Assembly (NCBI RefSeq): GCF_025602895.1
Contig: NW_026516226.1
Span: 372,001 to 436,000, forward strand
DNA: 64,000 nucleotides
DNA from: Polychytrium aggregatum
Lineage: Eukaryota > Chytridiomycota > Chytridiomycetes > Polychytriales
Direction of reading: 5' to 3'
The position numbers and the translations under genes were made by a program. Position 1 is the first letter of the stretch. Each line of letters begins with the position of its first letter. Of this stretch, positions 1-64,000 are shown one piece after another. The notes below the pieces were generated by a model, which saw only the letters and a list, made by a program, of their open reading frames with translations, was not told the DNA's origin and ran no database searches.

Positions 1-404
1 TCGGAGTAGTTCATCCAGCGACTGGTGATGCGGTCCTGCAGATAGACCTCGTCCCGATGCGGAACAGGAGTTCTGCAGATGTAACCCAGCACAAAGACAA
101 GGCCCAGGGGGACAGCCCAGAGCAGCAAGCGGGGAGACAGGAGGAGCACGGCAACAGCGACGAGAATCAAGTCGCGGTAGCGAGCAGGTATATCCAGGGA
201 GTCTGCAAGTCGAGAGAGGCCAAGAAGGAGCGGGCTCCTGCATGCCCACGCCTCGAGGGGCAGCCTGATGTGCTCGGGCACCCAGAGCAGCCAGGCCGAC
301 CCGACTGCAGCCCCGACAAAGGCATTCAGCGACGAGACGGCGCTGGAGAGAGACGACGGGCTGCTGCCGACAGGCGGGTCGTCGAATTGGACGGAGGTGC
401 TCAT
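1..404 (-). CDS. N-terminal part of an unrecognised membrane protein (cut by window edge)
   Basis: An uninterrupted minus-strand frame starts at the ATG at 404-402 and stays open to base 1 (134 codons). The first 35 residues are Ser-rich and probably soluble. A moderately hydrophobic stretch follows at about residues 30-45, then two strongly hydrophobic segments at about 75-90 and 95-112 joined by a short Pro/Arg turn, which suggests a membrane hairpin. The last visible residues are polar (VYLQDRITSRWMNYS). I do not recognise the family. Codon use matches the other genes and no intron is needed in the visible part. The protein continues to the left of the window, so length and function cannot be judged. 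Confidence 0.6.
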   Translation of the reverse strand, partial: MSTSVQFDDPPVGSSPSSLSSAVSSLNAFVGAAVGSAWLLWVPEHIRLPLEAWACRSPLLLGLSRLADSLDIPARYRDLILVAVAVLLLSPRLLLWAVPLGLVFVLGYICRTPVPHRDEVYLQDRITSRWMNYS

Positions 405-884
405 CGGGTGGCAGCGACTTTGGTTGTGCGGCTGGTCGTCGATGGAAGGGCCGTGCGATATAATGGAGGGTGGGGACTGCTGATGAAGGCTGCTGGTGGG
501 ACTGCAGGATGGCAGAGGCACGACAGGGCCGAAAGGATGGTTGATGCCGGGGCAAGAGAACGAAAAGAGGGCAGGGGGGGCGACGGCGATGGCGATGGCG
601 GGCGGTGATTGGTCGAGGCGGTGGGACAGGGCGCTGGCTTGTCGGGGGCGGAAGCGAGACGGTGGATGGATTGGATGTTGGATGTTGGATGGTGGTTGAT
701 TTGGAGGTTGATTTGGAGGTTGATTTGGAGGTTGATTTGGAGGTTGATATGGATGTTAGAATTTGGATGGTGGTTGATATGGATGTTGATTTGGATGTTG
801 ATAACTGCGCGGTTGAAGCATCGATACGTACGGGCTCAAATAGTGCGTCCGCGGAATCCCTCAATAACGAGTTTGGTTACACAA
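405..884. other. Spacer between the membrane-protein gene and tRNA-Ala
   Basis: No gene is seen here. The interval is the likely promoter of the minus-strand gene starting at 404. It also holds a GGTTGATTTGGA-type minisatellite (listed separately) and the 5' flank of the tRNA gene. Confidence 0.6.
670..802. repeat. Minisatellite, 12-bp unit (TTGATTTGGAGG and variants)
   Basis: About four near-perfect copies of a 12-bp unit (TTGATTTGGAGG) are followed by diverged copies reading GATATGGATGTT and GATTTGGATGTT. Short reading frames through it are by-products of the repeat. Confidence 0.85.
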
Positions 885-957
885 GGGGAATTAGCTCAGA
901 TGGTAGAGCGCTCGCTTAGCATGCGAGAGGCACGGGGATCGATACCCCGATTCTCCA
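885..957 (+). tRNA. tRNA-Ala (anticodon AGC)
   Basis: This 73-nt gene has no intron. The acceptor stem pairs 885-891 with 950-956, with one G-T pair, and base 957 is the A discriminator. The D arm is GCTC/GAGC, the anticodon stem CTCGC/GCGAG carries loop TTAGCAT with anticodon AGC, and the T stem is CGGGG/CCCCG. The T loop reads ATCGATA instead of the usual TTCGA start, a variant I associate with some eukaryotic tRNA-Ala genes. Internal A and B boxes are present and T runs follow at once. Confidence 0.96.
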
Positions 958-962
958 TTCAC

Positions 963-976
963 TTTTCTCACTTTTT
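963..976 (+). terminator. Pol III terminator of tRNA-Ala
   Basis: Two T runs (TTTT at 963-966 and TTTTT at 972-976) lie 6-20 nt past the tRNA discriminator base, the usual position for an RNA polymerase III terminator with a backup. Confidence 0.7.
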
Positions 977-1428
977 GCATCCTTGGGCCGATCCGCCGTC
1001 CTGGTGCGCCTGCTCCCGGACAAAGCCCCCGACAAAGCCCCACCGCGCCATCGCCCGCGGCTGTGATTGGTGGCTGCGCGCCCCCAGCCGATTGCGCCAT
1101 CCCGTCTGCAACAAAGCCGTCCGTCCTGGTTCGAGCCGCCCCTGACAAATGGCTGCGCTTGGCCCAAACCCAGATCCGATAACCCCACGATCCATCTTTT
1201 TTTTGTTTGGCTGAACGCTATATATCTTGGCAGCGCTCTGGCCATCTGCCCCCCCCCGCTGGCAATCAACCATCGGCCTCAATCGTCGCCCTCTGTTATC
1301 TGATTGGCATCCTCTCGCTGTTCAACCTGGTTTCTTCGGCACCGGCCCAAGCTGTCATCAAGGTCCACAGCGAAATCTCTGCCGCAAACTTGTTTTGCAG
1401 CCGCCCAACAACACCCCACTCAACTGCC
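977..1428. promoter_or_regulatory. Upstream region of the MET1-like gene
   Basis: No coding feature is seen. An AT-rich TATATATC box lies near 1219-1226, about 200 nt upstream of the chosen ATG at 1429, in an otherwise GC-rich stretch. The MET1 frame stays open back to 1207, but those extra residues look like translated leader. Confidence 0.4.
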
Positions 1429-2853
1429 ATGTTTCAAGAATCGAGCGATAGCGCTGCCGTCAAGATGGAGCCCAGCAACATTGCACTTTACAGCGATATC
1501 CCTACGCCTACGCCTACGCCTGCGCCTCTCTTTCCGCCCATCGACACCACCCAACAATCACATCTCTCGATCCAAGTCAAGTCGCTGATGAAGTCTGTTC
1601 TGGTTCTGGGATCGGACCACATCGCCACGCAAGCAGCAAACCTGCTGCTCCAGGCCGGCATGATTGTCACCGTCGTCTCTGGTGCTGAAAAGCTGCCGAC
1701 GCTCGAGCTGCAGACCCGCTGGCGCCAAGGCGAGCTCGGTCTGCTGGAGCGGGATTGGTCTCCGTTGGATTGGAGCGGCAAGGCCATGGTTGTCGTTGCC
1801 GACCTGGAGCTCGGCTCGGCCCCGATTGCTGCCCAAGCGCTTCTGTTTCGAGTTCCAATCTACTTTGTCGGCCGGTCCGAGCTCAGCGACTTTGTGATCG
1901 AATCGCTTGAAGCCCTCCATCGCTGCCAGCATCGATGCGCCGGTGCATCGTCGCCTTGCTCCGTTGCCTCTGTCCCCGGCTCCCTGCCCGAAAGGACCCC
2001 GTCCGAGCCGCCCTTGGCCTCGATACCCTCCACGGACCCACACCCCCCCGCAGCTTTCCCACTCCAACAGCAGTCCGGCCCGCATGTTCGAGTTTCGGAC
2101 CATGTGCAGCCAGTCCGGGGCACGCTTGTGCTCGTCGGCGCCGGCCCTGGCGGAGTGGAGCATCTGACCCAAGCTGCCGTCGATGCCCTCAAGACTGCCG
2201 ATCTGGTGATCTCGGACCGGCTCGTCTCAAAGGAAACCCTGCGTCTCATCACCTGCGAGCTGATCTTTGCCCGCAAGGTTCATGGCCGTGCTCGTGAGGC
2301 GCAGGACGAGATCTATCTCTGGGGCCTCAAGGCTCTGCAGGAGGGCAAGCGGGTCGTGCGCCTCAAGGGAGGCGATCCGTTCTTGTTTGGACGAGGCGGC
2401 GAAGAAGTTCTGTTCTTCCGCGAGCATGGCTTCGAGACCCAAGTTGTGCCCGGCCTGACCTCGGCCCTTTGCGCCCCTCTCGCTGCCATGATCCCGGTTA
2501 CCCACCGCGGGACAGCGGACCAGCTTCTGGTGGCGACGGGCCGGCGCGAGGACGGAAGCGCACCCGACTACCCGCCCTTTACGGAGGGCCGGACCTGTGT
2601 CTTCCTGATGGCCATGGCATGTATCACCCGCCTCGTCAAGGAACTCGATGCCAAGGGATATCCCCGCAATTTGCCTGCCGCCATCATCGAGCGGGCTACC
2701 TATGAAGATCAGCGAGTGTTTGTGGGGACACTGGAGTCGATGCCTCAAGTTGTCGCCGACCACGCCATCAAGACTCATGCCACCCTGGTTGTGGGACGGG
2801 TGGTGTACTCCCTGAGAGGCTCTGAAAACAGCGCCGCTGTCGTGCACGAATGA
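1429..2853 (+). CDS. MET1: Uroporphyrinogen-III C-methyltransferase (Met1/CysG type)
   Basis: This single-exon gene encodes 474 aa. The C-terminal ~270 residues are a SAM-dependent tetrapyrrole methyltransferase: GAGPGGVEHLT, SDRLVS, the signature VVRLKGGDPFLFGRGGEE and VPGLTSALCAPLAAMIPVTHRG. It should methylate uroporphyrinogen III twice to precorrin-2, feeding siroheme synthesis for sulfite and nitrite reductases. Residues ~54-160 resemble the Rossmann half of precorrin-2 dehydrogenase/ferrochelatase (VLVLGSDHIATQAANLLLQAG), but the usual GGGxVA nucleotide motif reads GSDHIA, so this half may be inactive. A Ser/Pro-rich linker joins the halves. I chose ATG 1429; the frame is open to 1207, and an internal ATG at 1588 would remove only the disordered N-terminus. 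It is the only clearly intronless protein gene in the window. Confidence 0.9.
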   Translation: MFQESSDSAAVKMEPSNIALYSDIPTPTPTPAPLFPPIDTTQQSHLSIQVKSLMKSVLVLGSDHIATQAANLLLQAGMIVTVVSGAEKLPTLELQTRWRQGELGLLERDWSPLDWSGKAMVVVADLELGSAPIAAQALLFRVPIYFVGRSELSDFVIESLEALHRCQHRCAGASSPCSVASVPGSLPERTPSEPPLASIPSTDPHPPAAFPLQQQSGPHVRVSDHVQPVRGTLVLVGAGPGGVEHLTQAAVDALKTADLVISDRLVSKETLRLITCELIFARKVHGRAREAQDEIYLWGLKALQEGKRVVRLKGGDPFLFGRGGEEVLFFREHGFETQVVPGLTSALCAPLAAMIPVTHRGTADQLLVATGRREDGSAPDYPPFTEGRTCVFLMAMACITRLVKELDAKGYPRNLPAAIIERATYEDQRVFVGTLESMPQVVADHAIKTHATLVVGRVVYSLRGSENSAAVVHE

Positions 2854-3343
2854 TTTGCTATGTTCCGATGCTCAAGCGTCATGCACTGCTCTTGGCCACG
2901 AGCGCCAAACAACCAATTTTGGAGACCGGGTCCTGCTGCTTGTACAATAGAGACTGTCCACTGGTCAACTGAGACTGAGACAGATGGCGATGCAAGTGGT
3001 GCCACGACATGGTGTGTGCGATGGGGCATATGGCTCGGGGTTGATATGATATTCGATGGCCCACAGCGGGTGTGCGGTCGGTGTCCCTGTCCAAGAGCAA
3101 CGAGCCATTCGAATCTGCCTGCCGCTGCTTCAGGTGCGCCATGTTCGATGTTCCTGGTGGACTTGGCACCATACCGGGAGCGATGTTGCTATCTGGATCG
3201 ATCCACTCGATCCACTCGATCCGGCTGGTACGGCCAGAGAGCAACCCACAACCTGATCGCCCTCAGCCCATCTGCATCCCGTCCACCTGTCCACCTGTCC
3301 ACCTGCCCACCTGTCCACCTGTCCACCTGTCCACCTGTCAACC
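2854..3343. other. Spacer between MET1-like and sideroflexin genes
   Basis: No gene is seen. The interval holds the 3' flank of MET1, an imperfect GATCCACTC triplet near 3198-3220 and an 8-bp minisatellite that ends just before the sideroflexin start codon. Confidence 0.6.
3283..3339. repeat. Minisatellite, 8-bp unit (CCACCTGT) next to the FSF1 start
   Basis: About seven tandem copies of CCACCTGT with one or two substitutions end 4 nt before the sideroflexin ATG at 3344. It must therefore lie in the 5' leader or core promoter of that gene. Confidence 0.85.
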
Positions 3344-5489
3344 ATGATCGATCTCTGTAAGTCGCTCGCAAAGCCCGGGTCCCCTGCATATCCGCTCGTC
3401 TGCCCATGGCGCGGATATCTTGTCTCGGCAAAGTCGCATAATCTGTGGCTCGCTTCGCAATCCCACACCGCCAACGACCACACCCTGATCAATCGGCCGC
3501 TCATCGTCTTCTCGCCCTCCCACCTCCTCGGCATCTCCCGCCGCCCACATCCTCGGAATTCAAATCGTCAGCCAAGCCGCGCTACGATCAGTCGACGTAC
3601 TGGGGCCGTCTCCGCCACTTTTCGGAAATCACAAGCCCGACGTATGTGTGCGCTGCAACCGTGCCGCTTGCTATCAAGTTGATCTGTCGCGGGCCGTTGC
3701 TCCTGTCCTCCCGCGCCTTTTGCTGCTCTCTGCCGATTGTCCCGCATCCCGATCCATTCAACGCAAGGGTGCGTCCGGGCTGATGCTGAGAATCATCTGT
3801 CCACCCTGGCGACGACAACCAGAACCCTGTTCACCACCGATGCCGAGCTCGAGCGGGCCAAGCAGATCCTCCGTGACTACAAGGCCGGAATCCTCCAGCT
3901 TTCTGACGAAGAGGAGGAGAAGCTCTGGAGAGCCAAGAGACGTAAGTCGTGGTAGACACAGCCATCTCTGGCGAGCATTGCGGCCACCATAGCATCTGCC
4001 AACAATTGAACACTCGACAGTGCCGAAGCCGCTGACCCTTTCGTCCCACTTCCCAAACGATATCCAGTGGTCGACAGTACCATCCACCCCGACACCGGGG
4101 AGAAGGTCGTGCTGCCATTCCGCATGGCGGCTTTTGTCCCCACGAACGTGCTGATCGTCGCTGGCATGCTTTTGCCAAACCCTTCGGTGAGCATGCCCCA
4201 TGGATTCGCCATTTCGTTTCACTCGACATCAGTCTGCTCGACTCGCTCGATGCAGCGCTGCGCTGCACTGTCTCTGTCCTGTTTCCTTTGCTCAGGTATG
4301 CTGATTGCACGCTGCTCCTTGTCCAGATTGCCTCCATCATCTTCTGGCAATGGGTCAACCAGTCCGTCAACGTCGCCTTCAACTACTTCAACGCCAACAA
4401 GTCGACCGAGATGAACGTGACCGAGACCGCCAGTGAGTTCTGAACCACCCGTCATGTCATGGCATCTGTCGAATGCCCAGTCTTTCCCCCGGGTGGGCAG
4501 CCGTGGCAGCCGTTATTCCAGGTCGAGGTCGTGGCTGTGGGCTTCACTCGCCATGGCCCTAGCGTTCCTGTCACTGACAATGCTATCATCGATATGGGGA
4601 CCCCACGCCACAGCGGCCTACTGCATGGCAGTGGCCTCGTCCTGCACCATCGCCGTGGGCATGAACGAATGGGTCAAGCGGGTCAAGCATGTCACTCCGC
4701 TCATGAAGACGGTGCTTCAGCGGGCCGTGCCCTTCACAGCCGTGGCTGCTGCCGGTACCCTCAACGTTTTCCTCATGAGACAGAAGGAGTTGGTGTATGT
4801 GCCGGTCTTTGGCTTCTCCGACACCGCACTTTCGCTGTCCTTGACATTCGTTATCCACGATATCCTGATCTGCTGATAGCTCCACCGCGGCAACGGTGTC
4901 TGGTGCGAGAGCCCATCTAGCCAGCACCTTCGAGTGCTAACCCGATCATCTCTCCACATCTCTTTGGGCATATCTCGTGGCAGTGATGGCATCGATATCC
5001 AAGACGAGCACGGCAACAACCTCGGCAAGTCAACTGCTGCGGGCGCCAAAGCCATCACCCAGGTCGCTGTCTCGCGCGTTGCCACCTCCTTCCCGGTGGT
5101 GTTCATTCCCGGCATGATCATGTCGCAGCTCGAGCGGACTCGATGGTTGAGGGCCAACCCACGACTCGTCATGCCAGTCAACCTCCGTGAGTCATTTCCA
5201 TCCAGTTGTCCCGCCTCGCATGCGTTTCGACCATTCGCGCAGTCTACACACCATCTTCCACCTAACTTGCGCTGACCCTCTCCTCCGTTTCTACCTTTGC
5301 CTTGGCCGGACATTGCCATGCTCAAAAGTGACCATCACCGGCTCTCTGATGGCGGCCCTGCCCTGTGCCATTGCGCTGTTCCCCCAGACGGCGTCGATGC
5401 CCGTGAGCCAGCTGGAGCCCAAGTTCCACGACCTGCGCGATGCCAACGGCAACCCGATCAAGACAGTCTATTTCAACCGAGGGTTGTAG
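3344..5489 (+). CDS. FSF1: Sideroflexin (mitochondrial amino-acid transporter, Fsf1 family)
   Basis: Eight exons: 3344-3356, 3572-3641, 3823-3941, 4068-4186, 4327-4432, 4614-4794, 4984-5186, 5329-5489, giving 323 aa, the usual sideroflexin length. Family landmarks are the N-terminal SKPRYDQSTYWGRLRHF, the HPDTGEK motif followed by FRM..FVP, the IFWQWVNQSVN segment, GMNEWVKRV, and the conserved C-terminus ending in YFNRGL. Four to five hydrophobic helices are expected in the inner mitochondrial membrane. Human SFXN1 imports serine for one-carbon metabolism; the substrate here is inferred. The first exon is only 13 nt, encoding MIDL plus one base, and splices to CCAAGCC to restore the conserved SKPRYD. 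All donors are GT and all phases close. Confidence 0.93.
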
Positions 5490-6241
5490 ATTCCAAAGCC
5501 TGTGACACTGGGGCACTGGGGCACTGGGGCACTTGGGCACTTGGGCACTTGGGCACTTAGGGTCGATATATATCTCGAAGGCTTGCCACGAATCGTGCGA
5601 TGGCAGAATTTGAGATTTGTCGTTGAGCCCAATACAGTTGGTTCGGACCTCGAAACGAAACGAGAGACTTTGTTGTTCTGAGCCAGAGTTACCGCTGTGT
5701 TCAGGATCCCGAATGGACATCCCATCCATCGCCCGTCACAATCTGGCTGGGTGTCCGATGAGACGAGTGGCTCGGCTCACTCCAGTTACTTGGACGATCG
5801 AATGCGCTTGCGCCAGACTCCCCCATCGCAACATCGCTGTCAGTCGATGGTCTCCACAGGATATCGACCCGAGGCGTCCGTGGTTGTGCCCCCCCCCCCG
5901 AAACCCAATCGTCGCTGACAGCACTCGATATCCCCACAGCACTCGACATCCTCACAGCGCTCGATATCACTCAGTGCGAGAGCCAGGATCGCGTTCTCGG
6001 CGCGTCCTCGGTCGGCGAGAGCAATGTCCAGGTCCTTTTCTCGCCCGTGGATCGCTTCAGCACTTGGATCTGATCTGGACGCAAGCCGCATCGCAGTAAC
6101 GACAGCCGCTGTCGAGCCCGGACCCGACCCCACCACCAAAGCGTCCCCGTCTTCAAAGCCAGCCCATACCAACCTCTCGGATCCACCAGTCGACCGGCGC
6201 CGAATCCGGCTTCCCTGCGTCACAGCTCCTTCACCTGAAAC
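5490..6241. other. Spacer between sideroflexin and POLR2M-like genes
   Basis: There is no convincing gene. The interval starts with a 10-bp minisatellite. Near 5920-5970 are imperfect CACTCGA(C/T)ATC repeats. The 3' part is the probable promoter of the gene at 6242. Confidence 0.55.
5506..5560. repeat. Minisatellite (GGGGCACT / TTGGGCACTT units)
   Basis: About six tandem copies of a 9-10 bp unit, GGGGCACTG changing to GGGCACTTG, lie 17 nt past the sideroflexin stop codon, in its probable 3' UTR. Confidence 0.85.
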
Positions 6242-7738
6242 ATGGCCAAGGCCACCAAGCCGTTCCAAAGAGACTGGGCTCCAAGAAGATTCGACGAGCT
6301 CAGCGGCGTCTCGACTCTGCTGGATATGCCCCTGGATGATTCACCGTCCCCGCATCCACCCTCGCACTCTTCTCTCGCCTCAATAACCCAGACACCGCCA
6401 ACACCACCAGATGCAGCCCGTGCCGGCATGGCGGGGGACAGCGGAGTCGCTCGGAAGCCCAAGTCGTCGCTGTTCATCACAAAAAACTCTCAGAAGAAGC
6501 ATGATCTCAGTCGGTGCTCGAGGTCCGAGCTTGAGGAAATGCTGGAGCAGAACCAGAAATTGCTGCGGGATGAGTACGTTTGTCGCCGCTCGTTGCTCAT
6601 GGCTCGTTTCGCTCGAACAGGCTTTGTCGATTGGTGCTCCTCACGCTTTTGGCAACCCAGCATGAGCAGAGCAGTTTGGCCCAAGTCTCCCAACCGGTCC
6701 TTTCTTAACTTGCCACATGTGTATCGTCGGTGCTGGCAGATCGTTCATCGGCAAGCTACCCGACCGCGGACAGCGGCTGACCAAGAAGCGGAAGGAGCTC
6801 GAGGAGCGTCTGGCACAGCTTCCGCTGCCAGAGCAACAGGCTCCTGCAGAGATCGTTTCTGCTGCTCGCGAAGGCGAATCCATCAGCGAGCTCATGAGTG
6901 GCCTCCATCTCACCGGATCAACAGCTGCCAGCGGGCCACTGAGTCCAGGCAGAAAAGTCGCCAGCCCAGCCCAGCAGTCCATCAAGAAAAAGCTCGACAG
7001 GGTGAGCAGGGATTGGTGCCGCAGTCGCCCGCCCTTTGGTCGACACGGCTTGGCAATTGCTGGGCTGCTGTCGATGTAATCCCGCAGCGATCGAGCTTGG
7101 ATCCACGCTCGAGACTCACAGCATCACCTCTTGCCAGGGCTCGAAAATCAAGACCATATCGCTGGTCGACTCGATTCAGCTGCAACAAGAGCGACAGAGG
7201 GAGATTGAAGTATGATGCTGGCGTTGGGGGGGAGTCTGTGGTGAATCAACTAGCAACACATCGCCGACGCAGACAAGCTTACTTTTCACAATCTGCATGC
7301 CATCCGTTTCGGCAGGATATTCGTCTGCGAGAGGCCGAGGCCAGACTGAAGCTGCAATTTTCCGTCGATGCCAAGCCGGATATGACTGCCCTGCGAGAAT
7401 GGGGCTCGACGTAAGTGGTTTCCCTCAGGACCCAGACACGATTGCAACAAGCAAGCGGGTCTGTCTGATCGATGGAGTCGGATGATATGCATGTTTCGGT
7501 GGCAATATCTCCGAGGCTTTTGCCCGAAGTCAGGCACGAATCGAATCGAAACGAAACGAAAAGCCTCGTGCCCTGTTGGACCGCAGCGAAGCGTGCTCAT
7601 AACAGTCACGTACCTCCGTAACCCTACCTCAGGTATCGGACATCCAAGGATATGGAAATCGACAGCGATAATGATAGCGACGACCAGTCGTTTTCGAGCG
7701 ACCATGATCAAGACGACTCTTTCGATGACGACGACTAG
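6242..7738 (+). CDS. POLR2M: Gdown1/POLR2M (GRINL1A)-like RNA polymerase II regulator
   Basis: Five exons: 6242-6573, 6740-7001, 7138-7209, 7316-7410, 7633-7738, giving 288 aa. Residues ~95-125 read LEEMLEQNQKLL then SFIGKLPDRGQRLTKK, matching the N-terminal Gdown1 block (LxEMLxRQxxLLxNxxFIxKLPDKGxKI). The C-terminus, with VDSIQLQQERQREIE, a helix rich in Glu/Ala/Arg and an Asp/Ser acidic tail ending in four Asp, also follows the human protein. Metazoan Gdown1 binds RNA polymerase II and competes with TFIIF. No enzyme motif is present. The two conserved blocks appear in order and at the expected ends, so I favour true homology over chance. Yeasts lack an obvious counterpart to my knowledge. 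Confidence 0.75.
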
Positions 7739-8282
7739 CAGCTATGGCTCGATGCCCCTGTCTCGCCTTGCAATCACACTCGCATTTTTGTTACCATGAA
7801 TCGCACACGTCACAATTGCTCAATGGGAGATCGTCCCGGATTGTATTGAGATATGCAGAGGTACAGATGTAGATAGGAAGATGTCGAGATGTCGAGATGT
7901 GCAGATGTGGAAATACTGAGTTGTGCGAATGCGGAGTTGGAAACGTGGATGAAAGCACGGGCCGTCCAGAGCCAAAGCTCGGCCAGGGCGAAGGTCTCTG
8001 CTTCCACAGGATACGCGAGCATCCAACAAATGCAATTGGTATGCCACGACCCGGAGCAGCGTCGACTCCCGCGAACGAAGATCAGGCATCGGCTCGGCTC
8101 GGCAGTCGGGACTCGCAGCCACACGATGCCGAGCAGCAATGTGCGTTTGTCTCTCAGAGTCGGTGCCACACCCAAAAAATACAAGGACATTAAGTATTGA
8201 AAATGTACAACAGCCGCACAGCCAAAGTTGCCCCGATTCTCCTCATGGATTCCTCTCCCCTCATGGGCGCAATGCGGCGGAT
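7739..8282. other. Convergent 3' spacer between POLR2M-like and CTP synthase genes
   Basis: Both flanking genes end here. No gene is supported. A short AGATGTCG-type repeat lies at about 7862-7905, and the spacer is less GC-rich near 8180-8215. Confidence 0.6.
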
Positions 8283-11375
<3,093 letters not shown>

Positions 11376-11970
11376 GGCTGCGGTAGTGATTCAGAACGTG
11401 GGCGGAAGGATGCGGTGTGCAGCAGGGGGGGGGAGACTGTAGCGGTGCTTGAGAAGAAGCTCAAGGGCGAAGAAAGACCCACGGCGAGCGAGCGCTGGGA
11501 AAACCCGCTCGGTCGGACCACAAAAAAAAATGCGTCGCCGCGCCGGGTTTGGAAATATGGCGCTGCGGCGCGGCAATGAATTCATTGCGCTGCGCAGCCG
11601 GCTGCGCGGGCGATGCCGGGAGCGATGGGCGTGTGGCCGGCCGCAGAGTGGCTGCTCACGTGGCGTGTGTCGGGCGATCTCGGCGAGTCGGCCATGTTCG
11701 TCGCCCTCGACATCGCTGGTCGACAGATCATGTCCTGCGGGGGCCGCTTGCTTGCTCGGAGGATGTCCTGGTGGGACGCAGGGATCCTCGGCAGAGCATG
11801 CCGTCGCCCGAGGAGAGTCGGTCGGTGGCATGTCCGTTTCGGGACGCCGCTGCCGCTTCAGGAAACCCGCACGCGCTGGCCCTGGCCGTCGTCGCTGTCT
11901 TTGCCCTCCATCCAGCACGGAGCCAGCACCAGGCCAGCACCGACCCAGCCGCTGGCACCCAGAGGAGACC
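11376..11970. promoter_or_regulatory. Divergent promoter region of CTP synthase and SMYD4-like genes
   Basis: This 595-bp GC-rich region lies between two divergent start codons. A purine run (AGGGGGGGGGAGA near 11425) and an A9 tract near 11521-11529 are the only simple-sequence marks. The open frames here have no family resemblance. Confidence 0.5.
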
Positions 11971-14900
11971 ATGGCTGTCAGCAAGGCACCCTTCCAGGAT
12001 GACATCGAGGCCGCTCTCAGTGCATCCATCATCGATGCCATAGGGCCGTCCTTTGCCGATAATGCAGCGACCGTCTCCCAAATCGCCCTCGATGCCATCC
12101 GCGCTCACCCGGCCTTCCAACACACCCTCGAGGCTTGGGCCGACAACCGTCCCGCCACCACAGGCTCGGCTTCCCGCGAAAACATCGTGGCCAAGAAGTT
12201 TGGTCTGAAGGATTCGCTCCTGAGCCTTCCAAGCTACAAGGATGCGGCTCTCTCTCTGGAGTGGAAGACTCTCGGCACCGAGGCCTTCGGTCGGGCCCAG
12301 TGGACCAAGGCTGTCAACTGCTATACCCAGGTATGCCGGCCTATTCTCGACGCTGTCAGGAACGCACGCACGACGGATGAGGCTGTGAACAGAGCCTCTG
12401 GCCTTGTATAGAATCGCCACTGACTCCATCACCATGCATCCGCACTACAGAGCATCCGATTTGCACCGCACGCCATCTCGGATGCCGAATCGCCGACCTC
12501 CGCGCACCAGTGCCTGGGATATGCCAATCGCAGTGCCGCCCTGTTCGAGCTTGGACTCTACTCAGAGTGCCTGCATGATATATCGATCGCCCTCGACCTG
12601 ATGGCCTATGCCCATCCCTTCAAGCTGCTCCGTCGGCGGGCCGCCTGCTACCGCAAGCTTCAGGAAAAGGCAAATCTCCTTGGCAACCCCACCGACGTCC
12701 TGCAGCCGTCGGACGAGCTGATCAACGCCACGCTCATGTCTGCCCTCGAGAGCGCCCGTGATCTCAACAACGCCGATTGGGAGAAGAAGATCAAGAAGGA
12801 CATTTCCGAGGCCGAGCGAGACCGCAAGACCAAGCTCGACAAGGGCCTGGACCGCATCAAATCAAAGAACCTCAAGACGGCCTCGACCGTCTTCTACGCC
12901 CTCGAAAAGGCGAGGCTCAAGAGCGTCGAGCCCGAGAAGCTGCACAGCCAGCTGGTCGCCATCGAGTACGAGCCCCCGCAGCGGAAAATCGTTGCCCAGA
13001 CGGGTTTGAGCAAGGGCTCGCTGATCATCAAGGAGAAGCCGTATGCGTGGGTGCTGTCGAGTGAATGCAGTGGCGAACGATGCGAATGCTGCGGAAAGGC
13101 CCTCGGTCTCGCTCCTGTGATGTAAGTGCACCCACCGCAGAGGATGTAACTGCCCACTCGAGGAGCGGTGGTGTTGGAGGCGCTTGATGGAGGCGCTTGA
13201 TGGAGGCAAGGCCATGCTGGTTTGGCGGGCATGATGCCATCGGCGCAGCGGACAGAATATGTGAAATTCATCCTGGACTCGAGGCAACACGCCACACACT
13301 GACATTCGGTGTGTCTTGATTCTACGCTTCTATCGGCCCTGGCGGCTGACGTTCTGGACGTGCCGCATCTCCAGCTGCAACCAGTGTTCGGAGAGTTGGT
13401 TTTGCTCCAGCGGCTGCCGCGACGAAGCCTGGATCAACTTCCACAGCGCCGAGTGCCAGCGAGCATTCATACGAGACCTCGACGAAGTCGCTGTCCTTGC
13501 TTTGCGACTCTATAACCGACTCCACAGCCCTGCGGAACAGCCCTCCATCACCAAACGGACGGTTGTCAACGAGCCCTACGACGAAGTCTCGACTCTATCT
13601 GCATCCAAGGGCAGCGCCAACGCCGCGGTTCCCATCCCTGGATGCGACGAGTCTGGCGCCTTTCTGGGACATAGCGACGAGGGGTTCCTCAGCCTGCTCG
13701 ACCACCTGGCTGACAGGTCGCCAGAGTCGCTTGTTTCGCCTCTGATCCTCAGCGCGCTCCTGGTTGCATCGCTGGATCTCCCTTCAACCGATGTCGTCGA
13801 GTTCATGAGTATCTTTGGACGGATCCAAACCAACTCCTTCTTCGTCAAGGCCAATGCCTCCTTTGACGGCCAGCCCGGGATCCACAACGTCAACACCACC
13901 ACCGACCGCCTCATCCGCATCGGTACTGGCATCTATCTCAACTCCAGTCTCGTCAATCACAGCTGCGAGCCCAACGCACTGGTGTCATTCCGAAACGGCG
14001 GTAACGAAATCATGATTCGTCTGGCATCGAACGTTGAGGAAGGAGACGAAATCACCATCAGCTATGTAAGCGTGCCTGTCTTGCGGATCCTCGACACTGA
14101 GTCGTGCCTTTGCCATCGGCGGTGCACTCTCGCTCCAGTTGAATCTGTTGTATGAGGTCGTGCCACCATGGCATTTCTGTGACTTCCCCCCCCCCACTGA
14201 TGAGTCTCTGCCTATGCTGAACCAATATCCTGGTTCGGGGACTCCTTATCCAACACAGGGCCCGTTGGCGAGCCGATCCATGACGACCGATCGCCAGGAC
14301 TTGACTACCGAGCGCTGGCTGTTCAAGTGCGACTGTCGTGCCTGCCACACCAAGTATGTACAATGTCCACCACCGTGATGTCTGTTGGCCCTTCTTGGCT
14401 GTTGACTCAAGCGCGCGACCATGTCTGACTCTCGGTCCTCTGTTCTAGCGATGATACCAAATCTCGGCTTATGGGCGGACTGGTTTGCGTCAGCTTTCCC
14501 AAGTGCACTGCGCCGGTGGTGCTGCGGGATGAGTTCTGTCCATCTTGTGGTGTGTCGCTGGCTGACAACGATCGGCATACAGTAAGTTACGGCGCACATC
14601 GCTCCTCACCTCGCAAGGCTTGTTACTTGCAAGTGTCCCTCAACATGCGTAGGATGCCTTGTCTGCCCGATAGGTACACGCACTTACCATCCGTACTCTC
14701 TTTCAGAAACTGGCTGTGCTACTTTCCCGCAGCCAAGAGCTTTTTGAGAAGGCTGAGGCCACCACAGACGACGACCAGGCCTTTGAAATCCTCATGAGGT
14801 GTCTTGGCTTGCGCAAATCCATCTGTCATCCAAGCAGCCATACTCTCGCACACACCTACGACGCCCTCACAGAGCGGCTGGCTCGACTGGGTAGGCGACT

Positions 14901-15521
14901 CGCGCGGCACACAGATGCTACTATCGATGGCAGCCGCCTCATCAGCCAACCAGGGATCTGGTCTGAATGACCCCACTCAAGTGTGTGCTGTGCCACCATA
15001 CCCTTCTACTCACATTCAACTTTCGGTCTAGGCAACTTTGACGAAGCCTCCAAGTTTTGCCGCAAGGGCTTGACCATTCTCTGTCGCATTTTTGGGAACG
15101 ACAGCGTTGAGGTCACGCGCGAATACTTTAAACTGTGCCAGCTTTTGTTTGCCAGGTATCATCGACATGCCGATGGTGCCGTCTCTGCCTGTCTATCTGT
15201 CTGTTGATTCTCCCACGAAGGTGCCATGACTGCTAACCCAGGTTCGTCCCTTCCCCACACCCACACTCATCTTCCAGTAAACACCCGGAGGCAGCCATCC
15301 AGGTGGTTGAAAGGACCATTCGTCTGTACGAAACCACTTTCGGCGAAGAAGGAGGAGGCGAGGAGCTGGAGGAACTCAGAACGATGAAGTCGTATCTGGA
15401 AGATGTGCTCGTCGACCAGGGCGCCGGCGATGAAGAGCTGGATCTCGAGACCCTCAAGGAGAAGGAGAAGCGCGATCGGCGTCAGAGCAACCGACAGAGC
15501 CGAGGCTTCAGTACCTTCTGA
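11971..15521 (+). CDS. SMYD4-like TPR-MYND-SET protein lysine methyltransferase
   Basis: Eight exons: 11971-12330, 12451-13121, 13375-14065, 14259-14353, 14449-14581, 14707-14890, 15032-15155, 15278-15521, giving 833 aa (human SMYD4 is ~804). An N-terminal TPR-like block (about 100-190) includes GYANRSAALFELGLY. The split SET domain begins near residue 300 (Gly-rich SKGSLIIKEKPYAWVL) and is interrupted by a MYND zinc finger (CECC..CNQC..CSSGC..H..C, about 331-372, spanning the exon 2/3 junction). The SET core has NHSCEPN near residue 537 and the post-SET cysteines CDCRAC. A C-terminal TPR-like region and a charged tail follow. It should transfer methyl groups from SAM to lysine; the substrate is unknown. 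Confidence 0.92.
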
Positions 15522-15779
15522 ACGACAGTTGCCTGTGTTCGCTGCGGTTCCCGTATGGCCGCTGTGGCCGGAATACAAGTGCTGTCGAAGCAACGACAGC
15601 TCTCTCTATTGACCGACTCACCCTCGTCTTCGCCACCCGAGCTGACCGTCTCCTCTCCCCTCCCCCGCGGGGTAGTCGCATTGGGGTCGGAGAGTCGTGC
15701 TGGCGTCTCGAGTTTGCGAGCAGCGCCGGGTGTATTTTGTGGGTTGGTTCGTTGCCATATGCAGCGACGGTCTGGATGC
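15522..15779. other. Convergent 3' spacer between SMYD4-like and GRHPR-like genes
   Basis: Both flanking genes end here. There is no feature beyond probable 3' UTRs. Confidence 0.5.
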
Positions 15780-17409
15780 TCAGACCGAGCAAGTAAGGGG
15801 CCTGCCTTGAAGTCCCTGCATCAAGTTGTCCAGGGCGAGGTTGGCCATGGCCTCTCGAGTCTCGAGGGCAGCACTTCCGATATGCGGCAGGACACAAACC
15901 CGGTCGAATTGGAGCAACTCGTGCTGGGGCGACAGCGGCTCGGGATCGGTGACGTCGAGCCCGACACCGCCTTGGAACTTACCCTCCTTGAGGGCGGCAA
16001 CGAGATCATCCTGCTTGATGATGGAGCCTCGCGCAACGTTCAGCAGGATGGCATGGTCTCGCGTCGCCTGCATGAGCGGTAGATCGATGAGGTGTCTGGT
16101 CTCTGGCGTCAGGGCACAGGCCACAATCAAGATGTCGGAGGTGGCAAAGAGCTCGGGAAGGCTGGCGCAGTACTTGGCTCCGACGGCTTGGACTTGCTCG
16201 TGGCCATCTCGGTTCTGTCGGCCCCAGTATCGGAGAGGACCTGGATCCAGTTCAGTCCCGATTGTGATCGACGCCGCAGACAGAATGCAAGCAGTGTGAG
16301 CATATCGGCTGTGGGTGCGAGCCCGCCATCTGCCTATGATTTCTGGCGAAAGGGCGCTTGTGCTTGTAGCTCTCGAAACAGACCCGACACCCGATCGGGG
16401 CTGCCCGTATGCAAATGAACTCGATCGACTCGGCCTCTCTCGCCAGCCACTGAGTGCCCCCTCCTCCCTCTTGAGTCGGCATGTGGATCCATGTCAGTAC
16501 CGGCCCTCGTTGCACGCTGAGGAGGATCTTACCCATCTTGAAGGCCTTGAGTCGGAGGGCAATCTCGATGCCGATGCGGCCAAGCCCGACAATCCCAACT
16601 GACTTGTTCTGCAGCTGAGTGCCGCACATCCAAGTCGGCGTCCACTTGCCCCAAGTCCCCTCGTGGACGGCTCGGAGAGCCTCAGGGAACCGACGAGCCG
16701 TTGCGATGAGAAGCCCAACGGCGAGGTCTGCGGTGGCGTCCGTCAAGACGTCTGGCGTGTTGCCGATCTTGATGTTTCGGGCCTTGCATTCGGCCACATC
16801 GATGTGGTCGTAGCCAACTACAAATACGAGACAGAGAAGGCGAGGCGATCAGCTCCGAATCCGAGCGGCGATCAAGAGAGCGGAATATCGACATGGGAGT
16901 AGCACGCTGCGGTACCCGATACTGTCGAGACGACTTTGAGTGTTGGACCTGGCGGGGAACAGAACGGAGCAGAATAGAATAGACAGCAGGACATGGTCAG
17001 CAGCCGCATCGATCGGGCTCGGGTCAAGTGGCTCGCCCGCGACATCGCCAATGTTGCTCACCGGCACGATCCAGAAGCTCGCGGTCGATCTTCTCGGCCA
17101 GCAGAGAGAGCACTCCGTCAACCGACTCGCAGGCGTCGAGCATGGCCGCTCTGGAAGTGTCCCGGGGCCGAACGATTTCGATTCTGGCGAAAGAGTTGCG
17201 ACAGTCGTCAGTGAGCATGCCGATGGAGGGCGAGCTTGAGGGACAGAGCCGCACCGGAAACCAGCGTTGGGGCCGTTGCGGGTGAGGTAGCATCAATGCC
17301 GCTGATGGACGGCACGAGGCGCTTACTCCTGGATGCCCTCGAGACGGGCTTGGGCAGCCGGAGGCAGGTTGCGGACCTGGAGGACGCGGAATGCTCTTGC
17401 AGTGCTCAT
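15780..17409 (-). CDS. Glyoxylate/hydroxypyruvate reductase (GRHPR-type D-2-hydroxyacid dehydrogenase)
   Basis: Five exons on the minus strand: 17327-17409, 17062-17183, 16916-16948, 16533-16817, 15780-16240, giving 327 aa (human GRHPR is 328). Exon 3 is only 33 nt and supplies GPTLKVVSTVS, joining smoothly to VGYDHIDV. The NAD(P)-binding motif is VGIVGLGRIG. Catalytic residues of the family are visible: Arg in NVARGSIIKQDDL, Glu in LDVTDPEPL and His in LPHIGSA. The order of motifs (TPDVLTDATADLAVGLL, WTPTWMCG) follows GRHPR more closely than phosphoglycerate or formate dehydrogenases. It reduces glyoxylate and hydroxypyruvate with NAD(P)H. I see no obvious targeting signal. Confidence 0.92.
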
Positions 17410-17888
17410 GTCGTTCCGAGCAGTTGTCGAGAACGAGAGGCGAGCAGGGGGAAAGCAAGATCGGAGCCAAGATGCTGCTGGTGGGTCGCAACGCGCAAGC
17501 GACCGGCAAAGCGAGCGATGAGTTGTCCGGCCGATGCCGATCCGGGAGATCGATGCTGTTGCTGTTGGGGCAAACCGGTGCATCGTCGTTCTCGATCTCT
17601 GTGGAATCGCCGTTCGCTTGCTGTCGTCGGCACTGTGCCGGAACGTGAGAGTGGGCAGGAGCGAGAAAGCGGGGAGCAGCAACGATGGAACAACCTCCTG
17701 GTTCGGCGGAGAGCCTGGCAGAGAGCTCGACCCCAAAAACGACACCACGCCACATGTCTCCGTTCATGTCTCATGTTCATGTCTCCGCTCATGGCCCATG
17801 TTCATGGCTCCGTTCATGATCGCTCTTGCATCGCATCGGGTATGCAGTGTCTATTTCTACGCCCGGAGGTCGTCGCATCGGCGCACTC
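17410..17888. other. Spacer between FUN30-like stop and GRHPR-like start
   Basis: No gene is seen. Positions about 17753-17820 hold five or six imperfect copies of a (C/G)TTCATGTCTCC-type unit. The left part is the promoter of the minus-strand reductase gene's neighbour and the right part its own 5' flank. Confidence 0.55.
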
Positions 17889-20800
17889 TCACTCGCGCTC
17901 GAGGTCCTCTCTCAGCATTGCCATGATCGCAAACTCATCATCCTCATCCATAGCGCTGTCCTGGTCGTTTGCATCAGCTCCCTGGGTGCCTGCCGTCTTC
18001 TTGCCTTTCTGGCCACGCCCCTTGGCTCTGCCTTTGCCCTCTCCCTCCGGCTCGTCTGCCATCGTGGTAGCCGCGGCGTCGGCCTCGTCGTCGTGGCCTT
18101 GGATTTTGCGGTCCAGCTTGAGCTTGGCCTGGGCACACTTGAGGATGCCTTCTTCGATCGACTCCTCAACCACAAACTTGATCACACGGACCTCGCGAGT
18201 TTGGCCGACGCGGTGAGCTCTGTCCTCAGCCTGGGCGTCGTTGTGGGGATTAAAGTCCTGCGTGCGCCAGTGGATGCGTCAGTATGGCGGTATCACAAGG
18301 GTATAAGTGTTTAGCATCCATCCGAGCAGCGGCATGTCCAAGCGCATAGATCGCCGAGCCGTCTCTGCAGGCGGCGATATGACCACGACCAGGCCGTCCG
18401 AATACACCGTTCTCCTGTTGCCATTGCTCGCCACACACCCCCGGTGCTGCATTTCCTACCAAATCGTGCAGAATCACCACATTTGCGCTTGTCAGGTTGA
18501 TGCCAAAGCCCCCGGCCTTTGTCGAGAGGAGCATCACAGGAATGTCATCGTTGTCGTTGAACTCGTCAATGATATCCTGTCGATCGTTGACTGCAGTTGA
18601 TCCATCCATGCGTCGGTAGCTGATCCCTAGGGTCTGCATCACCGCCTCCAGAATGTCGAGCATCATGATGAACTGGCTGAATATCAGAATGCGGTCGCCC
18701 TGACGAGGCAAGTCCAGCACGGGCAGTGTCAGCGTCGGTGTCAACACGTCGGGCCCAAGTGTGTCGATCACAGCCTCGCATGCGTCGACCATGGAGTCCA
18801 ACAGAGGGGTATTCTGGAGACTGTTGCGGCGCCGCTTGCCGCCATTGGTTTTGTACAAGGCGATCCTCCTGTGCCCACTTACGGCTGCGATCATCGACGG
18901 AAGCATTTTCTGCAATACTTCGATCTTGCCCGATGACATCCATTCCTCTGATTGCAGTCTGCGGTGGAAGATGGTCTGCCGGCGATCCAAATGAGTCCGG
19001 GTTGATTGTCAGTCACCTGGTCTGCGCTGGGCATTGGCGAGAATGGGGATTGATGCCGTGGAGGGTCCGCATTCACATTCGCTACAGGTGGCTACATGAC
19101 ACAATCCGTGTGGATTCACCCCTTCCATCCTGAGCCGATTCTATCAGCAGCCCACCATAGCTAGACACTATCGCCGGCCGACTGCGACAACAATGGCAGC
19201 TCCGTGCACGTCGTCAGGATGATCTCTCTGCATCCCATGTCCGTTCGCAACTTACCGGAAACTTGAGGCACAGTTGGTGAAGCTCATAGTCACTCATCAC
19301 CTGCATATCCTCATATATAGTCGCGGTTTGCATCAAAGTACTGCTCCTCCTTCATGATCTCGCGCGACATCTTTGCCAAGATTTCGTTTGTGTAGAGCCG
19401 CCGATGAAGGAGCGGGTGGTTGGCGGCCTTGCGCAGCTCCATAAACAAGTTCTGGAGCTGCTTGCGTTGGTTGGCTTGGGATGTGTTGGTGCCTTTGGCA
19501 GCTTTGCCGTTGGTATCCTTTTGTGACAGACTGATGTTTTCGCGGTAGGTCTTGCGGGATTCGACCATGATGGATTTGATCAATGCCCGCTGACGCTCGG
19601 TGGCTTTGCAGTGTTCGATGATTTGGATCTTTTTGGGCAGATCTCGAAGGACCTGGTCCAGATGCGAGGTTGTGCAGCCATCGTTCTGTCAGCGACATGT
19701 GCATTCCAGATAGCTGAGAGCAAGAGGAAGAGCAAGAGCAAGAGCAAGAGCAAGAGCAAGAGCAAGAGCAAGAGCAAGAGCAAGAGCAAGAGCAAGAGCA
19801 AGAGCAAGAGCAAGAGCAAGAGCAAGAGCAAGAGCAAGAGCAAGAGCAAGAGCAAGAGCAAGAGCAAGAGCAAGAGCAAGAGCAAGAGCAAGAGCAAGAG
19901 CAAGAGCAAGAGCAAGAGCAAGAGCAAGAGCAAGAGCAAGAGCAAGAGCAAGAGCAAGAGCAAGAGCAAGAGCAAGAGCAAGAGCAAGAGCAAGAGCAAG
20001 AGCAAGAGCAAGAGCAAGAGCAAGAGCAAGAGCAAGAGCAAGAGCAAGAGCAAGAGCAAGAGCAAGAGCAAGAGCAAGAGCAAGAGCAAGAGCTCAGTCC
20101 CCTGGCACATATTCACCTGATCCTTCTTTCTCCGCAAGACAAACGGAGACATGATCTTCTGGGCACGTTCGATCCTCTGGTGGCTCAGAAAGCTGACATT
20201 GTTGTGGTCGGTGATGTTGAAGAGCTTTTTGATGGTGGAGCCCTCCGTGACCCAATCCGAGAATAGCGCGGGCATCACAAACGTCAGCAGCGACTGTGCG
20301 AATCGGTAGTGGCAGTTGGGTTAGAACGAGCGAGCTTTTGGAGCCGCATTCCCAACCAACGATGCCGCCAAGCCTCTGTATGCCATTATGGGTGGGCTCC
20401 TGGGCAGATGCCTACCAGTAGTTCCTTCAGATTGTTTTGCAGAGGAGTGCCTAAGACGGACTTGGGTTAGATCTTACTGGTCTCGCGCTTTGATTTGGCC
20501 GCACGCAGGGACACCAAGCCGCGGTTACCAGTTAGCAACATGCGGAATGGGATCTAAAACCGAGCGAGGAATTGGTTAACGTCGGTTGGTGCGTCATCCG
20601 TTTTGCGTTCCAGCCCAGCGAGGCAAAAGAAATCGCAAGGCGACCCGCCGCCACTGCACTGTATACCTTGTAACTCATTAGGTGTCTTGTTCGACTCGAA
20701 TCCATGTTCTTGACCATGTCTGTAGAGAAGCCGAGATGTCAGCTGTATTGTGGCCTCTGCTCACCCCCCTGGAGATGCACGCTTGCCAATGACAGCACTA

Positions 20801-23540
20801 TGGACGGCAGTTGCAATCGATACGGACGTCCTTCATCGAGAATCAAAGACCGAAACTTCATACGCTTGAGGAATCCTCTATCCTCTTTGTTGCCCGTTGC
20901 CAGGTTGTATCTGTTTGAGGGAGCAGTCGAGTCGGCAATGGTCACAAATGAGCGATCCGGCATAGACGTCTGGTGCCTTGCCCTCAGGCTGCCCTAACTC
21001 GGTGCCGACAGTTCAGCCCTGAGCACGAGGCGCTTGGCAGCAATACCTCGCGCGCTCGAGCAATGGGCGTGGCTGTCGTCGCGAGAGTGGCAGAAACGCC
21101 GCCCGGACGAGGTCACAGTTCTGTCACATTCCAAACACGCCGTCGTGCTCGTTCCGACCCCACCAGACACCCTGTAGCTCATACGTTGTCACAAGGACTT
21201 GATATTCCCCGCGGGTCTCCAGTAGCGACTCTTGGAGCTCGAACCGCTCTGCCTGGGAGCCATAATACGACTGCACAACAAGCGAAGGGCACCACTTTTT
21301 GAACTCCCTGAGCCAGTTGTCTGTGGAGGATTTGCAAGTCAGCTTGTGCAGCCGCACGTTCCCCGATGTCGCCGCATGCCCTTCGATGCCGACACACGCT
21401 CCTCAATGTCGCCGCACAGCTTGGTCCTTACCTTTTGTGGACGAGGGGACCACAACTAGATGCGGTCCCTCGTGGCCTTGTTCATAGAGCAGCCCGAGGA
21501 AGGAAATAATTTGGGCGGTCTTACCAAGACCCATCTGCGCCGATACCATGCAAGTTAGGCTCCCCGTCGTGCCGTTGTTATGCTGGATATGCTGCAGCTG
21601 TCGCCAGCAATGGCGTCCTAATGCCATACCTCGTCTGCGAGGATCCCGCCGTAGCCTTTCCTATAAAGCAAATTAAGCCAGCTGATGCCGACGAGCTGAT
21701 ACGGCTTCAAGGCAAGCGCTTTGTTGACGATCTTGGGCTGCACCGTGATGGACTCTGCTCCGCCGTGCGACGATGAGACCTTCTGGAAGGCGCGCGGGTC
21801 AAGCGATGGGTTGTACTCGTCGCTCGCCCCCGACCCATTCATGTCTGTGAGGACGCCTTTGAGTTGGCGCCCGATCTTTTCGCACTTTTCGATCAGCTGG
21901 TCGACGTGGAAGTAGCTCTCCATGACCTCCTCGTATTTTTTCAGGATTGTCGAGAGTCCCTTCCGCTTGCTCGTCTGTGAAATCACCTCCTCCAGATGTT
22001 CATAGTTGCGGTAAGGCCGGGAGTCGACGATGAGCTTGCCCTGCTCCTGGGTGCAGGATGTCACATCCATGAGCTGTTGCAACTCTGCCGTGTTGAAAAA
22101 GTAAACGACCTGGCGATGCTGCTGGTTGACAGCCGTATCCTCGTCTTCATAATCATCGGCCATGCCGTTTGAGGCGTCCCAATCGTCCTCGTCGTCGCTG
22201 GATATGGCGATCGGCTTCCGTCGCTCTTCTGTGTGGCGAACTGGGCGCGAAGTGTAGTTGACGACCTGGATCTCGTCGGTTTCCTCGGCCAAGGCTTTCG
22301 CAGACTGAGTCGTGTCGGGGCGAGGCTTGACTCGGTATTCAACAAGCTCAATGTCGTCCTCGACTTCCGTACTGCTCTCGTGATAAGTGGTTTGTTTCTG
22401 GACGAGCCGCCGCCGTCGTGTGCCGTTGCTTTCATCCACGTGGGCTTTCATGGGGGGTTTCTGCTCATGTTTCTCCAATGTGCGGATGAGTTTGCCTGTC
22501 GGTCGTGTTTCGGTGATAAGATCCTCGAGTCCCGCACTGATCTTGGGCTTCTTGGTCATGGACCGACTCGGAGGTTCGTGAGATTCAGTGGATATACTGC
22601 TATGGCGTCGGCCGGCGGTCGTGATGTCGGACTTGGGGTCCGGTTTGCTCACAGCTGAATCGACGGAGGTGAGCGACATGTCATCGATATCGGACGAGGA
22701 TTCTTCCTCGTCCGAGGTCGAGATCGTCCGTTTGCTGGTTGGCTTCTTGACAATCCGGCTGACCCACGTCGTTGCTGGCTTCGGCGGAGCCGGCTTTGTA
22801 GATCCCACGGACTTGTTGAGCCATCCTGAGAAGGCAGTTTGTGGCTGGCCAGTTCCTGATTTCAGTGGCTGGTACTTGGATATAGGCGGGGGCGACGAGG
22901 CCGGCGACGATGTAGGCGAGAACTCGCCCTTGGGCCGAAAGGCGAAGGCGCCGAACTGCTGGGCGATGCTCTCGCTGACAGGGATGGGCTTGATGTGGCT
23001 GTTGCGATTGCTGCTGACGCCGGGCTTGGACTGGGCTGTGTGATTCTGGGAAAAAGACTCGGATTTGGATCGAGGCGTCGGAAGGGCGAGAGAGTGCCTT
23101 GTGAGCGATGTGGATACGCCTGCTGATCCGAATGAGGCCGACTTGCTCTTGAGAGGCGAGGGCGGCAGGTTTATTGCGAACGAATCCTGCGAGGACGCCG
23201 AGCCAGAGGACGACAAGGCTGGGCGGACGGGCTGATCCACGGGCGAGGAGGAGATATCGAATGGGCGAATATACGACTTGGAGGCCGCTTGCGCGGGAGG
23301 CGACTCCATCACCAGGATTCTCGTGGCCGGGGACTGGGACTTTTTGGGGGTCTCGGGGACAAAGGTGCTGCATTCCAGATCAAGCTCCGGGTCATGGTCC
23401 AGATCGCGATGGTCGGCAACGGGCGAGAGCAGGACCGACGACGACGACGACGAAATGGACGACGACGAGAAGGACTTTTTGAGCGATGCGGGGTTGTATT
23501 TTGGGCCCGAATACTTGAAATGGTCGAGCGAGGAGGCCAT
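17889..23540 (-). CDS. FUN30: Fun30/SMARCAD1-type SNF2 chromatin remodeller, with an apparent 2-nt frame break
   Basis: Twelve exons on the minus strand: 21630-23540, 21432-21534, 21185-21320, 20828-20910, 20667-20719, 20529-20553, 20416-20450, 20117-20293, 19256-19652, 18883-18945, 18460-18699, 17889-18257. About 1,197 aa if the break is ignored. The first ~480 residues are disordered and Ser-rich. A SMARCAD1-like helical segment precedes the ATPase, which has [37 protein letters not shown] (Walker A), LILDEGHMVKN (DEGH box), [26 protein letters not shown] and [13 protein letters not shown]. The family slides or edits nucleosomes at silent chromatin and during DNA-end resection. Exons of 25 and 35 nt encode parts of the TGTPLQNN region. 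In exon 9 the frame hits TGA at 19313-19311 although homology resumes two bases out of step; adding one TA unit makes the exon 399 nt and restores all phases. This is a sequencing indel or a recent mutation. Confidence 0.9.
19311..19320 (-). other. Frame break in FUN30-like exon 9 at a TA run
   Basis: On the coding strand GACTATATATGAG gives a stop, while the downstream frame (TATGAGGATATGCAG, then [11 protein letters not shown]) carries family sequence. Exon 9 is 397 nt between two phase-0 junctions and should be a multiple of three, so two bases are missing, most simply one TA unit of the run at 19313-19319. Confidence 0.75.
19718..20093. repeat. Hexanucleotide array (AGCAAG)n, about 62 copies, inside a FUN30-like intron
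   Basis: A near-perfect run of AGCAAG spans about 376 nt, with one AGGAAG variant near its left end. It fills most of intron 8 (19653-20116). On the coding strand it is (CTTGCT)n. Both strands are open through it, giving Lys-Ser and poly-Leu frames that are repeat artefacts unless the intron is retained. Confidence 0.97.
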
Positions 23541-24102
23541 TGCGAGGGAAGGGAATGAGCAGAGCCGAGATGCCTCCGAGACAGGGCCAGAGGAGATCTG
23601 CGGAGCAGGGCCAGGGGAGACCCGCGGGGGCAGGATCAGATGCAGGGCTGAGAGTACGGACCGCCGCCGCCGGACCTCTCAGGGCGAGGGACGACTTGGC
23701 TGACTTTTTTTTTTTCCTGATCGGCCCTGACGGGACTGGACAAAACCAGGGCTCATTTGGGCCAAAAAAGGCCCGAGTGGCGGCCGAGACGCCGGCGAGG
23801 CGGGAGACACAGCGACTGTGGCGCCATAAGCTGCGCGCAGCACGGCGAGGCACACAGAGAGCATCCCAAGAGCGTCCCGAGAGCATTCCGAGAGCGCAGC
23901 GAGAGGGTTGGGGCGTCGCGACCAGTCCAGGCATTGGCCCAGGACAAACCGATCACCAACGGCAGCAGCAGCAGCAGCAGCAGCAGCAGCGGCTCCAAGC
24001 ATCGCCGTCTCTGCAAAGCAGCTCTGCAGAGCATCATCGGGCGCTTTGCTGACCCAGCTGGCCAAGCTGACCGCCTATCCTCCCATCTTGTCGAGAGCAG
24101 CA
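23541..24102. promoter_or_regulatory. Divergent promoter region of FUN30-like and SMARCAL1-like genes
   Basis: This 562-bp region lies between two divergent SNF2-family start codons. It contains a T10 tract near 23705-23714, AGAGCGTCCCGAGAGCATTCCGAGAG-like direct repeats near 23868-23900 and an (AGC)9 run at about 23964-23991. Confidence 0.5.
23964..23991. repeat. Trinucleotide (AGC)n run
   Basis: About nine AGC units lie within the divergent promoter, 110 nt upstream of the SMARCAL1-like ATG. Confidence 0.85.
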
Positions 24103-27100
24103 ATGCAGTCCACGCCCAGCCCTGCCACATCCGTCGCAGTCTATTGCCAGTGCGGCCACCGAGGTGCGTTGCAGCATGACCAAGATGTCGCTCGGCTATC
24201 CCAAATGCGTTACGGCTGCCATAAGCATTGATGTCGGCGCAGTGCGCACCAGCGCCGTGCAGTCGCCAGTATCGTCCAACCAACCAACCAACCAACCAAC
24301 ACACCCACAAACCTCCACAGCGATTCGCAGCATCTGCCAGTCCAATGCGCGGGGCAACGCCGGACGGGCCTATCTGATATGTCCCGGCATCGGCGGAAAG
24401 AAATGCCGGTTCTTTGCCTGGGATGATGCTGCTCCGTCTTCCAACTTCCGACCAAAGGTCGCCCCTGGGCAGCCCAGATCGGCACACATACCAGCGGCGC
24501 CAACGACGGCAAAGGACCAAGTCGGTCGGCAGCACTCTGGTGCGGCACCATTGTCGTCATTCTTCAATAACACACCATCAAAACAAGGCTCCACAGCAGC
24601 TCTGCAGCTTGGTTCCAACCCGCAACAGCAGCAGCAGCAACAACCACAGCAGCTGCAGCAGAAGATCGAGGTCCGGTTCTACTATCATTCGTCAACCCAC
24701 TTTGCTGCAAAGTTCAAGATCTTTGATCCGATTGTGGATGTCTTCCGCACCATACCCATGGCGTATTGGAGCCCGCTGGACTTTGCATGGCTCTATCCTG
24801 CTTCGAGCCACGCCCAATTGTGCCAGCAACTGAAAGCGCTGGAGCAATCCGGCGTCCTCACTCTGAGCGACATCCCACCTTTTGTCACCAAATCGATGAA
24901 CATGGCGCCGCCGCCTGGCTCGATATCGCTGGAGGATGCCGCCTATCTGGTCGAGTCCGTACTGCCAGCGTCCCTCTGGCAGCGACTGATGCCGTTCCAG
25001 AGACAGGGTGTCATCAAGGCCGTTTCCAAGGGCGGGCGGATCTTGCTCGGAGACGAGATGGTGAGCACAGCACTGCGGAGCTATTCTGGCATGGCTGGAT
25101 TGACACCGAGTCGATCGCTATCAGTCGAATTCTCACATAGCGACGCCTTTGTTTGCACCGACCGATCTGCAATCGTGGAATCTGGATGACAGGGTCTTGG
25201 TAAGTCTTTGTGCCCGACATCCGCCACGGTTGTGCAGATGATCTGTCTGCACATGTAAACGCAGGCTGGTTGTTCCGGTGGTGGATTGCAGCATCTTGCG
25301 TTTGTAGGCCCATTATTCTCGCAGGACACAGTGCCTCCAGCCATATTCATGGCGGCCCCGACTGAGCTCCGGTCTCCTCCCTCCAGGAAAAACCATCCAG
25401 GCCATCAGTATCTGCTCGTACTATCGCAGCGAGTGGCCAGTTCTCATCATCTGCCCGAGCTCTCTGCGCCACACATGGTCGGCTGAAATCACCAAGTGGC
25501 TCTCGGTCCCGCATGACGACATCCAGGTTGTTCTTGGCTCCAAGGCTGGCATTCAGGACGACGCCAAATTCGTTGTGATTTCATACGATCTCGTGCCAAA
25601 GCATGGAGCCGCCCTGCGCGATAAGCGGTTCCAAGTCGTCGTGGCGGACGAATCGCACTACCTCAAGAGCCGCGAGGTCAGCTTTGAGGATGTGGTATTG
25701 GTAGTCGGGGCGCGCGGCGAGGCAGATGATGGCTGTTGCGCTCATTCAGCCACTCGTATTGTGTTTCGGCTTGAGCGATGCTGCTGGCCTGACGTTCCAC
25801 TCTATAAATCTCCAGGCACAACGAACAAAGGCAATCCTTCCTCTGATCAAGCAGGCCAAGCGGGGAATCCTCCTGTCAGGTGTGGCTATGTCCCTGTGTG
25901 GATGCCGTGGTGGCTCGGAACCTGTGTTTAACCCATCCTCATCCCTCGTCTCTAGGGACGCCGGCTCTCAGTCGCCCGATAGAGCTCTACACCCAGCTCA
26001 GCGCCCTTATCAAAGAGTCCTTGGGCAGCTATATTCAGTTCGGCAACCGCTACTGCAACGGAAAGCAGGTACTTGATACTTGGGGGCGGAAGCACCTGTG
26101 CCAACGCGAGTGATGCGGCAACAAAGCTCGTTATAGCATTAAGCCTCACGGTTTTGTGCCAGAATATGCTCCGTGACACTGTTGCTGACACAACTCTCCA
26201 CCGAACACTCAAGAACCGATTCGGCTGGGATTTTTCAGGTTCGATGAGAAGCCGCAACACTGGAGCGGATGGGCATTGCTGAGGACATGGCTGTGATATG
26301 GATGCTCCCCTGTGCTCTGGATACTCCCCTGTGCTATGGATGCTATGGATGCTATGGATGCTCTGCTACCCACTAAATCGCCCTCTCGGAAACAGGAAGC
26401 TCGAATCTGAATGAACTCAACCTCCTCCTCGAAAGGACTGTGCTCATCCGCCGTCTCAAAAACGACGTGATGAAGGAGCTGCCGACCAAGACACGCCAGT
26501 GCATTTTGGTTGACGTCAACCAGCAGTCCAAGAAAACCTTGCGAAAGCTGCAGGACGAATGCGGCCAGCTCCAGAGCCAGACCGACATGGCTGCAACAGG
26601 CAGCAAGAAAAAATGGATAGATCAGAAACGATCAACCTTTCTGCAACTTGTGAGTCCTATCGCCCTCATGCGCCCTTGGCGCTCGCACAGACAGCTTGGT
26701 TGCGCGACCAGGCGTCGACTCACCCTTGCCCGCTGGCTGCCAACAGTATGCCCAGACAGGCATATCCAAGCTCCCAGCTGTCTCCGAGTACATCCAGGAG
26801 CTGTACGAGAATACTTCCAAGAAATTCTTGGTGTTTGGACATCACCGACCAGTGCTCGACTCGATCGCTGAGCTTCTCGATCGACTGCAGGTGGGTGCGG
26901 CCGCACGGCGGACCTACAGGCCGTCGTGTATGCTCGGCATGATGAATGCCAGTCCAAGTCATAACACACACTGGATGCGCACCGTTTCGATTTTCCGCGC
27001 CAGGCAAACTATATCCGTATCGACGGACAGACACCGCAAGGGAGGCGACAGAAGCTCTGCGACGAATTCCAACAAGATGCCAACTGCCGGGTGGGGCTTT

Positions 27101-28279
27101 TGGGAATCACGGCGGCAGGTGTCGGGTGAGTGTTCGGTCGTCAACTCACAGATCCTGCAACCGAATGCCGAAGCTAACGACGGAGCATCTGGACATGCAA
27201 TTCAACTGCCAGTCTGACGCTCCATGCGGCCGACCTCGGTGAGTAGATTGTATCGGTGCTATCGCGAGCACAGCAATGCCGCAAGACCTCCTCATCCTCA
27301 CCATTGCTGTTCGGATTACTCAGTGGTGTTTGCCGAGCTCTGCTGGAACCCTGCCCAGCTGCTCCAGGGTGAAGATAGAGCCCATCGTATTGGCCGAGCA
27401 GGATGCGTCGATGTCAAGTATATCATCGGAAAGGGGACGCTTGGTGAGTCAGACGGACCCTGAGAGCCATGTCTCTGGAACTGTCGGCGAGGTTGCTGAC
27501 GGTCGATTCGGGAACATGCAGACGACATCCAGTGGCCAATGATCGAAAAGAAACTCGACGTTGTCAGCCGAGGACTGGACGGCATCAAGGGCAAAAACAT
27601 GGATGCGATGACTACAACCGGCAAGACCAAGCGTCCACTCTCGGACAGCCAAGATGACCTGACGGGCGCTGATGCAACTGCCGCCATTGACGATATCGAC
27701 GACGTTGACGATATCGACGACGATGCAATCGAGGAGATTCTAACGCACTCGCAACCAAAAGCGCCGCCGGCAACTCTCAAGCGAGAACAATCGGTCGACT
27801 GGGTGGCGGATTTCTCCCTGAAGAAGAAACCCAAGCTGATGCAAGCTCGCTTTGGCTCCGATCTGACTGTGGCGCTGAGAGCGAGCAGGCCGGACGGGTT
27901 GGCAGCGCCGCGAGCTGCTGTCGGTGCATCCGACTCGGCAAATACCCCCGATACTCCATCTTCTGGCGCTAGAGCGGTGGTCGAACCGAGATCGGACGAG
28001 GCGCTGACAAAGAGCCACGAGGCTCAGACTCGGGATGGTCAAGGGAGCCAGGGTGCTCCTCTTGGAGTGCCTTCGCTTGCTGGCTTGCGGGTGGCATCGA
28101 GTCTGCATGAAGAGGCTCCCGGCACCACAGGCGGCTCCAGCCAACCCGCAGATGCCAGTGGATATGACTGGCTCATCGACGACGACTCCATCGACGACGA
28201 TGCCCTGAACCGCGCAATGGACGATGTCGAGCTGTTCCTGAGCCAGGGCAACGAACGAACACGACATGGCCACGATTGA
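24103..28279 (+). CDS. SMARCAL1: SMARCAL1-type annealing helicase with N-terminal GRF zinc finger
   Basis: Thirteen exons: 24103-24163, 24321-25060, 25193-25199, 25387-25676, 25816-25879, 25956-26068, 26214-26238, 26396-26649, 26747-26890, 27004-27125, 27213-27238, 27324-27443, 27522-28279, giving 907 aa. Residues ~15-62 form a GRF-type zinc finger ([25 protein letters not shown]). A Gln-rich linker and a HARP-like module follow ([25 protein letters not shown]). The SNF2 ATPase has [21 protein letters not shown], a DESH box ([10 protein letters not shown]), [29 protein letters not shown] and [10 protein letters not shown]. The long acidic C-terminus is unlike human SMARCAL1. The family rewinds RPA-coated DNA at stalled forks. 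Exon 3 is a 7-nt microexon (GGTCTTG) that supplies the GLG of Walker A. It is divergent from the FUN30-like gene. Confidence 0.93.
24281..24305. repeat. (CCAA)n run in SMARCAL1-like intron 1
   Basis: About six CCAA/CAAC units sit 16 nt before the exon 2 acceptor. A similar run precedes the last acceptor of the mannosyltransferase gene at 62788-62816. Confidence 0.8.
26288..26365. repeat. Imperfect ATGGATGCT repeats in SMARCAL1-like intron 7
   Basis: Several copies of (T)ATGGATGCT and GGATACTCCCCTGTGCT are arranged in tandem between exons 7 and 8. Confidence 0.7.
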
Positions 28280-28294
28280 GCCAGACTGGGGAGA

Positions 28295-28346
28295 AAGCGC
28301 GAGAGAACGAGAGCGAGCGAGAGCGAGAGGGAGAGCGAGAGCGAGA
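28295..28346. repeat. GAGCGA-rich purine tract
   Basis: Low-complexity GAGCGAGAGCGAGAGG sequence lies between the SMARCAL1-like stop at 28279 and the katanin start at 28465. Confidence 0.8.
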
Positions 28347-28464
28347 CGTTGTCATTGATCCCAGCCGACCGCGAGGCCGGTGCTGCGATTCGCTCTCTGG
28401 CGGAATCGCATCTCGTTGCCCGACGTATTCATCTCTCCGCTGAGGAGACAACCACGGACACAGC

Positions 28465-31400
28465 ATGGACAGGAGAGCCACGAAAATCCGTATGGATCGT
28501 CCCGCACTCATCCCTGCATCTGAAGCAAGCCGGCCCAGAAGGACGACACCTCCCTCGCGTTGCTCGTCCTTCCGCTGATGCCGCTATCGCCAAGCCGGCA
28601 GCATCAAAAGCCATCACGGGACGGATGGAAAGAAAGGCGGATAACTCACACGCAGCTAACACACTGCCCCACTCTATCCAACTCGACTCGCGGTCGTCGG
28701 GATGCGCTTGTTGTCCCCAGACGAGTTTGTGGCTCACACAGGAAATGTCAACTGTCTCCGTATCGGCCCGAAATCCGGGCGAGTCATGGTTACTGGAGGC
28801 GAAGACAAACGAGTCAATCTCTGGGCGATCGGCAAAACCAACCCTGTGATGGTAGGACGGCAAAGCTGTGAGCACTATTCGCCATCCCGATGGCTTTTTT
28901 TGTCAAGCACAACGAGTCCCTCCATCGGACCGGGGAGGGCATGGTTGATCCGAGCAATGACCTCGCTGACACGATCGGGATGCACTCACCCTGTGTGCCT
29001 CGATTATTCCTACCCTGCGCACTCGTCCCAACTCAACCGATACCCGGCATGCTGCCATGCGCTACTCGATGCTCGCCAGAGCCTGTCGGGACATGCAACC
29101 TCTGTCACTTGCGCCACGCTGGACTGGCTTGAGGAGTTTGTCGCTGCCGGATCAGCAAGCGGTGTGCTCAAGCTCTGGGACTTGACCCACAGCAAAGGTA
29201 TGGAGAGAGCGCTCTTTGGGAACCGCTTCTTTTGAGATGTGGATTCCGGCCTGTCTCGCCGGGGCCAGCCTGCTGACTTGAATGCAACTCACCGCTCCCC
29301 CAGTGATCCGGACGTTGACAGGCCACAAGAGCATGACAACGACTGTGGAGTTCCATCCGTTTGGAGAATTCTTTGCCTCGGGCTCGGCCGATCGGACGAT
29401 CAGGGTCTGGGACGTGCGGCGCAAAAGCTGCATCCAGACCTATGCCGATCACTCCGATGACATCACATCGCTCAAGATCAGCCCAGACGGGCGATGGATA
29501 GCCTCCGGCGGCGTCGATTCTACAACCAAAGTAGGGCAGCTTTGGTGCATCTGGCACCACAGTAGCTTTGCACTATCGGCTTGAATCTCATTTCTTGCGC
29601 GCAAGGGACGAGGCCGTGAGGCCGCGAGATCGATGCTGATCGAGCGATTGACACGTTCCATGGGGTCGATCGGGCATGCTTCTGATCATGGGCTTCCTTA
29701 CAGATCTGGGATATGACCGCGGGCAAGCTTTTGCATACATTCAGCGACCACACCCTGCCAATCACTTCGCTCGCGTTCCATCCGCACGAGTTTGTGCTGG
29801 CGTCGGCGAGCGAGGACGGCACGATTCGATTCTACGATCTGGAAACCTTTGATGTTGTGTCGTCGACATCCAACAACCAGGGATCGCATCCACTGCTGAT
29901 CGATTTCCATCCGGACGGCAAGTGTATCCTTGCGGGACACGAGTCGTCACTTGAGGTACGGTGCGATGGCAAATGTGTCTGCAATGGCACCCACACCAGG
30001 GACTTTGCAGATATATCACAGACTTGGAGCCGCAAAGTCAGCTTGGTGCTGACCATCAATACTCCAAACACACTCAAAGGTCTGGACATGGGAGCCGGCA
30101 GAGTGTCTCGACACCGTGTATGTCAACTGGTCCAACGTGACAGACATCAAGGTCCTGGCGGACGAGTCCAAGCTCATCGGCAGCAGTCTGGACCACACCT
30201 TTGTCTCCATGTGGGGAATGAACACCAAGGCAAGTGCTGCATCATGGGATGCAGTTTTTGGCGCACATGGGTGCTTTCGGCCATGGACACCCAATAGTGC
30301 TTTGACCAGGATCTCCTATGCAAGTCAACTCTGGGGCAAGCTGCTGGCCCAGCTTCTGATGTGGATTCCTTTATCGCACCCAAATCGCAGACCCTCAACC
30401 TGAGTGTGCCAACACCAAACCTTGCTCCAAATCTCCCAGCACCATCTCATCATGGCGATGCAATCGCTTCCAAGGAGTGGCCTGGCTCTGTGCCGGCCGA
30501 GTCTGGTAGAGTATCGCTCTGCACTTTGGCACATGTCGTCCCTGGACAAGCCTGCTCACCTCCAATTCGACTCTACCCCGCGAGATTATCGTTTTCATTT
30601 GTGGTGCTGACGTGCAACCGCGCACCGTGACTAACATTTGCCGTAAACTGCTGTCATTTGGGCCACGGGAATCTTGCTTGTCATCTGGGACCCACAGCCG
30701 ATAATTCTTGGAGTAAGTCTGTGGTGTCGTATCTGCGAGGAGCTCAGTGCTGGGATGCTCTGCTGTAATTCCCTCAGGCGTAACGTTTTACTGATCGGTC
30801 TGCCCTGCATTCGGTCTGTCACTGGCGTTTCTCTCGCCCAGAATCTCCAAGTGTGCAGGATCACGCTCAACGAGCCAGCAGTGGGAGCCGAACACCGACG
30901 CCAGGCAGATACGCTGACAGGGCAGCGCCATTCCCACAGCCGTCGCGAGAGCACACTCCAACTCCGCCTCAGCGCTCTGTGCCAGTCGGGCTTGCCGAGC
31001 AACGACCAGGTCTCATCGATCAATCTTCCCCGTTCGGTCCGGCTACATATGGACCCCAGTACTCCCAACCAGCGGCGACGATGTACCCGCAGCCAACGCC
31101 GCCTCAGTCATCCGCGTTCTCAATCGCAGATCAGCAGAGGCAGCAGCTGGGCTATCCGCATCTCGAGTCACAGCCGGTCTACGATGCTCGACAGTACGAG
31201 TCTGCTCCGAGCCGATCCATGCCCGGACAGTCAGGTACCTCCAAGCACGCACGGACAGTGGTTTGGTGCAGCCCTCTGACTAGAGAGTGGGGGCGACAAG
31301 ACGCTTGCGCTCGGGCCGTTGATCTTGCTGCTGACGTGGCTTCGTTTTCAACAGCCGAGACCCGTGCTCCTGGACGCACACTTATCTCCGCCGGCACGGG

Positions 31401-32435
31401 CGAGAAGCCGCTGAATCTGGACGTTGCGCGATTTGTGCAGGTGAGGATGACCAGCCGTGGGAAGATGTACTTCACCACCACTATGCTCGATGCATCGGGC
31501 TGTTGTGCCGCCGCGTTGTGGTGGTGCATGCTGCTCTCCAGCGAAACACCCAGTTGCCCACCCCCTCACAGTCGCTGACCTCCATCTGTCTCTGGACATG
31601 GGTCTCCACTCCCTCCGCAGCCCCGCAGCTCGTCACCAAGACCCAACCTTCAGTCCGACGCGCTTCAGTTCCCTGAGCCCCAGAACGAATTTGATGTCAT
31701 TGACATCCTGTCGTTCCGCAACACGAGCATGATGACCCTGCTTTCCAACCGGCTCGACACTCTGCGCATGGTCCGGCAGCAGTGGGATGAGCAGAATATC
31801 AAGAAGGCCATTGCCACCGTGGTGTCTTTGAGAGACCCTGCTGTGCTCGTAGATATCCTCCGGATCGTCAATCTCAAGCCCAAGCTGCTGACGCTGGAGA
31901 TATGCTCGCTTCTCCTCCCATCGCTCAACGATCTCTGTTGCGACATTTACGAAGAGTGAGTTCGGCTCCGGTCGTGCGCGGCAACCTGAGTGCTGTCTGT
32001 TTGCTTGCACGAGCATATCTGATCCTTACTGCTGGCACAAACCTATCCCCCCCCTTCCAGCTACATCACGGTGGCATGCACAACTATCCGGTCGCTGTGC
32101 CGGATATTCTCGAACATCATCCTGACGACCCTCGACTCGGAGCGGCTGAACGGCGGCGTTGTGGATATTTCGCATGAGGAAAGGTACCGATGCGAGCAGC
32201 GCTGGCTGACGGCCGGGGCGACCACGGAATAGCCACGTAATAGCCACGTAATAGCCACGGTTTCTGACGGTAATCTCGTTGGTTTCTCTTGCCCACTCTT
32301 AGGCTGAAGCGGTGTCAGATCTCGTACGATGAGTTTCGGAAAGCCGTCGACAACCTCGATCCGCTCAAGAGGACGGCTGGACACGTCGGGGTGCTGGTGC
32401 GCGATACGTTGAAGGATCTGCAGATGTTCATCTGA
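28465..32435 (+). CDS. KATNB1: Katanin p80 (WD40 regulatory subunit B1)
   Basis: Twelve exons: 28465-28489, 28721-28851, 29080-29197, 29304-29530, 29704-29955, 30080-30229, 30310-30505, 30842-31234, 31355-31440, 31621-31955, 32061-32183, 32303-32435, giving 722 aa. Residues ~9-300 hold six WD40 repeats opening with [15 protein letters not shown] and [14 protein letters not shown], the typical katanin p80 N-terminus. A Pro/Ser/Gln-rich linker (~300-545) follows. The C-terminal con80 domain has [25 protein letters not shown] and SHEERLKRC; in animals it binds the p60 AAA ATPase. Katanin severs microtubules in spindles and at basal bodies. The first exon (25 nt) is chosen because it gives [14 protein letters not shown]; a start at 28702 inside the intron is the alternative. 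Intron 6 begins with GC (GCAAGT). The linker exons are less certain but close in phase. Confidence 0.92.
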
Positions 32436-32708
32436 GCGACGACAGCGCTTTGGGCCTTGGACTGGCTGCACGGGCGGGCGCTTGTACTATCCGTATCAGA
32501 AGTGACTCAAAAGGACTGTATTGGGCAGCTTGCCACTGTGCAGGGATCAGGGAGCGCAGAGTTGCCTGGGCGAGCCGCGGCAGGCTCGTGTCTGTCGTTC
32601 GGGATGGCAGGTGGCTTTGGATGGATATGCCGCAGCCGCCCGAGCTGCACCATCGCTCTATCGGCACAGGCACAGGCACAGGCGCTTGCGTCATGCATCC
32701 GGGCCAGT
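32436..32708. other. Convergent 3' spacer between katanin p80 and SYF2
   Basis: This 273-bp interval has nothing recognisable beyond a CAGGCACAGG repeat near 32663-32682. Confidence 0.5.
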
Positions 32709-34069
32709 CTACAAAGCAGTGCCTCTTTCGAAGTTGCCCTTGATCTCGGCGGTGTACTTGTCGTAGGCCCGCGAGATCTTCTCGTTGAACCGCTTGTTGC
32801 GCTCGTTGATGTAGGTGACATCGTCGTCCTCATCAAACGCCCGTCTTCGTGAGAACTTGGCACGCTTTTCCTCCCTGTTCGACGGAGGCATGGTTGGTCA
32901 GACGAACAGATGGCGCTATCTCCGATCCGCGCAGCGACAGAAGGCAGCAAGCGGTCTGGGCGATCGGTACTTGAAGTCCGAGCCACACACAAATGCATCA
33001 CCGCACGGGGCTGCTCCTCTCCCGTGTGTCCACCATATCGATGCTTACTGCTTCTTGACATCGCGAACGAGGCGGTCGACAGCCTCGGGTGTTGGCTTGG
33101 AATCGGCCGAGGCATATGCCAGAGAGTTAGCATCTCTGAAGAAGCCGTCTTCTCCGTCCTCCGCCGCTTGGGAGGACGATGCCTTCTTCTCGTTGTAGAG
33201 CTGGAGATTGGGCTTGAGCTCAGAGATCATTTTGTTGTACTTTTTCGCCGCGATCTGGTGATAGTCTGGATGCGGAGCGCGAGACGGCGACATAGTGTTA
33301 TGGCCAGCGACCGGTCGCAGAGCGCTGCACAGATAAGCACATCGATCGGGTTGACCAAATCAACTGTCCGTATCGGCTGCCCGACTTGCCTGTGAATCCA
33401 ACATCGACTCTCTCATCCTTGAGCCTCTGCTTCTCTTCCCACTGCTCGACATCCTCAGCCGAATAGTTCATCGAGCGCATCCTTTCGTAGTCTTCTCCAC
33501 TTTGCTCGGCTTCCTGCAAACAAATTGGGGGTATTTGTGCCGGTTCAGTCGATGCTACTACTGCTACTACAACTGCTGCTGCTGCTGCGGTGGCGACGGT
33601 AGATCTAACCCGCAATTGACAATATATCATGCAAGACCATGATGAACGGGACAAATGGCTGCCCGGCAAGCCAGTCCGACATGCGGATGCGCCATACCAG
33701 CTTCTGTTTCAGCTTCAGCGCCTCCTCTCGTTTTCTCTCGAGTTTGATGGCTTCTTTGGGGTTGTCTTTGGACCGGGCATATTCGGCGTGGACCTCTAAT
33801 CGGTTCTTCTCCAGCGACTCTTGCTGCACACAAGATTGAGACGGCGTCGTCAGGATAGGTTTGCAGGCGGTGCTGCAAGACATGCCGGGAAAAACACATA
33901 CCCGCTGGCCTCTCAGCTGCTTGAGCTTCTCGAGTCTTGCTTTCATTTTGTCTTGGGCCGAGACAGAGGGCTCGTCCGCAGAGGCTGCTGTTGACGATGT
34001 GCTGGGTGTCTGCTCGGCAGGCTCGGGCTCTCTCGACTCATCTGTCCTTGATCGCTTCTTTGGAGACAT
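32709..34069 (-). CDS. SYF2: Pre-mRNA-splicing factor SYF2
   Basis: Five exons on the minus strand: 33902-34069, 33698-33823, 33390-33513, 33049-33265, 32709-32874, giving 266 aa (human SYF2 is 243). After an acidic Ser/Thr-rich N-terminus comes a Lys/Glu-rich helical core. Then come [39 protein letters not shown] and the diagnostic C-terminus [40 protein letters not shown]2 belongs to the Prp19/NTC complex of the catalytic spliceosome. Intron 3 uses a GC donor (GCAAGT), which is needed to produce VGFTDYHQ in frame. The gene converges on katanin and diverges from TAF2. Confidence 0.95.
33548..33592. repeat. CTA/CTG trinucleotide run in SYF2 intron 2
   Basis: Imperfect CTACTACTGCTACTAC followed by a CTG run lies within the intron between exons 2 and 3. 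Confidence 0.75.
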
Positions 34070-34429
34070 GGTGCTGCTTATGGCGGACTGGCGCAAGTCG
34101 TGGGAGCGGTGGTGGTGGTGGTGGTGGTGGTGGTGGTGCTTGGCCGTTGGCTGGAGCGGGGATCTGCTTGGATGGCCGATGGGGACGAGGATCGATCGAT
34201 GCCAGGCAGCCGCCAGCGACCAGACAACCCAACGCAGGCGAGAGCGCCTCGGTGCACCTCGCTCCCCGCCGATCGCCTCGCCAGACCTCGGTTTTGCCCA
34301 GCTCGATCGGCCCCGGCCACTCCCGCCTGCCTCCCATCCAGCATCCGCAGCGCATCCGGCCCGTCTGCTCCAACGACGCAGCAGCCATCGAGTGCCGAGC
34401 TCGACGTCCATCGATCCCGCACACCAGCC
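34070..34429. promoter_or_regulatory. Divergent promoter region of SYF2 and TAF2
   Basis: This 360-bp region lies between divergent start codons. A (GGT)n run at about 34110-34138 sits close to SYF2. No convincing gene lies in it. Confidence 0.5.
34110..34138. repeat. (GGT)n trinucleotide run upstream of SYF2
   Basis: Nine to ten GGT units are followed by a GCT unit, within 45-70 nt of the SYF2 ATG on the opposite strand. Confidence 0.85.
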
Positions 34430-37400
34430 ATGGCCTCCGGACCGACCGCCAACGGCCCCTCCAAGCCCAGCAAGGAGTATAGCTTATAAGTATCCTGTCC
34501 GCTCCCGGCGATTCTGCGATGCGATCTGCCGGTCCAGAGCCGGCTGGATGCTGGTTGCATGCCGGCTTCCTCGACTGGTCGCTGCTGTCTGACCTAAAAT
34601 TCACCATTTCCGTGCCTGCTGTGCTGCCGCGCCAAACACAAGTCACCAGCGGATTGTGCTCGATTTCGACTTTGCGCAGAGATCGATCCATGTAGGTGCC
34701 CCTCACAGCCAGACCGAAGCAACCAAAGTCTGCGTTTCTGGATGGATCCGTCAGTCGAATCGACGCCGTCCGGAAGACATGGCTCTCTGGAATATTGGAT
34801 GAGACGATCCTGACCTTAACGCCTTTCCGGACTCGTGTTGCTTCTGGGTGGACAGGGTCTTGCCGAACTGACCATCACCCCCACGACGGTCGATCTGCAA
34901 GCCATCAAAATCAACTGTCGGCAATCCAGTACGTTTCTGGCCGCTCCTCCATCGAAGGCGCAGATCTGGATGCCAGACATTACCGCGGCCGTTCTCCGAT
35001 CCGTCGGCTCGGTGTACTGTCGGATCGTAGCGCAGCTGACCATGCATTCCCCGATCCAGAGATCGACTCGATAACTGTCAACATGGTGTCGGCAATGTTC
35101 CAGTATCTGGATCCCGCCAGCCCGGTTTTACCGCCCAATCGATACGCAGCCTCGCACCATCAAGAGTTCCGAAACTCGTACACGGCTGCGATCCAGAGTG
35201 GCGATGAGGGCGAGGTGATGATCTTTATTCCCAAAGAAGTCAAGATTGCCAAAGTAGGTGATACCCGGCGAAGATGGCAGGCGGTGGTGGCTTTGCTGAG
35301 CGGCACCAATCCAAAGCCTGATGCATCGTGATGATGGGTTGCTCTGGGGCTAACCAGCATCGATATGGGAATCACGAAATCCATTCCTTCAGATCGATCC
35401 GCTTTCTGGAGAATCCGACGCTGCGGGCGGAGGTACTATCTACGATCCGACAGCCCCGTTTCCGAGGCAGACTAGGGATCGTTGAAAGAGATCGCATTCG
35501 CAAGTGCACTGATTGCCTTACCCTTACAAATGCATTTCAAGGCCTCTGCTGTTTCTCGAACCTCGTCGTCAAAGTCAAGTACACACTTCGGGAGCCCCAG
35601 CTCGGAGCATTTTTCGTTTTACCTGACAGCAGCGCAATCAACGTACGTTTGCACGCAAGTGCTCCAAACACGGGTGGCTGAGGCGTGGTGGTGCCTCGAG
35701 ATGTACGCCTTGGAGAGCTATTGTGTGAGGGCGCCGATGACACTCTGTTTGATGGCATACGCTGCTTTGCTCTGCTCGGTACTACGGGGCGGCCGTTGGT
35801 GTCTACAGATACGACTCTCTATCTGACAACGACTTGCATTTGCAGAGCTATCCGCACATGTTTGTCAACAACCAAGCTTGCTCGGCGCGCTGCTGGATGC
35901 CCTGTGTCGACCGCATTCAGGAAAAATGCACATGGGAGATAGAGTTGATAGTGCCAAGCACCGTCCGCGATGCCCTGGGGCTTGCCCACTCGCGCCATCA
36001 GTACAGCATCGACGTCGATGCCGACATGGTTGCGGTCTGTGCTGGTGATTTGATCGAGCAGGTCCAACATCCCGCCACCCCGGCAAAGAAAATCTACTTT
36101 TACTCCGTGATGAGCAATGCGGTATCGGCTTCAAGTATACTGCTGGCTGTCGGCCCTTTCCGAGCAGTGCGGATCCAAACGTGGCCGCGGGCCCGCAGTG
36201 GGTCGGGCAGTGCGGCTGCCGCTGCCTCTGATCTGGCGACCCACAGCAACGGAGCGGACGACAGCGCCCCGAGCCTCGAAAGCGTTCACAGTGGATACTC
36301 GTTCTGCCTCCCTGGCAAGGAGCACATGGCAGACTCCACGTCGTCGTTCCTGGGGAATGTATGTGCCATCGCTGTGGGGCGCTCTTGTCGCTGGCACGAG
36401 AAAACTCCATTATTGAAGCACGTACCGCTGACCTTGACACATCTTGCTGACAACCAGGCACTCGAGCACTTTGAATCGTACATTGGCGGATCATACCCAT
36501 ATATGTCATACAAGCAAGTCTTTGTCGACAACGCCTTCAACTCCATCACAACCGGCGCCAGCATATCCATTCTGAGGTGAGCCATTTGTCGGCACTCTTG
36601 GCGGCTCAGTGCCCAACGGCGTGGGGTGAAGTACTCATATCTGTCCACAACAACCCTCCAGCTCGCATTTGCTGCTTCCCGAAAGCATCATCGACGAAGT
36701 ATACGAGACTCGGTTGATTCTTGTCCGGGGACTTGCATCTCAGTGGTTTGGCCACTACGTCTCTTACAAAACTTGGTAAGACGCACGCGAGTAGCATGGA
36801 TCTTACGCAGCACTATCGGGAATCGGACTCGGCCGCAGGACCGCCGCAGCACAGAGCTACAGTGCGCTGACGACGATTGCCAAACTCTGCCTACATCATC
36901 GCCGCATCATCATAACTGACAACCCAGGGCGGATGTTTGGCTGACGATTGGTCTGGGGGGCTTTGTTGCCTCGCTCTTTATGAAAAAACTCCACGGCAAC
37001 AACGAGTTCAAGTATCGAGTTGCAAAAGTATGGGGCCGTTTCCAAGCGCTGAGGCGTTTACCAACAAAACACGGATGGGTGGGCAAGCGGCCTCGGAACT
37101 AACTGGAGTCCATCTCCGAACCGGTCATCTTCAGGATATGAATCGTGTTTGCGCTCTCGACATCAACCAGCCGCCACTTTGCCCGATTGGCATGTTTACC
37201 CTGCAAAACGAGTCGACCCTGATCGACCCGCTGCTCCTGGTCCACTATCACCCTGAAGACGACCCAAAGTCGGTGCGGTCGGAGCTGATTATGCTCAAGA
37301 GTCCGCTTATCTTCTACATGATGGACCGGAGGATGGGCAAAGGCGTTCTCCAGAAGCTCATCAACAAACTCATGATCTCGGCCATGAGCGGCGAGCTGAC

Positions 37401-40400
37401 GAGCGGGTGCAGCACGCACCACTTTCTCAAGATGGCGCGAAAGTTGAGCGGCAAGCTCGAGCTCAAGGCATTTTCAGAGCAGTGGATCTATGGGTCTGGC
37501 TGTCCCAAGTTTGTCTTTTCATACTCGTTCAATCGCAAGCGAATGATGGTCGAGGTCAAGTTCCGACAGGAAAACACCAATGCTGCGATGATGGGGCACA
37601 CGATGAAGTTCTCGGTAAGGGTCCTGGTTGTCTTGTGTCTCATTTGGATCGGGATTGATGCGCACGGAGCGCCGGGGCACTCCTCTGTCGCCTTCAGATA
37701 GAGGCGATTTAGCATTGTGGGGGGGGACATGGGGCGTTGCAGTATCGCAGCATTGTAGCATTGCAGTATTGCAATATCGCAGTATTACAGTATTGCAGTA
37801 TTGCAGTATTGTAGAATTGTAGCATTGTAGTGTTGTAGAATTGTAGCATTGTAGTATCGCAGTATTGCAGTATTGCATCTTCTAAGCCTGCGCTTTTGTA
37901 CATTCGTGCAGGGCCCGTTCACGATCAGAATCCACGAGCCCAGCGGCACATTTGACACAGAGGTGCAGATCGAGGATATCGAGAAGCAGTTCGATGTTCA
38001 GTATCATACCAAGTACAAGCGCATCCGGCGTAAGGTTCCGACCACGACGGGAACCAAGAAAGGGAAAAAGACAGGCAACCCGGGCGGCGCAGACAAGGGC
38101 GACGAAAACGACGACGGTGAAGGCGATCTAATGGATGTTGACGAGGAGGGCGACTGGAAGGACGACGAGAACGACGGCTTACTGGACTGGAGAGACCCTG
38201 ATGCGGATAGGTATGCCGATTCGCTAGCTGTGGCGAAAGGAGCTCATTGAGGCCCAGCAGAGGCTCGCGATCACGAGCTTTATTATGAGGATCGGCGTGG
38301 CGCATCAACCCTTGACACCTGTCCCATGCGCCAACTCTGTCCAACCACCTTCTCGTCTCAACTCCAGATTGACTTTCGAATGGATTCGTCTGGACCCTGA
38401 CAACGACTGGCTTTGCTCCAAAGTCTATGAACAAAGCGATTTTATGTGGGCGGCCCAGCTCCAAAAGGACCGCGATGTTATTGCTCAGCTCGAGGTATGG
38501 CGGAGCCTTGCTGTCTACTGCGCCGATTGTTTGCGCGCCCATTCCACTGCAATGCCCTGTTGCTAGCGGCGCTGACGCGTTCGTATGCGTTTACCGGATA
38601 GGCCATCGATGCGCTGTACTTTTTGCCGAGTCTTGGCACATCCACAACACTCTCGGGTGTCATCCAGGACAAGAGCTATTTCTATCGTGTGCGCGTGGAG
38701 GCTGCTCTAGCTCTAGTTCAGGTAGGGTGGGCAGCAAGTGCCTGGCAATCGCCTTGACCTGGGGACAGCTGATCTTTCTCTGGATTATGCCTCTTGATTG
38801 CCTTGTGAGCCCCGCATATTGATATTGCCATGTGTTGCTGCCAATCCTGATAGTGCGCCACCGCCGAGCTGGACTGGGCTGGACTCAACAACCTGCTCAA
38901 GCTGTACCGGGAAGAGTTTTGCTACCCGATCGCCGATAAAACCATTTCGATACCCAAGCCCAACAGCTTTACTCGGATCCAGGATTACTTTGTCAAGAAG
39001 GTGAGGATGCTGGCCCCCGCCAGCCCGCTTGGGGTTGGCCCGAGGCAGCTAGCCCATCTTCCTGTCCACTGAATCCACCCGTCTCGCTTTGTGCTCTGCC
39101 TCGCACACAGGCCCTCGTGATTGCTCTGTCGCGGATACGCAACGATGAGGAGCACAGCCCAAGTGCAGTTCGTCGGTTCCTGTTGAGCATTCTCAAGTTC
39201 AATAACAACACAGGAAACGAAGTAGGTGGCGGTGTGTCCTTCCATACTCGTGTTGCGGCTATGCGATGTGCTCCCGACAGCCATCGCCGGCCGTGTGCCG
39301 TACCAGCGCACTATACTGATGCCATGTCCGCCCTAGTTCTCCGACTGCTATTTTGTCTCGAGTGTCATCTCATCAATCGGAAGCGCATTTCTGCCCACGA
39401 GTATCACCCGGGGGTTTCCGAGGAAAGAGCAGCCACTTGTACAGCTGGACAAGTTCACGTTGCAGAGCGTCATGCCCTCTGGCGCAATCGTCGAGGAGTT
39501 TGATATTCCCGAGCTCCTTGCCGATCCGAAGCACATCGGGGCACCTGTGCCGACAGCCGACGCGAAGGCGCGAAAGCCAGCCCATGGCGGCACCGATGAC
39601 GATAGCGACCGAGCGTTGTTTGACGAGGCTCTTCTCGAAATCAAGCGATATCTGAGCGTTGACAAGTTCCTACCAAGCTACCACAACTGCGTGACTGTTG
39701 CCTGTTTAGAGGTGGGCTCCAAGCATATGTGACCTCTCGACTCGAGCGCTTCCCACTCCCTCCCTTGTGTGGCGAATCGCCCAACGCACCAACATAGCGC
39801 CGATTATGCTGACCGATCCATCGGGTTTGCTGTCATCTGTGCAGGCCATGACCAAGTGGATGCTTGCAGGAATCAGCCCAATGGACATTGGCGTGTTTTT
39901 GCCATATAGCTGGTAGGTCTGAGCGGCTCGTGACTGCAGGCAGCCATTCAGATCAGTCCGCCATTTGCCTCAGCACTTATTCATATATGCTGCAATAGCC
40001 ACGGTAACTTCCGTCAGGTACGGATTACCGCGATCGATTCAATCCTGGTCGTCAACGGAATTCTTCAGCCCGAGATTACCATGTACCTTATCAACCTTTG
40101 TCGGTACGATCCCGACCCGCAAATTCGGTACCACACTGCCAAGGCGATGGGCGCGTACATCAGCGTGGCGTATGGCCAACTCGCGCATGCGTCTGGCAAG
40201 ACGAAGAAGCCCCTTGGAGGAGATCAGGATGCGACCGCCCGAGGCAAGTATATCGCGATTGCCGCATTCCGCGCACCGTTCAGGACGGAGCACCGGGATT
40301 GCGGTGCATAGCCAATGACTTGCGGAGAGACATGGATGCTCATGCAAGGAATTCGCGGCCAACCAGACGACACCTCGGACGAAGAAATGGAGACCGACGC

Positions 40401-43400
40401 CGCCGACGGCAAGAAGCGGACTCGGTCTGACAGGCGGAGCTCAAAGCACGCCTGGAATGAGATCCGCTCCCTCTTTGAGAACCACCCAGAATGCACGGAT
40501 GCGCTCTGGAAGCTGCTCAAGTGAGTAGAGTGCTGCAGCCAAGGGCGCCGACTTGACATTTCATTTCAACGGGCTCTTGACGCAACAGAAGGGTGGAGCG
40601 GCTTGCATTCTGGACTAACACCAAGGCGCCGTGCAGCGATTCAATGGCGGACCATCGGCGTCGGGCATGCCTGCTCCGTCTCTGCGAGATGACCTTCGAT
40701 CCCTCGATGGATACATCCACGGCGGCTGCGCCGCTTCCAAAGCTCAAGATTACGATGCGACCGAGTGCACCGCAAACGTCGCTGGACGAGGTACGGGATC
40801 CATATTTTATCCGGCCACTCGCCTGATCGCTGTGATTCCAAGCACTGCTACTGACACAGGAGCTTCTCTGCTTTTCGATATTCCTGACTGGATCCTGGCG
40901 ACGCCATAGAGCTCGAGCGAGGACGAGGCGCCGACGATCTCGAAGAAAATCAAGCTGAATCACGACTCGTCGGCACCAGGTACGGCTACTCATATTGTCT
41001 CTCAGACTCTGAGTTGGCGCGATGGCGAATGCTCCACTTGCCGTTGGCCGTTTGAGCTCATTTCCCGAAGCACGCAGATGCGTGGATATGCCACACATTG
41101 TCTTTGCTAACTGCATCGCTGCTGATGTAGCCGAAAGGGCCATCGCACAGCCTTCCAAAGCTGTGGCAAAATCTGCAGGCCACAAGCAATCTTCGGTGGC
41201 TACAGTAACCGGCATCTTAGACACCAAGCATGTCCCTCCGATTTCCATAACGATCAAGCCACCTGCACAAAAGCCACACGTTTCAGAGTCGCTTCCGGCC
41301 CCAAAGAAGACATCGGACGCCAAGAAGGAGCGGAGGGAGCCGGCGGCCTCAAGCAAGGACACATTTATGCCGACGGCCGCGACGGCAGCGACGGTATCAC
41401 AGACTGCCCCTGCTGCGGCATCGGTTCTCTCTCCCACTGCACTTTTGCCGACAAAAACCACTCCCGCTATCGATGCAAGCTTCGCTGCCTGTGTGTCCAA
41501 GATGCTGCAGCGTCTACGCAACCATGTGTCGGTGGGTCCCTTCATCCACCCAGTCGACGAGGCACACGCACCGCTGTACTATCAGACTGTGAAGGTCCCC
41601 ATGGATTTAATGACCATCGAAAAGAAGAGCGCCAGCGGCGCCTACGAAAACAGCGTCGAGAGAGTCATCGACGACGTCAACTTGATCTTCTCCAATTGCT
41701 TCCTGTACAACACCGACGACAGCCCAGTTTCAAAGCAAGCCAAGAAGCTGCAGGTGTTCTTCAACGAGGCTGTCAAGACCGAGATGCTCAAGACCACGAC
41801 CGGCAACCCAACCGCCTCGCCTGCTCCCCTCAGCACCGAGCCCCGTGTCGTTGAATCCAAAAAGCCATCCAAGCAGACCGGATTGTCCGCAGACGCGATT
41901 CGCAAGTGCCAAAAGATCCTGGTGACACTCCAGTACCACCCCGAGGCGTACTGGTTCAAGATGCCGGTGAACCCCGAGCTGCAGGGAATACCCGATTACT
42001 TCACGATCATCAAGGAGCCCATGGATCTGTCCACGGTTCGCAAGAAGTTGGTCCGCCTCGAGTACACAAATGCGGATGCATTTGCATACGATGTTCGCCT
42101 GATTTTCTCCAACGCACTGCTCTTCAACGGGCCCCAGTCGGCTGTTTCGATCAGTGCCGAGAACGTACGAGCCACGTTCGATAAACTATGGCGAGAGCGA
42201 CCCGAGAACTTCTTTCCCAAGATCCTTGGGAACCCAGCCGCCGCTGGCCGTGATGGAGAGCGCATCCTTGTCGGCCAACTCACTCTGCACGACTATGAGC
42301 TCGCCCAGCAGATACTCGACAAGCTCGAGGCCCACGCCGGGTCCCTGCCGTTCCTCGATCCTATTGATGCTACGCTCTTTGTGACCTATGCCGAAGTCAT
42401 CAAAAAGCCAGTGGACATATCTACGATCCGCGAGCAGCTCGAGAATGGGGTCTACAAGAGCCTTGGTGCCGTTGAGAACGACATCAAGCTCATATTCGAG
42501 AACTGCATCAAGTTCAACGGCGCTGATTCTGAGCTTGGCAAGCAGGCGGCCACGCTCAAGACCTTCTTCCGAAAGCAGTGGAGGCTGTTGCTATCGCCCA
42601 AGCCCACACCGACTGACTCTGTTTCCAGCGCTAAGCCCGCGACGCCTGGCAAGCCCACTGTCCATAAACCTATTCCTGGAGCCAAGCCGGCGCCTCCTGC
42701 CACCCCTGAGACAAGCACTCCATCCGCGTCGCATTCGTCTGCGACCGCTTCTGCGTCGGTCCCGATTAAGCTGTCGCTGGCGACACCCAAGACGATCAAG
42801 GTGGTGGTGAACAAGAAGGACGAGCAGGTCGAGAGCAGGGCGACATCGGAGCTGCCCAAGAATCACTCATTGCCACCACCGCCCAGCCCGCATCCAGCTG
42901 CAGCCTTGCCCAGTGCATCCAATAGCACATACTCTACAAGCAGCGAGCTCACTCCGGCAGCATACAAGTTGGCTGGGAAGCTTCTCAAGAAGCTCATGTC
43001 ACATCCGTCGGCATCGCTCTTCTTGGAACCCGTAGATCCCATCGCGCTTGGTATTCCGCAGTACCTGGAAGAGATCAAGCGGCCCATGGATCTCGGGACC
43101 ATCGGCAAAGCCCTTGCGCGACATGAATTCAAGACCTATGGCCAGCTGCACGCCGATCTGCAGCTGGTCTTCGACAACTGCTTCCAGTTCAACCGGCCGG
43201 GTAAGCCATCGACTGTTGTCAGTCCGTGCACGAGAGCCTGTTCATCGGCTCGCGCTCTGGTGCTGTGGGCCTGCACTAATGTTCTATGGCTTACTATGAT
43301 TGGGGGTTTGTTTCTGATGGTTGCGAAACCCCGTGGCTCTGGTGGGGGCAATGCCTTACATTCAGGCGACTGGGTCTACTCCCAAGGAAAGAACCTCGAG

Positions 43401-44794
43401 GCGTTCTTCCACGAAGAATGGCGGACGTTTTTCGGAGACCTGTCGAAGGGCGGATCTGTCAAATCCTCGTCTTCGATCAAAGTGGAGCAGTCCAGTGCAG
43501 TTTCTGCGGCCAGCACCACGGGCGACAACGGCACCTCGACGGAGGGTCTGGACAATGTGATGAAGCGCATTCTAGAGATGCTGAAGCAGCACGCAGATGC
43601 CCTCATTTTCCTGATGCCAGTTGATCGCTCGCTGTATCCCGATTACGACGCAATCATCAAAAAGCCCATGGATCTGGAAACTATGGGACGAAAGCTTGCC
43701 CAGCACGCGTATCGAACCTTGGGAGAGTTCGAAGCCGATTTTACTCTAATGATCACAAACTGCTTCAAGTACAACGCGCCAAACAGTCTTGGATACAAGG
43801 CAGGGCTGTCGCTGCAAAAGTACTTCTCCAAGGAATGGAAGAAGGCCGCCTCTGGGCTCGTTGGCGTCAAGCACGAGTCGCCGCAGCCGGCTGGGGGCAT
43901 GCCTTCGCCATCGGTTAAAGCCAAGCGCGCCGATGCTGCTGGTACACCAAAGCCCAAAGCCAAGGGCTTTGGCCAACCCATCCAGTCCGAGTTTTGTGAA
44001 GGTACCATCAAGAAACTGCTGCGGCACGCATTCTCGGTTTCATTTGCACAGCCGGTGCCAAAGGACACGCCTGGGTACTATGCTCTGATCAAAAGGCCCA
44101 TGGATCTCGGGACGCTTCTGGCCAACCTCCGAAGTGGCCAGTATGCGACCCAGACAGACTTCCATGCGGATATGAAGCTCATCTTCCAGAACTGCTACCA
44201 ATACAACATGCCGGTAAGCTGCTGCACCTGCCGTGCCTGAAGCGTCCGCTGCTGTGCTTGCCCACCTGGTCTGACTACAGCCGAACCGAACTGAATGATC
44301 GTTCGTACGATAACACTGGTACGGTGCTTCATTCACAGGGCACGGACATTGTCAAGTGCGCCGAATTCCTGGAGCGGCTCTTTGATGAAACGTGGGCCTC
44401 TCAGCCGACGCACCCAGAAGCTGCGTCGACACCATCCAGAGAAAGCACCCACAAGGAGGTGAGTCCGAGAGCCTCGATGCACGCCGTCAACGTCGGCTAT
44501 CTGTGCTCCAGTCCTCATGTAGCTCTGCTTGTCTGTGTTCAGGCGGATCGGAGCCACACAAAGCCCAAAAAAGAGAAGAGTGAAAAGAAGCACAAGAAGG
44601 AAAAGCATGCACACAGAGACCATCTCGCAGATGGAGGGCTCTCTAGCGGCGGCGAGGACATGCCACAGCACGGCGGAAGCAACGGCAATGACCACAGCAA
44701 CAGTAGCGGCGGTGGCAGTGGCAGCGGTGCCGCATCAGGCAGCCAGCGCGATGGCCCAATGCTCAAGCTGACCCTCAAGTTGTCCAGCAAGTGA
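34430..44794 (+). CDS. TAF2: TFIID subunit TAF2 fused to six tandem bromodomains
   Basis: About 26 exons, ~2,348 aa: 34430-34476 (uncertain), 34643-34691, 34856-34928, 35036-35253 (acceptor uncertain, 34964 possible), 35393-35432, 35575-35642, 35846-36358, 36458-36576, 36662-36775, 36928-37027, 37135-37614, 37912-38210, 38368-38494, 38602-38721, 38854-39000, 39111-39221, 39337-39711, 39844-39911, 39999-40243, 40349-40520, 40589-40790, 40910-40979, 41131-43200, 43366-44213, 44339-44458, 44543-44794. Residues 1-~1250 are TAF2, an M1-aminopeptidase-like scaffold without the zinc site: HQRIVLDFDF, CWMPCVDRIQEKCTW, LAVGPF, ASQWFGHYVS, FSYSFNRKRMMVEV, EWIRLDPD. Exon 23 continues in phase into bromodomains at about 1366-1466, 1503-1615, 1635-1740, 1858-1965, 2005-2103 and 2150-2250. 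Each has a PMDL-type ZA motif and the acetyl-lysine Asn. The tail is Lys-rich and ends LKLTLKLSSK. TFIID recruits Pol II; the array would read acetylated histones. Intron 19 has a GC donor. Confidence 0.88.
37735..37876. repeat. Minisatellite (CAGTATTG / TAGCATTG units) in TAF2 intron 11
   Basis: Roughly seventeen 8-9 bp units of GCAGTATT, GTAGCATT and GTAGAATT type fill half of the 297-nt intron between exons 11 and 12. AT-rich composition contrasts with the flanking exons. Confidence 0.85.
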
Positions 44795-45049
44795 TCCTCG
44801 CTAGCGCTCTGCTCAGATGCCGATAGCTGCTGAGGCGACACTGGCTGGTGGACACTGGCTGGTCGACAATCGGACCAGCTCTACACTCGGGCAAGCCCGC
44901 ACACGTGGTCGATAATATGTGACTTGACATCAATTCTCTGACGCAGAATCACCCGAAACACCACAGAGTTCACCGTGGACGTGAGTGTCGCGGGGTGCGG
45001 CGTCATACAACAGGGAATCAGCAGATGCCGCGCGGGTGTACGAACTGGA
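44795..45049. other. Convergent 3' spacer between TAF2 and UBE2U-like genes
   Basis: This 255-bp interval has nothing recognisable apart from a GACACTGGCTGGT direct repeat near 44838-44862. Confidence 0.5.
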
Positions 45050-47424
45050 TTATCCAAGGCGCTCTGGATTGACTGACCACTCCAGCAGACCATCGTCGTC
45101 TCTTTCCCACTCCTCATCACTATCCTCGGTTCTGAGGAGTCAAGTGATGGATAGTTTCATACCGGTCGTGGAGAGATTAATATCAGTTTGGAGTGTGCCC
45201 CGGGTATCATTTGCCGTGCAGGCAGCGTGCTGCCAGAGATACAGTTGCCTCGTGGATGCATTCCTCCCATATACCCACTTGCTTACCGATTGTTTGGCCG
45301 ACCAAACTCTGGCTCAACAATTGCTGTGATGATCGGGATCCGGGTTGGGCTCTTTGGCGTTCGAATCGGACTGTGAGCGAGTGTGTTGCTCTCACGAAGA
45401 CTCGCGGGGAGAGGCGGGAGCGGAGAATCTGGGTGGGAGCGGTTGTCGGAAGTGCTTGGCTTTCTCTCGGTCTGATAGACTCGCATCATAGCATTGACTC
45501 GGTCTTGCTTGGAAACCGCCAGCGGACGGACCTGCTTGGGCTTTCCGAACCGGCCATACCACAGTTCCCGCTGGCTGTTTGACAAGCGATCGAAAGCGGG
45601 ACTGAATGAGCACAGCTTCCGCATGCACGATCGAAGATGCCGGCCATCTTAGCGCCACGAGAGTCGCCAAGATGATCTCACGAGTGCGTACCGCCGAATC
45701 ACATCCTTGAGCTCCTCTTGGGACAGCAGCTGAGAATGCGGGTGGTTGCCCAGCACTGTTCGGGTTGGAGGCTCTGTTGTGACAATGAAGCAGGTAGAAT
45801 TGGACGGCAGTGTCAGAGTTCTGTCGTTCAAAAACGGCACCAAACAGCATCCATGGGCTTATCGGCAGCAAGCGAACGCACCATCCTCAAGGTTGGGCAG
45901 CGATGTGGCAATGTCTTTCCACTGCTCATAGTACTCCTCGAATGAGATCTGCTTGAGCTTGGCGGGCTTTTCTTCAAGCTTTTGCGAGATGTAATACTCG
46001 ATCTGAGATGGTGTTTCGACTGTCTCGACGTAGGGATCGTTGCTGTCGGTGTGGGGATCAAGTCCGGCTGGGCAATCAAGCCCGAAGGCACATTAATGAG
46101 CCGTGCCGATGCAGCATCGTGAGGAGTACGAGGAATGGCAGCGATGCACCACGGGCGATGAAGGGTGCGAACAGCCGCGGCTGACGACGGTGTATATGCC
46201 GACAGTGATTTGACCGGTGTTGGTGGTGATGGCGGTCGATATTGGATGTTGGAATCCGACACGCCACAACACAATTTTCATCAAAGAGCACCCCCCATTC
46301 CTACATCGCTCATGGCACAGAATGGCAACGGGCTTACCATCGATTCTGCGGCTGGCAATGACACAATCGCGGACGAGCTGGTCATAGAGATGAGGCGAGC
46401 ACTCGAAGATCTGGGCTGCCGGCAGATTGATTGGATCGACGAGTCCGGGATTCGCGAGCATGGTCTTTGTTGCGCCATCAGGTCGTAGTTGTTGATTATT
46501 ATTATTTTTCGAAAGTCAAGTCCAGCGGAGCCGGTTTGGGGTCGAGACAGTATGAGGACAGCCATGTAGCCGGTTCGAGTACAGAGTCACGAAATCGTGC
46601 TGGCTGTTTTTCTTTCGCATGATGCCGTCTGGACGGCCCATCCAAATGGCGGCCGAAGCATATCCAATGCAACCCGATGATATTACCTGCAGCTCCATCA
46701 GAATGCTCACGATCCCCATTGCCGGGTCCCAGAGCGATTCGTCGCTCAGATACGGAAGACAGGGCTTCCCGGTCAAAAGTTCGACTGGAGAGCCGGTGTC
46801 GGGTGCATTGGTGGCAACGCGACGATGACGTTAGTGTCGCATTCCAGCAGCGGAGTGTGCTGGAAATATGCGTTGCTGGCATCACGGAAGCATATGTAGA
46901 AGGCAAACGATACCGTTTGGATGGAACGGGACGGTTGTGAAGTAGACATCTGGGGGCACCTCGTTGTATTCCTCCGTGAAGAACAGCTCGACCTGGAAGA
47001 TCCCTCCTGAGGACAATCAGGCGACAGCAGAGACGTTTGGCAGCGCATCCGATTAATTCTGCGGCAGTGGCTGTCTCTGGACGCTTTACTGTTGCGGTTT
47101 GCGGGTCCATCGGGCAGACCACAGCGCTGCCTCGCTCTGCATATTCGATTTGCGCACCTTCCCACGGCGTCTCAGGCAGCCCCATGATCCTTGCCTTCCA
47201 GTGGTACAGATTGTTTTCATTGATGTCGGCGGATATGCCCTGGCATACCACTGATGGTCAGTCTGGATCTTGGGCTGGAGCTTGTCTGCCGGTGTTCGTC
47301 GGGTATCAGGACGGCGCTTCGTCAAAATCGCCATTGCATCGGGGTCGGCACTTACCCACGGCATCGGCGACCGCTGGATGTTGTAGCGCTCGCGCAAGAG
47401 CAGTAGGGCCGCTCGAGACTGCAT
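45050..47424 (-). CDS. UBE2U-like ubiquitin-conjugating enzyme E2
   Basis: Nine exons on the minus strand: 47356-47424, 47158-47239, 46914-47006, 46687-46784, 46338-46464, 45882-46067, 45692-45773, 45287-45601, 45050-45131, giving 377 aa with every phase closing. The UBC fold reads MQSRAALLLLRERYN, GISADINENNLYHWKARI, VPPDVYFTTVPFHPN and TGKPCLPYLSD, where Cys is the likely catalytic residue. NPGLVDPINLPAA follows, closest in memory to UBE2U. The segment ISFEEYYEQWKDIATS after the fold also matches the UBE2U C-terminal extension (SFSDYYQTWSRIATS). The rest is Pro/Ser-rich and ends in an acidic tail. It would carry ubiquitin as a thioester; the partner E3 is unknown. It is divergent from a second E2 gene at 47991. 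Confidence 0.85.
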
Positions 47425-47990
47425 TTCCGCTCAATATGGTGTCGTTTGAGGTGCTGGAGAGTCTGCGCAAGCTGAAGAAGGCGGTCTTATCAGATGAGCA
47501 GCCAAAACGACACCGGATCCCGAGAGCCAGCGCCGTGATTGTCGTTGGCTCGATGGGAAACGGCGTTGCTGGGCGGACAGGGCGATCCGGTTGAATCAGG
47601 GCCAGCCGCTTCGGTGTCCTCCAACGAAATCAACGACCAGCGGCTATCCGCTGTGCCGGGGATGCACTGCCGGGGATGCACTGCCGGTGCTCCAAGTGGG
47701 AGCTGCTCGCCATCCGGCTTGCGCTCGGCTGGATGGTCGCCCGATGCCCGGACGCATGATGCTTGGATGGCCCCAACGGCGACGGCGCTGCGAGGCTGCA
47801 TGGAAGTGTTGGATCGCCGCCGGCCACACGATCGATCCTCGACCGGCTCTGGCTCTGATCTGGACGACCCTCTCGGCACATTCGACCTCGCTGCCCTCCA
47901 GCCCTGTCCGGCACTGATCGACCGCTGATATCCCAAAGCATCCGACCAACCGCCACAACATCAACCACATTTGAGCTCTGTCGGCAGGCC
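47425..47990. promoter_or_regulatory. Divergent promoter region of two E2 genes
   Basis: This 566-bp region lies between the UBE2U-like (-) and UBE2E-like (+) start codons. It contains a GCCGGGGATGCACT direct repeat near 47655-47690 and no supported gene. Confidence 0.5.
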
Positions 47991-49257
<1,267 letters not shown>

Positions 49258-49748
49258 GCTGGCTGCCTTCTATCTGGCAGAGATAAATGCTGGTCGCGAG
49301 TTCGAAACTGTATTGTCGGCATCCGCAAGTGCAGAAGTGTCTCGGAACGCACACCTTCCTGACGATCGCCCGCTGTTTGCTTTGTGTAGATATGCCTGTT
49401 GACCCCAATCAGGCTCAGAGGGCATGGAAGGCTGCTGGAGTCGAGGCAGAGTGCGCGACGCTGAAGCATAGGCCAGTCCAGAAGTCGCTGTTAGCGGATG
49501 TGATGAGCATCAACCGAGCCATGCTCTCAATACAGCGCCTTTGGAGTCACTTGCAATGGTCCATGTCCGCTGTTTGCCGACAGAATGTTTGGAGAGGCGG
49601 GGAGGGAGGGGGGAAACGCGTGGATGAAAGCGCTGTTCAGTCGCTGGCGGGCGTCGGGAAGACCTTAGCCTGGATCTGATCTGATCTGGCGCAAATCGTC
49701 CAGCGACCAACCCTCTGCAAATATCACCCACCCAATTCTACGGACACC
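49258..49748. other. Spacer between UBE2E-like and RS/KS-rich genes
   Basis: No gene is supported. It holds the 3' flank of the E2 gene and the promoter of the next. A GGGGAGGGAGGGGG run lies near 49598-49613. Confidence 0.5.
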
Positions 49749-51817
49749 ATGAGTAGGGAACGCTCCGATCGACAAGAGCGGGACCGATCTCGAGATCGCC
49801 GCGCATCAGAGGCACCTCGATCCTCGGATCGTCACGACGATCGAGACAGAAGAGATGATCGAGACCGACGAGACGATCGAGACAGAAGAGACGACCGAGA
49901 CAGAAGAGACGATCGAGACCGACAAGACGATCGAGACAGAAGAGACGACCGTGACAGAAGAGATGGTCGCCATGAGCGCAGGAGCCGCCACGGAGACGAT
50001 ATCGACGACCATGCCGATTCCCGCATTCGTCGGCGATCGCCCTCCTCTGACAGTAGTGCCGCTGAGCGCCGCTCGTCACCAGGAAGGAACAAGCGTTCCC
50101 GCACAGGCGCCGGTTCGGAGTCTTCCTCGGACTCTTCTTCGGACTCGGACTCATCCAGCAAGAACGAGCGCCGAAGGCACCGCAAAGAAAAGAAAGAGAA
50201 GAAAAAGTCAGAGAAGAAGAAGAAGGACTCCAAAAAGAAGGTGGGTTGGTTTGGGGAGGGGGGAGTGGCTCATGGCGGTTCCTCGATGGAAGCCAAGGAG
50301 GCTTGTTGAGGGGGGGGGACGGCCGCTAGTCAATGTGCAAGCAAGCACGCACATATGCACACATGCACACATGCACACCCACCTCCTTTAAGGAATGTGG
50401 AGATGAAAAGCTTGATGTATGCTGTTGCGGGGAGAGATTTGACCCTCTCATGCTCATCCTGATCATCCTGCTCACCCCGGTGTCAAATCCACTGTCCAGG
50501 ACAAGAAGAAGAAGAGCAAAAAGTCCAAGGACTCCAAGGACAAGTCCAAGTCCAAGTCGTCCGAACAACACTATGTACGTATCCAACCTCAAAGCCATGA
50601 TTCCTTCAGGCCCATCGCTATGAAACCCCGCGCCTGTTGACTCGTCCCCGGCAATACTAACGGGATCTCTCTGCTGCACACAGGGTGCTCGCGGTATTCT
50701 ACGCAGTAGTGATGTGAGTCTTGCGTTCTCTTCCTGGATCAACGACACTGGCTCAGGGCAATGTCTCCGGATATGCCGTTGCTGTGGTGCAGCCATCGAT
50801 AGACTGTATTTCGTGCTGATTGACGCAGATATAACCAAGACTGATACTCATGATATGTGTGCTCTCTCGCTCTTGGCGTGTGCTGTGTCCCTGATATCCA
50901 CAGTACTATCACAAGGAAAACGAGTTTCGGGCTTGGCTCATCGACGTCAAGCGAATGTCGCCCGAGACCCTTTCAACTGTCGCAATGAAAAAGTATTTTG
51001 AAGAATATATCGAGGACTACAACACGATGACTCTGCCTCACGACAAGTACTATGACTTGCAATACTGGTGCGTAATTCAAAGGCTCTGCCGCCTTTGCTG
51101 CCTACAACCAAAAGCAGATACGGTAGTCGAGCCGGAGAGCGCGGAGGCAGTCGCCCAACGGAACATTGTCTGTGTGGGCCGTCAATGCGCAGAATGTCCG
51201 TGCACATGACTGTCATTGTTGTTGGAGAAAACGATCGAGCGTGAAAGGTTCGCTGTTGCTTGTTGCACATGCCATCGCTGACGTCTTGATGGCTCGATCC
51301 AGGGAGAGGCAGCAGATGGTGAAGGGCACCTCGGCTCTGCTGGATACCAATGACGCAGCATTTGATTTTGGGAAAGGTAAGGGCTTTACTGGCGAGTATC
51401 ACTGGCTTTGGCCAGTCAACTCTGCCAGATAACCCGAGCAATTCGCTGCGAGGTTCGAGATGCAATTGGGAGCTGTGTATTGTCATGGCATGCCACCCTG
51501 TCCGCTAGAAAGGGCTGTGGGCTCCAACTCTTGATCGAAACGCACCCATTGTCATTTTCTCACTCATACGATCCGCTTGTGCATTTGTATGTGTGTATTT
51601 GTATGTGTGTATTGTGTATGTGGCAGACGAGGAGCGAGTTCAACAGGGGATTCGAGCCCAAAGATCGGCCGTGACAACCAATCCCACACCCGGATTCACA
51701 AAGGAACAAGTCCTTGGCCTGAAGAAGCTCGAAGAAGATCGAGTCGCAGCCGATCGGCTCCGCAAGATGGGCTACAAGCCCAAAGAAAGTCTGGGTGTCC
51801 GCTACGAAGGCACGTGA
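49749..51817 (+). CDS. RS/KS-rich nuclear protein with an SCI1-like conserved domain
   Basis: Six exons: 49749-50240, 50500-50574, 50684-50713, 50904-51067, 51303-51376, 51627-51817, giving 341 aa. The N-terminal half is low-complexity: Arg/Asp repeats (DRDRRDD units, residues ~25-75), a Ser/Asp stretch and Lys-rich runs, typical of splicing-associated nuclear proteins. Exons 3-4 encode a conserved block, YYHKENEFRAWLIDVK, then KKYFEEYIEDYN and PHDKYYDLQYW. It resembles the plant style cell-cycle inhibitor 1-like family (YFxKNxEFxxWL, FVKDWN, YYD). The C-terminus is helical and charged (FTKEQVLGLKKLEEDR). The family assignment is from memory of the motif and is tentative; the exon structure closes in phase. 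Confidence 0.78.
49846..49971. repeat. Coding tandem repeat (GATCGAGACAGAAGA, 15 bp)
   Basis: About eight copies of a 15-bp unit encode DRDRR/DD repeats within exon 1 of the RS/KS-rich gene. The length is a multiple of three, so the frame is kept. Confidence 0.85.
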
Positions 51818-52428
51818 AGCACGAAAGCCGACGTCGAAGCGGCCGTGCTGCTGCATCATGGGAAATGTACCATGAGGCGGAGTGACGCGCAATGATGTGC
51901 AGTGGGGCGTACAGCAAACAATGGAGGAGCAGGATTCGGAACAAGAAAAGCATCCGCCATGGCCTCCTCGGCAAGATGTCTTCTGGGCTGTCTTACAGGG
52001 GCAAAGACCAGTTATATTCTCGCAAGCGAGCGGGGGGAGGGGCAAGCATCGTACAGACGAGCAGGATGTGCAAGCAGGATGTGCAAGCAGGATGTGCAAG
52101 CAGGATGTGCAAGCAGGATGTGCAAGCAGGATGTGCAAGCAGGATGTGCAAGCAGGTCGAGATCAATGAGAGTATTTGACAGGGAAAGAGAGGGGTCGAG
52201 CAGCGCGAGGCCACTGGATATGCAGCGCTGGGAGAAGAAAGAGAACAATGGGGGATAATCGGAAGAACGAGACACCTTGGAACGGTAGGGGTGCGACCGA
52301 ACAAGAGCGACATGCCAAGTGCAAGAAACGAAAGAGAAAAGACGAAGGGACAAAAAGACGACAAGAAGCAAACAAAAAAAGGAAAGGCGGGGGGAATGGG
52401 ACGGAAGGCGCTTGGGAGGCGGCAACGA
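51818..52428. other. Convergent 3' spacer between RS/KS-rich and membrane-SH3 genes
   Basis: Both neighbours end here. It contains a 13-bp minisatellite (52063-52160) and a purine-rich stretch (about 52180-52400). No gene is supported. Confidence 0.55.
52063..52160. repeat. Minisatellite, 13-bp unit (CAGGATGTGCAAG), seven copies
   Basis: Seven nearly identical tandem copies lie between two convergent genes. Frames through it on both strands are repeat artefacts. Confidence 0.92.
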
Positions 52429-54275
52429 CTAGCGGCCACCACCGTACAGACTTTGGGCTCGTTTCTTGAGCGGTCCCTTCTCGGACGTGACGGATATCAG
52501 GGGGAAGGCACCGTATTCGCCCGTGGTGACGTTTGTTCCCACAGCCCAGCCGTCTTCGTACTCCTCATCGATCTCTACAATATCGTCGACATCCAGATAA
52601 AGCTCGTCATCCAAGACAGGGACATAGCGTTTGACGGTGCGGCGTCGCTTTCCATTGCCACCGCCGCTGGTGGGCACCGACTTTGTGGTGCTTTTGGGCG
52701 ACTGCTTGGGGGATTGCTTGGGCGACTGCTTGCCGCCCGGCCTGGCGTACATGGATTTTGGTGTGCCGTCGTCATCTGAGAATTGGCGGGCAGGCTTCAT
52801 GGTCCGGCGATCCGAGTTGTACATGGACGGCGCCCCTCTCTCGGGATAGTACGTGGATGGCGCTCCTCGCTCCGAGTTGTACATGGACGGCGGTGGTCCT
52901 CGGTTGGTCTGCTTGGGATTGGATTTGGGTGCGTCGGGGTGACGTCCCTCGAGCAGGTTCATGGTTCCGGTGGAGGGCCGAGGCAGCTTTTCGGTCATCT
53001 CATAGTCCTCGGCGGCCTTGCCTCCGCGACCAGCGGTTCCTCCGTCTCGGCTGCCAGTTCCGTCGCGACTGCCGGTTCCATCGCGGCTGTTCTTGGTCAG
53101 GAAGGCCTTGGGTGGAGTCTGATCGAATCGTGTGTACCGCTCGTTGGAGAAGCGATTGGCGTTGTAGTTGTGGCTACTGAAGTTGTCGTCGGGATCCCGG
53201 ATCAGCTTGAAGAAGGCAACGATGGCGCCAACCGCCTGGAAGAGTGAAAGGGGGAGCAGCGGAGTCAGCCGTGAGGTTTTGGATGCCAATCAGAGATCAA
53301 GGGAGACGCCACAGCAACAGAACCAGTCCGACCTGAGGGGGGTTGCGGATACAACGCACGCACTCCCACAAGCACACATCGACAGGAGGCTGCTCGGGAC
53401 TCACCAGAACCCAGATGTGGATGCCATAGGCCATGGGTACGCCCGTCACGATCAGCTTGCCCGTGGAAGTTGACAGGATCGCTGGGTTAGCCAACGCTGA
53501 GGTCGGCGACGGCAGGACCGATGACTTTGACGAGGCGGATGAGGGTGTGGCCGAGGCCGGAGCAGCGGTGCTGGTGCTGGCGCCTCCGGGGCCCGGCAGG
53601 CTCAGCGCCGTTGGAACTGTGATGGACGAAGTTGCAGGCGGAGCAGCAGCACTCGTCGTGGGTTGAGGAACAGGGGCTGGAGGCGGCGGAGACGGGCTAT
53701 CCTGGCGACGACGGAGTCCGGCAGGGACGGCCTTTGAGGGTTTGCTGAAGCCGAGCGAGTCCATTGGGGCGCTGGAGGAGGAGGAGGCGAACAGCAGCGA
53801 CGGCGAAAGCGACGGGGTCGAATATGTCTGCACCATGCTGTTTCCCTGCCACAGCACCGGGTTGGCGAGCGGGATGGTGACGACTCCGATGAGGAGGAGC
53901 AGATGCGCAATGCCGATGATGACCCACAGTGCGCAAATGACAATGTACTGGAGAAGAAGCAGCCGACGCCGAATATGGCAGGACACAGAGGGATGTTAGA
54001 TGGGACTGACAGCTGGGCCGAAACCCGGGGATCGGCCGACAGAGAACCACCGGCACGGCGAAGGGAGACACCAGATGGGGCGAACTTACGAGCCAGGCAA
54101 AGAGCTTGCTCTTGCGGAGAGTCGCCAGGGCCGAGCACACCAGCAGCAGCACCATCAGCGCCGCCGTGATCCCGAGAGCATAGAATGCGCCGTCCAGCCC
54201 GAAAAAGACGACGAGTGCCAGCGACAGCACGAGGTGGGTCCCCGAGACGAGGCTCATCAGCAGCACTGGCGTCAT
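52429..54275 (-). CDS. Multi-pass membrane protein with mucin-like loop and C-terminal SH3 domain (Sho1-like)
   Basis: Three exons on the minus strand: 54090-54275, 53405-53947, 52429-53235, giving 511 aa. Exon 1 holds two hydrophobic segments (about 5-24 and 28-50). Exon 2 opens with a third (IVICALWVIIGIAHLLLLIGVV) and continues into ~120 residues rich in Ser, Thr, Pro and Ala, suited to O-mannosylation. It ends in a fourth segment running over the exon 2/3 junction (IHIWVLAVGAIVAFF). The cytoplasmic tail has short repeats (SRDGTG, ERGAPS, QSPK) and a C-terminal SH3 domain (YVPVLDDELYLDVDDIVEI, DGWAVGTN, GEYGAFPL). Four TMs plus SH3 is the Sho1 osmosensor plan, while the Ser/Thr-rich loop recalls the mucin Msb2. 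Function is inferred from architecture only. Confidence 0.82.
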
Positions 54276-55379
54276 GGTTGCGACGGAGCCTTGGAGGTGA
54301 GCGGATTCAGGACAAGTTCGAGGACGGGTTGTGTTGAGTTGTGTTGTGCTGCGGGAGATTGGATGCAGGGCCTGTCAAGACGGAGATGCCGCGACGGAGA
54401 TGCCGCGACGGAATCGAAAAGAGATAGGAAGGCGGGGGAGAGGACAGCGTTCGTCCTGCGAGAGCAGCGTCCTCTGCGTGGGGGAAAGGACGGCGAATGA
54501 ACAGGAGTAAGAGCCAGAGCAGAAGAGCAAGAGCAGGAGAAGGACGATCCAGCAGAGCCGCCCGCAGAGCCGCCACAGAGCCGCGGCAGGATCGATCCTT
54601 TGCTCGGGTGCGGGCACAGCAGGCCAGGGCAACAAAGGAGCGGCGACTGAGCCGGGCAGCAGACGAGGTACAGGGACACAGGCGATCCTCTGTGGGCGTC
54701 GATCCACAGACATCAACACTCGCAGTCGACAGACATCAGTGGACACTCTCAATCAACGCCCTGTGTCACAGCGGGCAAAGCCGTGCGACAAGCCCTGTAT
54801 CCACAGAGACAGCAGAGGAAAGGGCCGCGATGAAACCAGCACAGCAAAACGCAAACACCGCGACCCAACACGGGGGGAGTCGGACAGCGTGTCGCAAGGG
54901 TGCTGCAATGGTGCTGCAATGGTGGTGCGAGGGTGGTGCAAGGCTGTGGCGGGCTGTCGCCAACAGAGCTGCCGCGCATTGCGATTGACACCCGCATTGG
55001 CATCGACACCCGCATCGGCATCGACACCCGCATTCGCATCGAGACTCACATTCGCATTGGTTCGGCGACCAATTGGACGATGCAAGTCCCCGTCTCGCCG
55101 TGCAGGTGGGCACGCTTCCGTGTTCAGGCGTCGCCACAGCAAGCCCACGTGCGTGCCACACATTCGCATTCACATCCACACGTTCCCACGCACACACAAG
55201 CCGACCCCAACCACGCCAGCATCGGTGCCAGGGGATCAAGATGACGGACGACAAAATACAAATACAAATACAAAAACATAGACGCACTGGCTCCCCAAAC
55301 TCCATCCCATGATGACGGGCTGCACCAGTCACACCTCAAACTGAGATAGCGGCCGTTGCGAGCGAGCTCAATCCTCGGT
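54276..55379. other. 1.1-kb spacer upstream of the membrane-SH3 gene
   Basis: This is the longest gene-free stretch. It holds imperfect CATCGACACCCGCATTGG repeats (54985-55050), a GCTGCAATGGTGGTGC cluster (about 54900-54945) and an AAATACAAATACAAA run near 55255-55275, close to the 3' end of the TIR-NACHT gene. No frame shows family sequence. Confidence 0.55.
54985..55050. repeat. Tandem GCATCGACACCC repeats (18-bp period)
   Basis: Three to four imperfect copies of (G)ATTG/GCATCGACACCCGCAT lie in the spacer, followed by a related GCATCGAGACTCACATTC unit. Confidence 0.75.
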
Positions 55380-58300
55380 CTACTGGCGCCATTTGAACAG
55401 GCCCTTGAGCACTTCGAGCTGGGACCCGCGACTTTCGGGCGAGGATGACCGAGCTGCTGCGCGGTTTGCGAGGTATCGTTGCAGCTCAAGCCGGATCTCT
55501 GGGGTATCGAGATAGATTGGCTGTGAAGATATGGGTGTCAGCAGGGCTCGCAGGAGGCAGTCGACAACAAGAGGCTTACCAAAATGACAACAAGGCGGAA
55601 TTTGACCATCACAAGTGCCCCGGATGGGAGGAATCCGTCGAAATCCCAGCGAAGGAGGGCATGAGGGACTTTGGCGGCGTGGACACCGTGGCGAATCCAC
55701 TGGAGAACCTTATCGACTTCGAACAAATCAAAGGAGGACAGAGGAAATGAAGTCGCAGCGATCTCGCTGGCGCTTGCACTGGAGCGAACAAACTGGTCAC
55801 TGCGACGCACCCAGAGGATTTGGACACCATCGCAATCGTACGATTTGATCGAGCTACCATCGGGCGAAATGGTTACGGAGTACACGGGATTGGTGTGTCC
55901 ATTGAGGGTGCTTTGCAGCCGATACGTCGTCATATTCCACACTCTGACGGTCGTGTCCTCAGAGCCAGAGACAATCCACTTGCTGTCCGGCGAGATGGCC
56001 ACCGAGTAAACCGAATCGGTGTGCCCCTTGAAAGTATGCTTAAGGCGGAATGTACTGGCATCCCAGATCTTGACTGTGTTGTCACCGGAGCCGGAGGCAA
56101 TCCACTTGCCATCGGGCGAGATCACCACGGAATTCACATCATCGGAGTGTCCCTTCAGGGTGTGCTTCACCTGGCCAGTTACGGTGTCCCACACTTTGAT
56201 GGTCTCGTCATCCGAGCCGGAGGCAACCCATAAGCCATCCGGCGAGATCGCGACAACATTCACATCGTCGGTGTGTCCCTCAAGAGACGGGGAAACCTGG
56301 CTTGTGGCTGCATCCCAGATCTTCATGGTCCCGTCAAACGAGCTGGAGACGATCCAGTTACTGTCGGGTGAAACAGCCACAGAGAAGACATATTCTGTAT
56401 GTCCCTCAAGGGTGTGCTTTACTTGACCATTAGCCAAACTCCACACCTTGATGGTGTTGTCCCAAGAGCCAGAGACGATCCACTCGCCATCGGGTGAGAT
56501 CGCTACGGAGTGTACCGAGTCTGAGTGCCCCGCGAGGGTGCGCTTCAGGCGACATGTGATCACATCCCACACCTTGATCGTGCTGTCCAAAGAGCCGGAT
56601 ACGACGAACTTTCCATCGGGTGAGATCGCCACGGAGTACACATGTCTTTTGTGTCCTTCGAGGGTGTGCATCAGTTGGCCAGTGATAATATCCCACACCT
56701 TGATGGTCTTGTCCCATGAACCAGAGGCGGCCCACTTGCCATCAGGTGAGATGGCCACCGAGCACACATAGTCTGTGTGTCCTTCAAGGGTGCTTTTCAC
56801 TTGGCCCGTGGTGGCATCCCAGATCTTGATGGTCTTGTCGCTTGCGCCGGAAGCGATCCACTTGCCATCAGGTGAAATCGCCACACTGGTCACACCTTCT
56901 GCGTGTCCCTTGAGGGTTTTCTTGAGTTGGCCCGTCGTGAAATCCCACACTCTGATGGTGTTTTCATCGGAGCCAGAGGCGATCCACTTGCCATCTGGTG
57001 CGATAGCTGCAACACTAGCACCACTTGTACCCCCATCGATGCTGAGCCTCACTTGGCCGGTGGCAGCATCCCATACGTTGATGGTCTTGTCCCAAGAACC
57101 AGAGGCAATCCACTTGCCATCAGGTGAGATTGCCACAGAATTCACCTGGCTCGAGTGGCATGTGAGTGTCATCTCACACGGATCCCAGGTGGGTGCTGGA
57201 CCAGCCGTGACCAGGAACGGAATCTTGTCCTCGAGTTGGTTGGCATATGTCTTGTAGATCGCCGTCTGCTTCGGTGTGAATGCAAACCCCGAGTTGTACA
57301 CCTGTGGTGCACTCTTGATGATCGGATCGGCAAACTCGCGGATGAATCGATACGTGTCCTTGACCAGTTCCTTCGTGGTGTCGTCGACGATGGTGCTGGG
57401 TGCCTTGACGATCACTCCTCGCAGCACAGCCAGTTGCTCGATGATCGGCTTGACCACATGTGTGAGCGATCCACACTCGAGCCAGAAGAACACATGCGTC
57501 TTGACGAACCGAGTGAGCACCGCTGCCACATCGACCATCTCGACCGACTGCCACACCGGACTCGACTCGGCCACTCCTTCCACACACCACACAAAGTGTG
57601 TGATCCAGTGGGCGACGCTGTATCGCAGCGACGGTGTGATCTTGACTGCGACCCTGTCCTCGAGGTCAGGGATCTTGTCGTGGAACTCGTAGATATCGCA
57701 GATGTTGATCACTGGGTCGTGCGAGAGGATCTCGCCGAGACATCCCTTGGCAAACACCGTGTGGAACGAGGTCGACACATGCCACGGATGGCCAGTCGAT
57801 GCATCGCCGAGGAGATAGTCCGCCACCGACTTGTGGTTGAACTTGACCTCGGTGTTGGTGGACTGGCTGTCTCGGGGATCCAGTCCATTGGCGCCTGGAT
57901 CGAGGACCAGACTGAGGCTCTTGAGACACTCGCGAACGACGCCGATCTCGAGTCCAAACACATCGGCGATGATCTGCGGGGTCAGGATCGACTGGGCTGT
58001 GGCGATTGCCGACACCACCGTGACCAGCTCGGCCAGGTGGCTCGACTGCGAGTGGATCTTGGCGAATGTCTTGTGATACAGCTGCCCGACATCGGCGGCG
58101 CTGTCGTTGATGTCCTTGATCGTGGCGAGTGTCACTGGGCCATCCTTGGCTGCTGCGTCGACGGTGTTGAGGATCAGGTTGATCCACACGAATGTCTTGG
58201 ACTGGTCCAGCAGGATGGCGACTGCCTCGGTGCGGTTCGAGTCACTGAGAATGTCATACACTCGAAGTCGGTGGTGGATGAACACCTCGAGGTCGCGGAT

Positions 58301-60234
58301 GTTCTCCTCGCTCGAGGGCTCGATCGTCTTGGTCGGGACTCCATCGAATGCTGCCTTGATGTCCTCCTCGGGACGAGATGTCAGCAGCAGCTTGAGCCAC
58401 GGACGGGTCTTGTTCAGCTCGACAAAGCGCCAGGCAAGCAGACTGAGCAGCTGGTCGCGCGGAGAACACTCGTCGAGTGCATCCACCAGGATCATCACCG
58501 ATCCCTTGGGTCTGTAGTCGCCAATGGCTTCGAGTGGATCCTCAATCACGGCCTTGAACAGATCGGGGATGCTCATCTTATCGAGGTCGTCCTTGGTGTG
58601 GCCAGCATCGAGGAGCTTGCGGCCGATCGGCGAGTACCATTTGCACAGACCGTATGCGATGGTGTTCAACACAATTCGTGGATCGCTCTTGCGGATGTCG
58701 TTGTATTTGAGGAACAGCGCCGACACCAGCTGGTTGGTGGCTGTGAGGATGTTGGCGATCTGGGCGGCAGCAACAGACTTGCCCACACCAGCAACGGCAT
58801 TGACCCACAGGACAGTGTCGGTAGTGTCTTGGTTGACCCAGTCGGTGGTCTGGTCGAACAGCCACTGGCGGGTGCTCTCGACATACAGATCCTCGAGTGC
58901 CCTTCTGTCGGAAGTGGAGTCGACTGGATCGAGGAGGGATCGCAAGAGCGAATCCTGGTCGGCAGTGAGCTGGATGGGCCCGCCTTGGTGGTATGTTGCT
59001 CCTTGGTCAGTTGCCGTCTTGGTCTTGGTGACAAGCTCTCGTAACCCAGGAACGAGTCTGGAAGCACCATGAGTCAGCGATAGGAAGTGGTATCCACAAG
59101 GAGACATTCACACTTACTGTCTGAGAGCGGCTGTATCGACAGCCTTGAGTGCTTGGAGTTTGAACAGCTCCTTGAATGTCTGCTGGACAGTCATCGGCTG
59201 ATTATCGAAGAGTGGACTGGATTTGTGCGCCGGAGGAAAGTCAGGGAACTTGTTAACTGGCGGAAAATACTCCTTCTTGAGGGTCTCGTCGCCGAACTTG
59301 CGAGTGGACCACATGAGGACAGGCTGAACGATGACGGGGTGGTCGGTGGCGGCGGTGTCCTGCATCAACTTGAGGGCGTGCTGGATCTGTGGATGGACGA
59401 GTGAATGTGAGTTATGGTTTGACGAATGAGACCAGGATCAGCACCTGACCCACCTCGAGGAACTGATTGTCGGGCCAGACATGTGCGTTGAAGGTGCGCT
59501 TCAGACCGTCCTCGGAGAGAATGACGATGATGACGCAGGACTTGTAGAGACCGTTGATGAAACCCTGCTCCCAGTCCATGCCGTTGCAGAGACACTGGAT
59601 GTCGAGGTATGGATGGAGCGCCGTGTGGCCTCGAGGGGTTGTGGCCAGGGTCCCATGCAGCGACGATGCATTGACAGCGTCGCTCTCGACCCGGTAGCTG
59701 TGGAAGGACGGTCGGTCAGCAAGTGGAGGTCAATGTGAATCAGTTGGTGCGGAACAGGCGAATGTGGTGTCGCTCTGATGCTGGATATCAACGCCACCTG
59801 ATGAAGACTTCGTGAGACGTAAAGTTGTTCTGGCAGACCCAGCCATCCAGAGGGTGCGCTGGAACGTAGTCGTTGGCAGTGAGGACTCTGGTGGGCCCCT
59901 GAACAACGACTTCGCTGGGCTGGGACTGGGGTGGCGGCTGTGGGTGTGTCTGCGAGGATGTCGGGATTGCGCTTTGGGTATGGGTCTGCTCGTGCTGCTT
60001 CTGCGCCATCTGGAGCTTCTTGATGGCGCCGGGCTTCATTCCAATCTCCTTCATGTCAGACACCTCAAGGGCGAGCAGCTGAAGCGGCCAACAGTCAGCA
60101 CCGCGATATGCAACAGGACATCTGCTGCAGAGTTCGCTCACCAGGTCGACGCTGTCGTATTCGTTCTCCAGGAAGACATCCTTGTATTTGGCCAGGTCTG
60201 CTTGCCTGAGGAACTCGTCAAAGGGGTCGTCCAT
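55380..60234 (-). CDS. SAM-TIR-NACHT-WD40 receptor-like protein (NLR/STAND architecture)
   Basis: Six exons on the minus strand: 60142-60234, 59798-60078, 59454-59697, 59118-59386, 55580-59057, 55380-55520, giving 1,501 aa; every phase closes. Residues ~5-60 form a SAM domain (FLRQADLAKYKDVFLENEY..LALEVSDMKEIGM..IKKL). A Gln/Pro linker follows. Residues ~119-245 form a TIR domain (HEVFISYRVESD, HPYLDIQCLCNGMDWEQGF, VIIVILSEDGL, WPDNQFLEIQHAL); the Glu of QFLE, residue ~206, aligns with the catalytic Glu of NAD-cleaving TIRs. Then a NACHT-type ATPase: Walker A AVAGVGKS at ~385, Walker B MILVDALDEC at ~490, LLTSRPEED at ~523. Residues ~925-1385 carry ten highly alike WD40 repeats plus a degenerate one, then a ~115-residue C-terminus. 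STAND proteins oligomerise when the repeat sensor is engaged. A TIR effector suggests NAD depletion or signalling. An upstream exon cannot be excluded, because the ATG follows a TTGCAG acceptor-like site. Confidence 0.9.
55791..57178 (-). repeat. Array of 10-11 near-identical WD40 repeat units (126-bp period)
   Basis: Within exon 5 of the TIR-NACHT gene the DNA repeats with a 126-bp (42-codon) period. The core SVAISPDGKWIASGS plus DxTIKVWD recurs ten times with few changes, and the last copy is degenerate. Confidence 0.93.
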
Positions 60235-61163
60235 CTGCAACCAGGGAGCGGGGTGAGTTGCGCATCGTGGACATGCACGGGCTCTGGGCCATCGAAGGAG
60301 ACGGACCTGCTGGGTCGGCTTGGCACGTTGGGATGCTGGGACGGTGGGATATTGGGATGTGTCTGATGCCGGGGAGACCAGACCCGGGCCTTGTGGATTG
60401 TCTCCCTTGCTGCTGACTTGGCCCTTGTATCCAATCTGGCTCGATCCAGTGGCGGATCGAATCATCAGCCCGAGCTGTGATTGGCGGAATGCCACCAATC
60501 AGCGACGCTCACCATTCCTTGGCTGTGGATGCTGTCGATGCGCAATCCGTATCGCACCACGCCCAGGATCCGCAAGGTCCACCACGCTGCCGTCCATCGT
60601 CAGTATGGATCGCATGGATGATCTCGTCGATCCTGCCTATTCGGAAAGTGCTGCGTGTTGATCGCATTCTGTCGTCGGCTTGGCGCTCTCAGTTACGATG
60701 CCAAATGAGCATTGTCTGTCCCACTGGGTTCCCTGGCGGCTGTTTCTTGGTGCGCCTGCATCACTTTTATAACTTTCGCCGACTGCACCGCATTCACCAC
60801 TCGCATCGCTTGCACCACCTGCATCACACCACTCCTCGGATGACTTCGGCCACCCCCATCCCGCCGTTTCCCGCCAAATGCCGGCTCGCACTTGTCTCAA
60901 CCCCGGGCTCATTTGGCGGCTCCCAGCCTGGCCGCCGATTCCTCGCGCAGGACTGTACAATCCATCGGAATGGGATTCACCATTCGTGTTGAAGCACGCC
61001 TCGATCGCAAATTCAGCCTGTGAACTTCGACGCATCATCCGACCATACTGTGTCTCATTCGACCTGTGCGATTGCATCCATAGCCTCGCACACCACCCAC
61101 ACACCATTCGCATACTATTCACACATCAGCTGACGACATCGCATTCGTCTTAGAAGCAGCACC
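60235..61163. promoter_or_regulatory. Divergent promoter region of TIR-NACHT and mannosyltransferase genes
   Basis: This 929-bp region lies between divergent starts. A CATCCCAA(T/C)ATCCCA-type repeat lies near 60330-60360, read on the minus strand. A CACCACTCGCATCGCTTGCACCACC cluster lies near 60795-60830. The minus frame stays open upstream of 60234 but has no family sequence. Confidence 0.5.
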
Positions 61164-63221
61164 ATGAAGCTGCCCATGCTCTCGTTCAGGCTAGTGCGTC
61201 CCCTGATCGTCTTCTTCAAGAGATGCACGTTGCTGGTCTTGATCTCCATTGTGCTGTGCTTGGTGCACATTGGGCTTCAGAGGTATCGTCGTTTCCCACG
61301 TGTCGGTCACAAAGTCATCAGGAATATGCGCATTGCTTGATCATATCGAAATTCCGGGCTGTTGGGTTGCTGGACCTTGACGAGCGATTCGCCATGCGAC
61401 GAGCTGGATCACCAAGCGCTGATCCGCCGCCAATTCATCGACAGGATCTCTGCGATCGACCTGGAGGAGAGTCTCCAAGTCACTGCCATGGCAGGCCCTC
61501 CTCCACTCCATGACCCGCATCCAGATCGGCCACTACTGACTTATCCATCCACCGCATTGGCCCCCAAGCCAGTCTCTGTGGACGGCCCCGGGCCAGCACT
61601 CTCCAAGCTCGATGTGCTCATGGCCGAGTTCCGAGAAAGCAACACTTCGCTGGCGAGAAACGACTTGCGTGGACTTGCACAGCGATGTCGGCTCTTCCGA
61701 GACCTCTTTTCGACTGTCTACGATGCACGCGGACGCAGACATGCCGATGCTTCAGTGCGGGCCGATGGAGATGCCAGGCTGCATGATGTCGAAGCCGCCC
61801 TGGGATCGCTGGAACGCACCCTGTTCCCGTTCTTTCGCCACGACCGTCGCATCAACTCGGTTCCAAAGCTGCTGCAGAGCTTCAGGGACCAGCGCGGCAT
61901 TGTGATCTCGGTGGGAAACACACACTATCGGTTTGCCCTCCACCTCGTCACGACGCTTCGCGAAGTACTCGGCTGCAGTCTCCCGATCGAGATGTACTAT
62001 TACGGCAGCGGCGATCTGGATGCCGACAAGATCCAGACGCTCCGCAGCATCGGCGGGGCCGGTGGGATCAGTGTCATCGATATCTCGTCAAGGCTTGGGC
62101 CCGTGGAGGTGAGCGGGTGGTTCATGAAGCCTTTCATGATCCTGCTCTCAACCTTCCGTGAGGTCATCTTCATGGACGCCGATGCGCTGTTCCTGCAGGA
62201 ACCAAGCGTACTGTTTCAGCACAAGGGCTATCTCCAGACCGGAGCGCTGTTCTTTCGGGACCGCAGCATGCAGTTTGACGCCGAAACGGGGCGATATAGC
62301 AGCTACGTCCGCAACATCATCGGGGAGCCCTCCGAATACGCCATGAAAGGCCGCATCTTCCGGCACCTGAGCATCTACGAGATGGACTCTGGCGTGGTGG
62401 TGCTTGACAAGGCCCGCACGGCCCACGAGCTGCTGCTGATTTGCTTGATGAACACGGACTACTTCAACTCGGACTTTATCACAGTGTTCCACGGTACGTA
62501 GTCTGTGCTGTGTGCTGTGTGCTGTGTGCTGTGTGCTGTGTGCTGTGTGCTGTGTGCTGTGTGCTGTGTGCTGTGTGCTGTGTGCTGTGTGCTGTGTGCT
62601 GTGTGCTGTGTGCTGTGTGATGGGACTCGACGAGATGATCGATCAATTGATCGGGTGGATATCAGTTGGCTCGGTGAGGAGGATCGAGTTGGTGGTCGAC
62701 ATTCACCATGGGATTCCGATTGCGATTGCTCACGATCGTTCACACATCGTCACACTCCGCATCATTATTCCCACTCGCTGCTACACCAACCAACCAACCA
62801 ACCAACCAACCAACCAGGCGACAAGGAGACGTTCTGGGTTGCCTTCGAGGCCATGGGATCGCCGTATTACTTCAACCCGCCGGGCGGGGGAGCACTTGGG
62901 TATCTCGAAGAAGGTACAGGTCGCATCTGCGGCAGCCTCTATCATCCCGACGAGCACATGGACCCATTGTGGATCAACAGCGGAATCATTCCGGACAAGA
63001 AAACTGGAGAGAGTATCCCAATCAATCTCACGCACTGGGCCACCGATACGACCTGGCTGCCGCTCAGCTGGGGATATGGGGCTCTTACGTCGTGCCTATG
63101 TATCAAGTCGGCACAGCCCGAGATTGAGACTGGGAAACTGGAGGGGCGGTATCTGGAAAGGGCTCGAGGTCTGACATCAGTTTGGCTGAGATTGAACGAG
63201 AACAAAACCTCGGCCCCCTAA
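61164..63221 (+). CDS. Alpha-1,3-mannosyltransferase (Mnn1/Mnt, GT71-type), type II membrane protein
   Basis: Three exons: 61164-61282, 61385-62493, 62818-63221, giving 543 aa with closed phases. Exon 1 encodes a short basic N-terminus and a signal-anchor (TLLVLISIVLCLVHIGL), placing the enzyme in the Golgi. The lumenal domain has RGIVISVGNTHYRFALHL, LPIEMYYYGSGDL, the DxD-containing FMDADALFLQEP that binds Mn and GDP-mannose, ALFFRDR, EMDSGVVVLDK and, after the last intron, HGDKETFWVAFEAMG. These are the ordered motifs of the fungal Mnn1 family. It adds mannose to N- or O-glycans. The exon 2 acceptor (GACGAG) is chosen because it is the only one keeping the frame. Confidence 0.9.
62502..62618. 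repeat. 7-bp satellite (TGCTGTG)n in the mannosyltransferase intron
   Basis: About sixteen perfect tandem copies start 8 nt after the donor of intron 2 (62494-62817). The frame giving Cys/Val repeats through it is an artefact. Confidence 0.96.
62788..62816. repeat. (CCAA)n run at the last mannosyltransferase acceptor
   Basis: Seven CCAA units run directly into the CAG acceptor at 62815-62817 of the mannosyltransferase gene's last exon. Confidence 0.85.
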
Positions 63222-63929
63222 GGTAATACAATTGTGTCCTGAAGCTCTCGTCCAAGGCGCGAGTACAATTCCATTCAACAAAACGATGGCAGAAGATTAG
63301 TGATCAATAAACAACCTCCTACTGATAAACACTTTTGATGTCACTAAATATCATCCAATTCCTGCTTGTTGGAGTGAAACGAGGCGATATCCATGCACGT
63401 TCCTTCACATGCTCACCATCGTCGCGGGTACTGGTATTGCGATGTGGGAGTGGTGCTCGCATTCGACCTTTCAATGGATTTCTTGCCCGATTTTCACGGT
63501 GTCTGTTCATGGTGGCGGTGATGAGTGTACTTTCAAGACCTAGGATGCAAAGCATAATTAACGCTCAAAACGGTGATATGGCTGGTCATGGTGATGGCTG
63601 TTTATACCCAGAACAAAGCACCATCCACCCTCATGTACAGGGTATCCCTGTGGGCCATACTTTTGTGGCGATGCTGGGGCTTTTGAAGGTGCTTTGGCAC
63701 ACTCATCGGCATCGGCGTAGACTCGCCAATCAGGTATGATTGGAGCGGTAGTCTTGTCCTCTCCCCGTCCTGATCTTGGGAAGGGCACAAATGTGCAGCG
63801 TCGTTTCCCTGTCCCTTCTGATACTCAAGTCTGTCTACTCCCGTCAATCGATCAACAGAAAGAGCTGAGCTGCTCGCTATTGCTCTATAGAAGAGAATCG
63901 TTTTGCTTGGTGAATCTTGCAAGACTTGA
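63222..63929. other. Spacer after the mannosyltransferase gene
   Basis: No gene is supported. It is more AT-rich than the rest of the window, especially about 63220-63400. The longer open frames on either strand have no family sequence. Confidence 0.5.
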
Positions 63930-64000
63930 ATGATCCAACATCCCTCCTCTGCCGTGCCCGTCGGCACGCCGAGCAAATCCAAGCATGTCCGCGTCATCAT
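63930..64000 (+). CDS. Possible 5' end of a plus-strand gene running out of the window
   Basis: A frame opens with ATG at 63930 and is still open at the window end (23 codons, MIQHPSSAVPVGTPSKSKHV and on). GC content and codon use switch back to the coding pattern here after an AT-rich spacer. The Ser/Pro/Lys start is too short to place in a family. A minus-strand frame over the same bases is also open, so this is weak. Confidence 0.3.
   Translation, partial: MIQHPSSAVPVGTPSKSKHVRVI

Follow-up and report, generated by a model that had tools for sequence, protein, structure and literature searches.

A family of SAM-TIR-NACHT-WD40 genes in a zoosporic fungus: candidate NLR receptors with a SARM1-like TIR domain

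Introduction

The window, a 64,000-nucleotide stretch of a Polychytrium aggregatum contig, raises the question of whether a single fungal gene can carry a SAM domain, a TIR domain, a NACHT-type ATPase and WD40 repeats, and of what such a gene might do. One chytrid, Rhizoclosmatium globosum, has figured in the study of fungal TIR domains. According to the available text of an atlas of eukaryotic TIRs released as a preprint in 2026, fungal TIRs are almost zero in number and come from that one species, very few having been reported earlier; the same text describes TIR control of programmed cell death in microeukaryotes as previously without evidence and offers amoebae as the first case (PMC13142454). 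For NLRs, the accessible part of a 2014 survey presents chytrids as lacking them (PMC4986451), and that of a 2025 survey gives as few as one NLR in Chytridiomycota species (PMC12258605). In contrast, the one zoosporic fungal genome analysed here contains 92 TIR-NACHT places and about 70 second-class TIR places, haplotypes included, and the SAM-TIR-NACHT-WD40 combination has hardly registered in fungal surveys.

Gene structure

The gene has six exons on the minus strand and a stop-free spliced frame of 1501 aa (Table 1). Its five introns (63, 100, 67, 60 and 59 nt) are all of the GT-AG type, and Pfam matches and motifs place the domains of the product in the order SAM, TIR, NACHT-type ATPase and WD40. 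A preliminary description had proposed that a spliced minus-strand frame unites these four domains and that the FISYR motif of the TIR domain is created at the exon 2/3 junction. The first proposal is borne out by the 1501-aa translation, the Pfam matches and the conserved introns, and the second by codon 125 (AGC, Ser), which is split in phase 2.

The same description had considered that exons 1-4 might belong to a gene separate from exon 5. In the sequence comparison, paralogues join exons 1-4 to exon 5, and the introns after residues 125, 206-208 and 296 recur at 45/45, 45/45 and 44/45 places modelled exon by exon, a non-random sample consisting of the best matches of the genome searches plus four picked places. 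The intron sequences of the compared paralogue pairs are mostly about 50% identical, despite these fixed positions and phases. Since the introns recur at the same positions across paralogues, exons 1-4 and exon 5 are read as one gene, and with position and phase alike repeated across the 45 modelled places, a chance gene model is untenable. An arrangement of two adjacent genes, with a NACHT-WD40 gene starting at an ATG inside intron 4, is hardly credible and was rejected. The exon 5 open frame of the window does start with such an ATG (59107), but an in-frame ATG lies inside intron 4 at merely 8 of 44 places, occurs solely farther upstream at 11 and is absent ahead of a stop at 25, whereas intron 4 itself is retained in the same position and phase in 44/45. 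These comparisons confirm the predicted four-domain gene structure.

Table 1. Features of the SAM-TIR-NACHT-WD40 gene, in positions of the window.
Feature	Position	Strand	Basis
Whole gene, six exons, 1501 aa	55380..60234	-	Spliced translation without stop; introns 1-4 also in paralogues
Exon 1, aa 1-31, first half of SAM	60142..60234	-	Spliced translation; family profile finds SAM exons at 35/45 places
Intron 1, within SAM	60079..60141	-	
Exon 2, rest of SAM, linker rich in Gln/Pro/Ser, beginning of TIR	59798..60078	-	Spliced translation
Exon 3, TIR core as far as Glu206	59454..59697	-	Spliced translation; paralogue alignment A4
Exon 4, second part of TIR	59118..59386	-	Spliced translation
Intron 4, between TIR exon and NACHT exon	59058..59117	-	Position and phase identical in 44/45 places
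Exon 5, NACHT, linker and WD40	55580..59057	-	Spliced translation
Exon 6, C-terminal tail and stop	55380..55520	-	Spliced translation
SAM domain, aa 7-54, spanning intron 1	60010..60216	-	Pfam SAM_1, E 2.4e-9
TIR with C-terminal extension, aa 122-292, exons 2-4, two internal introns	59129..59808	-	TIR_2; SARM1 profile match
Codon GAG, putative catalytic Glu206	59454..59456	-	Aligned with SARM1 Glu642; last codon of exon 3
NACHT-type ATPase, NPHP3_N aa 358-524, Walker A, Walker B and TSRP	58373..58873	-	Pfam, motifs
WD40 array (aa 929-1390), 11 units, each exactly 42 aa long	55775..57160	-	PF00400; unit listing

The TIR domain and Glu206

SARM1 is an animal NAD hydrolase of ARM-SAM-SAM-TIR architecture, in which the Trp before the catalytic Glu has a part in activity. 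The preliminary description had assigned the window protein a TIR of the SARM1 kind, to be given up if profiles failed to detect it. In the window protein, TIR_2 matches aa 122-226 at E 3.4e-4 and 21.5 bits, below the Pfam cut-off of 28, whereas all 13 members of the paralogue alignment match it (best E 3.2e-8), so that a TIR call that is weak from the single sequence is firm for the family at the level of profiles. When a profile of the 13 family TIRs was searched against the PDB, the SARM1 TIR was the best match (E 1.8e-5), and the first 17 of the 22 matches were all SARM1. The remaining five were VCAM-1 (three matches, E 0.064-0.066, unrelated), an uncharacterised protein (E 0.73) and TcpB (E 1.0), with no plant TIR among the 22. 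SARM1 is thus the only convincing relative of the family profile among solved structures. A chance TIR was rejected on the TIR_2 matches in 13/13 members together with the SARM1 profile match, and the earlier assignment stands. The SARM1 alignment covers the TIR up to aa 212, ending past the Glu helix, and the second half of the domain found no match in the PDB profile search. A pairwise search of this genome with the SARM1 TIR gave nothing significant (best E 0.16); thus, the link to SARM1 holds at the profile level.

Glu206, which the earlier reading had placed at about this residue as the aligned catalytic Glu, does align with SARM1 Glu642. Its equivalent is retained at 44/45 paralogous places, the exception being L033 with Gly. 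The SARM1 Trp four residues ahead of the catalytic Glu is replaced by an invariant Asn in the family alignment (A1). By analogy with SARM1, the domain may act as an NADase.

The SAM domain

Within the N-terminal 296 aa of the window protein, the SAM_1 match lies above the Pfam cut-off, and the SAM coding is divided between two exons. All 14 family SAMs in alignment A2 match SAM_1 at E <= 0.1, and a family SAM profile finds a SAM ahead of the TIR in 35/45 modelled places; a SAM that is merely an accident of the window copy was rejected on this count. Searched with Pfam SAM_1, the entire genome yields 10 matches at E 0.1, of which only three are at TIR places (C31, C146 and C157). In the fetched flanks of the other 10 modelled places (L022, L023, L029, L030, L035, L039, L049, L054, L057 and L058) no SAM was found, and for eight of them the open frames, inspected by eye, gave nothing. 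The window gene has one SAM, and tandem SAMs occur at 1/45 paralogous places (L038). The SAM itself is closer to Caskin and Eph SAMs than to those of SARM1.

The NACHT-type ATPase and the WD40 array

The whole protein matches NPHP3_N, a NACHT-type P-loop model, at E 2e-26, among the 25 of 62 families listed. On the NACHT region alone the same model gives E 4.4e-27 and is the sole family there at E 0.01. As the preliminary description had it, the Walker A, Walker B and TSRP motifs are intact, beginning at aa 386 (GVGKS), aa 485 (ILVDALDE) and aa 519 (LLLTSRP), respectively. The Pfam NACHT model PF05729 has no match in this region at E 0.01, so the NACHT call rests on NPHP3_N together with the Walker A, Walker B and TSRP motifs. 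Searches of the NACHT region against the PDB returned no meaningful sequence match, and neither NCBIfam nor PADLOC had a match at E 0.01 for the N-terminal 296 aa or the NACHT region.

PF00400 (WD40) matches 11 stretches of the whole protein at E 1.3e-133, again among the 25 of 62 families listed, and a tandem repeat of period 126 covers part of the array. DNA identity among nine WD40 units compared within the window gene is 52-75%, and among 33 units from five loci no pair differs at <=10 of 126 positions. Variability of top-face positions is in part a general WD40 trait; in these 33 units the most variable positions are 5, 23, 7 and 25 (ranks 1, 2, 3 and 5 of 42). After a shift of two, positions 5, 7, 23 and 25 correspond to codons 7, 9, 25 and 27 of the Podospora NWD repeats, which the available text of that study reports to be under positive selection (PMC1805685). 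WD40 variability in these units thus peaks at sites positively selected in Podospora.

A constrained family and a second TIR class

The preliminary description spoke of a single protein with all four domains. The domains do lie in one gene, but that gene is one of a large family with this architecture: in the 64.7-Mb genome, 92 of the 98 NACHT-matching places have a TIR directly upstream on the same strand. Conversely, NACHT lies 145-700 bp downstream on the same strand at 81 of 86 TIR places, which were clustered from the 150 matches listed out of 189. Matches to Radial_spoke and Chitin_synth_1 in this genome point to a zoosporic fungus. Pattern searches for relatives of the TIR alignment (A1) gave 14 matches in bacterial genome contigs and 60 in viral contigs, of which none was confirmed.

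Purifying constraint acts on SAM, TIR and NACHT, which have nevertheless been swapped between paralogues. Median dN/dS is 0.34 for SAM, 0.32 for TIR and 0.26 for NACHT aa 343-420, with no scored pair above 1, and these values make it very unlikely that the family is a decaying, functionless set of recombining copies. Decay would be in keeping with the stops seen in the matched frame of some genomic matches (perhaps read-through introns), with the L035 model, which has no intron 4, and with the loss of the catalytic Glu in L033; against it, the N-terminal models are stop-free in 45/45, though the aligner penalises stops.

A second TIR family occupies about 70 further places, haplotypes included, as in the count of 92. 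This class includes intronless TIR-NB-ARC genes (NB-ARC was present in both of the two scanned), and a PDB search with its TIRs likewise ranks SARM1 first. The Glu is retained in all 22 TIRs read of these places. Since these 22 have no intron at the Glu and keep it nonetheless, splice-site constraint alone does not explain its conservation.

The same conservation bears on whether the TIR is instead a non-catalytic scaffold, as in Toll-like receptors, that recruits other TIR or SAM proteins. The Asn found where the Trp-x-x-x-Glu segment of SARM1 has its Trp fits such a role, as do the SAM domain, assembly being a common role of SAM domains, and the many further TIR genes of the genome, which are possible partners. 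A scaffold is nevertheless unlikely, given a Glu kept at 44/45 places of one family and 22/22 read in its sister, and close solved relatives that are NAD hydrolases.

Proposed function

The gene is a variant within the fungal NLR kind. We consider it moderately probable, by analogy with known families, that it encodes a TIR receptor in which WD40 is the sensor, NACHT the switch and NADase activity the output, the response being cell death. Such a product would be an intracellular receptor for nonself or damage. A ligand would bind to the variable top face of the WD40 propeller, after which the NACHT ATPase would swap its nucleotide and oligomerise. The oligomer would gather the N-terminal SAM and TIR domains, with the SAM contributing clustering of its own. 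At active sites created by this clustering of TIRs, Glu206 would cleave NAD+, and the cell may then die or arrest, either because NAD+ is lost or through the action of a cyclic ADP-ribose that is produced.

Alternatively, like the TIRs of plant TIR-NLRs and bacterial Thoeris, an enzymatic TIR might switch on a separate effector by way of a nucleotide messenger, rather than killing directly by NAD+ depletion. The conserved Glu also suits this route, as does the presence of two different TIR-NLR classes, which could share a messenger; the route is rated as rather unlikely, the nearest solved relative, SARM1, working through NAD+ loss.

For the NADase receptor proposed above, the use of NAD+ in fungal NLR death could be tested by changing one residue. 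On a wider scale, there is perhaps an even chance that this flagellated fungus has a plant-scale TIR immune or allorecognition system, made up of two expanded TIR-NLR classes, one of them combining SAM, TIR, NACHT and WD40 as exchangeable exon modules, with a SARM1-like NADase as its killing domain. If so, fungi would own TIR-NAD death receptors beside the HET domain of Dikarya.

Comparison with known systems

With fungal STAND NLRs in general, the window gene shares a P-loop ATPase, C-terminal WD40 repeats and an N-terminal effector on one polypeptide. TIR has previously been reported in Chytridiomycota NLRs, and the TIR-like and SAM_Ste50p N-termini of fungal NLRs resemble the present gene in having TIR-clan or SAM effectors; in the available text of that survey, the TIR-like (SEFIR-like, Pezizomycotina) and SAM types are annotated separately, and the two on one NLR are not described (PMC9815663).

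The HET-E, HET-D and HNWD receptors of Podospora anserina are similar in having NACHT followed by 42-aa WD40 units and in belonging to a multigene family whose members undergo exchange. As far as the available text reports, their variable sites are the same four positions of the propeller face (PMC1805685). Their effector is HET, whereas here it is SAM plus TIR; at E 1 the N-terminal 296 aa match SAM and TIR_2 alone, and HET is absent. The Podospora WD40 units are near-identical, in contrast to the diverged units of the window gene, and Podospora is an ascomycete, not a zoosporic fungus.

SARM1 shares the SAM-then-TIR order and the equivalent of Glu642. It differs in its tandem SAMs, as against one SAM in the window gene and two in L038, and in its Trp, replaced by Asn in the window family. 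Its ARM, for which no match was found in aa 1-296 of the window protein at E 1, serves control; NACHT and WD40 stand in its place here.

Plant TNLs (TIR-NB-ARC-LRR) are likewise numerous, nucleotide-switched receptors with a TIR effector. They carry NB-ARC and LRR in place of the NACHT-type ATPase, WD40 repeats and extra SAM found here, and the closest solved TIR is that of SARM1, not a plant one. If the TIR is indeed an NADase, the logic of fungal NLRs, the death enzyme of animal SARM1 and the TIR-NLR strategy of plants would meet in one organism.

Gene structure

The window's SAM-TIR-NACHT-WD40 gene contains five introns of 63, 100, 67, 60 and 59 nt, all GT-AG, and its spliced minus-strand frame carries the four domains that the preliminary description had read from it, each matched by Pfam (see the table below). 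The NACHT was likewise correctly described, with Walker A, Walker B and LLLTSRP motifs all intact, while Pfam PF05729 (NACHT) gave no match in this region at E 0.01. The WD40 array comprises 11 units of 42 aa each.

Coordinates of the gene, its domains and other features (window numbering, residues of the window protein, or contigs, C, of the same genome)
Feature	Position	Strand	Details
SAM-TIR-NACHT-WD40 gene	60234-55380	minus	6 exons; 1501 aa without stop (spliced translation)
SAM_1	aa 7-54		Pfam, N-terminal 296 aa, E 2.4e-9
TIR_2	aa 122-226		Pfam, N-terminal 296 aa, E 3.4e-4; 21.5 bits, short of the 28-bit Pfam cut-off
NPHP3_N (NACHT-type model)	aa 358-524		Pfam, whole protein, E 2e-26
WD40	11 stretches		Pfam, whole protein, E 1.3e-133
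Like fused sirohaem synthase	1183-2850	plus	NAD_binding_7 and tetrapyrrole methylase in one open frame
Polybromo-like	41013-44237	plus	1075-aa open frame; six bromodomain stretches (PF00439, E 6.4e-133)
Putative mannosyltransferase	61341-62498	plus	PF11051; adjoins 5' end of SAM-TIR gene, opposite strand
L033	C66:31269-34520		Gly for putative catalytic Glu; N-terminal frame otherwise open
L035	C2:354257-357532		TIR-NACHT copy; model without intron 4; second TIR part unalignable
L038	C24:677042-680323		Tandem SAMs ahead of TIR, locus bases about 579-1306
L073	C13:216300-219300		TIR then NB-ARC in one open frame
L074	C359:37800-40300		TIR then NB-ARC in one open frame

Residues 1-420 were modelled with a spliced protein-to-DNA aligner, written for the purpose and blind to intron positions, on 64 fetched loci (L009-L072) representing 45 distinct places; these are the best TIR-search matches plus four chosen ones rather than a random sample. 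Introns after residue 125 (phase 2) and after residues 206-208 (phase 0; exactly after 206 in 42) occur at 45 of 45 places, and the intron within the SAM (residues 31-39) at all 35 SAM-bearing places, exactly after residue 31 in 28. Introns at the shared sites are 44-436 nt long, and identity to the window gene's introns is 19-85%, mostly near 50%, in eight paralogues and 72-100% in a close copy, L012. Two separate genes, one ending with exon 4 and one beginning with exon 5, are disfavoured, since intron 4 (after residue 296, phase 2) is shared in site and phase by 44 of 45 places and contains an ATG able to start a separate NACHT gene at only 8 of 44; when the NACHT frame is read into the intron, 25 of 44 places have no ATG before a stop. 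The proposal of one gene is thereby upheld. L035 is perhaps a degraded family member.

The paralogue family

The TIR query found 189 matches in the own genome; the best 150 make up 86 places, and at 81 a NACHT follows 145-700 bp downstream on the same strand. The NACHT query found 107 matches in 98 places, and a TIR lies upstream on the same strand at 92 of these (two TIR searches pooled). Both counts of places include haplotypes, apparently assembled partly apart; the 45 modelled places collapse into 30 groups when clustered at 97.5% DNA identity with 90% or more of the shorter stretch covered, and genes per haploid set are therefore fewer than the places counted. With the SAM profile, both SAM exons were detected upstream of the TIR at 35 of 45 places and no SAM in the fetched flank at 10. 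The same genome also holds chitin synthase and radial-spoke matches, as would be expected of a zoosporic fungus.

Several paralogues differ from the window gene unevenly along their length (NACHT compared over aa 343-420). L015 and L017 combine a SAM of 44% identity with two TIR parts of 100% and 99%; L034 has 41% in SAM, 71% and 57% in its two TIR parts but 96% in NACHT; L024 has 82% and 75% in TIR and 73% in NACHT. One representative from each of the 30 groups gives 435 pairs; in 11 of these the NACHT is at least 94% and the first TIR part at most 60% identical. Pairwise identities correlate at 0.72 between SAM and TIR (253 pairs) and at 0.43 between TIR and NACHT (435 pairs), and dS from the window gene is 1.21 in TIR and 0.26 in NACHT for L029, and 1.22 and 0.26 for L060. 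These discordant identities and dS values show a NACHT exon homogenised or swapped beneath older SAM-TIR exons. A decaying family is disfavoured by median dN/dS values of 0.34 for SAM (181 pairs), 0.32 for TIR (307) and 0.26 for NACHT (423), with no scored representative pair above 1; scoring was confined to pairs with dS greater than 0.1 and no higher than 2, which excluded those at 0.1 or below and, as saturated, 83 SAM, 113 TIR and 0 NACHT pairs. The finding is real, and stronger than the preliminary description put it: the architecture holds, as that of a large predicted family with exchangeable parts and not of a lone protein.

The TIR domain and its putative function

TIR_2 matches 13 of 13 members of A1, an alignment of paralogue TIRs. 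A search of the A1 profile against all PDB sequences returned 22 matches up to E 10, of which ranks 1-17 are all SARM1 (best E 1.8e-5); the others are three unrelated VCAM-1 entries (E 0.064-0.066), one uncharacterised protein (0.73) and TcpB (1.0). The assigned TIR is thus recovered by profile search, and by its sequence the family TIR can be called SARM1-like. Some results weigh against this likeness: the SARM1 TIR alone found nothing significant in the own genome (best E 0.16), the profile match goes no further than the Glu helix, and A1 has Asn in place of the Trp four residues ahead of the SARM1 Glu.

The A1-SARM1 match sets Asp-Asn-x-x-Leu-Glu over SARM1 Asp-Trp-Val-His-Lys-Glu and ends after the Glu helix. 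It places Glu206, noted earlier as the candidate catalytic residue, over SARM1 Glu642 (numbered by offset, the aligned SARM1 chain ending at 92 and the 724-aa chain 7knq at 648). This Glu is present at 44 of 45 places; L033, with Gly, is possibly a natural catalytically dead copy. The Glu206 codon adjoins a splice donor, which alone could favour GAG, but this is countered by the sister TIR family, in which no intron is read at the Glu and the residue is kept in 22 of 22 (22 of about 70 places). The sister TIRs are related to A1 (hhalign probability 99.6), and SARM1 and a nematode relative come first among their PDB matches (19 of 21, best E 6.9e-4). They form a second TIR-NLR class, with 70 places, counting haplotypes, whose TIR match has an E-value no worse than 2.4e-24, and NB-ARC follows the TIR in 2 of the 2 loci scanned by Pfam (L073 and L074).

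By analogy with fungal NLRs, a ligand on the propeller face would most likely free the NACHT for ATP binding and oligomerisation, and the TIRs, aided by the SAM, would cluster and cleave NAD+ via Glu206. Alternatively, the TIR may be a scaffold, as the Trp four residues before the SARM1 Glu is replaced by Asn in every A1 member, or it may produce a messenger. NAD+ cleavage via Glu206, with a putative role in cell death, is the function we favour.

Comparison with known systems

Published accounts range from chytrids in which no NLR was found (PMC4986451) to Chytridiomycota NLRs reported with TIR, among fungal N-termini that include SAM_Ste50p and TIR-like annotations (PMC9815663). A survey that counted 3993 NLRs across 77 of 122 fungal proteomes, including ten from Chytridiomycota, gives numbers as low as one in species of that phylum (PMC12258605), and a TIR atlas describes fungal TIRs as almost absent, those found being from Rhizoclosmatium globosum (PMC13142454). 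Other work reports NACHT-PPR-WD40 receptors that Mortierellomycota share with an endosymbiont or obtained from it (PMC11291939) and a choanoflagellate SARM1 that keeps the Glu (PMC6040629). No description of a SAM-TIR-NACHT protein was found in the open literature searched. What is new is that a predicted fungal NLR carries a SAM-TIR effector of animal type and belongs to a large family with exchangeable parts.

In the NWD repeats of Podospora, Paoletti et al. 2007 (PMC1805685) report strong positive selection at codons 7, 9, 25 and 27, flanking conserved codons 8 and 26. Shifted by two, this is the pattern of the present family, here as variability only: across 33 units taken from five loci (contributing 11, 9, 7, 4 and 2; without an unrelated WD40 control set), entropy is highest at positions 5, 23, 7, 39 and 25, and positions 6 (Val) and 24 (Asp) are nearly fixed. 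Nine units of the window gene share 52-75% DNA identity, and any two of the 33 are more than 10 bases apart; recent homogenisation, as in Podospora, is therefore not evident in the units examined.

The SAM profile matches Caskin and Eph SAMs best in the PDB (E 9.4e-12) and the SARM1 SAM more weakly (E 0.014-0.022), making the latter the more distant from this family. L038, one of the 45 modelled places, shares with SARM1 its arrangement of tandem SAMs before the TIR.
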